A stretch of DNA of 55,243 nucleotides from positions 1-55,243 of the IMG/VR virus record IMGVR_UViG_3300032516_000034. The stretch is one strand, 5' to 3'. The position numbers and the translations under genes were made by a program. Source of the DNA: a virus. This document shows, one piece after another, positions 1 through 55,243 of this stretch. Within the stretch, counting starts at the first letter, position 1; the number at the start of each line of letters is the position of its first letter. Under the pieces are notes generated by a model that was given only the letters and a program-made list of their open reading frames with translations, ran no database searches and was not told where the DNA came from.

Positions 1-2721
1 GACGCCACCGTTGACCGTCATATCACTGCCAATGGAAAGCGTGTTGGATTGTACGGTGAGAACAACAGGGGTGGAAGCCGGAATAGATGTGAGTGTGGAA
101 TACCAGACTGCGTTTGTTGTGAAGTCAGAAGCGTCAGCATACCCGCCCATAATCCACAGTTTAGTATCGAAGAATAACGATTGATGCTCGGCTACTGCAT
201 AGCCCCAACCAGCGGCAGCAGTGGCTTGTGTCCAATTGAGACCATCGGTAGAATACCATACGTCGTTTGTAGCCGGATCATAAGTCCAACCGCCTGTTAT
301 CCATATTGCATTTGAGTCAGCAGCACACCCCAAATAGTTTCTAGGCACCCACGGAGCGGCGGCAGTAACCTCAGTCCAGCTTACGCCGTCTGACGAAGAC
401 CAGACAGAATTTGTTGGAAGTACAGCCTCACCGCCCTCGCCCCCGATCACCCACATCTTGTTAGCGAAAGTAACACATCCGAAATGCCCGTCAACTGGCC
501 AACTGGCACCAGCAGTGGCTTGTGTCCAATTAGTACCGTCTGATGAATACCATACATCGTTAGTGTTAATTCCCGAATTTCCACCCATTACCCACATCTT
601 GTTATCAAAAACTACGGCACCATGCCCTCGTCTAACAGACCACTGAGCGGCAGCCGTAGCCATTGTCCAGTTCGTGCCATCAGGCGATGACCATATATCA
701 TTGTAATGGGTCCCTGAATTGTCACCGCCCAATATCCACATCTGATTATTGAAGGTCACAGTACGGAAGTCACTACGCTTACCCCAACTTGCGTTCTCGG
801 TAGCTTGTATCCAATTCGTACCATCAGCCGAATACCAGACATCGTTGGTGAAATCTGCTATACTGTCAGAATACCCGCCCATCACCCACATCTTGTTGTT
901 GAACACGGTGCTGGCGAAATCATATCGTCCCAGCCATCCAGCACCAGCAGTAGCTTCAGTCCAATTAGCACCGCCTGACACCGATGCCAAAGTACCTTCA
1001 CCGATTGTCAGCGACGAAGAATGGGATACGAGGGAGGTAGTTGACGGATCGTAGCTCAATGCTTTCACGCCGCCCATGTAAATGCTGTTTGTGCCGAGAT
1101 ACAGGTCACGGACAGGGAAGTTTGCAGAGCCCACATCATAGGCATTTGAAGCATTAGGGATGATACTTGACGACATGTTCAGATTGCTTGCTGTGTTGGC
1201 TGTGGTAGCATACTGAGCGTTCGTAGACTGATTAGCCACAGAAGCATAATCGGCATTTGTAGAATAAGAGGCAGTACCTGCATTTGTAGAATAAGAGGCC
1301 GTTCCTGCGTTAGTGGCGTAACCAGCAGTACCTGCATTTGTAGAATAAGAGGCCGTTCCTGCGTTAGTGGCGTAACCAGCAGTACCTGCATTTGTAGAAT
1401 AAGAGGCCGTTCCTGCGTTGGTGGCATACTGAGCGTTCGTAGACTGATTAGCCACAGAAGCATAATCGGCATTTGTAGCCGTAGATGCCACAGAAGCATT
1501 TGTAGCATACCCAGCGACACTGGCATTCGTAGCAAACCCAGCCACTGAAGCATTCGTAGCAAACCCAGCCACAGAAGCATTCGTAGCAAACCCTGCGACA
1601 CTGGCATAGGCTACTGCACCGCTCGATGTGATATATCCATTCGTGGAATGATTACCCCAGCCATAGGCAGCGTTCCAGTTTGCCGCACTTTGGATTTTAG
1701 AATCAGCGATTGTACCGTTGAGAATGTTTGTGCCATTCAGATCATGGATGTAGAATCCTGAACCCCGATACCAGATCGATGTGATTGTCCCATCAACCTG
1801 CACATCACCCTGCACCCACAGGTTCGTGTAGGTTGTCCAAATGTTCGTCACATACAGATTTGTGACATAAGCAAACTGTGCATAGAGGTTGGAGACGGTC
1901 AGGGTAGAAAAACTTCCGCTACCGTTCGACACCGTGCCGCCGCCAAGGTTGATGCTCCCAGCACCCCAGTCGCTCACCGATACCGCGCCCCTATTGGTAT
2001 GATTTACCACATTCCTGAAGTAGTTGCTGTCAACACTACCGCCACCAGCCGCTGGTTGCCATGTGCCATCCGCCCGCAGGAATTTGCCAGCATCGGCGAT
2101 AGCGGCGGTGATAAGTCCAGTTGAGCCCGCACCAGCAAACAAGTTACTTGCCCCTATCGTCACATAGGTATTCGTCACGCCGCTTGACGGGGAATACAGC
2201 CATGCCGCCTGAGTAATCATTTGCGTCTTCACGCCATCGTAAAACAGGATCGGTATTTCCTTACCAGTAGAGCTGTCGATCAGTCCATGCACCTGTCCAG
2301 CCAAACTGACACCTGCGGTCAGCAGCAATCCCAACACAGCACCTGCTATCAGCTTTTTGAACCTCTGCTGGGGCTGAAGCCCCGCAGATTCCTGACAAGA
2401 ATCAACATAACTCGATTCTTCCTCGTGGGTTGTTCCAACCCCGAATAAACCAGAGATACTGTGTCCCGCAAGACACCCTGATAAATTCTTACCACAGGCC
2501 GACTTCATCTGGCTATAGCTGTTAAGAAATAGCCTGTAAAGCCGATCAAGGCGAAACGCAAAAGCGGTGGGATCACCGCTAGAGCAATCGAGTGTGTTTA
2601 TGTCTCTGTCTGTACGACAGTGAGATTTATCACACTCTGCCTGTAAGGTTTTATCCCGAGAAGGCGTTTTCTCTCGGGAACTGGCATACCTTGTCAAAGA
2701 ACGATGTCTATACGTTGTCAT
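1..2721 (-). CDS. Kelch-propeller tail fibre / adhesin with signal-peptide-like segment (3' end off window)
   Basis: Open from ATG 2721 (GGAG 7 nt upstream) to the window edge, 907 codons. Codons 1-121 come from an inserted IS605-type relic. From codon 122 the protein starts KKLIAGAVLGLLLTAG, a signal-peptide-like stretch ending near SLAG. Next come Thr/Asn-rich segments, about 14 short ATNASVAG-type repeats (nt ~1190-1610), and six ~48-residue units with a (K/Q)MWV(M/I)GG core and an NDVWYS(S/T)DG(T/L)NW tail (nt ~60-980). Six such units fit a complete Kelch-type beta-propeller. The role as a host-binding fibre is inferred from position at the end of the virion block and from low-complexity shaft plus propeller layout. 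The original start was probably 2878 (see the 2798-2878 entry). Compare the signal-peptide fibre at 25830-26987. Confidence 0.75.
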   Translation of the reverse strand, partial: MTTYRHRSLTRYASSREKTPSRDKTLQAECDKSHCRTDRDINTLDCSSGDPTAFAFRLDRLYRLFLNSYSQMKSACGKNLSGCLAGHSISGLFGVGTTHEEESSYVDSCQESAGLQPQQRFKKLIAGAVLGLLLTAGVSLAGQVHGLIDSSTGKEIPILFYDGVKTQMITQAAWLYSPSSGVTNTYVTIGASNLFAGAGSTGLITAAIADAGKFLRADGTWQPAAGGGSVDSNYFRNVVNHTNRGAVSVSDWGAGSINLGGGTVSNGSGSFSTLTVSNLYAQFAYVTNLYVTNIWTTYTNLWVQGDVQVDGTITSIWYRGSGFYIHDLNGTNILNGTIADSKIQSAANWNAAYGWGNHSTNGYITSSGAVAYASVAGFATNASVAGFATNASVAGFATNASVAGYATNASVASTATNADYASVANQSTNAQYATNAGTASYSTNAGTAGYATNAGTASYSTNAGTAGYATNAGTASYSTNAGTASYSTNADYASVANQSTNAQYATTANTASNLNMSSSIIPNASNAYDVGSANFPVRDLYLGTNSIYMGGVKALSYDPSTTSLVSHSSSLTIGEGTLASVSGGANWTEATAGAGWLGRYDFASTVFNNKMWVMGGYSDSIADFTNDVWYSADGTNWIQATENASWGKRSDFRTVTFNNQMWILGGDNSGTHYNDIWSSPDGTNWTMATAAAQWSVRRGHGAVVFDNKMWVMGGNSGINTNDVWYSSDGTNWTQATAGASWPVDGHFGCVTFANKMWVIGGEGGEAVLPTNSVWSSSDGVSWTEVTAAAPWVPRNYLGCAADSNAIWITGGWTYDPATNDVWYSTDGLNWTQATAAAGWGYAVAEHQSLFFDTKLWIMGGYADASDFTTNAVWYSTLTSIPASTPVVLTVQSNTLSIGSDMTVNGGV
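1273..1424. repeat. 54-bp tandem repeat in the fibre shaft
   Basis: Units begin at 1273, 1327 and 1381 with agtacctgcatttgtagaat. The first two are near-identical and 54 bp long; the third is partial and diverges after about 40 bp. The repeat encodes the AGTASYSTNAGTAGYATN module of the fibre shaft, and flanking degenerate copies code the same motif. The copy number could change by slippage, which would alter shaft length. Confidence 0.8.
2355..2600 (-). ncRNA. Putative orphan omega-RNA (TnpB guide RNA) in the relic
   Basis: The relic keeps the 3' part of tnpB plus the right end, which in TnpB elements is the source of the guide RNA. Hairpin GGGTTG-GAA-CAACCC (2427-2441) corresponds to GGCTCG-GAA-CGAGCC (27650-27664) in the full element: the loop and the flanking ACGAG are the same and the stem bases change in pairs. 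The terminal hairpin GGGGCTTCAGCCCC is identical in both. The guide would be copied from the fibre gene sequence just beyond 2355. Another hairpin, AGCGGTG...CACCGCT, lies near 2560-2580. The 5' end given here is arbitrary. Function is inferred from TnpB biology. Confidence 0.45.
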
Positions 2722-2736
2722 TTTCTTTCTCCAGAA

Positions 2737-2797
2737 TCAACAACTGATTTCGCCTAACTGCCGGGGATAAATCCCCGCAGATTGCGGCTCACAGATT
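2737..2797 (-). repeat. Left end of the relic with covarying hairpin
   Basis: Imperfect palindrome CCGGGGAT-AA-ATCCCCG (plus strand 2761-2777). The full element has GGGGTT-AA-AACCCC at the same place, so two stem positions changed on both sides. This fits a hairpin recognised as single-stranded DNA by a Y1 transposase of the IS200/IS605 type. Confidence 0.7.
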
Positions 2798-2878
2798 GTT
2801 CAGACGGCGGCTGCCCTTACGGGCATCCACCTTATCCACTCTAGTCTCCTGTTTAACTCGTTTGTTTCGAGTTGGCAT
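2798..2878 (-). pseudogene. Severed 5' end of the tail-fibre gene
   Basis: ATG 2878 has a strong ribosome binding site (TAAGGAGTAGAG). It opens a basic 27-codon stretch (begins MPTRNKRVKQ, ends GSRRLN) that stops at the insertion point, or after two more codons inside the relic (TGA at 2789-2791). If the relic is cut out between CTGAAC and AAAAAGCTG, this reading frame joins codon 122 of the downstream ORF and gives RRLN-KKLIAGAV, a basic N-region followed by a hydrophobic core. I therefore read it as the original start of the fibre, not as an independent small gene. The frame rejoins only for some placements of the ambiguous A-run boundary. Confidence 0.6.
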
Positions 2879-2880
2879 CT

Positions 2881-3363
2881 CTACTCCTTACAAGCCCGCA
2901 ATACTGCGGGTAGTTGACCTTCAGCGAGCTTACGGAAAGCCTCTATGGCTTCGTCTGCTTCTTTCTTGTCAACCTCTGCCAAACGCTTTATCAGCTTTTC
3001 CATCAGGGGAAGGGCCATGTAATAAGTGAGCGGTGCGTCCTTGGGGAACTCGACTTCGTGATCGAGGGATATACGGGTGGCAACCATATCGTTCTGGGTG
3101 TGCTCTCTCTCCACCTTTATGCCAGCCGCCAGCTCCTTTTTGTCCACATCGGATTCCTGCAACCCCTTCTCGTTCGCCCTGCCGTAGCACAGGAAATCGG
3201 TAAAAAGCGTAGCCAGCTTATATGCGCAAGCCTCGGCCTTATCCACTTCGATTCCCTGCTTCTCGGCCCACGCATGAAACTTTTTGTCATCGGGGCTCGG
3301 GTTCTCTGTGAAAAATTCCGCAACCGCCTTTTCCGTATCGCTCAATCCGAAATCCAGTGCCAT
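2881..3363 (-). CDS. DUF5661-like virion-block protein
   Basis: 160 aa; start ATG 3363 with AAGGAGACATC in front, rather than the longer upstream extension. The region around residues 80-130 (ELAAGIKVEREHT...ATRISLDHEVEF...YYMALPLMEK) resembles DUF5661, a small family I recall from phage structural gene clusters with a G..VE.EHT...I.LDHL.E..DYY..L..ME pattern. Its biochemical role is unknown. It starts 11 nt after the stop of the gene at 3375-3740, so the two are cotranscribed. Confidence 0.7.
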   Translation of the reverse strand: MALDFGLSDTEKAVAEFFTENPSPDDKKFHAWAEKQGIEVDKAEACAYKLATLFTDFLCYGRANEKGLQESDVDKKELAAGIKVEREHTQNDMVATRISLDHEVEFPKDAPLTYYMALPLMEKLIKRLAEVDKKEADEAIEAFRKLAEGQLPAVLRACKE

Positions 3364-3374
3364 GATGTCTCCTT

Positions 3375-3740
3375 TTACGGCCACACGGTTATGCAACTCA
3401 TTCTCACCCACTGATTGTTGGCGATTGCCCAATAATAGTAGGTTCCGTCAAATGCCCACGTTCCTTGCGTTCCTGCCGAATTGGGCAGTGCTGGCACAGC
3501 CACAGGTGCCGCTGGCACCGCGCCGCCAACAGCAGGATCGGGCACGATACCTGTCAGCGTCAGGTATGCGTATGCGCTCGGCACGGGCAGCCCTGCCACA
3601 ACCTGCCCCTTGACGAAAACACTGGGTGAGCCGCTCAGAACACCAATGACTTCGCCCACCTTGATGCGGCAGAAGTCGAAGCTGTCTTCGTAGTAGATGT
3701 TCCCCAGATAGAAGGACTCATTGCAGGTATAGAGATTCAT
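3375..3740 (-). CDS. Unknown virion-block protein, Ala/Pro-rich middle
   Basis: 121 aa, start ATG 3740 after AAAGGAGCCATA. The N terminus (MNLYTCNESFYLGNIYY) resembles that of the protein at 27010-27438 (MKIYRCDQRFYCTALLKY), suggesting a shared N-terminal module. A PVPAAPVAVPALP-type linker follows, then an aromatic C-terminal region (TWAFDGTYYYWAIANNQWVR) like those of head-fibre and decoration proteins. No family recognised. It lies between short virion-type genes. Confidence 0.65.
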   Translation of the reverse strand: MNLYTCNESFYLGNIYYEDSFDFCRIKVGEVIGVLSGSPSVFVKGQVVAGLPVPSAYAYLTLTGIVPDPAVGGAVPAAPVAVPALPNSAGTQGTWAFDGTYYYWAIANNQWVRMSCITVWP

Positions 3741-3752
3741 TATGGCTCCTTT

Positions 3753-4091
3753 CTACGATTCTGTCGCCCAGTCGTAACCAGCCGTGCGCTCTTTGCGTCC
3801 ATCGTTGATCTGTGTGGTATTGAGCGGATCGGCAGGCACGGACACAAGTGTCTGATCGCTAACGCTGTTTCTGCCCAGCTTGATAATCCGCACCCTCGTC
3901 ATATCCAACGGGCCGTGTGTTGCCTCGGCAAACACTGGTGTCCCGACGGGAATTTTTCGTTCCAACGGCCAGTTCATATCGTTCGGCAGGCTTGTCGCCT
4001 TTCCCGGCGTAAACATGGTTCGTCCCACTTGCGCGAACTGCTCATGACTAATATCCTTGATCGTATACTCGACTCGTTCATTTGCTGCCAT
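3753..4091 (-). CDS. Unknown small virion-block protein
   Basis: 112 aa, start ATG 4091 after CAGGAGAACGACG. Soluble, no membrane segment, no recognised domain. It sits 12 nt before the next gene start in a tight run (6254 to 2881) that follows a family A promoter, so a structural or assembly role is likely. Confidence 0.65.
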   Translation of the reverse strand: MAANERVEYTIKDISHEQFAQVGRTMFTPGKATSLPNDMNWPLERKIPVGTPVFAEATHGPLDMTRVRIIKLGRNSVSDQTLVSVPADPLNTTQINDGRKERTAGYDWATES

Positions 4092-4106
4092 CGTCGTTCT
4101 CCTGTG

Positions 4107-4400
4107 TTAAGTTCCGAAAACCTGCATCACCTTCAGTATGTCCGCCATATATGGCTTGATGGCCGTGTCCACCAAATCCTTGGCAGCATCCAGTGCGGCA
4201 CGCTGCGGCACGCTATCTGCCTTCACCTTGGGCAGATTCTCATCAATAATCTGTAACGCCGCGAGCATGGAAATCAACGCCTGATCGACATTGCCTAAAG
4301 CATCGTCGTCATCGGGCGCAACAGCCGTCGGCTCGTTCGGCACAATCTCGTCCTGAGCAACAATATTCTCTGCCATTTTGGCTATCCTTTCCTTGTCCAT
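4107..4400 (-). CDS. Unknown small acidic virion-block protein
   Basis: 97 aa with an acidic stretch (APDDDDALGNVD) near residues 28-39, followed by predicted helices. ATG 4400 has AGGAG 8 nt upstream; an internal ATG at 4376 also has an AAGGA site and could be used. It begins 3 nt after the upstream stop. No family recognised. Confidence 0.6.
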   Translation of the reverse strand: MDKERIAKMAENIVAQDEIVPNEPTAVAPDDDDALGNVDQALISMLAALQIIDENLPKVKADSVPQRAALDAAKDLVDTAIKPYMADILKVMQVFGT

Positions 4401-4403
4401 GTC

Positions 4404-4769
4404 CTACGCTCCTATCGCCTGCCTAAATGTCGGCGGCATTCGGGAAAGCAACGATCTAGCAACAGAAATATTGGCCACCTTGGTTGCCAAATGGCCGTGC
4501 GTCAGCCTCGTCACTATCGCCGATATGCGGGTGTCATTGTCGTTTTTCTTGTCTGTATCCTTATCCGTATCCATATCCCGTTCCTCGTTTGGCCTATCCT
4601 TCGTTCTGAATGGCTTTCTGTCTTCGTCCCTCGGCGGCTTTTGAAACGGCTCCCGATCTCTGATTCCCTTAGACTTGCCGCCCGTATCTTGGATCAAATC
4701 CTTGTCCTTCCGTTCTGTTTGATTCCCACGGGACGCCATGATCGCTTTAGCTATGGATTCCATCAGCAT
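4404..4769 (-). CDS. Unknown highly charged virion-block protein
   Basis: 121 aa. Residues ~15-80 are extremely charged and probably disordered (many DRKPF, DKDTDKK segments). The C-terminal 40 residues look folded (ISAIVTRLTHGHLATKVANI...SRMPPTFRQAIGA). The ATG abuts the stop of the acidic protein upstream, with AAGGGAG 9 nt before it. No family recognised. Confidence 0.6.
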   Translation of the reverse strand: MLMESIAKAIMASRGNQTERKDKDLIQDTGGKSKGIRDREPFQKPPRDEDRKPFRTKDRPNEERDMDTDKDTDKKNDNDTRISAIVTRLTHGHLATKVANISVARSLLSRMPPTFRQAIGA

Positions 4770-6254
4770 CTACCGAAGCTCCCTTACCACCAGATTGAAC
4801 TTCCTACCGAGCTGTTGTTGCAACGCTTTGAGCGCGGTGGGGGCCGACCCCTTTGGAATCCTGCCCAGAACCTGTGTCACGGGGGCTTCTCTCCGCTTTT
4901 TCATCTCCTGCTCCTGATTGTATGTCATCGGCGGAGTCAGTCGCTTGGTGCCAGTAATCTGGAAATGGCCATCTTCATACATATCGCCCTGATCGTCACG
5001 GTAGTCAAACCAGACATTCCGATTGATTTCGTTAATGACATCCACATTGAACGGCTGCCAGCCTTCGACTTCGACATTGAACGCTTCAACCGTATAGGAG
5101 TGGCCTGCGGTTTTGGCGGATGCCAGTTCCAAATGGCGGCGGGAAGTCAAGATGAGATTCTTGACATTCACTTTCATCGGCGCGTCCCCATTATCCCACT
5201 GGACTTCCGCCAGAGTCATACCACCCATCGGACGAACAGACTTGACGACGCCTTTCCAGTGTCCCATCTCTCCAAACTCGCCAATACTCCTGAGAAAGTT
5301 ACGAGAGTACATCACACTATCGCCAACTGAAATGTCGATACCTGCAATCGTCGTTGAATATCTGTGAAGTAGTCTTTCACTACGGGGAATTAGATCAAGA
5401 TTCCTCACATCCACTTCTCTCGTCTCTCCGCTATTCCATGCCACTTCCGCCACTGTTCTGCTGCCCACTTGTCTGACTGATTTGACAAGTCCAGTCCAAT
5501 TCTTAACGCTCATCGGATCGCTAATCATTCTCAGATAACTCTGAGAGTATTTCACCAGCTTGCCAACCTGAATCTCGGAATCAGCTACCCTAATAGCGAT
5601 CTCAAACTCGCGTGTCGCGCCGCGTCTGCCGCGCCTGCGCGTAGGCGGCTTCGCCTGCACGAGAAGGTTCACCATCTCCATCATGCTCTGGATCAGGCCC
5701 ATCACGTCCTTCGGGGCCACCTGCCCGTCCTGCTTGATGGTCTTCACTTCGCTCACCAGATCGTTGACTATGGACTCGATTTCGCCCTTCTTGTCTTCGT
5801 CCACTTCGACAGGCTCGCCAGTCGGCTCTTCGCCATCGGGCTCTGCCTCTGGTTCAGCATTTTCGGGCTCAGTGGAGTCGGGCTCGACTTCTTCTACCTC
5901 CTCGGTATCGTCATCGCCTTCCTCATTGGCATCATCCTCGTCCCCTTCGTCTCCCTCGTCCTCAAAAATATCCTCGTCTTCTTTGTCGCCCTTGTCGTCT
6001 TCCTCTCCAGCAGGCTCCTCTGCGTCGCCTGTGGGCTTCGCTTCCTCGGGAGGCTGCTCTGCATCAGGCTTCCCCTCTTCCTCCTGCGGAGCGGCCTCTG
6101 GAGCCTCTTCCTTGTCGTCTGGATCGGCCTTGTCTTTCATCTTGGTTTTGACTTTCTCGACGACCTCTTTCTTCTCGTCTTCGGAAAGTTCGGCAAACCT
6201 GCGAAAAACGCTCCTTGTTGCCACTGCCGCGATAATTAGTCTTTGAATTCTCAT
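4770..6254 (-). CDS. Acidic protein with two SH3/KOW-like repeats, virion block
   Basis: 494 aa. ATG 6254 (AGAAGGAGACCGAG) is preferred over the TTG at 6305, which lies inside the family A motif. Residues ~30-170 are very acidic Glu/Asp/Pro-rich. A basic RRRGRRG patch follows, then two related ~60-residue units: VGKLVKYSQSYLRMI...VRNLDLI and VGDSVMYSRNFLRSI...VKNLIL. Each has a W(T/K)G(L/V)VKSVR core and AEV(A/Q)W(N/D), like small beta-barrels. The C-terminal ~40 residues are helical and basic. The acidic arm suggests a scaffold-like or decoration role, which is inference. First gene after the family A motif at 6294-6315. Confidence 0.7.
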   Translation of the reverse strand: MRIQRLIIAAVATRSVFRRFAELSEDEKKEVVEKVKTKMKDKADPDDKEEAPEAAPQEEEGKPDAEQPPEEAKPTGDAEEPAGEEDDKGDKEDEDIFEDEGDEGDEDDANEEGDDDTEEVEEVEPDSTEPENAEPEAEPDGEEPTGEPVEVDEDKKGEIESIVNDLVSEVKTIKQDGQVAPKDVMGLIQSMMEMVNLLVQAKPPTRRRGRRGATREFEIAIRVADSEIQVGKLVKYSQSYLRMISDPMSVKNWTGLVKSVRQVGSRTVAEVAWNSGETREVDVRNLDLIPRSERLLHRYSTTIAGIDISVGDSVMYSRNFLRSIGEFGEMGHWKGVVKSVRPMGGMTLAEVQWDNGDAPMKVNVKNLILTSRRHLELASAKTAGHSYTVEAFNVEVEGWQPFNVDVINEINRNVWFDYRDDQGDMYEDGHFQITGTKRLTPPMTYNQEQEMKKRREAPVTQVLGRIPKGSAPTALKALQQQLGRKFNLVVRELR

Positions 6255-6293
6255 TCTCGGTCTCCTTCTAAAGAAATATGCCTTTACTTTAGG

Positions 6294-6315
6294 ACAAAAT
6301 ATCAAAAAATTGTGA
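6294..6315 (-). promoter_or_regulatory. Family A motif, putative late promoter
   Basis: Minus strand TCACAATTTTTTGATATTTT, followed by GTCCTAAAGTAAAG. One of four near-identical intergenic copies. The start codon at 6254 is about 60 nt downstream of the motif's 5' end, as for the copies at 19252 and 27501. It lies just after the stop of the HD-domain gene (6329). Confidence 0.65.
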
Positions 6316-6328
6316 ATGGATAGGGAAC

Positions 6329-8578
6329 CTACCGCACAAACCGAAGAATGCTACTTGCAATATGGACTTCGCGTTCCAACCGTGCCGCTATCCGTCGGGC
6401 GATTCTCGCCACCCTTGACTCCAAATATGCCCGTTCCGATTCCAGCAACGGGAACTGGGCTAGAGCCTTGTTTAGCTCGTCGGGACTGTCCTTCTTCTCT
6501 TTGAATAGGCTTTCAACGCTACCCCATTCATCGTCATTGAACTTGCCACGAGATTTCTTCAACACGCCGAAGGCATCGTCAACGCTCCTCTCGGCCACAT
6601 CGGGTGGCGGGAGCATCCGCTTGCGGGCGTCTTGCAGCTCAGTACGGGCGGTTTTTTGTACAAATTCCTGCATGGCGTCAGTAGTAGCGGTATTCGTCGG
6701 CTCGTCGTCAAAACCCTCAATATCCAACTGGAATACTTCCTTGCCCTTGGACGAGAATACGGTCTTGCCCGTCTTCCCCTGTACTGGCGCACCACCCATA
6801 TCCTTGACAAACTTGGCAAACTGGCGGCCCGCCACTGCATCACCAAACAACGAGTCTACCGTTTGACCCTCGGGGGAATACGCCATATCCACGTCCATGA
6901 CCTTGTGGCTCGCATCAAATTTGCAACCCTTTATTCGACCGCTGAATCGACTCAGGATGTCCACCGTAGTCGAATACTTGTCCTCGTTCATCTCGGAGAC
7001 CTGACGGTGCATCGACTCTTTGTCCGAGTCATCAAAATCCTCGCTGTCAACCACCTTGTGAAGCTGCTGCTTTATAGAATCCAGAAGCTTTGCATCCTTC
7101 GGGTTGGCCTCCGCAGCCAGTCGCATCCTGCACGCGAGATTCATGGCCTTTGGAGAGCGGATGAACAAGTCCTGCACCTTATCCCGTCCAAAAAGTGCAA
7201 TATTGTCCGAAAGCCGAACGGATGACGCCAACGGATCAGCTTCCCAGTCTATGTCTGTTGAGTCATGTGTGCCGATAATATGAGCGATTTTCTCCGCGTT
7301 GTCTTTTCCGAAAATCTTTGAATATCTGTCCATTTCATCGCGAGCCAGTGTTTCTGACTGGGCCTTATGTGCGCCACCCTTGCTGATATCTGTTGCGGCA
7401 ACACCCACCGTATATCCAGCGTCATGGTTTGCCATGATTGTAGCAGCCATCAGCTTGTCCCTGCCTGTAACCTTAATGCCGCTCTTTTGCAGTTCGCCGA
7501 GCATTTGCGTTGAGTTCTGGGTATTGGATACCAGATGCCGCAGGCCATGATCGCCCAGCGAACGGCCCCTTGATTCGATTTCTTGATGCACCATGCGCTT
7601 GATGTCATCCTGCACATATTCGTCCAAGTCGGCCTGACTGACTCCCGAAAGGGAGCCATCTTTGATTCCTTCTTCAATACTCGACGCCACTGTGTCCACA
7701 TAGCTTTCAGCCATCGGACGGGAAATCGAAGACATAGACTTGGAATATTTCTTGATGATGTTGCGCCCGTTCCCTCTTAGGGATTTCGAGAAGTCGGATA
7801 TGTTATCCTTCGTCACCTCGTCCTTGCTGTCATCCTTGGCAACCTGCACCGATTCGTCTTCATACCGAGCGAGATTGTTATCCATGTTCTTTTTGTAGGT
7901 GGATGAATCAACTTTGTTGTAGTCGTTGAAACCCTTATGGGCAGCTTTGCCGCTTGCCATCGCGTCTAATACTTTTTGTTTCTCTTCGGGCTCCAGTTCG
8001 CCGTATTTCTTCTCAGAGCCATCTGGAAAACGCACGGTAACTCCGAACGTAAGCTGGTTCTTGTGGATCGTGTGGGTGTTCCATTCCTTTGCCTCGGCTT
8101 CTCCAACCTGTTGAACCAGCTTCTCTCCCACGCTTATCTGCGGGGCCTGTTTCTCCTTGCGCGGAGCTGGCCTCTGCTCTGGTTTTTCCTGCGGCTTCTG
8201 AGTCGGCTTCTCTTCGGGCTTCTTTTGCTTGGGCTCCACGCCTTCGGGCTCTTTCTCTGGTTGTGCTCTTGGCGGGCTCGGATCGTCTTCCTTCGTGGGC
8301 GTCTTCTGTGTCTCTTCGACTTTGTGTAGGGATTTATCGGCGTCAGGATGTTCCTTGAGATACTTCTTCATTGCGTCCTGAGTGGGCCAGACTTTTCCTT
8401 TGAGCATTCTTGCTACTATCCGTGCCTCACGCTGTTCTCCAGAATCTTCGTCAAAAAGCATGACGGTGCCTTCACCGATAGATTCAGAAGGATACACATC
8501 GTCTTCACTCTGTGCGTTACCGCCTAGAGCGTCCAGCGCAGCCTGCGCAATTTCTTCGATCTGCGCATCTGACAGCAT
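6329..8578 (-). CDS. HD-domain protein in the virion gene block
   Basis: 749 aa from ATG 8578; AAGGAA lies 12 nt upstream and the portal stop is 8 nt before. Residues ~85-150 are a Pro/Glu/Lys-rich linker. Residues ~330-470 carry an HD-type metal site: H344/H348 (DHGLRHL), H385-D386 (MANHDAGYT), H404, H438-D439 (IGTHDSTDID) and D458 (RLSDN). HD proteins are metal-dependent phosphohydrolases; the substrate cannot be told. The C-terminal ~250 residues have no family I know and end in a basic helix. Its place directly after the portal gene suggests it is packaged or assembles with the head. Confidence 0.7.
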   Translation of the reverse strand: MLSDAQIEEIAQAALDALGGNAQSEDDVYPSESIGEGTVMLFDEDSGEQREARIVARMLKGKVWPTQDAMKKYLKEHPDADKSLHKVEETQKTPTKEDDPSPPRAQPEKEPEGVEPKQKKPEEKPTQKPQEKPEQRPAPRKEKQAPQISVGEKLVQQVGEAEAKEWNTHTIHKNQLTFGVTVRFPDGSEKKYGELEPEEKQKVLDAMASGKAAHKGFNDYNKVDSSTYKKNMDNNLARYEDESVQVAKDDSKDEVTKDNISDFSKSLRGNGRNIIKKYSKSMSSISRPMAESYVDTVASSIEEGIKDGSLSGVSQADLDEYVQDDIKRMVHQEIESRGRSLGDHGLRHLVSNTQNSTQMLGELQKSGIKVTGRDKLMAATIMANHDAGYTVGVAATDISKGGAHKAQSETLARDEMDRYSKIFGKDNAEKIAHIIGTHDSTDIDWEADPLASSVRLSDNIALFGRDKVQDLFIRSPKAMNLACRMRLAAEANPKDAKLLDSIKQQLHKVVDSEDFDDSDKESMHRQVSEMNEDKYSTTVDILSRFSGRIKGCKFDASHKVMDVDMAYSPEGQTVDSLFGDAVAGRQFAKFVKDMGGAPVQGKTGKTVFSSKGKEVFQLDIEGFDDEPTNTATTDAMQEFVQKTARTELQDARKRMLPPPDVAERSVDDAFGVLKKSRGKFNDDEWGSVESLFKEKKDSPDELNKALAQFPLLESERAYLESRVARIARRIAARLEREVHIASSILRFVR

Positions 8579-8585
8579 TCCCGAT

Positions 8586-11500
8586 CTATTCCTTACTCTC
8601 AAGTTCGGACACCTTTTCCACGATCTGCTCCACATCGTTCTCGTCCGCTTCAGGCGGTAGGCTCTCTGCTATTGCCTCGGCGAGCTGGTCTGTCTTGCCC
8701 TTGGGCTCGCCATCAGCCTCCTCTGCTTTATCGCCAACGGGTGGAACAGGGGAGCCCTCTGATTCGCCCGTCGGGGCAGTGCCCGGTTCGCCTTCCAAAT
8801 CTGTAAAACCCTGCTGAAAGCCACCGCCCCCGCCACCCATGCCGCCAGCCTGATCTTGTTGTTGCGGTTTCATCTTGACGCCCAGATACCGAGCCACGCG
8901 CTCGACGATGTCAGTCGCATCGACGAGCTTGCGGCCAACTTCCGCGTTGACTTCTTCCGACATACGGTTAGATGTGGCATCCTTCACCGTGAACAACTGA
9001 TTCCGCAACTTGTTATTGATTTCGTCCACGTTCAAATTGAACAGCTCGTACAGTATGTCAACAGGCAAGCTGCCCTTCTGATACAACTGGAATAGCGAAT
9101 CAAACACTTCCGCATTATCCCTGATCGTTAGACGGTTGAATCCAACCTGCGGGTAGATGTATTTCCTGATACCGTTCTTGCCCTCTTCATACCAACCGTG
9201 CGCCTCGCAAATAGGGATGAACAGTTTCTTCTCGATGAAGTTTTTGAGAATCTCTCTGCTCATCAGGAACATGGTATTCAGAATTTCAACCGTTACCTTG
9301 CCACCCGTGAATGTTCCCTCTCCCGTAAGAAGCTCGCGAGTCACACCAAGAGCGGCAAACACCTGATTCTCAATCCGCTCATACTCGCGGTCAAGATCAA
9401 TCAACCTGTCGGTTGTGCCAATCTGCTCCCAGTTGATTTCATAGTTGGTGATGACGGAATACTCGGGATCGAGATACGACAAATCAACCTGTGTTCTGAG
9501 AGCATCCACCTCTTCGGGCATAAGTCCGGGAGCCGAAATCAAATTCTTCGGCGTCATGTTGCGGCTCGCCAGCGAGAGCTGACAGTATTTGTAATGCTCT
9601 TTCTGAAGCATCGGCACCAACACGCGCTCCAATACAGATACGCCCAAGTCCATATACGGACTTCGACGACGAGCAAAATGATGCACAAAACTGCCCGTTG
9701 TCGGATCGGTGTCCATAACAATACAGCCCTCGGTGCGCACCATTTCAACCAGCTCCTGTGGCAGATTCTCCAGAATTTTCTGTTCCAGATCGGCCCGTGC
9801 GCAAGTATTGCCTTCCATCGCCGATGTAGCCGACATCCCAGCAACAATTGTCGCGCCATCTCGGATCATCTTAACGAGCCGCTCGGGGCGATATTCGACA
9901 CGCTTGTTGTCGCTGAACGGATACTGGAATATGTAAACCTCTTCGGGAGGAAGCATAACAGCGCGGCTCCACATCTTCTTTTCGTCGGACCATTCGAGAA
10001 AAACGTAACAGTTGTGTGTGCGAATTTCGTTTGTGCAATATGTGTGCTCCCCGTCTACCTCAAAATTGTAAACATACCCATCGTGGTATTTTCTTCCGAT
10101 GTTGTTCACCTTAAAATAGAATTTACCATCTTTGATTTCGTATGTGAATGTACGATGTTCGCTCGAAGAACCATCAATTTCAATTTCTTTTACACACCCC
10201 TCGGTTAAAGCGCGAATATGATCGGGTTCTGAAACTTTAAGATAGTATATTTCCGAATTGGCTGTTCCGCCCCGTGGCATCTCTATGTCACGCTGTTTTG
10301 ACTTGCCAAAGCAGAACGGAATTCCGCATCTTATTCCCAACTGGAATAGTTGGTGCATTAGCGAATCATTTGTATTTGTAATTCCTGCCACGGCCTCTCT
10401 ATCAGTTTTGGATATGAATCCATCGCTATCAATCATACCTCGCAGCAACCATATTTGCTTACTGGGGGGAAGTTCCATTACCCACTTGGGAATTCGCTTG
10501 CTCTTACAGTCGTATCCAAAATGGTGTGCCCACCACGAACAAAAGATCGGATCATTCACCAGAACATGGAACAGATCATCATTGCATATTCCCCCAATCC
10601 CCTTTTCAAATCCATCGCAGCCGAATACAGACTCCATTACGGAACACAACCTATTAACCTGTGGCGTATCTCTAGCAATACAAATATCAAATGTGGAATA
10701 CTGATAAGATGTTGGCCTCTTATTGTTCCAAATCCATCCATCACCCATCCAATATCCCAGCAAATACATGAATTCGTCATCCACGCAAACAGATACCATG
10801 TCACTATCAAATGTTTTGTTGAATACTCGACCATAAAAATCAGGAGCGTTCTTTTTCTCAGAAACGGGGAACCAACGGATTGAACTGCCGTGATGGCCCC
10901 CGCGTCCTCTTTCTGTGCGGATGACCCCCCTCTTTCTGAGTGAATACGCAACATTCCTCATTCTTACAATATTGTCAGTGCCGAGAATCTTTGAAACGCT
11001 CTCGCATGTCATATCCACCGGTTCGACTAAAGAAGACATCCACGCAATAAGCTTATCTTTTATTTCATTGGTGGTATCAGAACCACCAGTTGGGGTTTTA
11101 TGAGATACGAATACCTGAATTCCATTATTAAGATTCTTGACCTCAACAGAATCATACCTATTAGACAAGATACCTAAGATTTCGGAACGAATATCATATT
11201 CTTCAATATCCTTAACCTCTGTCGAAAATGCGATTCCTATGTAATCATCGTTCCTTATTTCTTTGGCGGGAACCATTTTTTCTTGCCCGTTTCTCAGTAT
11301 GAAAACAGGATGTTCCGATGTCGGTGTGAATTCAATAGCTGGAAGTCTTGCGATATCCAAGTCAATGAGCCATTCCGAAACATGCCTGCGAGAAATAGCA
11401 TTAACTCGGCCATACTGTCCAGATGCAGTTAAAACCCTGTCATTCTCTCGTATCTGACAAATAGGCATCATTCCTTGTTCTGTGTGGACCAGATGGCCTG

Positions 11501-13304
11501 CGGGGAAGCAATTTCCGATCATATTATATTCCCACAGAATATCTTGGCACAGATCAAATGCGTTGATCGCGTCCAACTGATAAGTGAAGAATTCCTGTAT
11601 TTCCTTCTGTAATGCCCTTTTGGCCTTCGGCATCTTTGGCATATTAAGCGTTATCTTGCTCATCGGCAGATCGGTGAGAAGCTCAAGAGCACGACCAATA
11701 TAAGCATCACTTCGACAATTATGCGTAACCATTCCATTACACATGTACGACTTTTCGTCGCCCTCGGCATCCAGTTCAAGATTGTAAACGATATCGTCTT
11801 TTTCCATGTACGATATTTTGTCTATCTTGAATGCTGCATATCCGTTGATAAAAAATGCACAATGCTTGTCACCGTCTGAACCAGAATCAGACCACTTAGT
11901 AGACCCAGTGATTAAAGAATCGGCACTCCAAGAAGGTATTGTTATGTGCCATATTGGATTGTCGCTCCACTTATCATTCTTTCTTTCATACTTAGCAATA
12001 CGACACATCACCCCTGCTGAAATGGCAAGCAATTGAACTTGCGATGCTAAATCATTTGATGCTGTCGCTATTAGGAGTTTGCCCTTATTGCTTCCATTAA
12101 GATACTGATGCCCGTCGCCTTCAGCATATGCGAGCAAAAAGGATTTCTTTGCCTCTATAGTTGAGTCAAGCAAATCCTTGGATAGTTTTTTCTCTGCACT
12201 GTATGAACCAACATGTAAATGACAAAATTCACCCACATTCCTACCACTCACAAGTATCTCAATGTGGTTTTCTCTCCTGCGAACAATGCTCCCGTTCACA
12301 CCGAATACAGATGACGATAGTTCAAGAATTTTCTTACCAACACTGTTTTCTTCGTCCTTGTGCAATGTAAAGGAAACACCAATAGGAACCTTTGTCTTTT
12401 CTTGATGCCATTTCCATCCATTAACCTTAACATCTCCATCATCACTTGTGGTATTAACACACCTCATACCCCAAACAATAGAGCCTTCGGATGCGTAATA
12501 TCCAAGAAATGAGGTTTGCTCACAAGTCATCTGGCTGAATTTTACAGGCTTATATGGAGCCATTAAAACATAATCACCAACTTCTATTCTGTCAGCATTT
12601 ACCCATTCAGGTGAAAAATCCATCTGATCTCTGTAATGACCCTCATCCTTTTTTACCTGTGATTTTTTCAATATGTAAAAAGGATGTTCGTGTGTCACCA
12701 ATGCGGTATTTTGCAAACACCATGCACTAATCTCCACTGCCTTGGAGTCCTTACATTGTCTCTCGATTTTTTCAGCGACACGACGAACACTACCTACACC
12801 CGTTATCACCTCATCACCAACCTGAACATCTTTAATGGATTTCAATGTTCCATCGGACATTAGAACCTGTCCTAAGTGGTTATCATCCAAGTAGTAGCAA
12901 AAATACCTGTACCAGCTATATTTTTCAGCAAGCGTTACTGGCCAATACAGCAAGCCACCGTTCTGCTGATTCATCATCAAAAAATATGTCGGCACATCGT
13001 ATGCACCCGTGCGGTCGCCAAGGCCGAATGCGTAGGAACTTCGGTAGGTATCCAGCTTATAGCCCGACGAATACGGTGCGCTCATGTGAACAAAGTCGAT
13101 CATCATGCCTGCTTGCCGTTCGCGTCCGCCGCCTTCGCCAAAACCGCCAGCTCCCGTTGCTATCCTCTTCGCTATTCTGGCCTTCACTGGATCATACTTG
13201 CCCACGATTGCCCTTGGACGCTTCATACCCGCCACAACATCGGTGGACACAGCATCCTGCGTTGAAGCGACTATCGGATTTCTCACTATTTTTTGCTTTG
13301 CCAT
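8586..13304 (-). CDS. Portal protein precursor with two inteins
   Basis: 1572 aa; ATG 13304 after GAGGATGTGAT. The mature portal would be about 678 aa (residues 1-135, 530-598 and 1099-1572). Joined exteins give WYRYF-CRSDAYIGRALELLTD and WEYNMIGN-CYVFLEW, which fit the dodecameric portals of large tailed phages. The C terminus is Gly-rich and then acidic. The two intervening segments each carry HINT blocks and LAGLIDADG endonuclease motifs (see separate entries). The portal forms the DNA entry channel and motor platform. It lies in one operon after the coiled-coil gene (13306-13872, ends overlapping) and before the HD protein. Confidence 0.88.
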   Translation of the reverse strand: MAKQKIVRNPIVASTQDAVSTDVVAGMKRPRAIVGKYDPVKARIAKRIATGAGGFGEGGGRERQAGMMIDFVHMSAPYSSGYKLDTYRSSYAFGLGDRTGAYDVPTYFLMMNQQNGGLLYWPVTLAEKYSWYRYFCYYLDDNHLGQVLMSDGTLKSIKDVQVGDEVITGVGSVRRVAEKIERQCKDSKAVEISAWCLQNTALVTHEHPFYILKKSQVKKDEGHYRDQMDFSPEWVNADRIEVGDYVLMAPYKPVKFSQMTCEQTSFLGYYASEGSIVWGMRCVNTTSDDGDVKVNGWKWHQEKTKVPIGVSFTLHKDEENSVGKKILELSSSVFGVNGSIVRRRENHIEILVSGRNVGEFCHLHVGSYSAEKKLSKDLLDSTIEAKKSFLLAYAEGDGHQYLNGSNKGKLLIATASNDLASQVQLLAISAGVMCRIAKYERKNDKWSDNPIWHITIPSWSADSLITGSTKWSDSGSDGDKHCAFFINGYAAFKIDKISYMEKDDIVYNLELDAEGDEKSYMCNGMVTHNCRSDAYIGRALELLTDLPMSKITLNMPKMPKAKRALQKEIQEFFTYQLDAINAFDLCQDILWEYNMIGNCFPAGHLVHTEQGMMPICQIRENDRVLTASGQYGRVNAISRRHVSEWLIDLDIARLPAIEFTPTSEHPVFILRNGQEKMVPAKEIRNDDYIGIAFSTEVKDIEEYDIRSEILGILSNRYDSVEVKNLNNGIQVFVSHKTPTGGSDTTNEIKDKLIAWMSSLVEPVDMTCESVSKILGTDNIVRMRNVAYSLRKRGVIRTERGRGGHHGSSIRWFPVSEKKNAPDFYGRVFNKTFDSDMVSVCVDDEFMYLLGYWMGDGWIWNNKRPTSYQYSTFDICIARDTPQVNRLCSVMESVFGCDGFEKGIGGICNDDLFHVLVNDPIFCSWWAHHFGYDCKSKRIPKWVMELPPSKQIWLLRGMIDSDGFISKTDREAVAGITNTNDSLMHQLFQLGIRCGIPFCFGKSKQRDIEMPRGGTANSEIYYLKVSEPDHIRALTEGCVKEIEIDGSSSEHRTFTYEIKDGKFYFKVNNIGRKYHDGYVYNFEVDGEHTYCTNEIRTHNCYVFLEWSDEKKMWSRAVMLPPEEVYIFQYPFSDNKRVEYRPERLVKMIRDGATIVAGMSATSAMEGNTCARADLEQKILENLPQELVEMVRTEGCIVMDTDPTTGSFVHHFARRRSPYMDLGVSVLERVLVPMLQKEHYKYCQLSLASRNMTPKNLISAPGLMPEEVDALRTQVDLSYLDPEYSVITNYEINWEQIGTTDRLIDLDREYERIENQVFAALGVTRELLTGEGTFTGGKVTVEILNTMFLMSREILKNFIEKKLFIPICEAHGWYEEGKNGIRKYIYPQVGFNRLTIRDNAEVFDSLFQLYQKGSLPVDILYELFNLNVDEINNKLRNQLFTVKDATSNRMSEEVNAEVGRKLVDATDIVERVARYLGVKMKPQQQDQAGGMGGGGGGFQQGFTDLEGEPGTAPTGESEGSPVPPVGDKAEEADGEPKGKTDQLAEAIAESLPPEADENDVEQIVEKVSELESKE
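10011..11510 (-). other. Intein 2 of the portal (500 aa, LAGLIDADG)
   Basis: Residues 599-1098 of the precursor. It starts at Cys (CFPAGHLVHTEQGMMPI, a standard block A) and ends THN before a Cys. Block B is TPTSEHPVFIL. Endonuclease motifs are YLLGYWMGDGWIW and WLLRGMIDSDGFI. Block F is VYNFEVDGEHTYCTNEI. All splice residues are present (Cys1, block-B His, terminal His-Asn, +1 Cys), so it should splice; the two Asp-bearing helices suggest a working homing endonuclease. Confidence 0.88.
11718..12899 (-). other. Intein 1 of the portal (394 aa, LAGLIDADG)
   Basis: Residues 136-529. I place the start at Cys136 (FCYYLDDN) because joining WYRYF to CRSDAYIGR makes a sensible portal sequence. Block A (QVLMSDGTLKSI) is then about 4 residues further from the Cys than usual. 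Block B is ALVTHEHPFYIL. Endonuclease motifs are FLGYYASEGSI and FLLAYAEGDGHQY. The end is CNGMVTHN followed by Cys. Block F (VYNLELDAEGDEKSYMCNG) lacks the usual His before Y-x-x-NG. Confidence 0.82.
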
Positions 13305-13305
13305 A

Positions 13306-13872
13306 TCACATCCTCGAAATTCTGTTATCTGTCAATCCGCGCTCCACAGCCGCCAGCAAACTGCGAACTCTGACCACTTTTCTTCTGCTGAACATGTCTG
13401 TGCCTAGTATGGCTTCGTTTTCTCCCAGCACCTGCCATGCTTTCCTTATATTCACCAGCACGCAATCCAACGACTGATTCACTTCCTTAGCCGCCCTGTG
13501 TCTGGCATTATCCCTGTCATCCTGAGCCACCTTTTCATGCTGGCGAGTCTGCGCCTCGGAAATCTTCTTGGCCTTCTTTATCTTCTGGTCAACTTCCGCA
13601 GGTTGCGTCTGTATCTCCGAGCTATTTGCCGCCTGTTCTGCTTCGTATGCCACCTTGGCTAATTCCAAGGCCCGCAATAGGGGATGACCCGGTGGCAATC
13701 CTGTCAAATCTCCCCCAAGTAGTGCCTTTTGTTTCTCTACTTCCGCCTTGAGAGGATGCCCATCTGGCAATGTCGTCTCAAGCTTCTTGGCTGCTTCCCG
13801 TGCCAATGATTCTTCGGCGGCCCTTACTCTGCCAAGCAGATTGCCTTTTACCACCTTCTTGTTGTCAGTCAT
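13306..13872 (-). CDS. Coiled-coil protein preceding the portal
   Basis: 188 aa, ATG 13872 with AAGGAGAACGAG. Mostly charged helices, with two DGHPLKAE / PGHPLLRA repeats at residues ~35-70 and a Gln/Lys/Glu-rich coiled coil at ~80-130. No family recognised. It is the first gene after a family A motif and a 5' leader hairpin. Its stop overlaps the portal start region, so translation is probably coupled. A head-assembly role is inferred from position. Confidence 0.65.
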   Translation of the reverse strand: MTDNKKVVKGNLLGRVRAAEESLAREAAKKLETTLPDGHPLKAEVEKQKALLGGDLTGLPPGHPLLRALELAKVAYEAEQAANSSEIQTQPAEVDQKIKKAKKISEAQTRQHEKVAQDDRDNARHRAAKEVNQSLDCVLVNIRKAWQVLGENEAILGTDMFSRRKVVRVRSLLAAVERGLTDNRISRM

Positions 13873-13885
13873 CTCGTTCTCCTTA

Positions 13886-13910
13886 TTTCATATTTTCGGC
13901 AACAATGCCG
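13886..13910 (-). promoter_or_regulatory. 5'-leader hairpin followed by AAAATAT
   Basis: Minus strand CGGCA-TTGT-TGCCG, then AAAATATGAAATAAGGAG. The same layout (GC hairpin, GAAAATAT, ribosome binding site) precedes the genes starting at 17749 and 22482. It could protect the mRNA 5' end or tune translation. Confidence 0.45.
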
Positions 13911-13945
13911 CACCTTGAAGCAGATTGTCATCGTTCACTATGAGT

Positions 13946-13967
13946 GCAAAATATCAAAAAATTGTGA
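13946..13967 (-). promoter_or_regulatory. Family A motif, putative late promoter
   Basis: Minus strand TCACAATTTTTTGATATTTT, then GCACTCATAGTGAAC. It begins 8 nt after the terminase stop and lies 95 nt upstream of ATG 13872. The extra ~30 nt compared with the other copies is taken up by the leader hairpin. It would drive the coiled-coil and portal genes independently of terminase. Confidence 0.65.
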
Positions 13968-13974
13968 GCTTGGG

Positions 13975-16900
13975 TTATATTCCCGTTGTTAACCGCCGTG
14001 CCAGCATCCCCGGTATACTCACACCGCTCTGGGTGCGCCGCCTGAAGCCATCCAGCCCACGGGGATGCTCTCCATGCTTTTTCAGTTTATTCAGCCGATA
14101 TGTAGCTGCTGTTTCCTGCCGTGGCATACCATCAGGCGTAAACATTCTTGCCGAAACACCCATAGAACCTCCAGCCCCCGTCGCAACAGCATAGGGCCGT
14201 TCGCTCTGATTCTTATGGCACAACCAGACCGCTCTTATCACAGCCTCACAGATATCATCGTGCGCCCCACGTCGATTCGGTGCCCGCACATCAATTTTAT
14301 TCTTCGCTTTTTTCTCGGCCTCCAGCGTAAGAAGTTCTGGAATAAGAACAGGGTGATTCGGAAATTCAAGCAGTTTCTCAGAATAGAGCGTTTTGGCAAG
14401 CTGATAAACATCGCTGTTCAGCGTGTCAGTGAACTGCTCCATCTCAAACTGTTTCAGACGTTGCGACTTCAGAATCTCAGCGAGCGCATAGCCATTATGT
14501 TGATCGAAAATCCCCGCCTTGATTCCGAACCACTGACATAACTCCTTTATCTCTTCAACTATTTCTGCAATGGAAAGCAGTTCTCTCGTCGCGTATTTCC
14601 TGCATCCCGTGTACAAGCCATTTTCAAATTCCCACACATCGGACGACGCCGAAAACCAGACATTCGCATAATCAACCACTATTCTTTGGTTTTGCTTGTT
14701 TTTGTGTACGATACCGATTGCGGTGCCGTCATTTTTGAATCCCAAGTCTATGCCCATGTAATACGAAACATCGTATATGCCGCGAAGCTTTATCGGCTCC
14801 TGAGTGACACACTTTCGGAACTCGGTTTCGTCATCAATCCATGCGGTGATGGTGTCGGAGAACTCGCCGCCGTATTCACACATGAAACCAACCCTGTCTC
14901 TGCGACGGGCCGCAGCCAAGATTTCCGTCGGGATTGTCGGGTTCATCATAGCTGAATACATTTTGAACATCAGCGTGAAATCTTTTTCTTGGAAAGACTG
15001 CTGGAACCTCTCGTAAAACGCACCATACTTCGCGTAAGGCGACGATATGCAGACAACCTTTCCATCACGCCTGAATGAAGCGATTGACGGCGTAAGAGCC
15101 TTATATACTTCCGAACCGCTGAACCTGCCGTTGTTGTCTATGAAATGGGCCATCTCATCCATGATTACTACGATGGCATTTCTTCCGCGCAAGCTGTTGG
15201 ATGCGCATCCACCAGCCATCAGTGTAATATTCGCTTTCGGTTTACCGTAGAGTTTCAGATCGGCATCCGACTGCAAATCGAAATATGTCATTGTGGAATG
15301 TAAACACCGTTCCTTTATGAACGGACACTGCCTAGCCATGTTGTGAATCATGTCGAAAAGGCCACCAGCCTGATCGTCTGCTGGGGCAACATTCATAATG
15401 TAAATCGGAGTATTGGCAGGAAAGCCGTAATACTTCGACGGATCGCCCCGCTTGAGCAGTTTATACAGCTCGTAGTTGGAAATGAATGAAGCCTCTGACG
15501 AATTGTGAGAAAGAATGTCTCCGCCAATAATATGAGTACCAGATACGCATAAATCAACCGTTTTTCTCAGTCCGACAGGGCTCACTGATTCTACTTTGTC
15601 CCATCGAACATCAGATGTCGCCATATCCATCAAGAACTTATCCCCGGTATTGATTCCGTATTGCAGAACCTTTCTCCTACTTGGGGAATACTGCATATGC
15701 AGTCTTTCATTGTTCCCTACACCGTGTTTTCCCATAACATCGGCACATGACAACCCGCCGTCAGTCATTGCCGCCCTAACACGATTCCAAATCCCCCTTG
15801 GAGCAGAATCAAATTCGCTCTTGGATTCCACTCGCAATCTCGCCATATTCACGACCTTAGATACGGCATCTTCTTTTGCGAAGATTCCTATCTCTTTCGC
15901 AAATATCTCAATACTGTCCCTCATTACGATGTCCAAGCCCCAAGAATCAAACACCTTTCCTTTGCACTTTGTTTTTCTGAAACGAACAACAGAGTGGACG
16001 CCGAATTTCAACAAGAGATGTCGAACACCATCAATCATCTTCTTTGATGACGAAGCGTAGCCTATAGATGACTTGGGCACTCCCTTGTGCCCCTCCTGTA
16101 CTCGGCCCGCAACGGTAGCCCACCCATCGCAAGCAAAAAGCCTAGACAGAAAGATTGCGGTCTCTTCCTTAGACGCTTTGAATATACAATCTGGTACTTC
16201 CTTATCTATGGATTTTTTCCCAATACACCCCGCGCCTCTTAGCCACTCCATAACAGCATTTTTTTGACTCCCATCTTGCTTGAATCTACCCGATGCCTTT
16301 AACACATTGTAACCATAATGAAATGAGGTCTTTCCTAGAGGTTTAACCTTGCACATCGGAAATTCTTGTTGAATCAAATGAGTAAAGTCTGCAAGTTTAG
16401 TCGGACAAGCGATTGTCATAGTCGGACGTTCTGTCGTGCCGCCATCACCTTGAAAATAGCCCAGTAATGCCGCCCTGCCCAGACCAATGCCCCCTCTCCC
16501 AAAGAGGCCAACATTATTTGAGATAGCTACCCTGTCTCCCTTTTTCAATTCAGAAAGACTCACAAAACTAGGTTTTTCTTCCCCATCCTTCCACACAAGA
16601 TATGGATGGTTTCCCGATGATATTTCAAATAACCCCCTCTTCGTCTCTAATTCAAAACATCCAACATCTCCATTGTCCCATATTTCAAAATCATGCGTAA
16701 CTTTGCTTTTCAGGGTTTCAGGATCATAGGTTAATATTCCGATATTAGCACAACGATGTTTTCTTTCAAGCAGGTCGCCAAATGTTATAGAGCCCTCCGT
16801 TGTAGCGATACGATCTTCCATAGCCCGACATTTCCCGCCACGCCTGCCAATAGGCATTACCAGCTCTTGAAATATTTTTCCTTCTGTCGTATCGGTATTA

Positions 16901-17166
16901 CATCTTCCTTCTTCATACAAAAATTTCAGGAAGGATTTTTCGGTGAAGGTATAGAGTATCTTTTCATTGATGACATCTGGAACTTTGATGTCCTGCTTTG
17001 TGTCGTCAAGAGGCAGGCCGTAAAACGCCTTGAGTGAAAAACGCTGGACTGGGAACAGCTTGATGTTTAGGCCCCACGGAGCTTCCACGAACGATACAAT
17101 GTCAACAATCTCCGTATTGCCCGAAATGAACTCTTTCGCTATTTCGGCAATGAGGTTATTCGGCAT
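13975..17166 (-). CDS. Terminase large subunit precursor with intein in the Walker A loop
   Basis: 1063 aa; ATG 17166 after GGGAG, 4 nt from the upstream stop. The mature protein would be about 620 aa (residues 1-112 plus 556-1063). The Walker A loop is GRRGGK, cut by the intein, then SSEAS. Walker B is VVIMDEMAHF. The C-terminal RNase H-like nuclease shows MGIDLGFKNDG, VDYANVWF and RGAHDDICEAV with acidic residues in place. TerL powers DNA packaging and cuts the concatemer. Without splicing the P-loop is split and the ATPase must be dead. Confidence 0.93.
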   Translation of the reverse strand: MPNNLIAEIAKEFISGNTEIVDIVSFVEAPWGLNIKLFPVQRFSLKAFYGLPLDDTKQDIKVPDVINEKILYTFTEKSFLKFLYEEGRCNTDTTEGKIFQELVMPIGRRGGKCRAMEDRIATTEGSITFGDLLERKHRCANIGILTYDPETLKSKVTHDFEIWDNGDVGCFELETKRGLFEISSGNHPYLVWKDGEEKPSFVSLSELKKGDRVAISNNVGLFGRGGIGLGRAALLGYFQGDGGTTERPTMTIACPTKLADFTHLIQQEFPMCKVKPLGKTSFHYGYNVLKASGRFKQDGSQKNAVMEWLRGAGCIGKKSIDKEVPDCIFKASKEETAIFLSRLFACDGWATVAGRVQEGHKGVPKSSIGYASSSKKMIDGVRHLLLKFGVHSVVRFRKTKCKGKVFDSWGLDIVMRDSIEIFAKEIGIFAKEDAVSKVVNMARLRVESKSEFDSAPRGIWNRVRAAMTDGGLSCADVMGKHGVGNNERLHMQYSPSRRKVLQYGINTGDKFLMDMATSDVRWDKVESVSPVGLRKTVDLCVSGTHIIGGDILSHNSSEASFISNYELYKLLKRGDPSKYYGFPANTPIYIMNVAPADDQAGGLFDMIHNMARQCPFIKERCLHSTMTYFDLQSDADLKLYGKPKANITLMAGGCASNSLRGRNAIVVIMDEMAHFIDNNGRFSGSEVYKALTPSIASFRRDGKVVCISSPYAKYGAFYERFQQSFQEKDFTLMFKMYSAMMNPTIPTEILAAARRRDRVGFMCEYGGEFSDTITAWIDDETEFRKCVTQEPIKLRGIYDVSYYMGIDLGFKNDGTAIGIVHKNKQNQRIVVDYANVWFSASSDVWEFENGLYTGCRKYATRELLSIAEIVEEIKELCQWFGIKAGIFDQHNGYALAEILKSQRLKQFEMEQFTDTLNSDVYQLAKTLYSEKLLEFPNHPVLIPELLTLEAEKKAKNKIDVRAPNRRGAHDDICEAVIRAVWLCHKNQSERPYAVATGAGGSMGVSARMFTPDGMPRQETAATYRLNKLKKHGEHPRGLDGFRRRTQSGVSIPGMLARRLTTGI
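15502..16830 (-). other. Terminase intein (443 aa, LAGLIDADG-type)
   Basis: Residues 113-555. It starts at Cys113 (CRAMEDRIATTEGSITFG) directly after GRRGGK and ends GGDILSHN before Ser. Block B is FEISSGNHPYLVW. The endonuclease region has LLGYFQGDGGTT and FLSRLFACDGWAT. Block F is TVDLCVSGTHIIGGDI. Splice residues Cys1, block-B His, His-Asn and +1 Ser are all there. The target is one of the most conserved sites of the gene, as is common for inteins. Confidence 0.9.
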
Positions 17167-17170
17167 CCTA

Positions 17171-17749
17171 TCACGCTCCCGGCTTCTGCTGGAATTTCAT
17201 TTCCTCGTATGTATCGCGAAGTTCCTTCTTCCAGTTTTCCGTGACTTCCCCGTATGTTGAGAAAAACAAATCTGAGATTTCCGTACCGACATTCATGCGG
17301 TTGAATGTCTCCTTCGCCTTGTTGAAGAAAAAGCGAAAGATGATGCTCATCGCTGGGGAGTCAACATCAAGGCCGCTGATTCGCTCCAGCTCCATGCGGG
17401 TTTGTATAGCCTTGATTGCCTTTTCCAGAACCTCCGCACGCTTGAACGAGATGACAGATGAATCCCGCAAATCGCCGTTGTGCGCACTTACCAATTCGTT
17501 GCCAAGCAGGTGATCGGTTTCTTTGACAACCTCTTCGATCAGGGTGATAACAAGACTTGATGAGTCATCCTTGTTTGTTTTACGGATACGATCAATGATG
17601 CTTGCCGCGCCTTTGTGGTATTCTTGGATCAGACTGTCGCGATACTCGATCACATTCATGGGTAATGCTGAACCGTTTGGCGGCCTCACAATCGGTTTAG
17701 AATTAGCTCCCGCGTCGGTATCCGCTTTTTCAAAGTCATCGTCGGCCAT
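17171..17749 (-). CDS. Putative terminase small subunit (position-based)
   Basis: 192 aa; ATG 17749 is preferred (AGGAG 8 nt upstream) over GTG 17758. Mostly helical, with acidic N and C ends. Residues ~95-115 (VISFKRAEVLEKAIKAIQTR) could form a helical DNA-binding or oligomerisation unit. No family match by eye. The call rests on its place 4 nt upstream of TerL and on its size; it might instead be an unrelated assembly factor. Confidence 0.5.
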   Translation of the reverse strand: MADDDFEKADTDAGANSKPIVRPPNGSALPMNVIEYRDSLIQEYHKGAASIIDRIRKTNKDDSSSLVITLIEEVVKETDHLLGNELVSAHNGDLRDSSVISFKRAEVLEKAIKAIQTRMELERISGLDVDSPAMSIIFRFFFNKAKETFNRMNVGTEISDLFFSTYGEVTENWKKELRDTYEEMKFQQKPGA

Positions 17750-17761
17750 TTGAAACACTCC

Positions 17762-17787
17762 TATATTTTCACCGCGTCATAGCGCGG
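17762..17787 (-). promoter_or_regulatory. 5'-leader hairpin followed by GAAAATAT
   Basis: Minus strand CCGCG-CTATGA-CGCGG, then TGAAAATATAGGAG directly upstream of ATG 17749. Second of three leaders with this layout. The stem differs in sequence from the others while the tail is kept. Confidence 0.45.
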
Positions 17788-17805
17788 CGTATCCAGCACA
17801 AACAA

Positions 17806-18915
17806 CTAAACAGGCATCTCTTCCTGCACCATGCTTATGCCGAGGGGTGCGGGCGGAGCGGCATCAACAAGTATATCTTCCATAAGATCATCAAACTCTG
17901 CTTGTGGTGCCGCCTCGGCCACTGGCTCGTTCAGCATAGGCGGATTATCGAGCACATTCTGTCCCATTTCCACATCAGGAGTCGGCGAAAGCGGAGCGGA
18001 TATGTCAACGGGAGTGTCTCCCATTCCCATCGAAATACCGTATGCCTTTACTTTGCCTGCATACCGACTGGACTCGGCAGATTCCTTACGGTGGTTCAGC
18101 CAACGAAACGCGGCGCGGATGGCTTCGAGATTACTTGAATATTTGTTGTTTTTGCGGTCGTCCCATATCTGCTTATACTGGCCCTCGGGAAGCCCGCTCA
18201 TGTTCATCATATCAATCATGGTCGTGTCCATGTCCGATGGATCGAGGTCGCCACGGGCCGCCAGTATTGGCATCATTGTCGAGCGGCAGTGGGATGCCAT
18301 TGTCGGAACATGCTTTTCATCTGTCGAAGCGAAGAATGCGTCCACGGAGCCGCCGATTGTTTCCGCTTTTACGGCCATTCGCTGGCCCAAGGAAGCGATA
18401 GAATGGGGTTCCCCGCACTGACACCCTATTACATACTTCAGGAAGTATTTATAGGGGCTGTGGGAAGCCGCCTTGAGTGCGTCCCTGCACGACTCATAAC
18501 CTCTTCCGTCTACCGCGATACAGCCAACAACACCCTCCAGTGCCAATTGCTTCCGCAAGCCGTCCTTGGCTGCCCTGAGCGTCTTGGATGCAAACTTGCC
18601 CTTCAGGGCCGCCACGAGTGCCCTGCCCATGACGCCACGATTCATAGCATCCCGTGCGAAAACGATAACGGCACTCGCATCCCCAATAGCATCATCGGGC
18701 AGATTACGCTGCACGATACCAGCAGGCTGATTCAGATCAATATCAGGAGTTGTCGCGCCGCCCCATTCGACTTCCAGTTCTGGCTTGATGTTATTGTGCT
18801 TCTTCATTCCCTCTGCAACGGGCTCGAAAGTCGGAGCACCCGGCTTCAGCATTCCATCTTTGTACCACGAATGATCTATGATCGACGCCTCTTTGAGCAT
18901 ATCCGTCAAGTCCAT
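17806..18915 (-). CDS. Unknown 369-aa virion-block protein
   Basis: Start ATG 18915 after AAAGGAGAACGGAT. The central part (residues ~80-300) is helical with a Cys pair near CQCGEPH; the C-terminal ~80 residues are Pro/Met/acidic-rich and probably disordered. No family recognised. It lies between the 86-aa gene and the putative small terminase in the family A-driven run beginning at 19188. Confidence 0.65.
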   Translation of the reverse strand: MDLTDMLKEASIIDHSWYKDGMLKPGAPTFEPVAEGMKKHNNIKPELEVEWGGATTPDIDLNQPAGIVQRNLPDDAIGDASAVIVFARDAMNRGVMGRALVAALKGKFASKTLRAAKDGLRKQLALEGVVGCIAVDGRGYESCRDALKAASHSPYKYFLKYVIGCQCGEPHSIASLGQRMAVKAETIGGSVDAFFASTDEKHVPTMASHCRSTMMPILAARGDLDPSDMDTTMIDMMNMSGLPEGQYKQIWDDRKNNKYSSNLEAIRAAFRWLNHRKESAESSRYAGKVKAYGISMGMGDTPVDISAPLSPTPDVEMGQNVLDNPPMLNEPVAEAAPQAEFDDLMEDILVDAAPPAPLGISMVQEEMPV

Positions 18916-18927
18916 ATCCGTTCTCCT

Positions 18928-19188
18928 TTAATCTTCCGACATCGCCTGTTTTACTTCGTCTTCCGTTAGTATGTCATTCGAGAAAACAGGCTCAATCGTT
19001 TTCTTATCGTCGCTCACTTTCCAAAGGCACTTGGTAGTCTTGTGTATCAGCAGGTCATTACCTGCGGCCACGAACATCATCCGAGCCTGCTTGTTGTTGG
19101 GCATCCGCGAAACAAATCGCTTGTTCCCGTCCAAAGATGCGTCAATTCCTATCGAGCTGTGCCAGTTGAAATCTTCGAGTATTCCCAT
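18928..19188 (-). CDS. Unknown 86-aa virion-block protein
   Basis: ATG 19188 preceded by AGAGAGG; the longer upstream reading overlaps the promoter motif and is rejected. Contains a beta-rich stretch (RMMFVAAGNDLLIHKTTKCL) and an acidic C terminus. No family recognised. First gene downstream of the family A motif at 19231-19252, followed after 12 nt by the 369-aa gene. Confidence 0.6.
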   Translation of the reverse strand: MGILEDFNWHSSIGIDASLDGNKRFVSRMPNNKQARMMFVAAGNDLLIHKTTKCLWKVSDDKKTIEPVFSNDILTEDEVKQAMSED

Positions 19189-19230
19189 ATTCAAGCCTCT
19201 CTTTTGACAGAATCCTGCTACACCATGAGT

Positions 19231-19252
19231 CCAAAATATCAAAAAATTATGA
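19231..19252 (-). promoter_or_regulatory. Family A motif, putative late promoter
   Basis: Minus strand TCATAATTTTTTGATATTTT (one change from the other three), then GGACTCATGGTGTAGC. The CTCAT(A/G)GTG element after the core is shared with the copy at 13946. The start codon at 19188 is about 64 nt from the motif's 5' end. Confidence 0.65.
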
Positions 19253-19278
19253 AAAAGGTGAAGAGAATCATGAATGTG

Positions 19279-19875
19279 CTAGAGGATCGGGATGGTAGGC
19301 TTGTAGAGACGCTTCTTGCAGGTTCGACGAATGATGTTGAGATTCGCACGGATGACAACAAAAATCTCATAGGGTTCCCACATCGCATAATCCTCCATCT
19401 TGCGCAAACAGCGGTTATACACATATCGCACCTTTACCTGAGAAATCTTGATTATCTTGGCCGTAAGAGTGAAACTGCTCGTATAAAACATCAGAGTCAG
19501 GATTCCCAACTCTTGCTCGGTAAAGTGTGCGAATCTGGGATGGGTAGATAGCTTCTCTTTTTCTGCCGTAACGAAGTTAACGAAGATGTCGAATACGGAA
19601 TGCAGATAGGAAATGAATTTGAGACGCCTCCGAATGCGCCGCACATCATAGCTCAGAGCCGACTGGCCCCGATTCAAAATCCGCTGAACATCCTTTTGCT
19701 TCTTCCGCGAAACAAAGAAAAGGAACAGGATGTCTTTATCCCTCTCATTCAGAAATCTGAAAAGCGGCCTTAGCCGACGAGCCTGCTCCGCTGAAAAATA
19801 CTGCGAGTCGGTGCCCTCAGCCAGTCTCTTCTTCGCCATCTCTTCTCGGTTCTTGCCGATGTAGCTTGCCTGCAT
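19279..19875 (-). CDS. Two-HTH DNA-binding protein, candidate phage sigma-like regulator
   Basis: 198 aa; ATG 19875 with AAAGGAACGACGA. Residues ~42-88 (NERDKDILFLFFVSRK...LSYDVRRIRRRLKFI) look like a sigma-70 region 4 or LuxR-type helix-turn-helix. A second similar unit at ~118-165 (FTEQELGILTLMFYTSS...VRYVYNRCLRKME) repeats the pattern. Basic throughout. Overlaps the end of the NusG-like gene by 59 nt. Being upstream of the family A-driven virion block, it is a candidate for recognising that promoter; this is inference. It could also be a plain repressor. Confidence 0.5.
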   Translation of the reverse strand: MQASYIGKNREEMAKKRLAEGTDSQYFSAEQARRLRPLFRFLNERDKDILFLFFVSRKKQKDVQRILNRGQSALSYDVRRIRRRLKFISYLHSVFDIFVNFVTAEKEKLSTHPRFAHFTEQELGILTLMFYTSSFTLTAKIIKISQVKVRYVYNRCLRKMEDYAMWEPYEIFVVIRANLNIIRRTCKKRLYKPTIPIL

Positions 19876-20374
19876 TCGTCGTTCCTTTGAGTATGTTGCC
19901 TACCTTCTGCAAATTGTTTTCATGTAACGACGCTAGTATCTTGCGAGTACACAAACGGAACAGCGTGCTGTATCTGTTACGGGGAGATTTTTTGAGAACA
20001 ATGCCGAAAAGATTTTTCAAGTGACCATTCTTAACCCGCACAATATCTCCCTTGCCGAGCACAGATGAGTCCTCGGCCTTGACGGAGCGCGTGAACTTGT
20101 TCACCTCTTCTGGGGAAATCCAGCTTGGACGATCAACAGATGGAACGACCTTGAGATAAGCCGATTCGCGTTTCAAACTCGATATGTGGCTTTCGTAGTT
20201 AGAGCATAACACAAAGATAAAATACTCGCCCGAACTCCACATCACATCATTGCAAACAAATCTAACTTCTCTCAGGTCTTTGCCGAAAATATCCCGTAAT
20301 TTTCTCTCAACGGCATCCCTGTTCCCGTGATAAAGCGAGACGCCGACTGAGATACACAGCCACACATCTGACAT
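19817..20374 (-). CDS. NusG/RfaH-like transcription factor with KOW motif
   Basis: 185 aa from ATG 20374 (the TTG at 20386 is an alternative; the ribosome binding site is weak). Residues 1-90 resemble an NGN fold (VWLCISVGVS...YFIFVLCSNYESHI...VPSVDRPSWIS). Residues ~107-140 are a KOW element (LGKGDIVRVKNGHLKNLFGIV), then a beta-strand pair. NusG-type proteins bind RNA polymerase and act as elongation or antitermination factors. It is cotranscribed with the two-HTH protein, forming a likely regulatory pair. Confidence 0.65.
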   Translation of the reverse strand: MSDVWLCISVGVSLYHGNRDAVERKLRDIFGKDLREVRFVCNDVMWSSGEYFIFVLCSNYESHISSLKRESAYLKVVPSVDRPSWISPEEVNKFTRSVKAEDSSVLGKGDIVRVKNGHLKNLFGIVLKKSPRNRYSTLFRLCTRKILASLHENNLQKVGNILKGTTNAGKLHRQEPRRDGEEETG

Positions 20375-20397
20375 TCTTTTTCTCAAAGTTCATATGT

Positions 20398-20847
20398 TTA
20401 CCACCACCGAAAATAAATCAATCGTATGACAGATTTGAAAACAGACGCAACAGAAGACCAAAACCGCTCGGCCCTGCCGTGCGCTCCTCGTACATCCTGC
20501 AAGCACCAGATAAGCACTGCGAGCTTAGGATATTCATGTCCGCACCTTGCGGGGGAAGCCAGTATCTCCGCAAAATCCCGCTCGATAAATTCATCAGTGT
20601 TCTTGCAGTGATACGCTTGGCAGTGACATGCGGTATCGTCTTCATTACACACGAACACACGCGCTCGGAGTGCGCCGAGAACAATGGGATTCTGGCAGAA
20701 TCCGACATTGCCGTTATCCTTGACACGCAGGCGTGTATTGTAGAGACAATTACGCGGTGTCTGGGATAGGAACAGTTTCTTCCGCTCCTTCAGCTTCACA
20801 TCGCGAAGCTCGTAAAATTTCTCAAGGATTTCCTGTTTGTCTCGCAT
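20398..20847 (-). CDS. Unknown Cys-rich phage protein
   Basis: 149 aa, ATG 20847 inside the end of the preceding gene (26 nt overlap). Contains Cys at C..NTRLRVKDNGNVGFC, VFVCNEDDTACHC and YHCKN, which could bind a metal. The sequence between residues 40 and 115 looks well conserved in style, but I cannot name a family. The last 30 residues are aromatic and basic. Confidence 0.55.
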   Translation of the reverse strand: MRDKQEILEKFYELRDVKLKERKKLFLSQTPRNCLYNTRLRVKDNGNVGFCQNPIVLGALRARVFVCNEDDTACHCQAYHCKNTDEFIERDFAEILASPARCGHEYPKLAVLIWCLQDVRGAHGRAERFWSSVASVFKSVIRLIYFRWW

Positions 20848-21514
20848 CTCTGATCGGCTCCACTTTTATCAAGTCTTCCATGAATTTATCGAACTCGGCT
20901 TTGCCGCAGAATAGTTCCCTCGCTCTCTGCATGTCTATTCCCTCGTCTCTGCATTCCTGATCGGTAGGCGTGCGCCCGAGCTTTCTCCTAAGCTTCAGGT
21001 ATTCATCCATCGTCAATTTCAGGGAATATCGTCTGGCGCACACAAACAGATTGCTCCATTTGCCGTAATTGGTTCTAACTCGTCTTTCCGAGGGAACAAT
21101 ATCTGGTTGAAACTCATGCGCTCTCTGCCATGCCTCTTTTGTCCACAGATCGAACTGAACCACGCACTTGATTAGATAGGATGCTATGTCCTCTGGCTCA
21201 ATTGAGGGTTGTTTCCCGAAAGCCTTCTCGCAGGCCACAGACCATTGCCCGAAAGCCTCTCTGTAATCGCAAAAACGCGGTTCTCCCGGCGCACTGTTCT
21301 TTTGAAGTTGCCGCACGGAATGAAAACCTTTTTCTTTCAGGTATACGATCAGCTCTTCGGGTGTGAATTTCCCATGAATATATCGCTTGCGACGCTTTGG
21401 ACGACAAAGCTGAATCTGCCTTCTTTGCTTGGCAGGCATACGCAAAATCTCGTCCAGCTTCCACCGACGGCTTTTTCCCCTTCTTTCGCCAGAAAGTATC
21501 GGTAGTTCCTGCAT
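20822..21514 (-). CDS. HNR-like (homing-endonuclease-associated repeat) DNA-binding protein
   Basis: 230 aa; its ATG overlaps the stop of the upstream gene (TGATG). Strongly basic N terminus (residues 1-50). Residues ~52-105 (FTPEELIVYLKEKGF...YREAFGQWSVACEKAFG) resemble the HNR repeat often attached to HNH homing endonucleases, and a second, weaker FGxW-like unit (RVRTNYGKWSNLFVCARR) lies at ~145-165. No HNH catalytic motif is present, so it is probably only DNA-binding, perhaps a degraded homing protein or a regulator. Confidence 0.5.
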   Translation of the reverse strand: MQELPILSGERRGKSRRWKLDEILRMPAKQRRQIQLCRPKRRKRYIHGKFTPEELIVYLKEKGFHSVRQLQKNSAPGEPRFCDYREAFGQWSVACEKAFGKQPSIEPEDIASYLIKCVVQFDLWTKEAWQRAHEFQPDIVPSERRVRTNYGKWSNLFVCARRYSLKLTMDEYLKLRRKLGRTPTDQECRDEGIDMQRARELFCGKAEFDKFMEDLIKVEPIRDARQTGNP

Positions 21515-22092
21515 CAGACTGCCGCCTTGGCGGACTTGGAACCCACCGAAGCAATGGCACTTTTCGTTATCGGCACCCGCGCAACCTTACCATCTGTTTT
21601 TGCCTTGGCGTCTGGTATCGCAACAATACCGCCCGGCATATCCTTCTTCATCTCGTCGGCGGTGCGCTCCATCGGATCGGAAGCCGCAGGATTCTCCATC
21701 CAGTTGGGGACTCCGCCCGCAGCGGCATACTCCCGCATATACATCACAATTTCGGGCTTCACGATTTTGCTGTAATACTTCGAGTTCGCATCGAACCCAC
21801 CGTCTGGAACCGCGCACATCGTGCGGAACACGGCAAGGTTCTTCTTTTTCTGATCGAGTTTCTTCCAAGCCGCGTCGAAAGACTCGACGATGTAGGGCTT
21901 ACCCACGAAGACTTCGGCAGGATATGAGATGGACTTAATCTTGATCGGCTGTTTGGCCTTTTTCTTCTTCGTTACGATGAATGCCATCTTGTTGGAGTCG
22001 AATCCTTCAAACATGGCCGGGAACCGCTCCAGAATCCGTTCCATGATGTCCTTGATTTCACCGTCTGAGTGGTAGTCTATGTATCTTGGCAT
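21514..22092 (-). CDS. Phage metallopeptidase-like protein lacking the HExxH site
   Basis: 192 aa, ATG 22092 after AAAGGACTAAT. The order FPAMFEGFDSNKMAFIV, KIKSISYPAEVFVGKPYIV, FDAAWKKLDQKKKNLAVF and KIVKPEIVMYMREYAAAG follows the layout of the phage putative metallopeptidase family (PF18894-like). At the position of the catalytic HExxH there is FRTMC instead, so activity is not expected. The C-terminal ~50 residues are Ala/Lys-rich. Family assignment is from memory of the pattern and is tentative. Confidence 0.45.
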   Translation of the reverse strand: MPRYIDYHSDGEIKDIMERILERFPAMFEGFDSNKMAFIVTKKKKAKQPIKIKSISYPAEVFVGKPYIVESFDAAWKKLDQKKKNLAVFRTMCAVPDGGFDANSKYYSKIVKPEIVMYMREYAAAGGVPNWMENPAASDPMERTADEMKKDMPGGIVAIPDAKAKTDGKVARVPITKSAIASVGSKSAKAAV

Positions 22093-22110
22093 ATTAGTCC
22101 TTTCTAGTTG

Positions 22111-22482
22111 TTATTTCCCGTCTAACTTCTTCAGCAGTTCCAGAGCTTCGGGGTCTGTGACTTCTGGCTCCTTGGCGTAAGGCAGATCAATGACAACACT
22201 TTCATCGGCCTTCATGCGAATCTGCATATTGGCCAGTATCGCATGATACGGCGTAGGGCCGTCGAGATGGCATACCACCTTTGCATTTATGGCCACATGA
22301 TTGGGGTCATCGGGCTTCACCTGTTCGTGCCACAGCTTCCTGATTCTACCAGTGATGCGGTTGGCCCAATCTTGGATTGTTTCGGTTGTCGGGCTGTCTT
22401 CGACTTCAAGGATCGAATCGTATTCCTCGCCGACGTGATTATTGATGTGCTTCGATACGCATACAAACAGGCTCTTTGCCAT
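22111..22482 (-). CDS. Unknown 123-aa phage protein
   Basis: ATG 22482 after AAAGGGTGACATT; the longer reading into the leader is rejected. Acidic alpha/beta sequence with KLWHEQVKPDDPNH and a C-terminal PEALELLKKLDGK. No family recognised. It has a hairpin-GAAAATAT leader like two virion operons and is followed by the metallopeptidase-like gene. Confidence 0.6.
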   Translation of the reverse strand: MAKSLFVCVSKHINNHVGEEYDSILEVEDSPTTETIQDWANRITGRIRKLWHEQVKPDDPNHVAINAKVVCHLDGPTPYHAILANMQIRMKADESVVIDLPYAKEPEVTDPEALELLKKLDGK

Positions 22483-22495
22483 AATGTCACCCTTT

Positions 22496-22519
22496 CTATA
22501 TTTTCGGCCATTAAGCCGA
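22496..22519 (-). promoter_or_regulatory. 5'-leader hairpin followed by GAAAATAT
   Basis: Minus strand TCGGC-TTAATG-GCCGA, then AAATATAGAAAGGGTG before ATG 22482. A possible promoter lies upstream at 22540-22570 (TTGACG, 18 nt, AATGTA), not matching families A or B exactly. Confidence 0.4.
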
Positions 22520-22577
22520 TTCACTTGGATCAATACATTCCCAAAAAAACAACCCATCGTCAACCGCATTTGAGTTC

Positions 22578-23843
22578 CTACACCGCCACGGCTTTACCAT
22601 CATCTATTTTAATATGCTTGCCCCATTTAACGGGCCACTCGCTTTTCTCAAGCTCTGTCGTCAGCACCCAGAGAGTCGGTATCCTATACCGCTTCTCGAT
22701 CTTCGGTGCATAAAAGTCTGTAAAGTAGACCACAGCATCATGCTTCCCTTCAACTTCTTTCAGCGCGGGCTCCAGTTCGGTGCCGCCTCGGCCATGCACT
22801 TTGCCAGTGAATTTGCCTTTGAACGGATATGTTGCGCACACCCGACAATCCGCTTCATACACTGTAATCTTTGCTCCGTTCTTCCATATCCATCGAATTT
22901 CGTTGAAGAATATTTTGAGCATCTGATCGCTGATACTGCCGCTCGTGTCCACCGCCACGGCCAGATTCAGCACATCTTCTTTGCGTGTGCCGGGCCTCGT
23001 GGCGAACCGCTTGCTGATGCGCTTCACCGTGTAATCCAGATTACTCTCAGCGCACGAAGCGCAGAACATCCTAAGCACCTTGCCCCACGGGACAATGGCT
23101 CTTTCCTTCTTGAGCAAATTTTCAATCTGATCGATGATTTCGCCGGGAATGTTGCCGTAATTCTTCCCGCACAAATCCTGCGCCTTCCGCACGATGTCCT
23201 TGGCGAACTCCTTCGCCACCAGATCATCCTTCAGGTCTTCCCATTTGGAGTGCCCCGACATCACATTTGACAGAACGCCTCCGATGCCAAGTTTGCCCTC
23301 GGCGCACTGCTTTTTGTATTCGGGATTATCCTGTAAGTGCGCGTAATACCACATCGCCGATTTATTCAACGGCAGGCCATAGTTCTCAGGATGAACATAC
23401 TCACCCGGCAGGGTATTCTTTGGGATCAGAGAATTAACGACACAGTCCTCCGCCACGCTACCCCGAGTCCTGTCAGCAAAGTGTAGAAACAAATGGCCAA
23501 AAATTATGTGACAGATTTCGTGCTCAATTACGGCGAGCATCTGCGCCCAGCCCTTTTCCCTGTCACCAGCACTGGCCAGAATGTCCGTAAAGAAGTCCAC
23601 ATTGAAATACATCTTGATAAATCGCTCTCCCGCAATTCTGCCCACTCCCGCCGTCTTGCAGCTATCTTCGGACGAAACGTAGACCTTCTGGAGTTGCTGG
23701 ACGATATGTCCGTAAAACTCCTTGTGACGGGCAAGATGGACAATGCCCTTTATCAGTTCTTTTTCGATCTTGGCCCTGACTGCGACAGCGACCTTCGGAT
23801 TGCTACGCATGTCGGCGACTTGTGTTGATGACGAGTCCACCAT
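22578..23843 (-). CDS. DUF2201-type metallopeptidase / VWA-like protein
   Basis: 421 aa, ATG 23843 preceded by GAAAGG. N-terminal half: zinc-peptidase-like, with HEICH at residues 108-112 (VIEHEICHIIFGH). C-terminal half: VWA-like domain starting VAVDTSGSIS (299-305, MIDAS DxSGS) and ending with VVYFTDFYAPK. This two-part layout matches DUF2201 proteins, usually paired with MoxR-family AAA+ ATPases as metal-dependent chaperone or remodelling modules. A MoxR-type ATPase is at 34562-35857 and a CobS-like one at 44791-45987; either might be its partner. Confidence 0.75.
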   Translation of the reverse strand: MVDSSSTQVADMRSNPKVAVAVRAKIEKELIKGIVHLARHKEFYGHIVQQLQKVYVSSEDSCKTAGVGRIAGERFIKMYFNVDFFTDILASAGDREKGWAQMLAVIEHEICHIIFGHLFLHFADRTRGSVAEDCVVNSLIPKNTLPGEYVHPENYGLPLNKSAMWYYAHLQDNPEYKKQCAEGKLGIGGVLSNVMSGHSKWEDLKDDLVAKEFAKDIVRKAQDLCGKNYGNIPGEIIDQIENLLKKERAIVPWGKVLRMFCASCAESNLDYTVKRISKRFATRPGTRKEDVLNLAVAVDTSGSISDQMLKIFFNEIRWIWKNGAKITVYEADCRVCATYPFKGKFTGKVHGRGGTELEPALKEVEGKHDAVVYFTDFYAPKIEKRYRIPTLWVLTTELEKSEWPVKWGKHIKIDDGKAVAV

Positions 23844-24138
23844 CCTGCACCAGCCTTTCTTCTCTTAACCGTGCATCTATAACGCCTCGTATCCGCTCGT
23901 CCGTGTCCAGCAATAGCATGAGCGTTGCCTTATCGAACGAAATCTTCTCGGCAAAGTATAGTCGCTTGCCGACGGGGAGATTGTCATCCTTGAACATCTC
24001 ATAGGCTTCATCAGGCTTGAGTCCCATATTCCAGAGCACTTCGGCAAAATCCGACGCCATGCGGGCTTCGGGGCCAGTGAACTTGTTGCCCCTGACATTT
24101 TGCCAGTCTATTGTAACCGCTCTCTCTTCTATCTTCAC
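23803..24138 (-). CDS. Unknown 111-aa protein, possibly leaderless
   Basis: Start read as GTG 24138 (VKIEERAVTIDW). No ribosome binding site precedes it. Instead a TATAGT box ends 7 nt upstream, so the transcript may begin at the start codon. Helical and charged, no known domain. Overlaps the start of the DUF2201 gene by 41 nt, suggesting the two are coupled. Confidence 0.5.
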   Translation of the reverse strand: MKIEERAVTIDWQNVRGNKFTGPEARMASDFAEVLWNMGLKPDEAYEMFKDDNLPVGKRLYFAEKISFDKATLMLLLDTDERIRGVIDARLREERLVQDGGLVINTSRRHA

Positions 24139-24144
24139 ACCACT

Positions 24145-24175
24145 ACTATACGCAAGAGAGGGGGAAAGTTGACAA
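24145..24175 (-). promoter_or_regulatory. Sigma-70-like promoter TTGTCA-N19-TATAGT
   Basis: TTGTCA (24170-24175) and GCGTATAGT (24145-24150 for the hexamer), spacer 19 nt. The GCGTATA(A/G)TG core recurs at 30173, 44181 and 38708. It precedes the GTG at 24138 with virtually no leader. Confidence 0.4.
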
Positions 24176-24219
24176 GAAAAACGAAAAAAGATTGAGCGGC
24201 TGGATTTCTACTAAATCTG

Positions 24220-24555
24220 TTAATGAGCCTGATTCTTCAGGCATCCTTTAATGGCGTCTTTGATTTCGATCATTATCACCATTATCTGACGCTGTGTTTC
24301 GATATTCGTGTTGATTGCGGCTGTGGATGCCTCGATTATCTTGCCCAGTTTCTCGCTATGGGCTTCGGCTGATTTCTCCTTGTCTCTATACAACCTGACA
24401 AGAGCCAGCACCGACACCACGGCCACAACCCCCAAAATCGCGGATGTTCCCATTGCGCTCAGGTCTCTGCCTGTTGTCATTGGATCAATCTGCGCACAGA
24501 CAGCCAAACCTGTCGTTGAACCAACAGCCATTATTTTCGTTGCAATCTCAATCAT
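24220..24555 (-). CDS. Small membrane protein (holin or spanin candidate)
   Basis: 111 aa, ATG 24555 after GGAGACAAAG. One clear membrane helix at residues ~37-56 (TSAILGVVAVVSVLALVRLY), a weakly hydrophobic N terminus, and a charged helical tail of ~50 residues. It follows adhesin genes and comes last in this run, a common place for lysis membrane proteins, but nothing in the sequence proves that role. Confidence 0.45.
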   Translation of the reverse strand: MIEIATKIMAVGSTTGLAVCAQIDPMTTGRDLSAMGTSAILGVVAVVSVLALVRLYRDKEKSAEAHSEKLGKIIEASTAAINTNIETQRQIMVIMIEIKDAIKGCLKNQAH

Positions 24556-24576
24556 CTTTGTCTCCGCATCTTTATC

Positions 24577-25818
24577 CTAAGCCTCTGCAATGCGTACATC
24601 CCAATGACGAGTATCTCTCAGTTCTATATAGTTATCTAGGTTCACCGGCGGAGAATTTGAGCCACCATCCAGATAACAGATTTTGCCTGAATAACCTGTA
24701 GATATAGCAGAAGACAATATAGCATCAACCGTAGTCTGGTTTAATGCACAATTTGAGAAATCCCACTTGTCCATAGGATAGATTGCGTCTATACCACTTA
24801 CAGTAACCAGCGAAGCGCACGTACTACAGTTGAGAGTCTGGAACGAAACAAAACTTCCTCCGAACCCACTGAAGTTTACAGAAGCCAAACTCGTGTTTGA
24901 CAAGTCTAAAGTAATAAGGTTGGAGAAAGTTCCTCCCACAACCGTAAAGGATGTGAGGGGACTCCCATGTGCCTTAACCTGTTTCAAAGCATTCAAATCA
25001 GTAATAGCCAGCGAAGTCAGTGCGGTATGTTGCATCCATAGATACTGAAGCCCCGTACATCCGCTGATATTCATTGAAGACAGTAATGTGCAACTACTCA
25101 TGTCATCACCAACATTAAGTGTTGTTATGTGGGTGCATCCAGAGACATTGAGAGTTTGTAGAGCGGTTTTACTCGTCAGATTCAAAGTACCCATGCCGTC
25201 GCCATTAAAAGCTGTACATCCAGACAAATTCAACGTCTGCACTGTCGTCAGCCCTGACAACCCGGTGATAGTTGTCAGTGAGGTGCATCCTGTTGCATTC
25301 AGTGATGTCAATGCCGTGCATCCAGTGATGTTCAAGGTCATCAAATTTGTGCATCCACTCACGTTTAGAGTCTGCATTATCGTACAGCCACTAAGGTCAA
25401 GAGTTATTAACTCCGTATGGCCTGACAAATCTACATTAACCGCACAATAACTTCCTGAATTCACAGTTACAGTCCAACCACGACCGACCAAGATCGCCTT
25501 GTTAGCAAGTCCTGCGGCATCAGGTATCGCATTAGTGCCGCCAGACAAATTTAGCGTACCAGACGATAACCCGTTAGCCACAAATGTTGCCAGTATGTTA
25601 TCCACAGACTCTAATGCCAACGCACACCCCGACGCATTCAAAACTGTCAGAGTATTCTTGCCCGCGTTAACCAGATTCAATGCCTGTAGATTAGCCAGCC
25701 CACTGACATTCAATGACGTGATGTGACAATCAGTAAACACAACCCCGGTAGCGTTTATATGTTCGGACAAATCCACTATGCCCGACTTGCCTATCACATG
25801 TATGGTTTTATCTGCCAT
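24577..25818 (-). CDS. Leucine-rich-repeat adhesin-like protein
   Basis: 413 aa, ATG 25818 after AAGGAAATCGGCT. Residues ~35-350 are made of ~20-24-residue LRRs with an L(N/T)(L/V/I)SGCT.L..L core, e.g. LQTLNVSGCTHITTLNV. The Cys of the SGCT turn is regular. No signal peptide (starts MADKTIHVIGKSG). LRR domains are protein- or glycan-binding; in phages such proteins act as tips of receptor-binding structures. It sits 11 nt after the signal-peptide fibre gene, so it may bind or extend that fibre. Confidence 0.7.
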   Translation of the reverse strand: MADKTIHVIGKSGIVDLSEHINATGVVFTDCHITSLNVSGLANLQALNLVNAGKNTLTVLNASGCALALESVDNILATFVANGLSSGTLNLSGGTNAIPDAAGLANKAILVGRGWTVTVNSGSYCAVNVDLSGHTELITLDLSGCTIMQTLNVSGCTNLMTLNITGCTALTSLNATGCTSLTTITGLSGLTTVQTLNLSGCTAFNGDGMGTLNLTSKTALQTLNVSGCTHITTLNVGDDMSSCTLLSSMNISGCTGLQYLWMQHTALTSLAITDLNALKQVKAHGSPLTSFTVVGGTFSNLITLDLSNTSLASVNFSGFGGSFVSFQTLNCSTCASLVTVSGIDAIYPMDKWDFSNCALNQTTVDAILSSAISTGYSGKICYLDGGSNSPPVNLDNYIELRDTRHWDVRIAEA

Positions 25819-25829
25819 AGCCGATTTCC

Positions 25830-26987
25830 TTAATCAGTCGTGGAAGTCCAAGTTCCGTGGGCACCTGTTATTACCCAGTTGGTTCCATTCGCCAACTGTA
25901 AGGTGACTGTCGCATAGTATTCATTCGTGACACTATCATAGATTGTCGCACCAGCCCCGCTATCAGCAATCACATCAGCATCAGCCGCCTTGATAGTCAA
26001 ACGGTTCGTCCCATTCTTGACAAATGTGTACCATGTCCCTATGTCACTGAACGCCACGCTCGGTAGGTAGTTTGTCAAACTGACTGTCGGCTGCATTACG
26101 AATGTCTTGGCAACATCACCGACAAGCACATTGATATTGGTTGTTGAAACCACTACCGTCCACTTGCCCGGAGAACTAGAACCACCGCCCGATTGATTAG
26201 TGGGATTCCACACACTTCCAGCGGCGTTCCACGCAATCACCTGCCCGTTCGTAGGCGTACCCGTGACAGTCACGCTAACCGCACCCGATGTGCTGGCTAT
26301 TGGCACATTCGCAACAAGGGAAGTTGTCGCAGGGTTATATGACAGAACCTTTGTCCCACCCATCCACACAGAATTCGTATCGAGGTACAAATCACGGAAT
26401 GGCAATGCGGCAGTGCCCAAGTCAACTGTATTGGAACCTGCCGGGATTACTGAACCAGTGTTGGTTAGTGTACAACCACTAAAGTCAACCCAATGACCAG
26501 CCGAAAATGTCAGGTTTGTGTTGATATGCAACCCAAGCCAGTCATTGTAAAATACCGGCTGAACCAAATCATAAAGCGATGAATGATACCCGAGGATTCT
26601 GAAAATGCCATCACCCCAATAAGCTATCTGATAGTTACCACCAGCAGAAGCCACTCCCGCGCTATTGGTAAGTTGCTGATTGCCCATATTCACACTAGCG
26701 TTAGGCGCACCAAAATCGCTGAGCGGCACGGCAGTTTTATTTGTCAAGCCCGCCGCATTGACAGTAGCACTTCCGACAAGATTTGAAGCAATGCCCGCCA
26801 CACCAGCGTACTGAGCATTCGACACACTACCTCCAACTGTCGCAAGGTCATTCGATAGTACAATTTTCGGCTCAAGGAACTTGTATGTCTTGCTGTCATA
26901 CATCACCGTTTTGCCCCAGTTCGTCTGAGCAAACCCGGAACCGCAGGCAAGAATACCAGCCATAATCGCAATCAACATTTTCTTCAT
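25830..26987 (-). CDS. Tail-fibre-like protein with signal peptide
   Basis: 385 aa. ATG 26987 is preferred (AGGAG 8 nt upstream) over ATG 26993 (2 nt). Residues 1-20 (MKKMLIAIMAGILACGSGFA) are a good Sec signal peptide, unusual for a virion fibre. The sequence TVMYDSKTYKFLEP, short AQYAGVAGIASN repeats and DLGTAALPFRDLYLDTNSVWMGGTKVL parallel the shaft of the 1-2721 fibre (VGSANFPVRDLYLGTNSIYMGG), so the two are related. A Gly/Ser linker then leads to a beta-rich C-terminal domain. Confidence 0.7.
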   Translation of the reverse strand: MKKMLIAIMAGILACGSGFAQTNWGKTVMYDSKTYKFLEPKIVLSNDLATVGGSVSNAQYAGVAGIASNLVGSATVNAAGLTNKTAVPLSDFGAPNASVNMGNQQLTNSAGVASAGGNYQIAYWGDGIFRILGYHSSLYDLVQPVFYNDWLGLHINTNLTFSAGHWVDFSGCTLTNTGSVIPAGSNTVDLGTAALPFRDLYLDTNSVWMGGTKVLSYNPATTSLVANVPIASTSGAVSVTVTGTPTNGQVIAWNAAGSVWNPTNQSGGGSSSPGKWTVVVSTTNINVLVGDVAKTFVMQPTVSLTNYLPSVAFSDIGTWYTFVKNGTNRLTIKAADADVIADSGAGATIYDSVTNEYYATVTLQLANGTNWVITGAHGTWTSTTD

Positions 26988-27009
26988 TATCATTTCTCCT
27001 TCTCAATCC

Positions 27010-27438
27010 TTAGAAAATCACCCCATCTTGGTCAATTTCGAGGGTCACATTGCCCACTGGCCCACTCGCTCTAAATGTGTGCCATCTATTCGTATCAAGA
27101 TTGAAAAGATAGGGTATGCCCGCGTGTACTTTGAGTTTACTGTTGTCTGGCAATCCGTCACTCGTGCCGCTGACATTGCCATACTGGTCTTCATCCTTGC
27201 TATCAAGAAGGGAGAAAAGGGTTTGGGCTGGGGGCTCTATGGCATAGAACCATGTCACTTCCTTCGGAGAATCGTATACGAATCCGTCTGTCAGGATTCC
27301 CCAGTAGTTATCGCTCTGAGGCGCATCCTGCAAAACCAGCCTTGTGGCGTTTTCATACCGTGCCAGTAATGCCCCGACAGGTATGTACTTCAGTAATGCC
27401 GTACAGTAGAACCGCTGATCGCATCTATAGATTTTCAC
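27010..27438 (-). CDS. Unknown virion protein before the fibre genes
   Basis: 142 aa; start read as GTG 27438 because GGAGG lies 6 nt upstream and the overlapping ATG is followed at once by TGA. N terminus MKIYRCDQRFYC resembles that of the 3375-3740 protein. The aromatic beta-rich middle has no known family. First gene behind the family A motif at 27481-27501 and followed by the signal-peptide fibre, so probably a fibre adaptor or decoration protein. Confidence 0.6.
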   Translation of the reverse strand: MKIYRCDQRFYCTALLKYIPVGALLARYENATRLVLQDAPQSDNYWGILTDGFVYDSPKEVTWFYAIEPPAQTLFSLLDSKDEDQYGNVSGTSDGLPDNSKLKVHAGIPYLFNLDTNRWHTFRASGPVGNVTLEIDQDGVIF

Positions 27439-27480
27439 ATTTTTCCTCCAATGACGAAGATTTATCTTCTCGCCATAGGG

Positions 27481-27501
27481 GAAAATATCAAAAAATTGTG
27501 A
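27481..27501 (-). promoter_or_regulatory. Family A motif, putative late promoter
   Basis: Minus strand TCACAATTTTTTGATATTTT followed by CCCCTATGGCGAG. The start codon at 27438 is about 63 nt from the motif's 5' end. It isolates the adhesin operon from the TnpB element inserted just upstream. Confidence 0.65.
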
Positions 27502-27564
27502 AAAGGCTCACGGGATACTACTATGTGTCACGCGCCCTTGTGTTCACATCCTTCGGTAGTGCTC

Positions 27565-27606
27565 TTTTGAACCTCTGCTGGGGCTGAAGCCCCGCAGATT
27601 CCTGAC
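27565..27606 (-). repeat. Right end of the TnpB element, guide-RNA terminal hairpin
   Basis: Minus strand reads GTCAGGAATCTGCGGGG, then CTTCAGCCCC, ending AGCAGAGGTTCAAAA. The hairpin GGGGCTTCAGCCCC is flanked by CTGC/GCAG arms. Identical to 2355-2396. By analogy with characterised TnpB systems the guide RNA scaffold ends here and the next ~16 nt (beginning GAGCACTACC) serve as guide. Confidence 0.7.
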
Positions 27607-27620
27607 GGGTATTTGACATA

Positions 27621-28676
27621 TCACGCGACATGCCGTATTTCCCTCTCGTGGCTCGTTCCGAGCCAGACACTGAGCACTACCTTGGCAGAGTTTATATCCC
27701 TGTCATGGACTGCGCCACACGCAGAACATACCCAGTGTCTTACCGCAAGCCCGTGAAGGCCCGTCGGGCCAGTTAAGGCCCAACAGCATCCACAGGTCAT
27801 GGTGGTATTTCGTGAACAAACTGGTTCAAGCTTCCTACCGCCTGTACGGCATTTGTAGTTTAGCTTCCGTAGTAAATCAGCCAATGCTGCCTCAGTGATG
27901 GATTTGCCGAATAACTTGGCCATTGCCTTGAAGTTGTCATCACTGAAGTAGATGGTTTTGTAGTTTTCAACAAGCCAGCGGGAAATCTTGTGATTGCGGT
28001 CACTGCGTCTATTGTGCTGTTTTTCAAGCAATCGTGCGGTGAGCTTTTTATCGTGCGCTCGCTGGGCTTGCGCAAGGCGCGTTGCGCCCTTCCGCAGCTC
28101 ACGGGGATTTTCTATTTTTGTGCCGTCAGAAAGAGTCAAGAGCGTGGAAAAACCGGGGTCGATACCAATAGCGGCTTCGGTTTGCTTTACTGGAAACTTA
28201 TGCTCAGTGTCCAGCCAAAGGCAGAGATACCAGCCAGAAGCCCGCCTTACAATACGAGCACATTTGATTTTGGCTTCGGGGATGGCTTGTTTGTGAAAAC
28301 GAAGTGTGCCGAGGCAGGGGATGGAAATACGATTGTCCTTCGGTGGTTTCATTGGATCGGGGAACGGTATTGAGTTCAGCTTGTTACGCTTGCCTTTCAA
28401 GCGTGGCTTCTTGGCCTGCTTTCTGAAGCATCGTTGCCATGCAAGGTATGCCTGTGTCAGTGTGCCTTGCAGCGTGTGACTCGGTATTTCCATGCGATTA
28501 CTGTGTTCGGCAAGAAGATTTTGGAAATCCTTCTGTGAGAAGTAGATTTTGTTGGCAGCGTTGCGCTCGATCTTTTTGATGGCCCAATTGTAAACACCTG
28601 TCAAGTTCCATAACCACTGATTCAGCTTGGCTTCCTGCGCCTTGGCAAGCTTCAGTTTTAAGGTGCGAACGATCAT
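27621..28676 (-). CDS. tnpB: TnpB, subgroup with altered RuvC-II motif
   Basis: 351 aa, ATG 28676 overlapping the stop of the 42-aa ORF (ATGA). RuvC-I is IGIDPGFSTLLTLSDG, with the catalytic Asp. RuvC-II reads YKTIYFSDDNFKAM where the usual motif is (V/I)EDL; the canonical Glu is Ser. RuvC-III is HDRDINSAK, with Asp. Zinc-finger region: TTMTCGCCWALTGPTG...WVCSACG. The TTMTC..TGPTGL..LAVR style and the C-terminal GTSHERE tail mark a TnpB subgroup I recall as having a rearranged catalytic site. It may be an active rearranged nuclease or a guide-only binder. Confidence 0.85.
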   Translation of the reverse strand: MIVRTLKLKLAKAQEAKLNQWLWNLTGVYNWAIKKIERNAANKIYFSQKDFQNLLAEHSNRMEIPSHTLQGTLTQAYLAWQRCFRKQAKKPRLKGKRNKLNSIPFPDPMKPPKDNRISIPCLGTLRFHKQAIPEAKIKCARIVRRASGWYLCLWLDTEHKFPVKQTEAAIGIDPGFSTLLTLSDGTKIENPRELRKGATRLAQAQRAHDKKLTARLLEKQHNRRSDRNHKISRWLVENYKTIYFSDDNFKAMAKLFGKSITEAALADLLRKLNYKCRTGGRKLEPVCSRNTTMTCGCCWALTGPTGLHGLAVRHWVCSACGAVHDRDINSAKVVLSVWLGTSHEREIRHVA

Positions 28677-28801
28677 TTTACTTTCCGTGGCCTATCCCAG
28701 TAGGGGCTTTTACATTTGGGACAAATCCTGATTTCACTCTGGCGTGGAATCCAGTGATGTCCACACCGCTCGCAACCGACTTTCTTGATTTCAATTTTCA
28801 T
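28673..28801 (-). CDS. 42-aa zinc-ribbon protein upstream of tnpB
   Basis: ATG 28801 to TGA 28673. Contains CERCGHHW and CPKCKSPYW, a compact four-Cys zinc ribbon, and a basic C terminus (RPRKVK). Its stop overlaps the tnpB start, so translation is coupled. I have seen similar small zinc-ribbon ORFs ahead of tnpB elsewhere; their function is unknown to me. A regulatory or accessory role is inferred. Confidence 0.7.
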   Translation of the reverse strand: MKIEIKKVGCERCGHHWIPRQSEIRICPKCKSPYWDRPRKVK

Positions 28802-28837
28802 ACCTATAAACATACCTCATCGGTATAGGTGTGTCAA
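28802..28837 (-). promoter_or_regulatory. Promoter of the TnpB element with inverted-repeat operator
   Basis: TTGACA (28832-28837), 17 nt, TATGTT (28809-28814). An inverted repeat ACCTATA...TATAGGT brackets the -10 region, a possible operator for autoregulation by the zinc-ribbon protein or TnpB-guide complex. The CAGTTGTTGACA sequence is shared with the promoter of the second TnpB element (37780-37785). Confidence 0.5.
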
Positions 28838-28893
28838 CAACTGATTTCGCCTAACTGCCGGGGTTAAAACCCCGCAAATTGCGGCTCAGGGCT
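28834..28893 (-). repeat. Left end of the TnpB element
   Basis: Palindrome GCCGGGGTT-AA-AACCCCGC (28858-28875), then a GCAAATTGC palindrome. Compared with 2737-2791 the stem bases differ in complementary pairs while the flanks are nearly identical. Confidence 0.75.
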
Positions 28894-28895
28894 GT

Positions 28896-29249
28896 TCATA
28901 GCTCCATCTCCTGCTGCCGCTGCTCGCACTTGTGCGCCGCCTTGCAGTCTGGATAGTTGCTGCATCCCAGAAACTCGCTGCCTGTTGCCTTGTTCTTTCT
29001 CCTCACTAATCTGCCATAGCAACCCGGCACCCTGCAAGTCTCGCCCTCCTTGGGCGGGGCCTCTGGCAAACGAGGTTCTTCTTCCGAGCCATCGCCTTCG
29101 GGGATCGGATTACCTGCCCGCAGGAATGCCAGAATTATGCGGGCGCACGTTCCATCGGCGAACGAGCCATCCTTGTATTCGATCTCATTGTGCCTGCGAG
29201 AAGTCGAGAACCCACAGTCCCTGAGAAACTTCTTGTCATCGTCGTTCAC
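28896..29249 (-). CDS. Topoisomerase-type zinc-finger protein
   Basis: 117 aa; start read as GTG 29249 (GGAGAGGCG before it), overlapping the upstream stop by 4 nt. Residues 1-45 are helical. A Pro/Glu linker leads to CRVPGCYGRLVRRKNKATG then EFLGCSNYPDCKA (~72-105), the four-Cys zinc finger found at the C terminus of bacterial topoisomerase I, which binds single-stranded DNA. The TnpB element is inserted exactly at its stop codon; the coding sequence seems intact. Confidence 0.7.
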   Translation of the reverse strand: MNDDDKKFLRDCGFSTSRRHNEIEYKDGSFADGTCARIILAFLRAGNPIPEGDGSEEEPRLPEAPPKEGETCRVPGCYGRLVRRKNKATGSEFLGCSNYPDCKAAHKCEQRQQEMEL

Positions 29250-29680
29250 CGCCTCTCCTCCACGGGGTCTAAGTCACAGATATGATTTGCCTTGCCGTCC
29301 GCAAATCCCGCGCTCGTCTTGAAAGCATGCGGGTGCATTATCCAGTAGTCCTCCGCCTCAACGAAAATATACTGCCCCACAAACGGAACCAGATTGTCAT
29401 GCCTGAACTTGTCGCTGGCGAAGCGCACCACACCATTCTTGCGGACAATCCGCCTGCCCATGCTCACCACGCCGTCGGGAGCCCGCCTATCAGCCCACTC
29501 CGCACGGAATGCAGAACAGCCCCTGAGCCCTATCTCGTTCACAAGAACCCCGATGTTTGTCCTGTCAAGCAGCTTTGCCTTCGCACGATCACTGCTCCAA
29601 GAAAGAGTCCAGTGGTCGGTCTCCCATTTGTAGTCCTCCAGCCACTTTCTCGCACTCGTGTTCTTGATGTGATATTTCAC
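29246..29680 (-). CDS. Unknown 144-aa protein
   Basis: Start read as GTG 29680. AAGGAG is 15 nt upstream and a nearer AAAGG is weak. Contains WLEDYKWETDHWTLSW and a beta-rich centre ending in DLDPVEERR. No family recognised. Coupled by GTGA to the zinc-finger gene. Confidence 0.5.
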   Translation of the reverse strand: MKYHIKNTSARKWLEDYKWETDHWTLSWSSDRAKAKLLDRTNIGVLVNEIGLRGCSAFRAEWADRRAPDGVVSMGRRIVRKNGVVRFASDKFRHDNLVPFVGQYIFVEAEDYWIMHPHAFKTSAGFADGKANHICDLDPVEERR

Positions 29681-29707
29681 CTTTATGCCGCTTTCTCCTT
29701 CGTGCCC

Positions 29708-30151
29708 TCAACCCATATCAATGCCAAGTATTTCCGCGAGTGAATTCAGATCAATCCTACTGTGGCCTGCGATTTCCTTATAGACTGCCTGCTCTATGTC
29801 TTCGATCAAATTTTTCACCTGACTGGTACTGCGACTGTCGGCCCGCGTGTTGGACAACACCCACCTGACATACTCTTTCCGCCTGTTTTCCAGCCATTCA
29901 AAAATCTTCTGTTCGTCTACGCCAGTTGCGATACCGTTGTTGATTCCATCAGCAATTGATTTCCACTCTCTCTGGGCGGTTTCGACAAAAATGAAATTCG
30001 CGAAGTTCCACTCGGCCCAGTATTTGAAACTCTTTCCTTTTTCCTCGGAAATATCTCTCTTCTTCTTGGCCTCGGAATAAGAATCCTCGTAAATCTTGAG
30101 ACACTTGTTCACCCGCTCCTGCACTTCTTTCAGTCTTTCGCTGTATTTCAC
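29708..30151 (-). CDS. Unknown helical 147-aa protein
   Basis: GTG 30151 is chosen because AGGAGAAG precedes it and a TATAAT box lies 22-27 nt upstream. The longer reading would run through that promoter. Mostly charged helices (residues 1-45 coiled coil) and a C-terminal LNSLAEILGIDMG. No family recognised. Confidence 0.6.
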   Translation of the reverse strand: MKYSERLKEVQERVNKCLKIYEDSYSEAKKKRDISEEKGKSFKYWAEWNFANFIFVETAQREWKSIADGINNGIATGVDEQKIFEWLENRRKEYVRWVLSNTRADSRSTSQVKNLIEDIEQAVYKEIAGHSRIDLNSLAEILGIDMG

Positions 30152-30172
30152 AACACTTCTCCTATGTATCTC

Positions 30173-30203
30173 ATTATACGCAAACCGTTCCGTTGTACGA
30201 CAA
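30173..30203 (-). promoter_or_regulatory. Sigma-70-like promoter TTGTCG-N19-TATAAT
   Basis: Perfect TATAAT at 30173-30178 inside GCGTATAATG, with TTGTCG at 30198-30203. The same spacing and GCGTATA core as at 24145. It overlaps the end of the upstream gene and serves the GTG at 30151 with a short leader containing AGGAG. Confidence 0.5.
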
Positions 30204-30482
30204 ACGCTTGAATACCACACTGCAACCATCCTTGCGGGGTTTGAACGCAGGCGAACGCGGTGTGTCAGCATCGGCACAGTTGACATACTGCCCGTTTTCG
30301 CCGCAGTTCGGTCGCCAGTCGCAATGGGCACAGAAATTGGCTACTTGGGATATGTTGATGTCGGCCTTGGAAACGGCACGGTATCCCGTCGGAGCCTCAG
30401 TTGGATCGACCTTCCGCTCTTTCGGCGGAATGTATGACAGAGAAGCCCTGCCACCTTCTTTCTTTTCCTGTGTCATTTTCAT
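30174..30482 (-). CDS. Unknown Cys-rich 102-aa protein
   Basis: ATG 30482 after GAAGGGAACG. Cys at FCAHCDWRPNCG, VNCADAD and DGCSVV could form a metal site. The order AHCDWRPNCGENG...PAFKPRKDGC resembles short conserved phage proteins, but I have no name for it. First gene after a family B promoter. Confidence 0.6.
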   Translation of the reverse strand: MKMTQEKKEGGRASLSYIPPKERKVDPTEAPTGYRAVSKADINISQVANFCAHCDWRPNCGENGQYVNCADADTPRSPAFKPRKDGCSVVFKRLSYNGTVCV

Positions 30483-30502
30483 CGTTCCCTTCGTTACAAC
30501 AC

Positions 30503-30531
30503 TACATTGCAACAGGAGCGTAAAAATCCAA
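30503..30531 (-). promoter_or_regulatory. Family B promoter, copy 1
   Basis: TTGGAT (30526-30531), 17 nt, AATGTA (30503-30508), with CTGTTGC before the second box as in other copies. 21 nt upstream of ATG 30482. Confidence 0.7.
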
Positions 30532-30611
30532 AGAAAAAGGAAGTTTTTCGGATAGCCAACAGGCAGAGCACTTTCCTGTCAGCCTTTGTCTGGGCGGATT
30601 TCTGCCTTACT

Positions 30612-31571
30612 CTACCAGCCGCACCACGCGCCTTGGCACTCGGGCATTGCCAGTGCGGCCTGCCCCTGTGCTTTGGCTGCTGCACCCTCGGAATTCCAAT
30701 TGTATTCACCTGCGATAACGGCCTTTGCGCCCGCATCGAGGTATGTCTTGAGAACCTTGACCACTTCGTCGGGCGTGTGCGCGTCCCCGTCCTTGGGGTG
30801 CCACGGCATCTGCACACTGATGGCATCAACTTCGCACTTGGCAAACCTTGTCTCCGTGGCATGCACGCAAATCTTGACGGTCGGCATGTGTTTGCGAATG
30901 AATCCAGCTATCCGATTGACTTCAGCAGGTTCGACAAACTTCTCCGCTTCCAGATGGGTACAAATCCACGTCACGTTGCCATGATCGACGAAGAAGAGTT
31001 TCATGTCCTTGATGAACTGCTCGGCCCACGATGGGCTCGTGAATGGCCCGCCGCGATTCTCTGAACAGAACAGGATCGGAATCTGGCTGATGCCACGGGA
31101 ACTGCACATTGCGCCAAACATCTTTCTGTCATTGTCTGAGTAGTACATCCACGCGAGAAATTCTTTTTTTGCACCGGGAATCTCTCCACCCCAGCCGCTC
31201 CCCCACGGATTGATGTAACTATTGACGCTGTTGCCATCATCGTTGCACACGATCATCGGCAGACAGTTTGCCCCAACACTTTTCAGGTAGTCAGCAACAT
31301 AGAGCCGCTGTTTGTCCATTGCAGTACGGTCGGCATCATTAGCCATGCACAGTGTTGAGGTGCGTCCTGCGTTGTTCGTGTACTTGCTGCCTTCCTGCCC
31401 CTTCATGAGAAAATCAGTGAGAAGCTTGCCGCTCGGCGACGGGCCGGGGGGTGTTGGGCCGGGAGGTGTTGGGCCGGGAGGTGTTGGCTCGACTTTGCAT
31501 TCAAACCAACCGGGAACCGCCTTCGCCAGCCACTTATAGAGATTCTTGCTGCAATCTACCTTGATTTTCAT
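30612..31571 (-). CDS. Glycosidase-like TIM-barrel protein with PGP linker
   Basis: 319 aa, ATG 31571 after AGAAAGGAATGCGGC. Residues ~29-47 are PTPPGP repeats, coded by 18-bp tandem repeats at ~31440-31490. The rest alternates strands and helices (CLPMIVCNDD, FLAWMYYSDNDR, IPILFCSENRGG, VTWICTHLEAEKF, VKICVHATE, DAISVQMPWHP, AKAVIAGEYNW), a TIM-barrel pattern with Glu residues at strand ends as in glycoside hydrolases. It follows the SleB-type lysin gene, so a wall- or capsule-degrading role is plausible. No specific GH family is assigned. Confidence 0.5.
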   Translation of the reverse strand: MKIKVDCSKNLYKWLAKAVPGWFECKVEPTPPGPTPPGPTPPGPSPSGKLLTDFLMKGQEGSKYTNNAGRTSTLCMANDADRTAMDKQRLYVADYLKSVGANCLPMIVCNDDGNSVNSYINPWGSGWGGEIPGAKKEFLAWMYYSDNDRKMFGAMCSSRGISQIPILFCSENRGGPFTSPSWAEQFIKDMKLFFVDHGNVTWICTHLEAEKFVEPAEVNRIAGFIRKHMPTVKICVHATETRFAKCEVDAISVQMPWHPKDGDAHTPDEVVKVLKTYLDAGAKAVIAGEYNWNSEGAAAKAQGQAALAMPECQGAWCGW

Positions 31572-31642
31572 GCCGCATTCCTTTCTGGTTAGAACTCAAT
31601 GCACGGAATCCTATCCTATCTGGAACGCATGCGCCACAAAAA

Positions 31643-32197
31643 TCACGCCCTGCGGTAGAAGATGTGCCTGCCGATGACAGCGACCCTAACCATACCCTTT
31701 GCCCACAAGGGCTTGATTGTGGACTTGTGGTAATGACTCGAATTGACGGTCGGCTTGAACTGGCCGCTGATGAGTTCCTTGGCGAGCCCCATACATTCGT
31801 CGAATACCTGCCGCTCCTTCGGCGCGAGCCTGTCTTCCTGAAGATAAAGCAGCTTTTCACCGTCCTTGCCGTTCCAGCAAGAGAACTGGCGGCTCTTCCA
31901 GCACTCGTCCGCCATGCTGTAAGGCTTACCATCGGCTCGGCTCCAGATAACCGACGCCACAGCCCGCCTCCCCGCCTGCGACTCGCCACGGGCCTCGGCA
32001 AACAGCGTCAGGGCGATTATACGGGCATCGTCATTGAGCTGGGCCTGCAACTCGGCATCACTGAAATCTTCGGACGCTGCGAGAAATGGATCGGGCTGCT
32101 CTGGCTTCTCGCGGAGCTGGTGGCAGCAAATAGCTGTTGCGGCCATTGCCGAACAGATCGCGAGCAGCAACATTGAATATGATAGTTTTCTTCCCAT
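31643..32197 (-). CDS. SleB-type cell wall hydrolase (lysin)
   Basis: 184 aa from ATG 32197; ATG 32209 abuts the ribosome binding site and is less likely. Residues ~5-25 (YSMLLLAICSAMAATAICC) form a signal or signal-anchor segment. The domain from ~55 (ARIIALTLFAEARGESQAGRRAVASVI) through CWKSRQFSCWN to YHKSTIKPLW is the Hydrolase_2/SleB family, with the AEARGE motif carrying the catalytic Glu. These enzymes cleave peptidoglycan glycan strands. Likely the endolysin, exported through Sec or as a signal-arrest-release enzyme. Driven by its own family B promoter. Confidence 0.85.
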   Translation of the reverse strand: MGRKLSYSMLLLAICSAMAATAICCHQLREKPEQPDPFLAASEDFSDAELQAQLNDDARIIALTLFAEARGESQAGRRAVASVIWSRADGKPYSMADECWKSRQFSCWNGKDGEKLLYLQEDRLAPKERQVFDECMGLAKELISGQFKPTVNSSHYHKSTIKPLWAKGMVRVAVIGRHIFYRRA

Positions 32198-32222
32198 GAT
32201 GCAGAACATCTCCTTCCAGCAC

Positions 32223-32251
32223 TACATTGCACTGGAAGAAGAGGAATCCAA
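32223..32251 (-). promoter_or_regulatory. Family B promoter, copy 2
   Basis: TTGGAT (32246-32251), 17 nt, AATGTA (32223-32228). Serves the lysin gene at 32197 after an AAGGAG leader. The most divergent copy in its spacer, yet with the same spacing. Confidence 0.65.
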
Positions 32252-32256
32252 GAAAA

Positions 32257-32997
32257 TTACACTATTTTAAGTTCCCCCAACGATGTGAGACAGCCGTCTG
32301 GAGTCTTCTGGAGGCAGGACTCTATCTTATCCCCACGCTGAAAAACCGAATAACTCTGCGATGTATACATACAAAGAAAAGCATCTACCACATCGTTCTC
32401 GTCAATATAGTATCTGACGATAGTAGAAGCATGAGCCGCAAACCACAAATCGTGACCAATTGTCGGCGATTCGCACCCCGAGATGTCGTAGCCGCCAGCA
32501 CTTGATTGAATATCTGTTACTCTTTTCTTGATTAGCTGTCCCGACAACCATGTCCCAAATGCAAGGAAAATACGCTTCTTCAATGCGCGAGCAATACCTA
32601 TCTCGACAAGTGTTCCAAATGCGTCATAGTTTTCAATATAAGCAAAAAACAGAGTAGACTTTCTGATTTGTCTTTCCGAGTTATTCAAAACATATTGTCT
32701 CTCTGTTTTATCAAGGTCTGTCGATGTTACCGACCCACATCCAGATGCTACGCCATGTGTGCTCGGGCCATGTGAACACCCATGATCGCAGTCAAAGAAG
32801 AACGGCCCAGTATAATCAAAAAATACGGAAGAATGTAACGTGTCAACTACGAACGCATCTCGCAAAATATCTTCCGTCATTTCTTTTCTGGAAGACCTTT
32901 CATTTTGACCGCAAAGCCCGGCGTTATCCCCAACAAAATGTCGTCTCCAATCATTCTTGTCAATCTTCCCCGCCAAGTAAACTATCTCTTTCCTCAT
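32257..32997 (-). CDS. Nucleoside 2-deoxyribosyltransferase-like protein
   Basis: 246 aa; ATG 32997 overlaps the RecQ stop (ATGA). N terminus EIVYLAGKIDKNDWR and residues ~115-150 (STLFFAYIENYDAFGTLVEIGIARALKK) match the deoxyribosyltransferase pattern, including the (D/N)xxGTxxE(I/L)GxA motif with the likely catalytic Glu. In between is an unusual Cys/His/Gly-rich stretch. Such enzymes swap bases on deoxynucleosides or act in NAD-related chemistry. The function is not certain; the fold call is fairly safe. Confidence 0.65.
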   Translation of the reverse strand: MRKEIVYLAGKIDKNDWRRHFVGDNAGLCGQNERSSRKEMTEDILRDAFVVDTLHSSVFFDYTGPFFFDCDHGCSHGPSTHGVASGCGSVTSTDLDKTERQYVLNNSERQIRKSTLFFAYIENYDAFGTLVEIGIARALKKRIFLAFGTWLSGQLIKKRVTDIQSSAGGYDISGCESPTIGHDLWFAAHASTIVRYYIDENDVVDAFLCMYTSQSYSVFQRGDKIESCLQKTPDGCLTSLGELKIV

Positions 32998-34553
32998 CGT
33001 GTTTCACCGTTGGTACAGTTATCACATGCTCCACACTTCCCCGAAAAAGAAGTGTCGCCGAAGTAATCACAAATAGAAGCGACACGGCAGTCGCCACTCT
33101 GATAAAATGAGACAACGGCATCCACCTTGTCTATTTTCTCCTGTCTTATTTTATCCAACCCCGAACAGTCAAGGTTGCTGCCTCCCGTCAGCGAGACCCG
33201 ATACTTACCCCTTTCTAATTTTCTAACAAGACCTTTCTTCTTGAGAAAAGAGATACATCCTCCCACGTTGACGCAATCCGCCGCCATCCCCATGTCTTTT
33301 TGTATCATGTTTACAGTGGCGGTTTCATCATTCGGTTTGGCATTTCTAAGGGCCACTGAGCGGAGCCATGCCCAAAAATCCTGAACATCTTGCCCTCTTG
33401 GACTAACAACATCAATTAATATCATCTGTGTGCCGTAGTCTTGTCTGTAATCCCACAAAGTCAAGCACAGTGATTCGTTCCCGTCCCGCCCTGCGCGACC
33501 TATCTCCTGATACCAGTCTTCAATACTGCTTGATAATCCTGAATGGATAACGAATCGCACATCGGGCCTATCAATCCCCATTCCAAAAGCACTGGTTGCT
33601 ACAATAATACCGCCATTGTCCATCCATTTATTCTGAACGGTCTTCCTGTCTCCCGGTTTCATCCCCGCGTGATAAAATGTCGAATCAATTCCTCTTTCCT
33701 GAAGGTAGGTGCATATACTCACGGCCATATTGCGAGTAGGTGAGTATATGATTCCGGTGTTATGTCCCGCCTTCTGAAAATCCTCCACAATTTCTCTCAT
33801 TGCTTCAGTTCTTGATATTCCAAAGCCAGACATCACGGCAAGTCGAAGATTGGGACGGTATACCCCTTTGACGAATCTCTTCGCCCCTGCGATACCCAAG
33901 CTGGCGCAAATATCATCCTGTACTCTTTTTGTAGCAGTCGCGGTAAGAGCGACAACGCGCTCTGGCTTCATATTGAGAATAGCTTTTGCAAGCCTCGAAT
34001 AAGATGGCCTAAAGTCGTGACCCCATCTGCTAATACAGTGCGCCTCATCTACAGCCAAAAGACTCACTCTGACGCCATAAATGCTTGTGTTGAACTCCCC
34101 ATTATCAAATCTCTCTGGAGCAACATAGAGAACTTTTACGGCTCCGCTGATTATTTGTAACATTGCCTCTCTTTCTTCTTTTGCCGTAAGAGAAGAATTG
34201 ATGAGAAGAGCCTTGACTCCAATATGCTGAAGTTTATCCACCTGATCTTTCATCAAAGCAATAAGAGGGCTGACAACAACTGCCATCCCATCAACAACGA
34301 GTGCGGGTACTTGGTATAAAAGGCTTTTGCCATACCCTGTCGGAAAAACAACAAGAACTCCATCTCGACCATTGATGACTTCGTTGATTATTTCTTCTTG
34401 ATCGGGCCTAAAACCTGTATGACCGAATACGGATAACGCCTCCGCTGTTGTCAATTTCGGCTCGGTTGATCGCGGGAGCACAGTAGAAGAGCCTAAAGAT
34501 GCCCTCTCCTTCATTCTCCTAATTTTATCAATCATGTTTGTCATGGTTGCCAT
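32994..34553 (-). CDS. recQ: RecQ-family DNA helicase
   Basis: 519 aa from ATG 34553, placed after the upstream stop. Motifs in order: FGHTGFRPDQ (motif 0), FPTGYGKSLLYQ (I, Lys76), SPLIALMKDQVD (Ia), VDEAHCISRWGHDFRPSY (II, residues 168-185), ALTATAT (III), GIIYSPTRN (IV), VATSAFGMGID (V), QEIGRAGRDG (VI). The C-terminal zinc-binding RQC part is CRVASICDYFG...CGACDNC; the HRDC domain is missing. It unwinds DNA 3'-5', probably in phage recombination and replication. Coupled to the deoxyribosyltransferase-like gene. Confidence 0.95.
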   Translation of the reverse strand: MATMTNMIDKIRRMKERASLGSSTVLPRSTEPKLTTAEALSVFGHTGFRPDQEEIINEVINGRDGVLVVFPTGYGKSLLYQVPALVVDGMAVVVSPLIALMKDQVDKLQHIGVKALLINSSLTAKEEREAMLQIISGAVKVLYVAPERFDNGEFNTSIYGVRVSLLAVDEAHCISRWGHDFRPSYSRLAKAILNMKPERVVALTATATKRVQDDICASLGIAGAKRFVKGVYRPNLRLAVMSGFGISRTEAMREIVEDFQKAGHNTGIIYSPTRNMAVSICTYLQERGIDSTFYHAGMKPGDRKTVQNKWMDNGGIIVATSAFGMGIDRPDVRFVIHSGLSSSIEDWYQEIGRAGRDGNESLCLTLWDYRQDYGTQMILIDVVSPRGQDVQDFWAWLRSVALRNAKPNDETATVNMIQKDMGMAADCVNVGGCISFLKKKGLVRKLERGKYRVSLTGGSNLDCSGLDKIRQEKIDKVDAVVSFYQSGDCRVASICDYFGDTSFSGKCGACDNCTNGETR

Positions 34554-34561
34554 CTGAGCCC

Positions 34562-35857
34562 CTACACGATTTCCATGATGAGCTTCTTCAGCCGCTCGTT
34601 GTACATAATCCACTGCTGCACGCGCCCTGCGTTATTCGCATCCCGCACGCGGGCTATGCGCATACAGAGATTGTGCCGCATGTCCTCGGGAATTTCGTCG
34701 ATGCACAGGAAGTCCTGAAAGTTCTTGATTGTCTTCTTGTCGGGCACGATGTCAGGCTGCACAATGTGCGCAAAGAGTCTGTCGCAGATGACGCCCAGCA
34801 CATCCACGCGCTTCTCGACGCCACCCATTAGCTTCTTGATGTGCTTCAGCATGCCTTCCTTGTCTCGGCCTTCAAGTATCTGCTCGGGCTCGATAATCAT
34901 TTCGACATCGCGCTCCATGAACACCATGAGCGTTGAAACCGTCTGATCGTCCAGTAGGGAACTGGCCATCATCTTGAATCGAATCTGGTTTTCCTTGGTG
35001 GACAAATCGGGTATGCGCTTCACGCACCTTCCCACTTCCGAAAGAGTGCGTGGATTCGTGCGCTCGGGGCCGATCATCATCTCGGGATATCTCAGCACAA
35101 AGCTGATGAGCCGCGAATCCAGCTTTTGTGATGCAGCCCACACACTCCACTCCTTCGCATCCGTCCTGAGTGTGATACTGCGTATGCGCGTGAGAATAGC
35201 AGAGTCGATGGATGTAACGAGATAGTCCTGCTCGTCGGGGTTGCCAGTGAGCACAATATTGCAGCCCTCGGGCAGCTTCCAGCTCACCATGCCGTAGTTC
35301 TGCAAAAGCTGCATGATACCCTTGATGATTCGGACGGACGCTCTATTCCAGTCGTCCAGCAGCAGGATCGACGGGCCGGGTTCGGTGGGAACCCAGTCAG
35401 GCGGCGCATACATCGTGCGGATGCCAGCCCTGTGCTCCATCTGCCAGCCGTCGGAGATATAGCCCTGAACTACCTCCTCTGGAATCCAGCGTTCCACTGG
35501 GCCTTTGCCGTTCTGCTTGCTCATCAGGATATGCCGAGCGGGCATGCCGTGCAGGTCTCCCATTTCCTCAAACTGGGCAATCGGCACATCGTAGACCTTG
35601 TAGCCGTCATATTGCTTGCCGCGCCATGTCACGGGATGCTTGCAGTGCTGCTTTACGATTGATGTCTTACCCGCTCCCGCGTGCGACCAGATGCAGGTTG
35701 CGAACCGCTCGTCGCTGCCGCTCGCCTCAACATCGGCATTGGCGTCAAATGCGTCTTGCAGGAAGTCGATGAGCTGCGAATACAGCACCTTCTCCCCGTA
35801 GCACCCTTGGAAGGAAAATTCCTTCTCGTTTACAGCAGTGTCTTCTTTCTTGGCCAT
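34562..35857 (-). CDS. MoxR-type AAA+ ATPase
   Basis: 431 aa, ATG 35857 after AGAAGGACAAG. Walker A IWSHAGAGKTSIVKQ (~57-71). Walker B SILLLDDWNRAS with DD instead of DE. Sensor region NIVLTGNPDEQDY and an arginine stretch follow. The order fits MoxR-family chaperone ATPases, which work with VWA proteins. The DUF2201 protein at 22578-23843 is one possible partner. It stands between an unknown coiled-coil gene (35861) and RecQ. Confidence 0.8.
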   Translation of the reverse strand: MAKKEDTAVNEKEFSFQGCYGEKVLYSQLIDFLQDAFDANADVEASGSDERFATCIWSHAGAGKTSIVKQHCKHPVTWRGKQYDGYKVYDVPIAQFEEMGDLHGMPARHILMSKQNGKGPVERWIPEEVVQGYISDGWQMEHRAGIRTMYAPPDWVPTEPGPSILLLDDWNRASVRIIKGIMQLLQNYGMVSWKLPEGCNIVLTGNPDEQDYLVTSIDSAILTRIRSITLRTDAKEWSVWAASQKLDSRLISFVLRYPEMMIGPERTNPRTLSEVGRCVKRIPDLSTKENQIRFKMMASSLLDDQTVSTLMVFMERDVEMIIEPEQILEGRDKEGMLKHIKKLMGGVEKRVDVLGVICDRLFAHIVQPDIVPDKKTIKNFQDFLCIDEIPEDMRHNLCMRIARVRDANNAGRVQQWIMYNERLKKLIMEIV

Positions 35858-35860
35858 AGG

Positions 35861-36397
35861 TTACTTGTCCTTCTCATACTTAACCCTGAATGTGACATTC
35901 TTCGATGTGCATTCCCTGAGTGCCGCACGGGCCTGAAGGACATTCGGAGACACACCAATGTTATCCGACATATCCCGATACGCTTCGGGATTCACGGAAT
36001 AAGTTTCACTCACCAGCGCGGAAATTCCAGCCTTCTTCAATATTTCCGCAGCCTTGTCAATCTCGGCCAGCGGCACGGCAAGGCTGCGATCACACTTCAC
36101 AACATCGGCCAGCAAGCCAGCCGAAATCGCAATTTGCGCACCAGCATAGCTCGGCGACGATGCCCTTATTTCGTAGCTTTCCATAGCGGTGACAACAGCG
36201 ATTGACTTATTGCCCGCCAGACGAACGCTGATTTCACCTTCGTCCATCTCGTCTTCCACATAGCTGGCTATCTTCGCCTTGAACTTCTTGTCTTTTTCGG
36301 TGAGGGCGTCGATTTCCGATTTAATCTTCGCACCTTCATCCACAATCTCGGCTATATCAGCCTTTGCCGTGATGATTCTCAATTGCTTCGTTGTCAT
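35861..36397 (-). CDS. Unknown 178-aa protein with N-terminal coiled coil
   Basis: ATG 36397; the longer reading upstream runs into the TnpB element and is rejected. It has GGTAAACAAACT before the start, only a weak ribosome binding site. Residues ~1-45 are a Lys/Glu/Ile coiled coil. The later part has PEAYRDMSDNIGVSPNVLQ. No family recognised. Stop is 3 nt before the MoxR-type start. Confidence 0.55.
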   Translation of the reverse strand: MTTKQLRIITAKADIAEIVDEGAKIKSEIDALTEKDKKFKAKIASYVEDEMDEGEISVRLAGNKSIAVVTAMESYEIRASSPSYAGAQIAISAGLLADVVKCDRSLAVPLAEIDKAAEILKKAGISALVSETYSVNPEAYRDMSDNIGVSPNVLQARAALRECTSKNVTFRVKYEKDK

Positions 36398-36467
36398 AGT
36401 TTGTTTACCTTTCCGCATTTGTTCGCAAAAGCTGGTTTCCGACTTGGTCTTCGCTGCTACCTTTCCA

Positions 36468-37622
36468 CTATGCAAATGCGAACATTGGCACAGATTTAGT
36501 TCCTGCTTCATCCAGCGATACCGTGCTGTCCACAGGCTTAACTTCCCGACTAGCCATCGGTAGTTGTTTTCGTAAGTTAATTGCGGCATTGATGTCCCTA
36601 TCAATTGTTAAACCGCAGTTTTCGCAGTGATATACCCTGTCAAACAATTTCAAATCCTGTTTGATATTGCCACAGCCACTACAGGTTTTGCTCGACGGGT
36701 AAAACCTATCGGCAGTATGTAGTTCAGTGCCATACCATACGGATTTGTACTCGAACTGTCGTCTTGCTTCACCAAAACTGGCGTCCATCAAGTGTCTGGC
36801 CAGTTTGTGGTTTTTTACCATATTTTCCACAGCAAGGTCTTCAATACAGATGGCTTGGCTTTCGCGCACCAGCATTGTCGTGGCCTTGTGTAGAAAATCG
36901 TTTCGTTGACAAGAAATTCGGTAATGCAGTTTGGACAAGCGAAGCTTGGCTTTTTCTCGATTTTTGGAGCCTTTGACTTTTTTGGATAACTGCCGTGATT
37001 TGGATTGCAGTCGTTTCAGGTTTTTAGCCAGTGATTTCGGGCCTTGAAACTGTCGGCCATCGGAAATAGTCATTGTGTTTTTGATTCCCAAGTCAACACC
37101 GAGTTGTTTGTCGCCAGTCTTTGGCTTCAGGATCGGCTTCGCATCAACACAGACGGATAAGAACCATTTGTTCGCAGTTCTTGATACGGTGCCCGACATG
37201 ATTTTGCCTTGGAAGCGCAGTGGCTCTCTCAGGCGTATCCAGCCGATAACTGGCAATCGTACTTTTTTACCTTCGATATGAAATTTTTCATTGGCTATCT
37301 GAAACGAATCATGGATACCCTTCTTGTGAAATATTGGATGCTTAGAAACACCTTTGAAAAAAGCCGTGAAAGCTCTGCCAAGATTAAGGAATGGTAAGGC
37401 ATGGGCGTCACGATGGATCAACTCAAGCCACGGGAATTGCTGGTATTTGATGGCATTAAATTGCTTTCTTAGTTTGTAGGCTGTCGGCTTTTCACCGGCT
37501 TCGTATTGGCGATTCCATTCAGAAAGAGCCCAGTTGTAAACGAACCGAGCGGTGCCGCAGGCTTGTTTGAAATACGCAACCTGCGATTTACTTGGCCTTA
37601 GCTCTATTTTGTGGGCTATCAT
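36468..37622 (-). CDS. tnpB: TnpB nuclease with canonical RuvC motifs
   Basis: 384 aa, ATG 37622 overlapping the stop of a 43-aa ORF. N-terminal helical region with the GTARFVYNWAL motif. RuvC-I is LGVDLGIKNTMTISDG. RuvC-II is AICIEDLAVENMVKN with Glu present. Zinc finger KTCSGCGNIKQDL...HCENCG. RuvC-III is TIDRDINAAINL. The C-terminal tail has PVDSTVSLDEAGT. All three acidic residues are kept, so it should be an RNA-guided nuclease. It differs clearly from the copy at 27621-28676, so the two elements arrived separately. The right end is not well defined (~36400-36468). Confidence 0.9.
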   Translation of the reverse strand: MIAHKIELRPSKSQVAYFKQACGTARFVYNWALSEWNRQYEAGEKPTAYKLRKQFNAIKYQQFPWLELIHRDAHALPFLNLGRAFTAFFKGVSKHPIFHKKGIHDSFQIANEKFHIEGKKVRLPVIGWIRLREPLRFQGKIMSGTVSRTANKWFLSVCVDAKPILKPKTGDKQLGVDLGIKNTMTISDGRQFQGPKSLAKNLKRLQSKSRQLSKKVKGSKNREKAKLRLSKLHYRISCQRNDFLHKATTMLVRESQAICIEDLAVENMVKNHKLARHLMDASFGEARRQFEYKSVWYGTELHTADRFYPSSKTCSGCGNIKQDLKLFDRVYHCENCGLTIDRDINAAINLRKQLPMASREVKPVDSTVSLDEAGTKSVPMFAFA

Positions 37623-37750
37623 TTCTTGCGTCTCAGTTTATTCAGTCGCTCCATGTGTTCCCTGCGTCTTTGACGCTCTTCCTTGGTAAGAGTTTTCGGA
37701 ATGCCTTTTCCAAGTCTACCAAGCTCTTGAGCTGCTTTATTCAATGTCAT
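37619..37750 (-). CDS. 43-aa basic ORF upstream of the second tnpB
   Basis: ATG 37750 to TGA 37619; stop overlaps the tnpB start (ATGA). Sequence begins MTLNKAAQELGRLGKGIPK and continues as a Lys/Arg/Glu helix. No Cys, so unrelated to the zinc ribbon of the other element, yet the same arrangement. A promoter (TTGACA 37780-37785, 17 nt, GATATT 37757-37762) precedes it. Confidence 0.6.
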   Translation of the reverse strand: MTLNKAAQELGRLGKGIPKTLTKEERQRRREHMERLNKLRRKK

Positions 37751-37756
37751 AAAATG

Positions 37757-37785
37757 AATATCTCACACAAAGCGTTTTCTGTCAA
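37757..37785 (-). promoter_or_regulatory. Promoter of the second TnpB element
   Basis: TTGACA-N17-GATATT. The CAGTTGTTGACA around the first box is identical to that of the 28832 promoter, although the elements otherwise differ, suggesting a conserved left-end promoter. Confidence 0.5.
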
Positions 37786-37828
37786 CAACTGTTTTCTCTT
37801 TTCCACGCCCACACTATACGATTCTCTG

Positions 37829-38470
37829 CTAGAAAACTTCCACCGAAGATACACCGTCACTTTCTGTCACCTCATATGTCCGCTCTGCAAAATCCCTGAG
37901 CCGCTCATGGTGAGAACACATGATAATCTGCATACCGAGCTTGTCCGTCAGAAGCCGCAGGAATTTTCCAACCAGTTCGATGCGCTCCAAATCCATGTGC
38001 TTCCAGCACTCATCCAAGACGCATACCCTGTCCGTCTGCTTGGAACCCAGCAGCACCATTAGCCGCAACGGAACGGAAATCGTATCCGACATGCCGCCAC
38101 CGAAGCCAACCATGTCTCGCCGCACTTCACCCTCTGCTATATCGCGCACCATCTCGATTTCCAGACAGGATCGGTTGTTCTTCACCGAGTAAGACAGTTC
38201 GACTCGGTAGCTCTTGCCGTAGATCAACTGAACAGCTTCGGAAATGACGGACTCGATTTTTCCCTTCATGGTTCCCCTGCGTTGGTCAGCGAAACTCATA
38301 ATGAACCCAAGAGCCTCTTGCGCTATCGACAACTCTCCAGCAAGACGAATTATCTTTGATTCGCACTCAGCTATCTGTCTTCCTAGTAGATCGTTTTCGA
38401 TCTGCTTCTTGTGAAGAATGTCATTTCTTCTCTGACATTCTTGCTTTATATCCTCGAATTCTGAAATCAT
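37829..38470 (-). CDS. Rad50/SbcC-like half ATPase (C-terminal lobe only)
   Basis: 213 aa, ATG 38470 after AAAGGATGATGGGTA. Residues 1-60 coiled coil. VGFGGGMSDTISVPLRL (~121-137) matches the ABC signature region of SMC/Rad50 proteins, VCVLDECWKHMD (149-160) is Walker B with the D-loop, and IIMCSHHE is the switch His. There is no P-loop, so it needs a partner bearing the N-terminal lobe, not found in this window. Phage gp46-type recombination ATPases are the closest known role. Confidence 0.6.
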   Translation of the reverse strand: MISEFEDIKQECQRRNDILHKKQIENDLLGRQIAECESKIIRLAGELSIAQEALGFIMSFADQRRGTMKGKIESVISEAVQLIYGKSYRVELSYSVKNNRSCLEIEMVRDIAEGEVRRDMVGFGGGMSDTISVPLRLMVLLGSKQTDRVCVLDECWKHMDLERIELVGKFLRLLTDKLGMQIIMCSHHERLRDFAERTYEVTESDGVSSVEVF

Positions 38471-38645
38471 TACCCATCATCCTTTCCGAGTGAGCCTGAC
38501 AAAAACAGAGAGGGCAGCCCGAACTTCTCGCCCTACTTCTTTCTTTAACAGCAGTCTGCCATTCGTGTCCTTTCTCGCAAAGCCACCAAACTTTTTTCGC
38601 ACTCGCCCGACCGATCTGATCGGGAGTTAAATTCCCATTTTTCAT
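38421..38645 (-). CDS. DUF4379-like zinc-ribbon protein
   Basis: 74 aa from ATG 38645, or 83 aa from GTG 38672. KNGNLTPDQIG then KKVWWLCEKGHEW and SSGCPLCFC fit the treble-clef zinc-ribbon pattern seen in DUF4379 (LTP...KVWW.C..GHEW...R....GCP.C). A 7-codon ORF with its own ribosome binding site (AGAAGGAG, ATG 38660) ends TGA overlapping ATG 38645, so start by coupling is possible. Overlaps the Rad50-like gene by 50 nt. Confidence 0.55.
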   Translation of the reverse strand: MKNGNLTPDQIGRASAKKVWWLCEKGHEWQTAVKERSRARSSGCPLCFCQAHSERMMGNDFRIRGYKARMSEKK

Positions 38646-38707
38646 GGATTGAATAATATACTCATATCTCACTCCTTCTCTGTTTGTGTTATTCTGCCTT
38701 TCATCAC

Positions 38708-38713
38708 ACTATA
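38708..38713 (-). promoter_or_regulatory. Possible -10 box (GCGTATAGTG)
   Basis: GCGTATAGTGTG lies between the gene at 38722 and the zinc-ribbon gene. The same core occurs at 24145, 30173 and 44181. No clear -35 box. Confidence 0.25.
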
Positions 38714-38721
38714 CGCCGCAG

Positions 38722-38961
38722 CTACACGATCCTGTTCTGATATCTTTGCAGACACTTCTGGCACCGAGTAATATTCTGTCCACCCCACCCAACACTGAAC
38801 GGGAACTTTGTGCTTCCAGTCCTGATCGTTCTGCCGCATAAAACCCTGAAATCCCAGTTGTCCTTCGAGATTCGTATATGCACGACATTGCTGTCATGCG
38901 CCCTTGTGTTTAAGATTCCTTCTTCGTGGAACAGAATTGTTTTCCAATCGTCCTTTTTCAT
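38722..38961 (-). CDS. Unknown 79-aa protein
   Basis: ATG 38961 after AGAAGGAGAAGAAGG. Contains RVLCGRTIRTG and a CQKCLQRYQ pair, perhaps a zinc site with the earlier Cys. Overlaps the previous gene by 68 nt. An alternative frame (38709-38897) lacks a good start and is less likely. Confidence 0.5.
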   Translation of the reverse strand: MKKDDWKTILFHEEGILNTRAHDSNVVHIRISKDNWDFRVLCGRTIRTGSTKFPFSVGWGGQNITRCQKCLQRYQNRIV

Positions 38962-39172
38962 CCTTCTTCTCCTTCTGCCCGCACTGGGCGATCAGCTCGC
39001 CAATCGCCGCGTCGATGTCCTTCCCGTGGCCTTTGTTTTCTTCCAGCATGGACAGGAAGAACCTGCTGAACACATAATCCGTCAGAATGTTGTCCTTGTT
39101 GCAGGACGGATACCCGAACTCTTGCAGGTTCTTCACCCCTGCCGCAATCAGCTTGTCGCGTATTTCGTTCAT
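38894..39172 (-). CDS. Unknown 92-aa phage protein
   Basis: ATG 39172 after GGAAGGAGAAGTC. Reads MNEIRDKLIAAGVKNLQEFG then FSRFFLSMLEENKG, a helical protein of a kind common in phage early gene runs, without known function. Four-nt overlap with the upstream stop. Confidence 0.6.
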   Translation of the reverse strand: MNEIRDKLIAAGVKNLQEFGYPSCNKDNILTDYVFSRFFLSMLEENKGHGKDIDAAIGELIAQCGQKEKKDEKGRLENNSVPRRRNLKHKGA

Positions 39173-39426
39173 GACTTCTCCTTCCACGCCCTGCATCCAT
39201 TCAGGCAAAATGAACACGGCCTATCCCGGTCAACACAACTGCGACACGCCTTTGCGAGAAACACGTCAATGCCGTCGTCCGGGTCATCCACAAGTTCCTG
39301 AAGCCGCCGTGGCGAAAACGAGTCAATGCCTAGAATATGCTCGCCCCACCTTTTGATTTCATCTTTCGTGTGGGTGCCGCTCGGACGGGCACAGCGATAA
39401 ATTTCCATCAGCTCTGGCATTATCAT
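39169..39426 (-). CDS. Unknown 85-aa protein with Cys-rich C terminus
   Basis: ATG 39426 overlaps the upstream stop (ATGA). C terminus CRSCVDRDRPCSFCLNGC has five Cys and probably binds zinc. Middle part RRLQELVDDPDDGIDVFL. No family recognised. Confidence 0.55.
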   Translation of the reverse strand: MIMPELMEIYRCARPSGTHTKDEIKRWGEHILGIDSFSPRRLQELVDDPDDGIDVFLAKACRSCVDRDRPCSFCLNGCRAWKEKS

Positions 39427-39821
39427 CGTAACTTCGCCTCCTGTGCTTCTGGCGGGACATCAATGCGATAGTATGTCATGCCCTTGCATTCGATGCCGCG
39501 AATCTCACAGCTTTTCCTGAATGCCCATTGCTTGTCCGATTCCATTAACACTTCCCACACCAGAAGTCCAAAGCAGCAGGCGGCCATTTCTTCATTGAAG
39601 CCACACGCCTTTTCGCAGATCGGCATAAAAACCGTGCCCGCCCAATCGTTGCCGGGAATATGACTGGAAGTGAAGACCTGCTTGCCCTCGACATACCGCT
39701 CGATTGCCGAACGCATAGCCGCTATCTCGTCTGCGGAGAGCTTGCTCATCCATACCCGATAGTCTTTCCCGTGCGGAATAGACTTCATCTTCGTCACCGC
39801 TGAGTCAATTGCGTAAATCAT
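39423..39821 (-). CDS. Unknown 132-aa protein
   Basis: ATG 39821 after GGAAGGAGAAACT. Helical with several Cys (FMPICEKACGFNEEMAACCFG). No family recognised. Overlaps the end of the 64-aa gene upstream by 4 nt. Confidence 0.55.
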   Translation of the reverse strand: MIYAIDSAVTKMKSIPHGKDYRVWMSKLSADEIAAMRSAIERYVEGKQVFTSSHIPGNDWAGTVFMPICEKACGFNEEMAACCFGLLVWEVLMESDKQWAFRKSCEIRGIECKGMTYYRIDVPPEAQEAKLR

Positions 39822-40012
39822 AGTTTCTCCTTCCATCTCCACTGCTCTTCCGTGCCGTCAGGATGCACAATCACAAATCCTTCATGCTGATACTGGTGGT
39901 TATGGCACCACCGCCGAGCGGTCTTCCTGCTGGCAAACTTGCCATCGAAGAACACCTTCTTCGACTTGGGGTGCGTGCCGCGCCAGTACACTTTGTATAC
40001 TTCGCCGATCAT
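39818..40012 (-). CDS. Unknown 64-aa protein
   Basis: ATG 40012 after AGGAATAAGC. Beta-rich and basic (VYKVYWRGTHPKSKKVFFDG, ARRWCHNHQYQHEGFVI). No family recognised. Confidence 0.5.
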   Translation of the reverse strand: MIGEVYKVYWRGTHPKSKKVFFDGKFASRKTARRWCHNHQYQHEGFVIVHPDGTEEQWRWKEKL

Positions 40013-40014
40013 GC

Positions 40015-40287
40015 TTATTCCTGTCTTAAAATCTGCCTGACTCTTTTTATTTCAGTCAAAGCACGAGACAGTTTCACATCGTCGTTGAACAACATCTTGT
40101 GAGCAAGATCGGCGCATTTCTCGGCGTTCTCGAACAATAAAACCATCCTGCCATCAGGTGAGCGGACATTCGTTACAGGCCTCATTTCGTTACAAAGAAG
40201 CCAGATGATCGTCGGGAAATCCGATGTCGTATACACCTTGCCGTATTCCGGCACTTCCTTTATTCCACATATAGCTTCTTTCGCCAT
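40015..40287 (-). CDS. Unknown 90-aa protein
   Basis: ATG 40287 after GAAGGGAAAACGATA; overlaps the upstream stop. Sequence has VYTTSDFPTIIWLLC and a helical C-terminal half. No family recognised. Confidence 0.5.
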   Translation of the reverse strand: MAKEAICGIKEVPEYGKVYTTSDFPTIIWLLCNEMRPVTNVRSPDGRMVLLFENAEKCADLAHKMLFNDDVKLSRALTEIKRVRQILRQE

Positions 40288-40538
40288 TATCGTTTTCCCT
40301 TCCACATCTTTATTTCGCCGACGACCGCCCGCCTGAGTGTCGGGTAGTAGTGATATACCGTTGACCCATGAGTGAACATTTCGCAATCCGACTTGGTATC
40401 CACGTCAGCAGCTTTGGCATACGAGATGCCATATCCCGCCCTTCTGACATAGATGTTATACACGGCCAGATTCTTTCTGCCCACGATGAGCCGTAGCTCC
40501 CACAGCAACGCGGATGTGTCTCTGCCTTTCGTTTTCAT
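40287..40538 (-). CDS. Unknown 83-aa protein
   Basis: ATG 40538 after AAGGAAATGCTGAA. Tyr-rich and basic (YNIYVRRAGYGISYAK, TVYHYYPTLRRAVVGEIK). No family recognised. Confidence 0.5.
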   Translation of the reverse strand: MKTKGRDTSALLWELRLIVGRKNLAVYNIYVRRAGYGISYAKAADVDTKSDCEMFTHGSTVYHYYPTLRRAVVGEIKMWKGKR

Positions 40539-40539
40539 T

Positions 40540-40782
40540 TCAGCATTTCCTTGAACTTGTGTCTCCCATTATCTCTTCGGGAGTCTCCAGCACATGGAAC
40601 TGCTGCTTGTTCTTGAGTGTTACCTTTGTAAAAGCGGGAAACTCCATCCCTTCGAGTCCCCGAGTAAACAGCGTCGGCTCTCTTCCTGCCAAGACTTCCT
40701 TGGGATGTCGAGTCATAGAAATAACATCCTTTGGGTCGAACCAAACCACCTGTTTTGTTGTGTTGGAATGAAACTTCTTCAC
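40540..40782 (-). CDS. Unknown 80-aa protein
   Basis: Start read as GTG 40782, overlapping the LigA stop (GTGA). Beta-rich (QVVWFDPKDVISM, FTKVTLKNKQQFHVLET). No family recognised. Translationally coupled to ligA. Confidence 0.5.
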   Translation of the reverse strand: MKKFHSNTTKQVVWFDPKDVISMTRHPKEVLAGREPTLFTRGLEGMEFPAFTKVTLKNKQQFHVLETPEEIMGDTSSRKC

Positions 40783-42716
40783 CCGATCATCTCCTTGAAC
40801 TGTTGCTCGTTCAGTATCGTGATGCCCAGCTTCTTCGCCTTGTCCAGTTTGCTCCCCGCGTCTTCGCCGACAATCAGATAGCCCAGATTCTTGCTGACTC
40901 CCGAAGCCACGCTGCCCCCATTATCGGCGATGAGCTTCTCGAAAACCTTCCTCGGCTCCGACAGCGTGCCAGTAATCAAGAATGTCTTCCCCGCCAGCTT
41001 ACCCGTAGCTTCCTGCACATCCAGCACATCTATCACCTGAGTCAGCCGCTCGATCATCGGCCCCATTGTCTTCAAGCCGCCGATAATCTTCGCAGCCGTC
41101 ACATCGGCAATACCGTCAATCGCCATCAGTTCCTGCGCGGCACTGAAAACATCCGCAAGATGAATCACAGCCTTCAGCTTCTTGAAGTTGTTCGCCACAT
41201 CCCGTGATGTTGTCGTCCCGAGGCCATCAATGCCGAGCGCATCGAGAAACACCGCGAGCGGTATCTTGTTCTTTTCCAGTATGGCCGTCAGCACATTCTC
41301 TGCCGCTTGCTGTCCGCCCGTGACTTCCTTAATCTGATCGAGCGTCAAATCATACAGATCGGGGACATCCTTGATGAAGCCCGCGCCGCACAGCCCCGAG
41401 ATAGTGCCAATGCCGACATCCATAATGTCCAGCGTCTTGACATAGTGCAATACCCTGCGTTCAAGTTGCGCGGGACAGATCGGATTGCGGCACCACAGGT
41501 TGACCTTCTTTTCGTCATCCTTGTCGTAATCTGTCAGTTCGCCACAAGACGGACATGGAACATATGTCAGTATTGTCGGGCCTTTCCTGTTCGTGCGATC
41601 AACGGTTTGGATAATCTGCGGAATAATTTCACCCGCCTTGCAAATCAATACATCGTCCCCTGCGGCAACATCCAGTATCCGCACATTGGCCGCATTGTGA
41701 AGAGTGATGTTGCTCAGAGTGCTACCTGAAACCAGCGTGGGTTCAATACGAGCCATCGGCGTAAGCCTGCCCGTCCTGCCCACCTGCCAGTCAATCTGGA
41801 GAACCGTGGCCGTCTTCTGCTCAGGGCGGAACTTATAGGCCAGCTTACCACGGGGCCTTTTGCCATTCCAGCCCGCCTCATCCTGATCGGCAATCGAGTT
41901 CAGCGCGAGCACAAGTCCATCAATCTCGTAATCCAGCTTGAGTCGCCGAACTTCCCATGCGTTGGCCAGCGATTGAAAATCTTTCGGGAATACAGCCTGC
42001 GCTTCCACGAGATCAAAACCAGTGAGATTCGTCGTCATCCACGCCCGCTTGTCTTTCTCTGCTTCAAACTGACGAGAAAACAGAATCACATCGTAGACAA
42101 ACAGGCTCAATCCACGGGATGCCGTAACTGCCGCGTCTTTGGCCATCAACGAGCCAGATGCCGCATTGCGCGGATTGGCGAATTCCACGGCCCCAGTCTC
42201 CCGAAGCAAATTGAATGCGGATTTCGACATGTAAATTTCACCGCGAACCTCAATCTCGGGATACGACGCCAATGTTGCGACATACTTCGGAATGCTGCTG
42301 ATCGCCCGTATGTTATCGGACAGGTCTTGGCCGACAAGGCCATCCCCGCGAGAAGCTGCTTCTACGAACTTGCCGTTGCGGTAGACAAGCCTCACACTGA
42401 GCCCATCTATCTTCGGGGTGACAATAAAACCGTCGCTCTTTGCCGCATGGCTGTTATACCACTTGTCAATTCCCGTAAGAGTAGTTTCCTTGTCGAGCGA
42501 ACCCATGATTTGCGAGTGCTTCACCTTGCGCCCATAGGACGGCACCGCGCCGACTTCCTGCAACACTGGATTCGTCGGATCGAGATTCTTCAGCTCGTCA
42601 ACCAGCGAGTCGTATTCGGCGTCGGTAATCTCTGGCTTGCTCTGGTTGAAATACAAATCGGCATGATATCGGATCAAGCCTTCTAGTTCCTGCACTCTCT
42701 CTTCTTTTTTTGTCAT
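40779..42716 (-). CDS. ligA: NAD-dependent DNA ligase
   Basis: 645 aa, close to bacterial LigA length. ATG 42716 after AAGGAAATAAGAA. Adenylation domain starts with YHADLYFNQSKPEITDAEYD; the nucleotidyl-acceptor Lys is K102 in PKIDGLSVRL. An OB fold, a four-Cys zinc finger (CPSCGELTDYDKDDEKK..C..PICP), helix-hairpin-helix repeats and a C-terminal BRCT domain (LAGKTFLITGTLSEPRK) follow. It seals nicks in phage DNA. Complete and apparently functional. Starts MTKKE like the two small genes upstream. Confidence 0.97.
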   Translation of the reverse strand: MTKKEERVQELEGLIRYHADLYFNQSKPEITDAEYDSLVDELKNLDPTNPVLQEVGAVPSYGRKVKHSQIMGSLDKETTLTGIDKWYNSHAAKSDGFIVTPKIDGLSVRLVYRNGKFVEAASRGDGLVGQDLSDNIRAISSIPKYVATLASYPEIEVRGEIYMSKSAFNLLRETGAVEFANPRNAASGSLMAKDAAVTASRGLSLFVYDVILFSRQFEAEKDKRAWMTTNLTGFDLVEAQAVFPKDFQSLANAWEVRRLKLDYEIDGLVLALNSIADQDEAGWNGKRPRGKLAYKFRPEQKTATVLQIDWQVGRTGRLTPMARIEPTLVSGSTLSNITLHNAANVRILDVAAGDDVLICKAGEIIPQIIQTVDRTNRKGPTILTYVPCPSCGELTDYDKDDEKKVNLWCRNPICPAQLERRVLHYVKTLDIMDVGIGTISGLCGAGFIKDVPDLYDLTLDQIKEVTGGQQAAENVLTAILEKNKIPLAVFLDALGIDGLGTTTSRDVANNFKKLKAVIHLADVFSAAQELMAIDGIADVTAAKIIGGLKTMGPMIERLTQVIDVLDVQEATGKLAGKTFLITGTLSEPRKVFEKLIADNGGSVASGVSKNLGYLIVGEDAGSKLDKAKKLGITILNEQQFKEMIG

Positions 42717-42949
42717 TTCTTATTTCCTTTGGTAATGACTTTTATCCATCCCTCGGTTTGCCTGTCAGCCTTGAACGCTCTTTTTACCCTCGTCGGCTTT
42801 GACACTGGTTTGTTTAGATCGCCGTAAACCTCCAGAAGCACTCTCTTCAGTTTCGCTATAATTGGTTGCATTCTCGGCTGGCTGATAGCCATCACTCTTG
42901 TCACGGCTATCATAAGCCTCAGCAATTCGCCGAATTCCTTCTTCGTCAT
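42713..42949 (-). CDS. Unknown 78-aa basic protein
   Basis: ATG 42949 after GGGAAGACGAA; stop overlaps the ligA start. Begins MTKKEFGELLRLMIAVTRV, with similarity in the first 12 residues to the 69-aa gene upstream (MTKKEIEKLLRELYIASK), so a local duplication is likely. Basic C terminus. Function unknown. Confidence 0.55.
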   Translation of the reverse strand: MTKKEFGELLRLMIAVTRVMAISQPRMQPIIAKLKRVLLEVYGDLNKPVSKPTRVKRAFKADRQTEGWIKVITKGNKK

Positions 42950-43155
42950 TTCGTCTTCCCCTGTTTCGGCTTCAGAACATCATACGTCTTGCGAAGCACC
43001 TGCTCCAGTTTCTCCTGAGCTTTGTCACTGAAATGTTTTGAATACTCGCCGTTGTCGGCTGATTCCGAACCGTAATTATCGCCACAACTGTCACACAAAT
43101 CTTTGGAGGCTATATACAGCTCTCGGAGCAATTTCTCTATTTCTTTCTTCGTCAT
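42946..43155 (-). CDS. Unknown 69-aa protein
   Basis: ATG 43155 after AAGAAAGGCTGAGACG. Helical; CDSCGDNYG could be a metal-binding turn. Shares its start with the next gene. Follows a strong hairpin at 43182-43218. Confidence 0.55.
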   Translation of the reverse strand: MTKKEIEKLLRELYIASKDLCDSCGDNYGSESADNGEYSKHFSDKAQEKLEQVLRKTYDVLKPKQGKTK

Positions 43156-43181
43156 CGTCTCAGCCTTTCTTCAAAGCCCTA

Positions 43182-43218
43182 GCGGGGCCGCTGGAGTTTA
43201 TCTCGCAGTCGGCCCCGC
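43182..43218 (-). other. Strong intergenic hairpin
   Basis: Perfect 9-bp arms GCGGGGCCG / CGGCCCCGC around a 19-nt loop that can pair further (CTG..CAG, GAG..CTC). No U-tract follows on the minus strand, so it is not a classical terminator. It may stabilise or process the transcript between the genes at 43235 and 43155. Confidence 0.5.
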
Positions 43219-43234
43219 CACCCTTTGTCCACCC

Positions 43235-44071
43235 TTACGCTGCCTGCCGAAGCTGGCTGATTTTCTCAGCAACCTGCTTCACGGCATTCTCGATCTTATC
43301 GGCGACGCCCTCATACTTCGCCTCTTCGCCGAGCAAACCCTTATACGCCTCCATCAGTTCCTTGAGCCCCTCCAACTCGCTCTCCTTGTCCTTCGCCGCA
43401 TTTACGCGCTTCCCTATTTTGCCCACTGCCGCCAGCGTCTCCTCGATGCGCTGGTTGATTTCGTCTTCAACGGACTCCCATACATTCTGCCGCTCCTGCA
43501 CACCGTTGATGACTCCCTCGACGTAAATCTTGGCACCCGTCCCAAGTTCCCTGAGCACATTACGCACAGCCTGCACCTTTTCGACATATTTCTCGGGGAT
43601 GAAGTAGATGCCGCCAGAAGGCCGCTTGGCCACACCGTAGCACTGGGCCACGACTTTCAGCAAGAAGGCCCGAACATCGCTATCGTTGATTTTGCCTTCG
43701 TAGGCCGCAACCGCTTCCAACACCTTATCGGCCAGATCGCCCTCGGCAGAAACCCTGCCGCTCGCCTTGTCCAACTTGACGAGTGTGTGCTGGCGATAGC
43801 TGACGCGCTCGGAATCATCCTGATTGAAATCGAGGATGCCGTATGACACCTCATCAGCATTTTCCCGAGCCTTCTCGGTAATCTTCTTGTCATCCCGAAC
43901 GCGCCTGTTGGCGAAACTGTCAGCAGCCCTGCGCACCACCTCGCGTCGTGTTGGCAACGGGATCGCCGATTTGTCGAAGCCGTTCGCCACGAGAACCGCT
44001 TGCGCCAATTTGCCGTCAACTACCAGAGCTGGCACCGTCCACCACACATTAGAACCGAAACTTCCACTCAT
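43235..44071 (-). CDS. Unknown 278-aa phage protein (DUF6744-like)
   Basis: ATG 44071 after AAAGGAGAAAATC; an upstream in-frame ATG at 44113 lacks such a site. Residues ~150-200 contain RPSGGIYFIPEKYVEKVQAV, and the rest is helical with a long C-terminal coiled coil (~195-275). The RP.GG.YF(V/I)P motif reminds me of DUF6744 phage proteins, a weak match. Its leader has a GCGGC-AAG-GCCGC hairpin (44085-44097). Served by a family B promoter. Clustered with AAA+/VWA genes. Confidence 0.55.
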   Translation of the reverse strand: MSGSFGSNVWWTVPALVVDGKLAQAVLVANGFDKSAIPLPTRREVVRRAADSFANRRVRDDKKITEKARENADEVSYGILDFNQDDSERVSYRQHTLVKLDKASGRVSAEGDLADKVLEAVAAYEGKINDSDVRAFLLKVVAQCYGVAKRPSGGIYFIPEKYVEKVQAVRNVLRELGTGAKIYVEGVINGVQERQNVWESVEDEINQRIEETLAAVGKIGKRVNAAKDKESELEGLKELMEAYKGLLGEEAKYEGVADKIENAVKQVAEKISQLRQAA

Positions 44072-44119
44072 GATTTTCTCCTTTGCGGCCTTGCCGCGTT
44101 TGTTTGTGCTGTTCATATA

Positions 44120-44148
44120 CACATTGCAGAACAAACGCGGAAATCCAG
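44120..44148 (-). promoter_or_regulatory. Family B promoter, copy 3
   Basis: CTGGAT (44143-44148), 17 nt, AATGTG (44120-44125). The start codon at 44071 is about 50 nt downstream, the longest leader in the family. Confidence 0.65.
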
Positions 44149-44180
44149 AGAAATTGAAACTTTTTCAATCAACCAAAAAC

Positions 44181-44186
44181 ATTATA
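44181..44186 (-). promoter_or_regulatory. Possible upstream -10 box (ACGTATAATG)
   Basis: Perfect TATAAT 33 nt upstream of the family B -35 box, with TTCTCAAC further up. It may be an early host-type promoter stacked ahead of the family B one. Confidence 0.35.
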
Positions 44187-44228
44187 CGTAGGAAGGCTTG
44201 AAGTCGTTGAGAAAAAAGACAGGATGGA

Positions 44229-44657
44229 TCAGGATGCCACTGCGGCCTCAGCGGCTGGTTGCACATCGAACCGCAATAGCTTGACGCGAGAAGGCATTGT
44301 GTTGTGGATGATGTTGTCAATCGTCTCGCCCCGATAAGCCGCTTCACGCAGGTAAGAATAAAGCTCGTTATCCTGCATATCGTCATTAGCATGTCGCCCA
44401 TAAACGAAAACAACCGCGTTGCCTATTTTCGCAATCGCGGTTGGTTCCTTGAAGCGGAACGTCCGTCCATTGACGGTTAGTTCCACCATACTTGAGAATA
44501 TGTCCCGGCACACTCTCTGAGCGATTCCTGTGCATTGGCGCGAGTTTCGGGATGGGGTGTTGAAGGTGATTTGCTTGCCTATCAGATGATATACCGCGTA
44601 ACGATCATGTCTCAAATCTGGTTCAGATAGCTCTTGCGCACAATTCTCGGCGACCAT
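44229..44657 (-). CDS. Unknown 142-aa protein
   Basis: ATG 44657 after GGAGGATTATCT. Middle part VELTVNGRTFRFKEPTAIAKI and AVVFVYGRHANDD is beta-rich. No family recognised. It stands alone between the terminator at 44722-44756 and the promoters at 44120-44186. Confidence 0.55.
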   Translation of the reverse strand: MVAENCAQELSEPDLRHDRYAVYHLIGKQITFNTPSRNSRQCTGIAQRVCRDIFSSMVELTVNGRTFRFKEPTAIAKIGNAVVFVYGRHANDDMQDNELYSYLREAAYRGETIDNIIHNTMPSRVKLLRFDVQPAAEAAVAS

Positions 44658-44721
44658 AGATAATCCTCCATATTTAAGAAAATCGGCTTTATCCTACGAC
44701 AAAGTAGAATATCTGACAAGC

Positions 44722-44756
44722 AAAAAGAAAAAGGCGGGAAAGTTGCGCTTCCCGCC
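44722..44756 (-). terminator. Rho-independent terminator after the CobS-like gene
   Basis: Minus strand GGCGGGAA-GCGCAACT-TTCCCGCC followed by TTTTTCTTTTT. It starts about 35 nt after the stop at 44791. This is the only textbook terminator I found in the window. Confidence 0.85.
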
Positions 44757-44790
44757 GAGCACCTTGGAGGGCAAATCCTCGGTGTTGAAA

Positions 44791-45987
44791 TTACAAGTAA
44801 TCCACATTGTCTTCAGTAAACTGTTGCAAAATATCCTTGCCGATGATCGCCACACACTGCTCGTTGTAAATCGGCTTCTCCTCGGGCAGCAACTGTTCAA
44901 ACGCCGTGTAGAATATCGCCTTGCCCAGATCGCGAAACACGCGATACATGTTGGCGATGTCCACAAGCCGTTTGGTGCTGAACGGGCTCGACAGCTTGCC
45001 GCTCTTGATGTGGCCCCGAATGGCATCACGGAACTTGAGCACCTGATTGACAACCTTGTCATCGCCAATCTTTTCCATCAGGATGTGCCGCTCGACATTC
45101 CTGTCATATCCCATGCGGAAGCAAACCGCGATACGGTTCAGCAAGGAAATATCAAGCGCATCCATCTGCGCGGTATACACAGTAGATTCGGAACTTGTTG
45201 CACCGCGCCCGACAGTGTTACCAGCGAGAATGATTCTGAACTTGCTGTGACTACGCACGATTCTGCCGCCATCTTCGGCGATTACCAGCGTGCGGCGGGG
45301 GTCATCGGATTCCAATAACCTGTTGATTCCGATGGCCACATGCGCAGGCATTGCAGCAGCTTCATCGATGAAAAGAACACCAGCCTCGCCCACTTCGTTC
45401 CCATCAGCATCGAGCCCTTCAACCATCGCCTGTTCGACAAGACCTTTCACGAACACAATCTTGTTCTGCTTTGTGGCATCGTCAATCGTAATGGATTTCT
45501 CGCCGAAGAAAGCTTCAGAACCCATGTCACCACGGCAGTTGATCTGGTAAAGCTTCCTGCCAACCTTTTGGGTGATATGATGGACTAATACGGTCTTGCC
45601 GCATTGTGTCGGCCCCGTCAACCACATCACATGACTGGCTTCGTCGAGAATCACATCGATTAAATCCTTGGCGACCTTCGGCGGCACATATGAGTGCTGT
45701 GTGCGTTTCGGTTGCGGCACTGCGGTTGGTTCAACTTCTTGTTTGGCCTTCGGCTTTGGTGCGGATTGAACACTGCCAATCCGCGAAATGATGATTGTGT
45801 TGCTACCTTTAGGATAGCTGATCGCAATCTTGGCTTTGGCCATCTCGAACCGAACTTCGGCCCGCCCAATAATCGGCACAATGTCGGCGATCATTGGATC
45901 ATTGATTGATACAGTGAGTTGGCCGCTGCCGCCCAGTATTTTTTCAATCTTCTCAACGACTTGTTGTATTTCAGCTTTGGTACTCAT
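44791..45987 (-). CDS. CobS-like AAA+ ATPase
   Basis: 398 aa, ATG 45987 after GGAGGGCAAATCAT. Residues 1-75 form a beta-rich N-terminal domain, then a Pro/Lys linker. Walker A is LTGPTQCGKTVLVHH (123-137), Walker B VLFIDEAAAM (203-212). RIILAGNTVGRGATS is the sensor region typical of MoxR/CobS ATPases. CobS normally works with the VWA protein CobT; the CobT-like gene is at 47292-49487. Both have family B promoters, so they are probably coexpressed and form one remodelling machine, possibly acting on virion or host proteins rather than in cobalamin synthesis. Confidence 0.8.
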   Translation of the reverse strand: MSTKAEIQQVVEKIEKILGGSGQLTVSINDPMIADIVPIIGRAEVRFEMAKAKIAISYPKGSNTIIISRIGSVQSAPKPKAKQEVEPTAVPQPKRTQHSYVPPKVAKDLIDVILDEASHVMWLTGPTQCGKTVLVHHITQKVGRKLYQINCRGDMGSEAFFGEKSITIDDATKQNKIVFVKGLVEQAMVEGLDADGNEVGEAGVLFIDEAAAMPAHVAIGINRLLESDDPRRTLVIAEDGGRIVRSHSKFRIILAGNTVGRGATSSESTVYTAQMDALDISLLNRIAVCFRMGYDRNVERHILMEKIGDDKVVNQVLKFRDAIRGHIKSGKLSSPFSTKRLVDIANMYRVFRDLGKAIFYTAFEQLLPEEKPIYNEQCVAIIGKDILQQFTEDNVDYL

Positions 45988-46006
45988 ATGATTTGCCCTC
46001 CACAAC

Positions 46007-46035
46007 AACATTGCAACAGGAAGGCAGAAATCCAG
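46007..46035 (-). promoter_or_regulatory. Family B promoter, copy 4
   Basis: CTGGAT (46030-46035), 17 nt, AATGTT (46007-46012). The flank CAAAAACCTGCATTATCT is shared with copy 6 (AAAAACCTACATTATCT), so similarity extends upstream of the first box. Confidence 0.7.
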
Positions 46036-46053
46036 AGATAATGCAGGTTTTTG

Positions 46054-46704
46054 TCAGCCCATCTTGAAGCGCGCTGATGAGTATTCATTCTTTTTCCCAG
46101 TGTTGTCTTCGATCAACCACATCCCGTCACATCGGCTCAAGAAGTAGTGCTTACCCCGTGTAAGCCTCGGCTCACCAGTGTCGTCAATACAAGTAACGAA
46201 CGGCATCGTTAGAATTCCACCATCGGCAACCGCGAATTTGAACTCGGTTAGAGAACGCTGGACGCCATCAGGATCGACCGCGATCCACAGGGCCTCATCT
46301 ACCCGCAACACTTCCTTCCAGTCGCCTGTAACACCCTCCATGACGCATAGGCCGGGAAATACATTTGTCCTGTCTAGCAGCACGAAATAACTGGCATCAC
46401 GGAATGTCCATCCCGCAGGTAAAAGAAACACCCTCTTCGTGAAAGAGTCTATCGTGGTATCTTCGATCAGTGTTACATCGCCGATCCCAAATTCATTAAA
46501 TTGCTTCACAACGACAGCATACACTTGCGGCAGAAATTCCCATTTGTTTTCGTCTCTGTTGACTTGATGTTTGCATCCCGTATCATCGGTAACAGCGAAA
46601 GTGCTGGTATCCAGAATGTCGGCAGAATCCATCGCTGGCGAGCCAAGATAAATCTTGCCTTGCGTCAGCTTCGGATCGTTGCCTTTGTATACCGCGAAAA
46701 TCAT
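46054..46704 (-). CDS. Unknown 216-aa protein with duplicated beta module
   Basis: ATG 46704 after AAAGGTGACGA. N-terminal PKLTQGKIYLGSPA...VTDDTGCKHQV and C-terminal PRLTRGKHYFLSRC...LIEDNTGKKNEY look like two copies of a small SH3-like unit, joined by a middle beta domain. No function known. It ends the CobT-WGR operon. Confidence 0.6.
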   Translation of the reverse strand: MIFAVYKGNDPKLTQGKIYLGSPAMDSADILDTSTFAVTDDTGCKHQVNRDENKWEFLPQVYAVVVKQFNEFGIGDVTLIEDTTIDSFTKRVFLLPAGWTFRDASYFVLLDRTNVFPGLCVMEGVTGDWKEVLRVDEALWIAVDPDGVQRSLTEFKFAVADGGILTMPFVTCIDDTGEPRLTRGKHYFLSRCDGMWLIEDNTGKKNEYSSARFKMG

Positions 46705-46714
46705 TTCGTCACCT

Positions 46715-47284
46715 TTAATCAGAAGAGAAACGATTCTTCATATACTCCTGCTTCTGAGCGAAACGATCATACACATACAGCATGTCGGAATTCTTATGCG
46801 GCTCGCAAAGGTATTCAATACCCTCATCGAATTTGTCTTCGATGCCGGTGTTGTCCACGCAGACCGCAACATCGCCGAACGCCTTTTGCTTCTTCGCAGA
46901 CTTACTCATGTTGTCCAGCAACTTTTCCGTTTCTTCCTGCGGTGTCGGTTTCTTTTGCACCGGGGCTGGATCATTGGCTTCCAGCTCCATCGATTCACGA
47001 ACACACGGATCGTTCCGCGTGACACTGCCACGATAAGCTGCCGAATCAATATCCACATAGCCCTTGGCCATCTTCTCGGCAAACAGATTGTCCTGAGCAT
47101 TCTTTGCCATGAACGCATCGCGTGTCGTCAGTTTAACCATACTGGAAAGCGTGCGGCCATTTCGGCCCCACTTGCCCAGTACGGTATATGTGCCATCGGC
47201 ATTGGCGCGAATGCACGCCATGTATATCTTGTCGCTCGTGCCTTCTTCGTAATGCGCAACTAGATTCATCTTCATTTTCTTCAT
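46715..47284 (-). CDS. WGR-domain protein
   Basis: 189 aa, ATG 47284 with AAGGG close by. Residues ~8-80 are a WGR domain: YEEGTSDKIYMACI...YTVLGKWGRNGRTLSS, then AFMAKNAQDNLFAEKMAKGY. WGR domains bind nucleic acid ends or act as protein interaction units, and occur with VWA/MoxR systems in bacteria. The remaining ~100 residues (Pro/Lys linker, then acidic) are unique. It starts 8 nt after the CobT-like stop, so it belongs to that operon and may give the complex its target. Confidence 0.75.
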   Translation of the reverse strand: MKKMKMNLVAHYEEGTSDKIYMACIRANADGTYTVLGKWGRNGRTLSSMVKLTTRDAFMAKNAQDNLFAEKMAKGYVDIDSAAYRGSVTRNDPCVRESMELEANDPAPVQKKPTPQEETEKLLDNMSKSAKKQKAFGDVAVCVDNTGIEDKFDEGIEYLCEPHKNSDMLYVYDRFAQKQEYMKNRFSSD

Positions 47285-47291
47285 CCCTTCA

Positions 47292-49487
47292 TTATACGCT
47301 TATCCTGCCCGCAGTTATCACACTGACAATCTTTTTCACAAACTCACCGCCCATTTCGGAAACATCGTTCAGATACAGGAAATACTTTTCCCCGTAAAAC
47401 TGAGCAGGTTCATTCGTTTCGAGTCCTATCCCGTAGACCTCGATTCCATTCTTGCGGCACCGCTCGCAAACCCGCTTCAGGTTGGCCCCCATAACATCGT
47501 CATTGTATTGCCCCGCACATGGCTCGCCGTCGCTCAAGCTGAATACAACCCTGCGGCTTTCATTGCGGCCTGCCAGACGCATCGCGGCATACTCCACGAC
47601 TTCACCGTCAACATTGTGCTTCTTTGCCCTCATCTGCATAAGCCGCGATTTCACAACATCCCAGTGTTCATCAAATGCCTTGTAATGATTATACACAATC
47701 GGGTTCGTGCGATTCATTCCGTCCATCGGCGGTATCCTGCTATCGTCCTGCCCGAACTGGGTAGTTGTTCCAGTAATTTCAAACGGAACGCCAACTTTGG
47801 ACAGCGATTCCCCTATCGCTATGGCCAGCAGCCGAACATCGTGAATCTCACCGTTCATGGAGCCCGACTCATCAATAACTATTTCAACAGCGGTGGAAAT
47901 CTCTTCGCCGTCTTTCTGCCGCGAGAAAACTTCCTTGGACAGAGACTTGGCGATTGCTACGAACCGTTTCTTATCAATCTTGCCGTGACGCTGATAGGGC
48001 TCCTTGCGGCATCGAGTGATCGCCCGCAGGGCCTGCTCGAAAGCGCGGGTAAGAGAAGCCACATTCACCGAAATCTGTGCCCGCTCTGCTTCAAAACCCG
48101 GCCTGTCATAATCCGATACGGGCGGCACATTGTGAATATCACCATCACGATTCGCCAAGTAAGACAAATCCTCGGGAGTCAGCTTTTCAAATTCCTTTTT
48201 CAACTCTTCATCCAGAGCATCCTTTTTGCTCAGGCCGTCAGTCTCATCTTCCAGTTTGGTATCCGCCTGTTTCTCGGCAAGCTCGTCGGCTTCCTTGTCT
48301 TCTTCTGCTGGCGATTCCTCATCCTCGTTTTTCTGTTCATCCTTGTCGGCCTTGTCTTCAGCTTTTTCACTTTCGCCCTTGCCGCCGCCCTTTTCTTCAC
48401 CTTTGGATTCTTGTTCATCGCCAGCATCACCAGAATCATCGTCATCGGCATCACCGTTTTCAGATTCTTCTTCGTCGTCGTCTTTATCGTCCGAACCGTC
48501 CGCGCTATTCTCGGATTCCTTCTTGTCGGAATCATCGGCGTCAGGCTCGTCGGCCTTGCTCTCTTTGCCCTCAGACTCTTCATTCTCAGACTCATCTTTG
48601 CTATCGGAATCTTTTTCATCATCCTTGTCGGCCTTGTCTTCAGAATCTTCTTCGTCGGAGCCGCTCTTGCTCTCGGTTTCCTTTTCCTCGGTTTCATCGT
48701 CAAGATCGCCGCTGCCACTGGACTGATTTTCATCGGAATCTTCTTCGCCAGATTCCTGCTCTTCATTCTCGCCAGAGCCGCCCGACTGATTCTCATCGCT
48801 CTCTTTTTCTTCGGGCTTCTGCTCCTTATCCTGCTTAGGCTGGGACTTCGGTTGCGGCTTGTTCTCTTCGTTGAACTTCTTGTTCTCTTCTTTCAGCAAC
48901 TCGTAAACCTTCTTGGCAATTTCCAAGCTGTCCTTCGCGCTTTTCGCAAAACGAATCTGAGAAAACTCATTGTATGCCGCCTTGAAGTAAACATCGGCCT
49001 TCGGAGTCAGCTTCCATAAAGGACGAGTGCCTTCAACCATCATAGCCATCGCACAAAGAGCTTCCCAGAGCGGCTGGCCTTGCCCTGCGATAATCTGCCC
49101 AGCGATGCGCTTGTTATAGTATTCAGTCGCCCAGCGGAACACGGGGCCGCAACCCTCGTGATCGGTGGCGACCCTTCGTTCCATTCTGCGATCTTCCAAA
49201 GCGTTAAATATTTCAAACTTGGCACCCTTTGGATATTCAGATTTGTCGAGACGAGTTTCGGCGATGTGTCCGCCTTCGTGGTAGATCGCATGACGCAGGA
49301 GATTGAGAGCTTCCTGAGTAATTCCAGACGCGCAGGCCATTCTCGGAATTCGGATCACACCCGCGAAAATATCGGCATCAACCGCAGTGGAATTATGATA
49401 GACAATCTTAATGTTGCGGTTCTTGGACAGCCACGCAGCAACAACCTTCATGGCTTCTTCGACTTGATTTTCTGTAGCGTAATACAT
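47292..49487 (-). CDS. CobT-like VWA protein
   Basis: 731 aa, ATG 49487 after GGAGGGCAAAG. N-terminal part has a zinc-peptidase-like HEGGH at 70-74 (LRHAIYHEGGHIAE). Residues ~200-420 are an extreme Asp/Glu/Ser tract. The C-terminal VWA domain starts VIDESGSMNG (MIDAS, ~537-546) and has SLSDGEP for the third metal ligand. This order (helical N part, acidic tract, VWA) matches CobT, partner of CobS. Single gene after a family B promoter, followed by the WGR gene. Probably a phage-specific chaperone or remodelling complex. Confidence 0.8.
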   Translation of the reverse strand: MYYATENQVEEAMKVVAAWLSKNRNIKIVYHNSTAVDADIFAGVIRIPRMACASGITQEALNLLRHAIYHEGGHIAETRLDKSEYPKGAKFEIFNALEDRRMERRVATDHEGCGPVFRWATEYYNKRIAGQIIAGQGQPLWEALCAMAMMVEGTRPLWKLTPKADVYFKAAYNEFSQIRFAKSAKDSLEIAKKVYELLKEENKKFNEENKPQPKSQPKQDKEQKPEEKESDENQSGGSGENEEQESGEEDSDENQSSGSGDLDDETEEKETESKSGSDEEDSEDKADKDDEKDSDSKDESENEESEGKESKADEPDADDSDKKESENSADGSDDKDDDEEESENGDADDDDSGDAGDEQESKGEEKGGGKGESEKAEDKADKDEQKNEDEESPAEEDKEADELAEKQADTKLEDETDGLSKKDALDEELKKEFEKLTPEDLSYLANRDGDIHNVPPVSDYDRPGFEAERAQISVNVASLTRAFEQALRAITRCRKEPYQRHGKIDKKRFVAIAKSLSKEVFSRQKDGEEISTAVEIVIDESGSMNGEIHDVRLLAIAIGESLSKVGVPFEITGTTTQFGQDDSRIPPMDGMNRTNPIVYNHYKAFDEHWDVVKSRLMQMRAKKHNVDGEVVEYAAMRLAGRNESRRVVFSLSDGEPCAGQYNDDVMGANLKRVCERCRKNGIEVYGIGLETNEPAQFYGEKYFLYLNDVSEMGGEFVKKIVSVITAGRISV

Positions 49488-49503
49488 CTTTGCCCTCCAC
49501 TGA

Positions 49504-49532
49504 TACATTGCAATAGGAAGGCGAAAATCCAG
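49504..49532 (-). promoter_or_regulatory. Family B promoter, copy 5
   Basis: CTGGAT (49527-49532), 17 nt, AATGTA (49504-49509). The first box begins 2 nt after the stop of the AAA+ gene upstream (49535). Confidence 0.7.
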
Positions 49533-49534
49533 AG

Positions 49535-51193
49535 TTATTGAATCTCTTTTTCAGTTTGCTTGAAAAAAGAAAGTTTTTTCAGCATCTCGGCGTCCACGGG
49601 CTTTTTCGATTTGCTTGCAACAACCAAGGCCAGCTTCAGCAAGTTCTTGATGTCCCTGCCAGACAGTTTCGGCAGAACAGTGAGTATTCGATCTATCTCG
49701 CCAGCGGGTATCTTAACCCCGTTCTGATCGGACAGGATACTCCACAGTGTTTTCTGCTCGCTGGGAGATGGCGACTGATACCGAAGCCTTGCTGTCAGCC
49801 GACTGACGATGGCGTCATCAACAACACAACCGCGATTGGTTGTGAAAAACAACACTCCCCTGTAATATTCCAGCACCCGAAGGAATACGCCCACGATGGC
49901 ATTCTGAATAATGTTGTCGCCGCGCTCGTGTACATAAACGTCAGACTCGTCTATTAACAGGATTGCGCCCCAGCGTTCGGCGCGTTCCAAAACTTTTTGA
50001 AGCTCTTTTTCTATCGCATCGACATCCAATCCGAGCTGGCTTGACTGCACGCGATAGAGCGGACGCTGCATGACTTCCGAATAAACCTCTGCGGTGAGCG
50101 TTTTACCCGTGCCGGGTGGGCCTTCCAATAATACAATCGTGCCGCCTTCCTTGCCGCTCACAATATCCCGAAACTTATCTCGGCTGTGCTCGATGATTGT
50201 CTCGATGAACTCCTTGACCTCCTGCGGCAGCACGAGTTTATTTCCCACGGTAGTATCATACTGATACCGCTCGACATTGTTGATATGCGCCCTGTAATGC
50301 GCATGCTCATCCAGATCGAAAAGATCGAGAATGGGATGAATCGGAAGTTCCCATAACTTCTCTTCGTTCTTGTCCCAAAATTCGCAGTATGCAATCGAAG
50401 AAATGTCTTTTTCGCTCTGCTGTGGATCGACAACCATTTTGGCATCACGGCCTGCTTGGCCAACAGTGCGAAAGCCACGACGGCTCCATCCCTCTACCAG
50501 TTCTGCTTTCCCGCGCACATTAAGCTGAAGTCCGTCTTCTTCACAGATTTTCTTGAACTTCTCCACTTCGCCCTGAAGAGACTTTATCCGCTCGGGTGTT
50601 TCCAGATACATACCTTTCTTGGCAAGCAACTCGGACATCTTCATATTCTTGTCGAAATCATTAGGACGGATACATGAATCAATGCACCCCTTTTCGCCAT
50701 TGGTGATATTCAAAGCCCTGAGACTCAAAGAAACATTCTGAAGGGAATACGCACCCGGCGGGTGATATTCGATACTGCTAACAAACCACGGAACCAGATT
50801 CCCATCTTCTGTCTGGCTGAAAATCCATTTGCGTTCCGACTTGCCAACATACGCCTTCAGCGCGGCAACCAGATTCTCAAAACGATTTACTGTCGCACCA
50901 TCGGGATTTCGCCGTATCTCTACCCATTGAGCCAGCACCTTGGATGACATGGCTGCGCTACGGTCGCCAGCGGCAGCCTTCTTCGCGAGAAGCTCCTGAA
51001 GCTTGCTCACAGTATCGCCGTCCCATTCCGACACATCCACCTTGGCTTTACCGCGTCCAATGGAATGCTGGTATCGCCAGCCGAACATTTCGCCGTCTTC
51101 CATTTCCTTCTTGCCCACAAGTTTCTTCAGCAGCTCCATGTCGGCTTCGTCGATGATTACCTTATATCCTGATTCTCCTTCTCCCCTTCTCAT
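49535..51193 (-). CDS. AAA+ ATPase (FtsH/Vps4-like core) with long N-terminal domain
   Basis: 552 aa; ATG 51193 overlaps the stop of the 55-aa gene (ATGA). Residues 1-320 have no known domain. Walker A is LLEGPPGTGKTLTAEV (~355-370), Walker B AILLIDESDVYVHE (~402-415), sensor VLFFTTNR, and a C-terminal helical lid with LSGRDIKNLLKLA. Lacks a protease domain. Members of this class unfold or disassemble proteins. Its family B promoter, shared with the CobS/CobT-like genes, suggests the same stage of infection. Confidence 0.8.
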   Translation of the reverse strand: MRRGEGESGYKVIIDEADMELLKKLVGKKEMEDGEMFGWRYQHSIGRGKAKVDVSEWDGDTVSKLQELLAKKAAAGDRSAAMSSKVLAQWVEIRRNPDGATVNRFENLVAALKAYVGKSERKWIFSQTEDGNLVPWFVSSIEYHPPGAYSLQNVSLSLRALNITNGEKGCIDSCIRPNDFDKNMKMSELLAKKGMYLETPERIKSLQGEVEKFKKICEEDGLQLNVRGKAELVEGWSRRGFRTVGQAGRDAKMVVDPQQSEKDISSIAYCEFWDKNEEKLWELPIHPILDLFDLDEHAHYRAHINNVERYQYDTTVGNKLVLPQEVKEFIETIIEHSRDKFRDIVSGKEGGTIVLLEGPPGTGKTLTAEVYSEVMQRPLYRVQSSQLGLDVDAIEKELQKVLERAERWGAILLIDESDVYVHERGDNIIQNAIVGVFLRVLEYYRGVLFFTTNRGCVVDDAIVSRLTARLRYQSPSPSEQKTLWSILSDQNGVKIPAGEIDRILTVLPKLSGRDIKNLLKLALVVASKSKKPVDAEMLKKLSFFKQTEKEIQ

Positions 51194-51357
51194 AGTTTCA
51201 CCAATACGCTTCCTTTGACAAAAATCCAGCCGAGACGCTTATACATTTTCTGAATCTCGCTATCCCTGCGCTTGTATGCTACGACATCAACAGGATTATT
51301 CCTTTTATCAACTACCACCCAACAGGATAGTGAATACATCTGATGCTTCCTTGCCAT
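51190..51357 (-). CDS. 55-aa basic protein ahead of the AAA+ gene
   Basis: ATG 51357 after AAGGAGAATTGTA. Reads MARKHQMYSLSCWVVVDKRN and later AYKRRDSEIQKMYKRLGWIF. Small beta-beta-helix-like protein without known family. The stop overlaps the next ATG. Confidence 0.65.
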   Translation of the reverse strand: MARKHQMYSLSCWVVVDKRNNPVDVVAYKRRDSEIQKMYKRLGWIFVKGSVLVKL

Positions 51358-51376
51358 TACAATTCTCCTTTGAGAC

Positions 51377-51405
51377 TACATTGCAACAGGAAGACGAAAA
51401 TCCAG
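51377..51405 (-). promoter_or_regulatory. Family B promoter, copy 6
   Basis: CTGGAT (51400-51405), 17 nt, AATGTA (51377-51382), spacer TTTCGTCTTCCTGTTGC. This copy is closest to the family consensus. ATG 51357 is 20 nt downstream. Confidence 0.75.
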
Positions 51406-51421
51406 AGATAATGTAGGTTTT

Positions 51422-51808
51422 TCACAACGGAGCTTCTTCAGTGATGATAACCGCGCCATCAGCGAGTATCCGTGCGGCCTGTGCAACGCCGTTCGCCGTA
51501 ACAGGAACAATCGGGGGAAAACCGCTATTTGTCATAGACGCGCTGATAACATTACAAACCCACTCCACCTCCGCCTCGAAGCAACGGCTTCGCCAGTATT
51601 CATTCAGCCGCTCGTCACGAGCCTCGGCAGTGCGCCTCTGTGCCTTCGTAAGCAACTCAAAAAGCGCGGCAGGGTCTTTGCCTCGGCAAGCTTCAAAGCC
51701 TTCTACGGAGCCGTCCAGACGCTCTTTTTCCTCTGGCTTGTTGTAGTCCGCTTTGGCGGCTGCAATACCGTCATCAATCACTCGTTTTAGAAATCCGTAG
51801 TAGTCCAT
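51422..51808 (-). CDS. Unknown 128-aa protein
   Basis: ATG 51808 after CGGAGGGCGTGAGGC. Helical, begins MDYYGFLKRVIDDGIAAAK. The middle has YWRSRCFEAEVEWVCN. No family recognised. It follows the methyltransferase gene by 3 nt. Confidence 0.6.
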   Translation of the reverse strand: MDYYGFLKRVIDDGIAAAKADYNKPEEKERLDGSVEGFEACRGKDPAALFELLTKAQRRTAEARDERLNEYWRSRCFEAEVEWVCNVISASMTNSGFPPIVPVTANGVAQAARILADGAVIITEEAPL

Positions 51809-51811
51809 GCC

Positions 51812-52330
51812 TCACGCCCTCCGCGTTGCAGCGAAACACCAACAGTAGTCGCCAACATTGTCCCACTCCCGAACAACACTCATTGCCGCCATCCTGCTCC
51901 ACACGCGCTCCTTGAATGTTGCCAGTGAGTAGTCGGCCTCCTTATGGGCCTGATTGATCGTTCCCATCTGTCCATGCGCCCTATTATACACCAGATACTT
52001 CTGCTGATCGGGAGCACACAGAAGCAAAATGCCGCCTATCCTGAGCACCCGCGTCCATTCGTAAAGCAATACCACCTGATCGTTATACGAGAAGTCTTCG
52101 ATTAAATGAGAAGAGTAGGCGTAATCCAGAGTCTCATTCTTGAACGGTAAACTGCGGGCGTCACCATGCAGGTGTTGCGGATGATTTCCGACTGGGCCAT
52201 ACGAATGAGGCAAATCGAAACAAATAGCATTGGGAACAATCGGATCGCCGCCGTAGCCTATGTCGATTCCATCACCGAGGCAATACGGCGCGAGAATACT
52301 CCGAACCTTGGCTGTTTCACTACCACTCAT
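51812..52330 (-). CDS. Class I SAM-dependent methyltransferase
   Basis: 172 aa, ATG 52330 after CAAGGAGACAAA. Motif I is GIDIGYGGDP (SAM binding), with CFDLPHSYG acting as the acidic loop. DARSLPFKNETLDYAYSSHLIEDF covers motifs II-III. LRIGGILLLCAPD is the post-III strand. Short for the family, with a reduced C terminus. The target cannot be told; phage methyltransferases of this size may modify surface glycans, nucleotides or proteins. Confidence 0.75.
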   Translation of the reverse strand: MSGSETAKVRSILAPYCLGDGIDIGYGGDPIVPNAICFDLPHSYGPVGNHPQHLHGDARSLPFKNETLDYAYSSHLIEDFSYNDQVVLLYEWTRVLRIGGILLLCAPDQQKYLVYNRAHGQMGTINQAHKEADYSLATFKERVWSRMAAMSVVREWDNVGDYCWCFAATRRA

Positions 52331-52533
52331 TTTGTCTCCTTGTTGTGACTCTTGAATTTTTCGCAATTGCAATGTTCGTGACGGCAGGCCGTGTTGTCAC
52401 ACCGCGCCCAAGGCAAATCCTGATTATGACTTCTGCGAATATGCCCGCACTGGCATCTGTCTCGACCAGGATCGTGTAAGAATCCACCAAGCCGAACAGA
52501 AAGCTTTGAAGCGTTGCCCTTCGTTATGCTCAT
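52327..52533 (-). CDS. 68-aa Cys/His-rich protein
   Basis: ATG 52533 after TTGGAGCCAA. RCQCGHIRRSH, RCDNTACRHEHCNCEKF gives seven Cys and several His, a probable zinc-binding module. Overlaps neighbours by 4 nt on both sides. Unknown role. Confidence 0.6.
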   Translation of the reverse strand: MSITKGNASKLSVRLGGFLHDPGRDRCQCGHIRRSHNQDLPWARCDNTACRHEHCNCEKFKSHNKETK

Positions 52534-52772
52534 TTGGCTCCAATCAGCTTGCGAATTATGTCCATATCCTGCGGCCTCGACTCCATAATGTTCAGTGTCA
52601 TAGAACCGCCACCGCCAGTAGCATACCCCGAAATCACAATGAACGCCCCGGCAGACACAACCTTCATGCCCATCTTGGCAGCAACATCCTTATGAGATAG
52701 CCTGCCGTCAAACACGACAGGGATTTCTTCCCCTGCATTATTAAGCAGGATCAGGTATTTTGTCGGCTTCAT
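52530..52772 (-). CDS. Unknown 80-aa protein
   Basis: ATG 52772, overlapping the upstream stop. Beta-rich (TKYLILLNNAGEEIPVVFDG) with ISGYATGGGGSMTLNI. No family recognised. Confidence 0.55.
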   Translation of the reverse strand: MKPTKYLILLNNAGEEIPVVFDGRLSHKDVAAKMGMKVVSAGAFIVISGYATGGGGSMTLNIMESRPQDMDIIRKLIGAK

Positions 52773-53032
52773 GGCTTCTTATCTTCCTCTATTTTTACCC
52801 AGCCTTCGCCAAGCCTGAATGCTCCAGTGCTTTCATCCTTCACTGGCAAATCTTTAACTTTCATTTCAACCTTGTCGCCCACTATGTTCAGGTATCTTGC
52901 CCGTTGCAGTTTGCCTTCAGTGCCGATATAGTTGTCAAAACGAGCGAGCCCGTCCACTGGATCGGCGAACAGTTGCACGGCAATCACACCGTCGGCTTCT
53001 TCCATCAGGAGCACACCGAGATTGTCTCTCAT
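52769..53032 (-). CDS. Unknown 87-aa protein
   Basis: ATG 53032 after GGAAGGAATTTTTA; overlaps the stop of the LpxR-like gene (TAATG), so it is coupled to it. Beta-rich (LGVLLMEEADGVIAVQLFAD). Unknown function, perhaps tied to the deacylase. Confidence 0.55.
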   Translation of the reverse strand: MRDNLGVLLMEEADGVIAVQLFADPVDGLARFDNYIGTEGKLQRARYLNIVGDKVEMKVKDLPVKDESTGAFRLGEGWVKIEEDKKP

Positions 53033-53976
53033 TAAAAATTCCTTCCTATGCCGAGTGTGATACTTCCATAGCTCTCTATCACTTCTTGTTCCCTGAACTC
53101 CCGTGATCGCCATATAACCTGATACGATAAGTCGAAATCCGTCCCTGAACCCAAGATGTTGCCCACTGAAAAGGCAAATCCTGCCTTTGCGTCCAACACC
53201 GCAGGCATCAAATCCTGCGACGGGCCATTCTGAAACAGACTGCCGCCGAGCATGATATTTTGCAGAACCGCCTTGCCTGTGGCTCCCGTGAACAGATACG
53301 CCGACAATTCATTTGCATTCCTGTCAATCGTCGGCGTGATAGGTTGTGCCCGATAGTCGTCAGGCACGCGCCAGCCTGCCCTGCCGATAATGCCGCCCTC
53401 GGCAAATACAAATGCGTTGCCAACCGAGTATCCGTACACTTTTGAAACATCTGAACACCAGCCACTGCGCAAGCCAACCTCATACATATTGGCAATGTGC
53501 TCCTCGGTGTAATTCAGCACTATTTCGTTTGGAATCTGATTCGTCCAGCCCATCGGTTTGCGGCCACCGATAACTCGATGAAACCATGTTTGTATGTTGT
53601 CGGATTGCGACCATTCTCCTACCACACCAGCAAGTAATTCTCGCGTGATAAACTCGCCCTTCGTCCACTCCCACTGCGCATAGGAAACAGCGGTAAGGCC
53701 AGCCCACGGCCTGTCATCGGGTTGTGGTGCCGCGTTCGTGATGTCTCGCGGCGTGTAGAATACATTGCGAACGCCGTATGCGCTTCTCGTGCTGGTTCCG
53801 TTCATTGCCACGGGATCGGAAAGGTAACGCAGTTCCATGCCCTGTGTGTAGAAGTAATCAGACTCAGGCAACCCGAAGAAATCGTTCTCTTCCCTGAGTT
53901 GGAAATCACTTGCCAGAAGCGGTATAAGAGCCAGAAGTAGAAGCATGATCGCCAGTCCTATTCTGCTAGATCGCAT
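53032..53976 (-). CDS. LpxR-like lipid A deacylase (DUF2219 family)
   Basis: 314 aa, ATG 53976. Signal peptide at 1-23 (IGLAIMLLLLALIPLLAS). Family hallmarks in order: EENDFFGLPESDYFYTQGMEL (Asn/Asp pair and YTxG), FYTPRDI, DDRPWAGLT, ELLAGVVGEWS, TWFHRVIGGRKPMGW and NQIPNEIVLNY, then amphipathic strands to a C-terminal Phe (SITLGIGRNF), as in outer-membrane barrels. LpxR removes the 3'-acyloxyacyl group from lipid A. In a phage it could change the surface to block superinfection or weaken the outer membrane. Confidence 0.8.
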   Translation of the reverse strand: MRSSRIGLAIMLLLLALIPLLASDFQLREENDFFGLPESDYFYTQGMELRYLSDPVAMNGTSTRSAYGVRNVFYTPRDITNAAPQPDDRPWAGLTAVSYAQWEWTKGEFITRELLAGVVGEWSQSDNIQTWFHRVIGGRKPMGWTNQIPNEIVLNYTEEHIANMYEVGLRSGWCSDVSKVYGYSVGNAFVFAEGGIIGRAGWRVPDDYRAQPITPTIDRNANELSAYLFTGATGKAVLQNIMLGGSLFQNGPSQDLMPAVLDAKAGFAFSVGNILGSGTDFDLSYQVIWRSREFREQEVIESYGSITLGIGRNF

Positions 53977-54181
53977 CCCTGCCGCCCTCCACCTGAGCGA
54001 TATGAATATCGACTCCTTTCTTTTTTGCCCAGTCTATTATCGCGTCAAACGACAATCCCGACTCAACCCAAAAGACGGTGGCATTCTTTGCCTTCGCAAA
54101 GTCGATGCCTTCCGATAACAATGCCTTTACCTTCTGGGCGTTCCGCCCGTCACCGCAATAGAATGTGTATATATTCTTCAC
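53966..54181 (-). CDS. Unknown 71-aa protein
   Basis: Start read as GTG 54181 (VKNIYTFYCGDG), overlapping the upstream stop (GTGA). Alternating strand/helix pattern (NATVFWVESGLSFDAIIDWAKK), a small Rossmann-like fold. No family recognised. Overlaps the LpxR-like start by 11 nt. Confidence 0.5.
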   Translation of the reverse strand: MKNIYTFYCGDGRNAQKVKALLSEGIDFAKAKNATVFWVESGLSFDAIIDWAKKKGVDIHIAQVEGGRDAI

Positions 54182-54735
54182 CGTTCCACCGTCACCCTTC
54201 CTTCTTTGAGCCGCCGCTCGTAATAATTGAACTTTTTCTGCCAGACCTTCTGCTTTGTCTTCGCCAGCTTGGCCTTCCTTTCCCACTCCTGTATTCTACG
54301 AACACAGTGCTTCATTTCGGCAAGAATCTTTTCATCCTTGGCTGGCTCGGGCTTGACTTCGGAAGCTTCAAACCCAAGCGGCATGGCGTCAGCCCATGCC
54401 CATTCCTGCTGCCAGCCTGAGCCCCAGCCATAATGTTTGTCGCTGGCCGATGTGTTGGCATTCTGATTCGCGGCAAACGCCCAAGCAATATTCTTGGCCA
54501 GCACTTTCTTGTCAGGCAGTATGCCCTCGACAACCCTGAGAACCGTAGCCCACTTGTTGTAATACGCGAATACACGGGACATGGTATCTTCGCGATAGTT
54601 GCTGTGCCTGCCATACTTCACCGTGATACAGACGCGCTGCCTGTCTGCGGCGGAAAGCTGCTCAATCTCGGCGACCCTGAGTATGATGGCCCGTAAATGC
54701 TGGCTGTTCAAATTTGTTCTGTTTGCCAATTTCAT
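54178..54735 (-). CDS. Unknown 185-aa protein
   Basis: ATG 54735 after GGAGGAACCACT. Residues ~40-95 (VCITVKYGRHSNYREDTMS, ATVLRVVEGILPDKK) alpha/beta; C-terminal Lys/Glu-rich helix (~130-185). No family recognised. First gene after family B copy 7. Confidence 0.55.
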   Translation of the reverse strand: MKLANRTNLNSQHLRAIILRVAEIEQLSAADRQRVCITVKYGRHSNYREDTMSRVFAYYNKWATVLRVVEGILPDKKVLAKNIAWAFAANQNANTSASDKHYGWGSGWQQEWAWADAMPLGFEASEVKPEPAKDEKILAEMKHCVRRIQEWERKAKLAKTKQKVWQKKFNYYERRLKEGRVTVER

Positions 54736-54752
54736 AGTGGTTCCTCCACTAC

Positions 54753-54781
54753 TACATTGCACGAGAAGCCGAGAAATCCAG
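54753..54781 (-). promoter_or_regulatory. Family B promoter, copy 7
   Basis: CTGGAT (54776-54781), 17 nt, AATGTA (54753-54758). The spacer differs (TTCTCGGCTTCTCGTGC) but keeps TGC before the second box. It begins 12 nt after the stop of the last gene. Confidence 0.7.
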
Positions 54782-54792
54782 AGTTATTCTGG

Positions 54793-55243
54793 CTATTTCT
54801 TCGATTCGATCTTCTTGAACAGCTTTTTCACTCGCGACATCAGGCTCCGCTTCTTGGGCTTCTGTTCGGAAGGCGGCAGAACATCAACCACCTTTTCGAC
54901 AACAGGCTCCTCGGACTTTGGTAAACCTTCGGGCAAAGGCTTGGCAATTTTCTCAATGACCCGCTCCACAGCAGGACTCAGCAGTTCCGCTGGGATACCC
55001 GTAGCCTTGATTATATTCTTCTCTGCGTCTTTCATCCACTGCAAGTTGGGTAACGACAGTGTTTGAATCTCGGGCTCAACAACTTCATCTGGCGGCTGGA
55101 TCGGCGACGGCATTACAACAGCGGCAGGCGTTTCATTGATCTTGGCGTCAATCTCAGCCAGATCGTCTTCCATCGTCAGCTTCTCTACGACAACCTTTTC
55201 CCATCCGCAACCCTTGCAGTAGCGTGTGCGCTTGCCGTGCTTG
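54793..55243 (-). CDS. Zinc-ribbon / Pro-Glu-rich protein (5' end off window)
   Basis: Open to the right edge, at least 149 codons. The visible N part RTRYCKGCGWEKVVVEKL has a CxxC pair, half of a likely zinc ribbon. Then Pro/Val/Glu-rich linkers, a helix (LQWMKDAEKNIIKATGIPAELL) and a basic C terminus (KKRSLMSRVKKLFKKIESKK). ATG 55173 is an internal Met and probably not the real start. Function unknown. Confidence 0.6.
   Translation of the reverse strand, partial: KHGKRTRYCKGCGWEKVVVEKLTMEDDLAEIDAKINETPAAVVMPSPIQPPDEVVEPEIQTLSLPNLQWMKDAEKNIIKATGIPAELLSPAVERVIEKIAKPLPEGLPKSEEPVVEKVVDVLPPSEQKPKKRSLMSRVKKLFKKIESKK

What the first reader, a model, noticed from the sequence alone, without database searches (positions are those of the whole stretch)
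2350..2878. Tail-fibre gene split by a transposon relic whose removal can restore one reading frame
The element sits between a 27-codon ORF with a strong ribosome binding site (ATG 2878) and the fibre ORF. Joining CTGAAC to AAAAAGCTG gives one frame: basic N-region, then KKLIAGAVLGLLLTAG, a complete signal peptide like that of the paralogue at 26987. At present the fibre could be made from ATG 2721 within the relic, with 121 extra residues of transposon origin that would displace the signal peptide. Because IS605-type excision is precise, this could act as an on/off or N-terminal switch for a host-range gene.
Basis: partly seen in the sequence, partly recalled or inferred. Interest (0 to 1): 0.8.

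Follow-up and report, generated by a model that had tools for sequence, protein, structure and literature searches.

The report
Guide-RNA mini-transposon inside phage surface-protein gene
A 442-base mobile element that has lost its protein gene but kept a recognisable guide-RNA scaffold sits near the start of a phage fibre-like gene; clean removal would restore the gene's reading frame, but nothing yet shows that the phage uses this as a switch.

Summary
On the minus strand, window 2798-2357 is a 442-bp IS200/IS605-type element with both end hairpins and both cleavage-guide pairs intact. It has no tnpB. A full relative with tnpB lies at 28894-27567.

The boundary is critical: one base decides whether the joined frame is open. 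Guide/cleavage pairing, checked on multi-copy relatives, puts the target at TGAA (2802-2799) and the right end at TTCAA (2361-2357). The empty site then reads CGT CTG AA|A AAG CTG ATA, in frame.

New here: the inside is more than debris. A covariance model built without it, and without the right end, finds a TnpB omega-RNA scaffold at 2527-2418 (E = 6e-6), missing one arm. Its guide would read the first fibre codons, so its target would be the empty allele.

The switch is not shown: no TnpA in the record, no empty allele found, and the 'tail fibre' carries a signal peptide, which argues against a virion fibre. A 121-codon frame from ATG 2721 into the fibre is open beyond chance (12/5000 shuffles). 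I read this as a tnpB-less, guide-RNA-bearing mini-element: a new member of a known kind.

The parts
2799..2802 (-). Target/left cleavage site TGAA (read 2802 to 2799); expected TAM for a TnpB guided by this element
   Evidence: TGAA precedes all three elements whose left ends were read (relic CTGAA|C, full ATGAA|C, Izimaplasma L046 TTGAA|C); predicted by left guides CAAT/CAAT/CATT under the IS608 pairing rule; rule checked on Slackia copies
2357..2798 (-). 442-bp non-autonomous IS200/IS605-type element (first base C 2798, last base A 2357)
   Evidence: Ends match the full copy; boundaries by guide pairing plus multi-copy relatives
2738..2798 (-). Left end: guide CAAT (2784-2781), imperfect hairpin CTGCGGGG-ATTTAT-CCCC-g-GCAG, then TTAGGCGAAATCAG
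   Evidence: 52/55 identical to the left end of the full copy
2357..2397 (-). Right end: GTCAG, guide GAAT, imperfect hairpin CTGCGGGG-CTTCAG-CCCC-a-GCAG, AGG, cleavage site TCAA
   Evidence: Identical to the right end of the full copy (42/42); GAAT/TCAA are the IS608 right guide and cleavage site
2418..2527 (-). Omega-RNA (reRNA) scaffold, one internal arm deleted; continues through the right end to 2357
   Evidence: Covariance model R1, built without this sequence and without the right end: 32.1 bits, E 6.4e-6 in the window, 33.0 bits unfiltered; hairpin GGGTT-GGAAC-AACCC against GGCTC-GGAAC-GAGCC in the full copy is compensatory
2337..2356 (-). Predicted guide of that RNA: AAAGCTGATAGCAGGTGCTG, the first fibre codons; would target the empty allele next to TGAA
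   Evidence: Position by analogy with ISDra2, where the scaffold ends GUUCAA and the guide follows (PMC10097598); inferred
2799..2878 (-). 5' part of the split gene: strong ribosome binding site, ATG 2878 (alternative GTG 2839), 26 codons plus 2 bases before the element
1..2356 (-). 3' part of the split gene: hydrophobic segment LIAGAVLGLLLTAGV, fibre-type repeats, Kelch repeats; runs off the contig
   Evidence: (Kelch_1 E 1.6e-24)
2358..2721 (-). 121 codons of the element open from ATG 2721 (GGAG-AAAGAAAA-ATG) into the fibre frame; possible present start
   Evidence: 12/5000 dinucleotide shuffles stay open in this frame; other frames hold 4 and 11 stops; no homologue
27567..28894 (-). Full relative of the element (1328 bp) with the tnpB ORF 28676-27621
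   Evidence: OrfB_IS605, Cas12f1-like_TNB; guided_TnpB
25830..26993 (-). Paralogue of the fibre with its own N-terminal signal peptide
   Evidence: 57% over 54 aa, E 4e-16; N-terminus MIMKKMLIAIMAGILACGSGFAQ

Best explanation
It is a non-autonomous IS200/IS605-type mini-element. It has lost tnpB but kept both single-strand hairpin ends, both cleavage-guide pairs and an omega-RNA scaffold. Shown by sequence: ends, scaffold, and (given the family's cutting rule) boundaries and an in-frame empty site. Inferred: TnpA supplied in trans (host or co-resident element) inserted it after TGAA in the coding sequence of the fibre-like gene, next to the codons for the signal peptide. The RNA it encodes, ending in the first fibre codons, can load a TnpB made in trans (candidate: the copy at 27621-28676) and direct it to any empty TGAA|AAAGCTG... 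allele, which favours retention of the element (peel, paste and copy). The element itself is protected because its guide sequence is preceded by TTCAA and not TGAA. While inserted, the original start is cut off from the fibre; expression, if any, would be from ATG 2721 as a fusion with an extra 121 residues, or from an internal GTG/TTG. Precise excision would restore the original protein. Whether that happens often enough to be a switch is unknown.
For: Two-ended match to a tnpB-bearing relative in the same record. The left guides CAAT (relic, full copy) and CATT (Izimaplasma L046) vary only at the third base, which is not one of the pairs I take from the IS608 structure paper (base 2 with guide 1, base 1 with guide 2, base 4 with guide 4; part read, part inferred); these pairs predict TG.A for the cleavage site, and TGAA is found each time. 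Multi-copy test: in three Streptomyces copies (L055-L057) identity ends exactly after TCAA; in two Slackia copies (L051/L052) left guide AAAA goes with TTAT shared by both flanks. ISDra2 omega-RNA has GUUCAA just before the guide. The TGAA|/TTCAA| join obeys this rule and is in frame. Scaffold found by an independent model, E 6.4e-6; the model itself has 15 of 39 pairs with compensatory change. tnpB-less IS605-type elements with near-terminal palindromes (PATEs) are known (PMC3119063).
Against: No TnpA in the record, which is linear and may be incomplete. No expression data; no promoter-like site in 2200-3000. The 5' half of the element (about 2737-2528) matches nothing, so its origin is unexplained. 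The only candidate TnpB of the same family lacks the RuvC-II glutamate, so cleavage-driven retention is uncertain.
Confidence: 0.8

Rival explanations
1. Reversible switch: excision and re-insertion of the element turn a host-interaction protein on and off, or swap its N-terminus, within the phage population.
For: Both ends look competent, excision in this family is precise and can be frequent in ISDra2 (PMC2806898), and the empty site is in frame. The frame from ATG 2721 gives an alternative N-terminus.
Against: No TnpA in the record, no empty allele. Re-insertion at exactly this TGAA is not expected, because TGAA is a common 4-mer, so the process would be one-way unless TnpB restores the copy. 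The virion role of the protein is unproven.
Confidence: 0.12
2. Domesticated insert: the element now supplies the start and a new 121-residue N-terminus of the fibre protein and is kept for its coding sequence, not for mobility.
For: Frame open 121 codons, 12/5000 in shuffles; good ribosome binding site before ATG 2721.
Against: The hydrophobic segment would then be internal at residue 124; the peptide has no homologue; a terminator-like hairpin lies inside it (2580-2563, though one is expected by chance); strong RNA folding (z -3.3) may by itself limit stops.
Confidence: 0.15
3. Dead remnant in a dying gene: a passive, decaying insertion in a fibre gene that is no longer made.
For: tnpB gone, one arm of the scaffold deleted, no promoter-like site found.
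Against: Right end identical and left end 95% identical to the full copy, scaffold stems keep pairing through base changes, fibre frame open for 785 further codons.
Confidence: 0.2
4. An RNA-level intron-like element (IStron) that is spliced out of the mRNA, so that the gene is never off.
For: IS605-type IStrons exist (own knowledge); splicing at these borders would restore the frame; the same phage carries inteins in its portal and terminase genes, so it tolerates self-removing inserts.
Against: No group I or II intron at gathering threshold in the window or at E up to 1 in 2300-2900.
Confidence: 0.03

Closest known systems
IS200/IS605 elements IS608 and ISDra2 (TnpA-mobilised, single-strand)
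   Same: Subterminal imperfect hairpins with a bulge; right guide GAAT with cleavage site TCAA as in IS608; right end GGTTCAA as in ISDra2; insertion 3' to a short fixed target; no target duplication
   Different: Target TGAA instead of TTAC/TTGAT; no tnpA and, in the element itself, no tnpB
PATEs (palindrome-associated transposable elements, PMC3119063)
   Same: IS605-type ends, too short for a transposase, must be mobilised in trans
   Different: Here an omega-RNA scaffold is still recognisable and a related full element is in the same 55-kb record; only one copy is seen
TnpB-omega-RNA systems (ISDra2 reRNA, PMC8612924, PMC10097598)
   Same: Scaffold fused to the right end, guide read from the flank, GAA upstream that can pair with UUC at the right end (79 nt before the end here, about 105 in ISDra2)
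   Different: No tnpB in cis; one scaffold arm deleted; the candidate TnpB in trans has Ser in place of the RuvC-II Glu
TldR, phage-borne nuclease-dead TnpB repressors of flagellin (PMC13418256)
   Same: Phage-borne TnpB-family protein with a changed RuvC site plus guide RNA
   Different: Guide here points at the phage's own fibre gene; the elements keep transposon ends; no repression shown

Membership tests
IS200/IS605 element (ends) | Subterminal imperfect hairpin at both ends, same strand | tested here: met
IS200/IS605 element (ends) | 4-nt guides 5' of each hairpin that pair with left and right cleavage sites | tested here: met
   GAAT/TCAA right, CAAT/TGAA left; rule from PMC5934647, checked on multi-copy relatives
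IS200/IS605 element (ends) | Fixed short target, no target duplication | tested here: met
   TGAA before three family elements, no duplication at the right flank
IS200/IS605 element (autonomous) | tnpA (Y1 HUH transposase) | tested here: not met
   PF01797 absent from the record; controls ring. Hence called non-autonomous
IS200/IS605 element (mobility) | Excision by TnpA leaves a clean donor joint | not testable with these tools
   no empty allele found
TnpB omega-RNA | Conserved scaffold structure ending at the right end | tested here: met
   one arm deleted
TnpB omega-RNA | Transcribed and bound by TnpB | not testable with these tools
   needs RNA-seq or pull-down
Group I/II intron or IStron | Intron core recognised by Rfam models | tested here: not met
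TldR | Inactivated RuvC triad | tested here: inconclusive
   For the TnpB at 28676-27621: RuvC-II Glu is Ser in it and in L027, L046/L047 and L048, and no Glu sits at the E_alt position, but a Glu in KS(I/V).EA is conserved and might substitute
TldR | Loss of transposon ends and coupling to a non-transposon gene | tested here: not met
   full copy keeps left and right ends

The most novel reading that the evidence does not exclude
The phage carries a split RNA-guided system: a mobile TnpB subfamily with an altered RuvC site (28676-27621) and a separate guide RNA from the mini-element, aimed at the uninterrupted form of its own fibre gene. It would bind or cut empty alleles in sister or superinfecting phages, so that the interrupted allele drives itself through the phage population or silences competitors' fibres.
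Probability: 0.06. Interest if true: 0.8.

Novelty: new member of a known kind. Interest (0 to 1): 0.42.

Why it matters
If the guide RNA is made, this is a natural case in which a transposon guide points at a phage structural or surface gene and would act only on the allele without the transposon, a small gene drive inside a phage genome. It also gives exact, testable borders: one base decides whether removal restores the gene. Even as an ordinary insertion it shows that tnpB-less elements can keep the guide-RNA part.

Tried and rejected
Boundaries TGAAC|/TTCAA| (first derived from the conserved C) and TTCAAA| (from an A conserved at four right flanks) were considered and rejected in favour of TGAA|/TTCAA| by guide pairing; the C is then the first base of the element and the A a target +1 preference.

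Residual TnpB protein in the 121-residue frame: a DRDIN-like string was seen, but the alignment is not significant.

Empty site of the Izimaplasma element as a direct boundary test: flanks found only in the two MAGs that carry the insertion.

Related phages: upstream gene, 768-aa protein and fibre gave no hits in named phages, and the upstream gene none in IMG/VR. IMG/VR fibre hits share only a short WNAAYGWGNH-type repeat or the 49% motif of L079, and nearly all start without a signal peptide.

Exact-match scans for the right end and for the fibre start found nothing. DNA search of the element in phages and plasmids: none. Introns: none.

Full report
The window is a 55,243-base linear virus record. 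On the minus strand a gene with a strong ribosome binding site (ATG 2878) is interrupted after 26 codons plus two bases by a segment whose ends match, at 52/55 and 42/42 bases, a second element in the same record. That second element, 28894-27567, carries a tnpB gene (Pfam OrfB_IS605 and Cas12f1-like_TNB; NCBIfam guided_TnpB). Downstream of the segment the frame runs on as a fibre-like protein with repeats and Kelch motifs to the contig edge.

Boundaries. This point decides the finding, because moving one border by one base shifts the joined frame. IS200/IS605 ends are cut where a cleavage site pairs with a 4-nt guide just 5' of each hairpin (IS608: TCAA with GAAT, TTAC with AAAG; PMC5934647). 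I read the pairs as base 2 with guide 1, base 1 with guide 2, base 4 with guide 4; part of this is stated in that paper and part is my inference. Here the right guide is GAAT, so the cut is after TCAA. ISDra2 gives the same end: its omega-RNA is GUUCAA just before the guide (PMC10097598). The left guides are CAAT in the relic and the full copy and CATT in a 73% identical element of Izimaplasma (L046). They predict TG.A, and TGAA is present in all three.

I checked the rule on relatives with several copies. Three Streptomyces copies lose identity exactly after TCAA. Two Slackia copies with left guide AAAA share TTAT, as predicted. The element is therefore 2798-2357, 442 bp. The empty site reads CGT CTG AA|A AAG CTG ATA GCA and gives MPTRNKRVKQETRVDKVDARKGSRRLKKLIAGAVLGLLLTAGVSLAGQ, in frame. 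No direct empty site was found, so this is inference from well-tested chemistry.

Contents. The inside is not a recognisable TnpB protein remnant: the 121-residue frame has no significant similarity to TnpB (61/500 shuffles score as high) and no Pfam match. It is an RNA remnant. I aligned the 3' tnpB regions of the full copy and L046, L048, L027, found a consensus fold with 15 of 39 pairs supported by two-sided changes, built a model without the relic and without the right end, and searched the window. The only matches with E below 1 were the full copy and the relic (2527-2418, 32.1 bits, E 6.4e-6; 33.0 bits unfiltered). The relic lacks one internal arm and keeps the GGAAC hairpin through compensatory changes. 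It folds better than shuffles (z -3.3). Its predicted guide is the start of the fibre's 3' part, so it would recognise the empty allele next to TGAA.

Function. What is inferred, not shown: mobilisation by a TnpA from elsewhere (none in the record), use of the RNA by a TnpB in trans, and present expression of the fibre from ATG 2721. The frame from ATG 2721 is open in only 12 of 5000 shuffles, which is suggestive but could also follow from constraints on the RNA.

The protein. The paralogue at 26993 (57% over 54 aa) also starts with a signal peptide (hydropathy only; no dedicated predictor was run), so a signal peptide in the restored gene is credible. But related fibre-type proteins of other phages nearly all start without one, and virion fibres are assembled in the cytoplasm (own knowledge). 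'Host-range tail fibre' is therefore only one possibility; a protein exported to the host envelope is another.

The candidate TnpB. In the full copy and its close relatives L027, L046/L047 (the same insertion in two MAGs) and L048 the RuvC-II glutamate is replaced by serine (YFSDDNFK or YYSDDNFK against the ISDra2 and canonical pattern), and there is no glutamate at the alternative position described for Fanzor-like TnpBs (PMC10711439). This may mean a nuclease-impaired subfamily that still moves; a conserved glutamate in KS(I/V).EA could compensate. It bears on whether retention works by cutting.

Verdict. A real, precisely bounded tnpB-less IS200/IS605 mini-element with a preserved guide-RNA scaffold, inserted in a coding gene whose frame its removal restores. 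Known kind (PATE-like), with a notable guide-RNA content. The switch is a hypothesis with exact borders for a test.

Noticed in passing
27621-28676 (-), with L027, L046, L047, L048: TnpB subfamily in which the RuvC-II glutamate is serine in every member that spans the site and no glutamate sits at the known alternative position; RuvC-I is mostly DPG. Possibly nuclease-impaired but still flanked by transposon ends.
   Followed up: partly
28801-28676 (-), L028; 37749-37622 (-), L027: Small ORFs directly upstream of tnpB: a 40-aa zinc-ribbon-like protein in the full copy and L028, and an unrelated 43-aa basic protein before the third TnpB (36471-37622) and in L027. They may be regulators or accessory proteins of these elements.
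   Followed up: no
8586-13304 (-) and 13975-17166 (-): Portal gene with signs of two inteins and terminase gene with one intein (LAGLIDADG and intein-splicing domains): a phage rich in selfish elements in essential genes.
   Followed up: partly
28895-28898 (-): The full copy is also inserted after ATGAA; its empty site would read ATGAAAAGAGCACTACCG, overlapping the stop of the upstream gene, so TGAA targeting may often hit ATG-AAA start codons.
   Followed up: no
2563-2580 (-): Terminator-like hairpin followed by T's inside the 5' half of the mini-element, whose origin (about 2737-2528) matches nothing else searched.
   Followed up: partly
36471-37622 (-): A third TnpB, of another subfamily with the canonical RuvC-II glutamate (IEDL), close to ISDra2 TnpB (PDB match E 6e-59); its element ends were not determined.
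   Followed up: no
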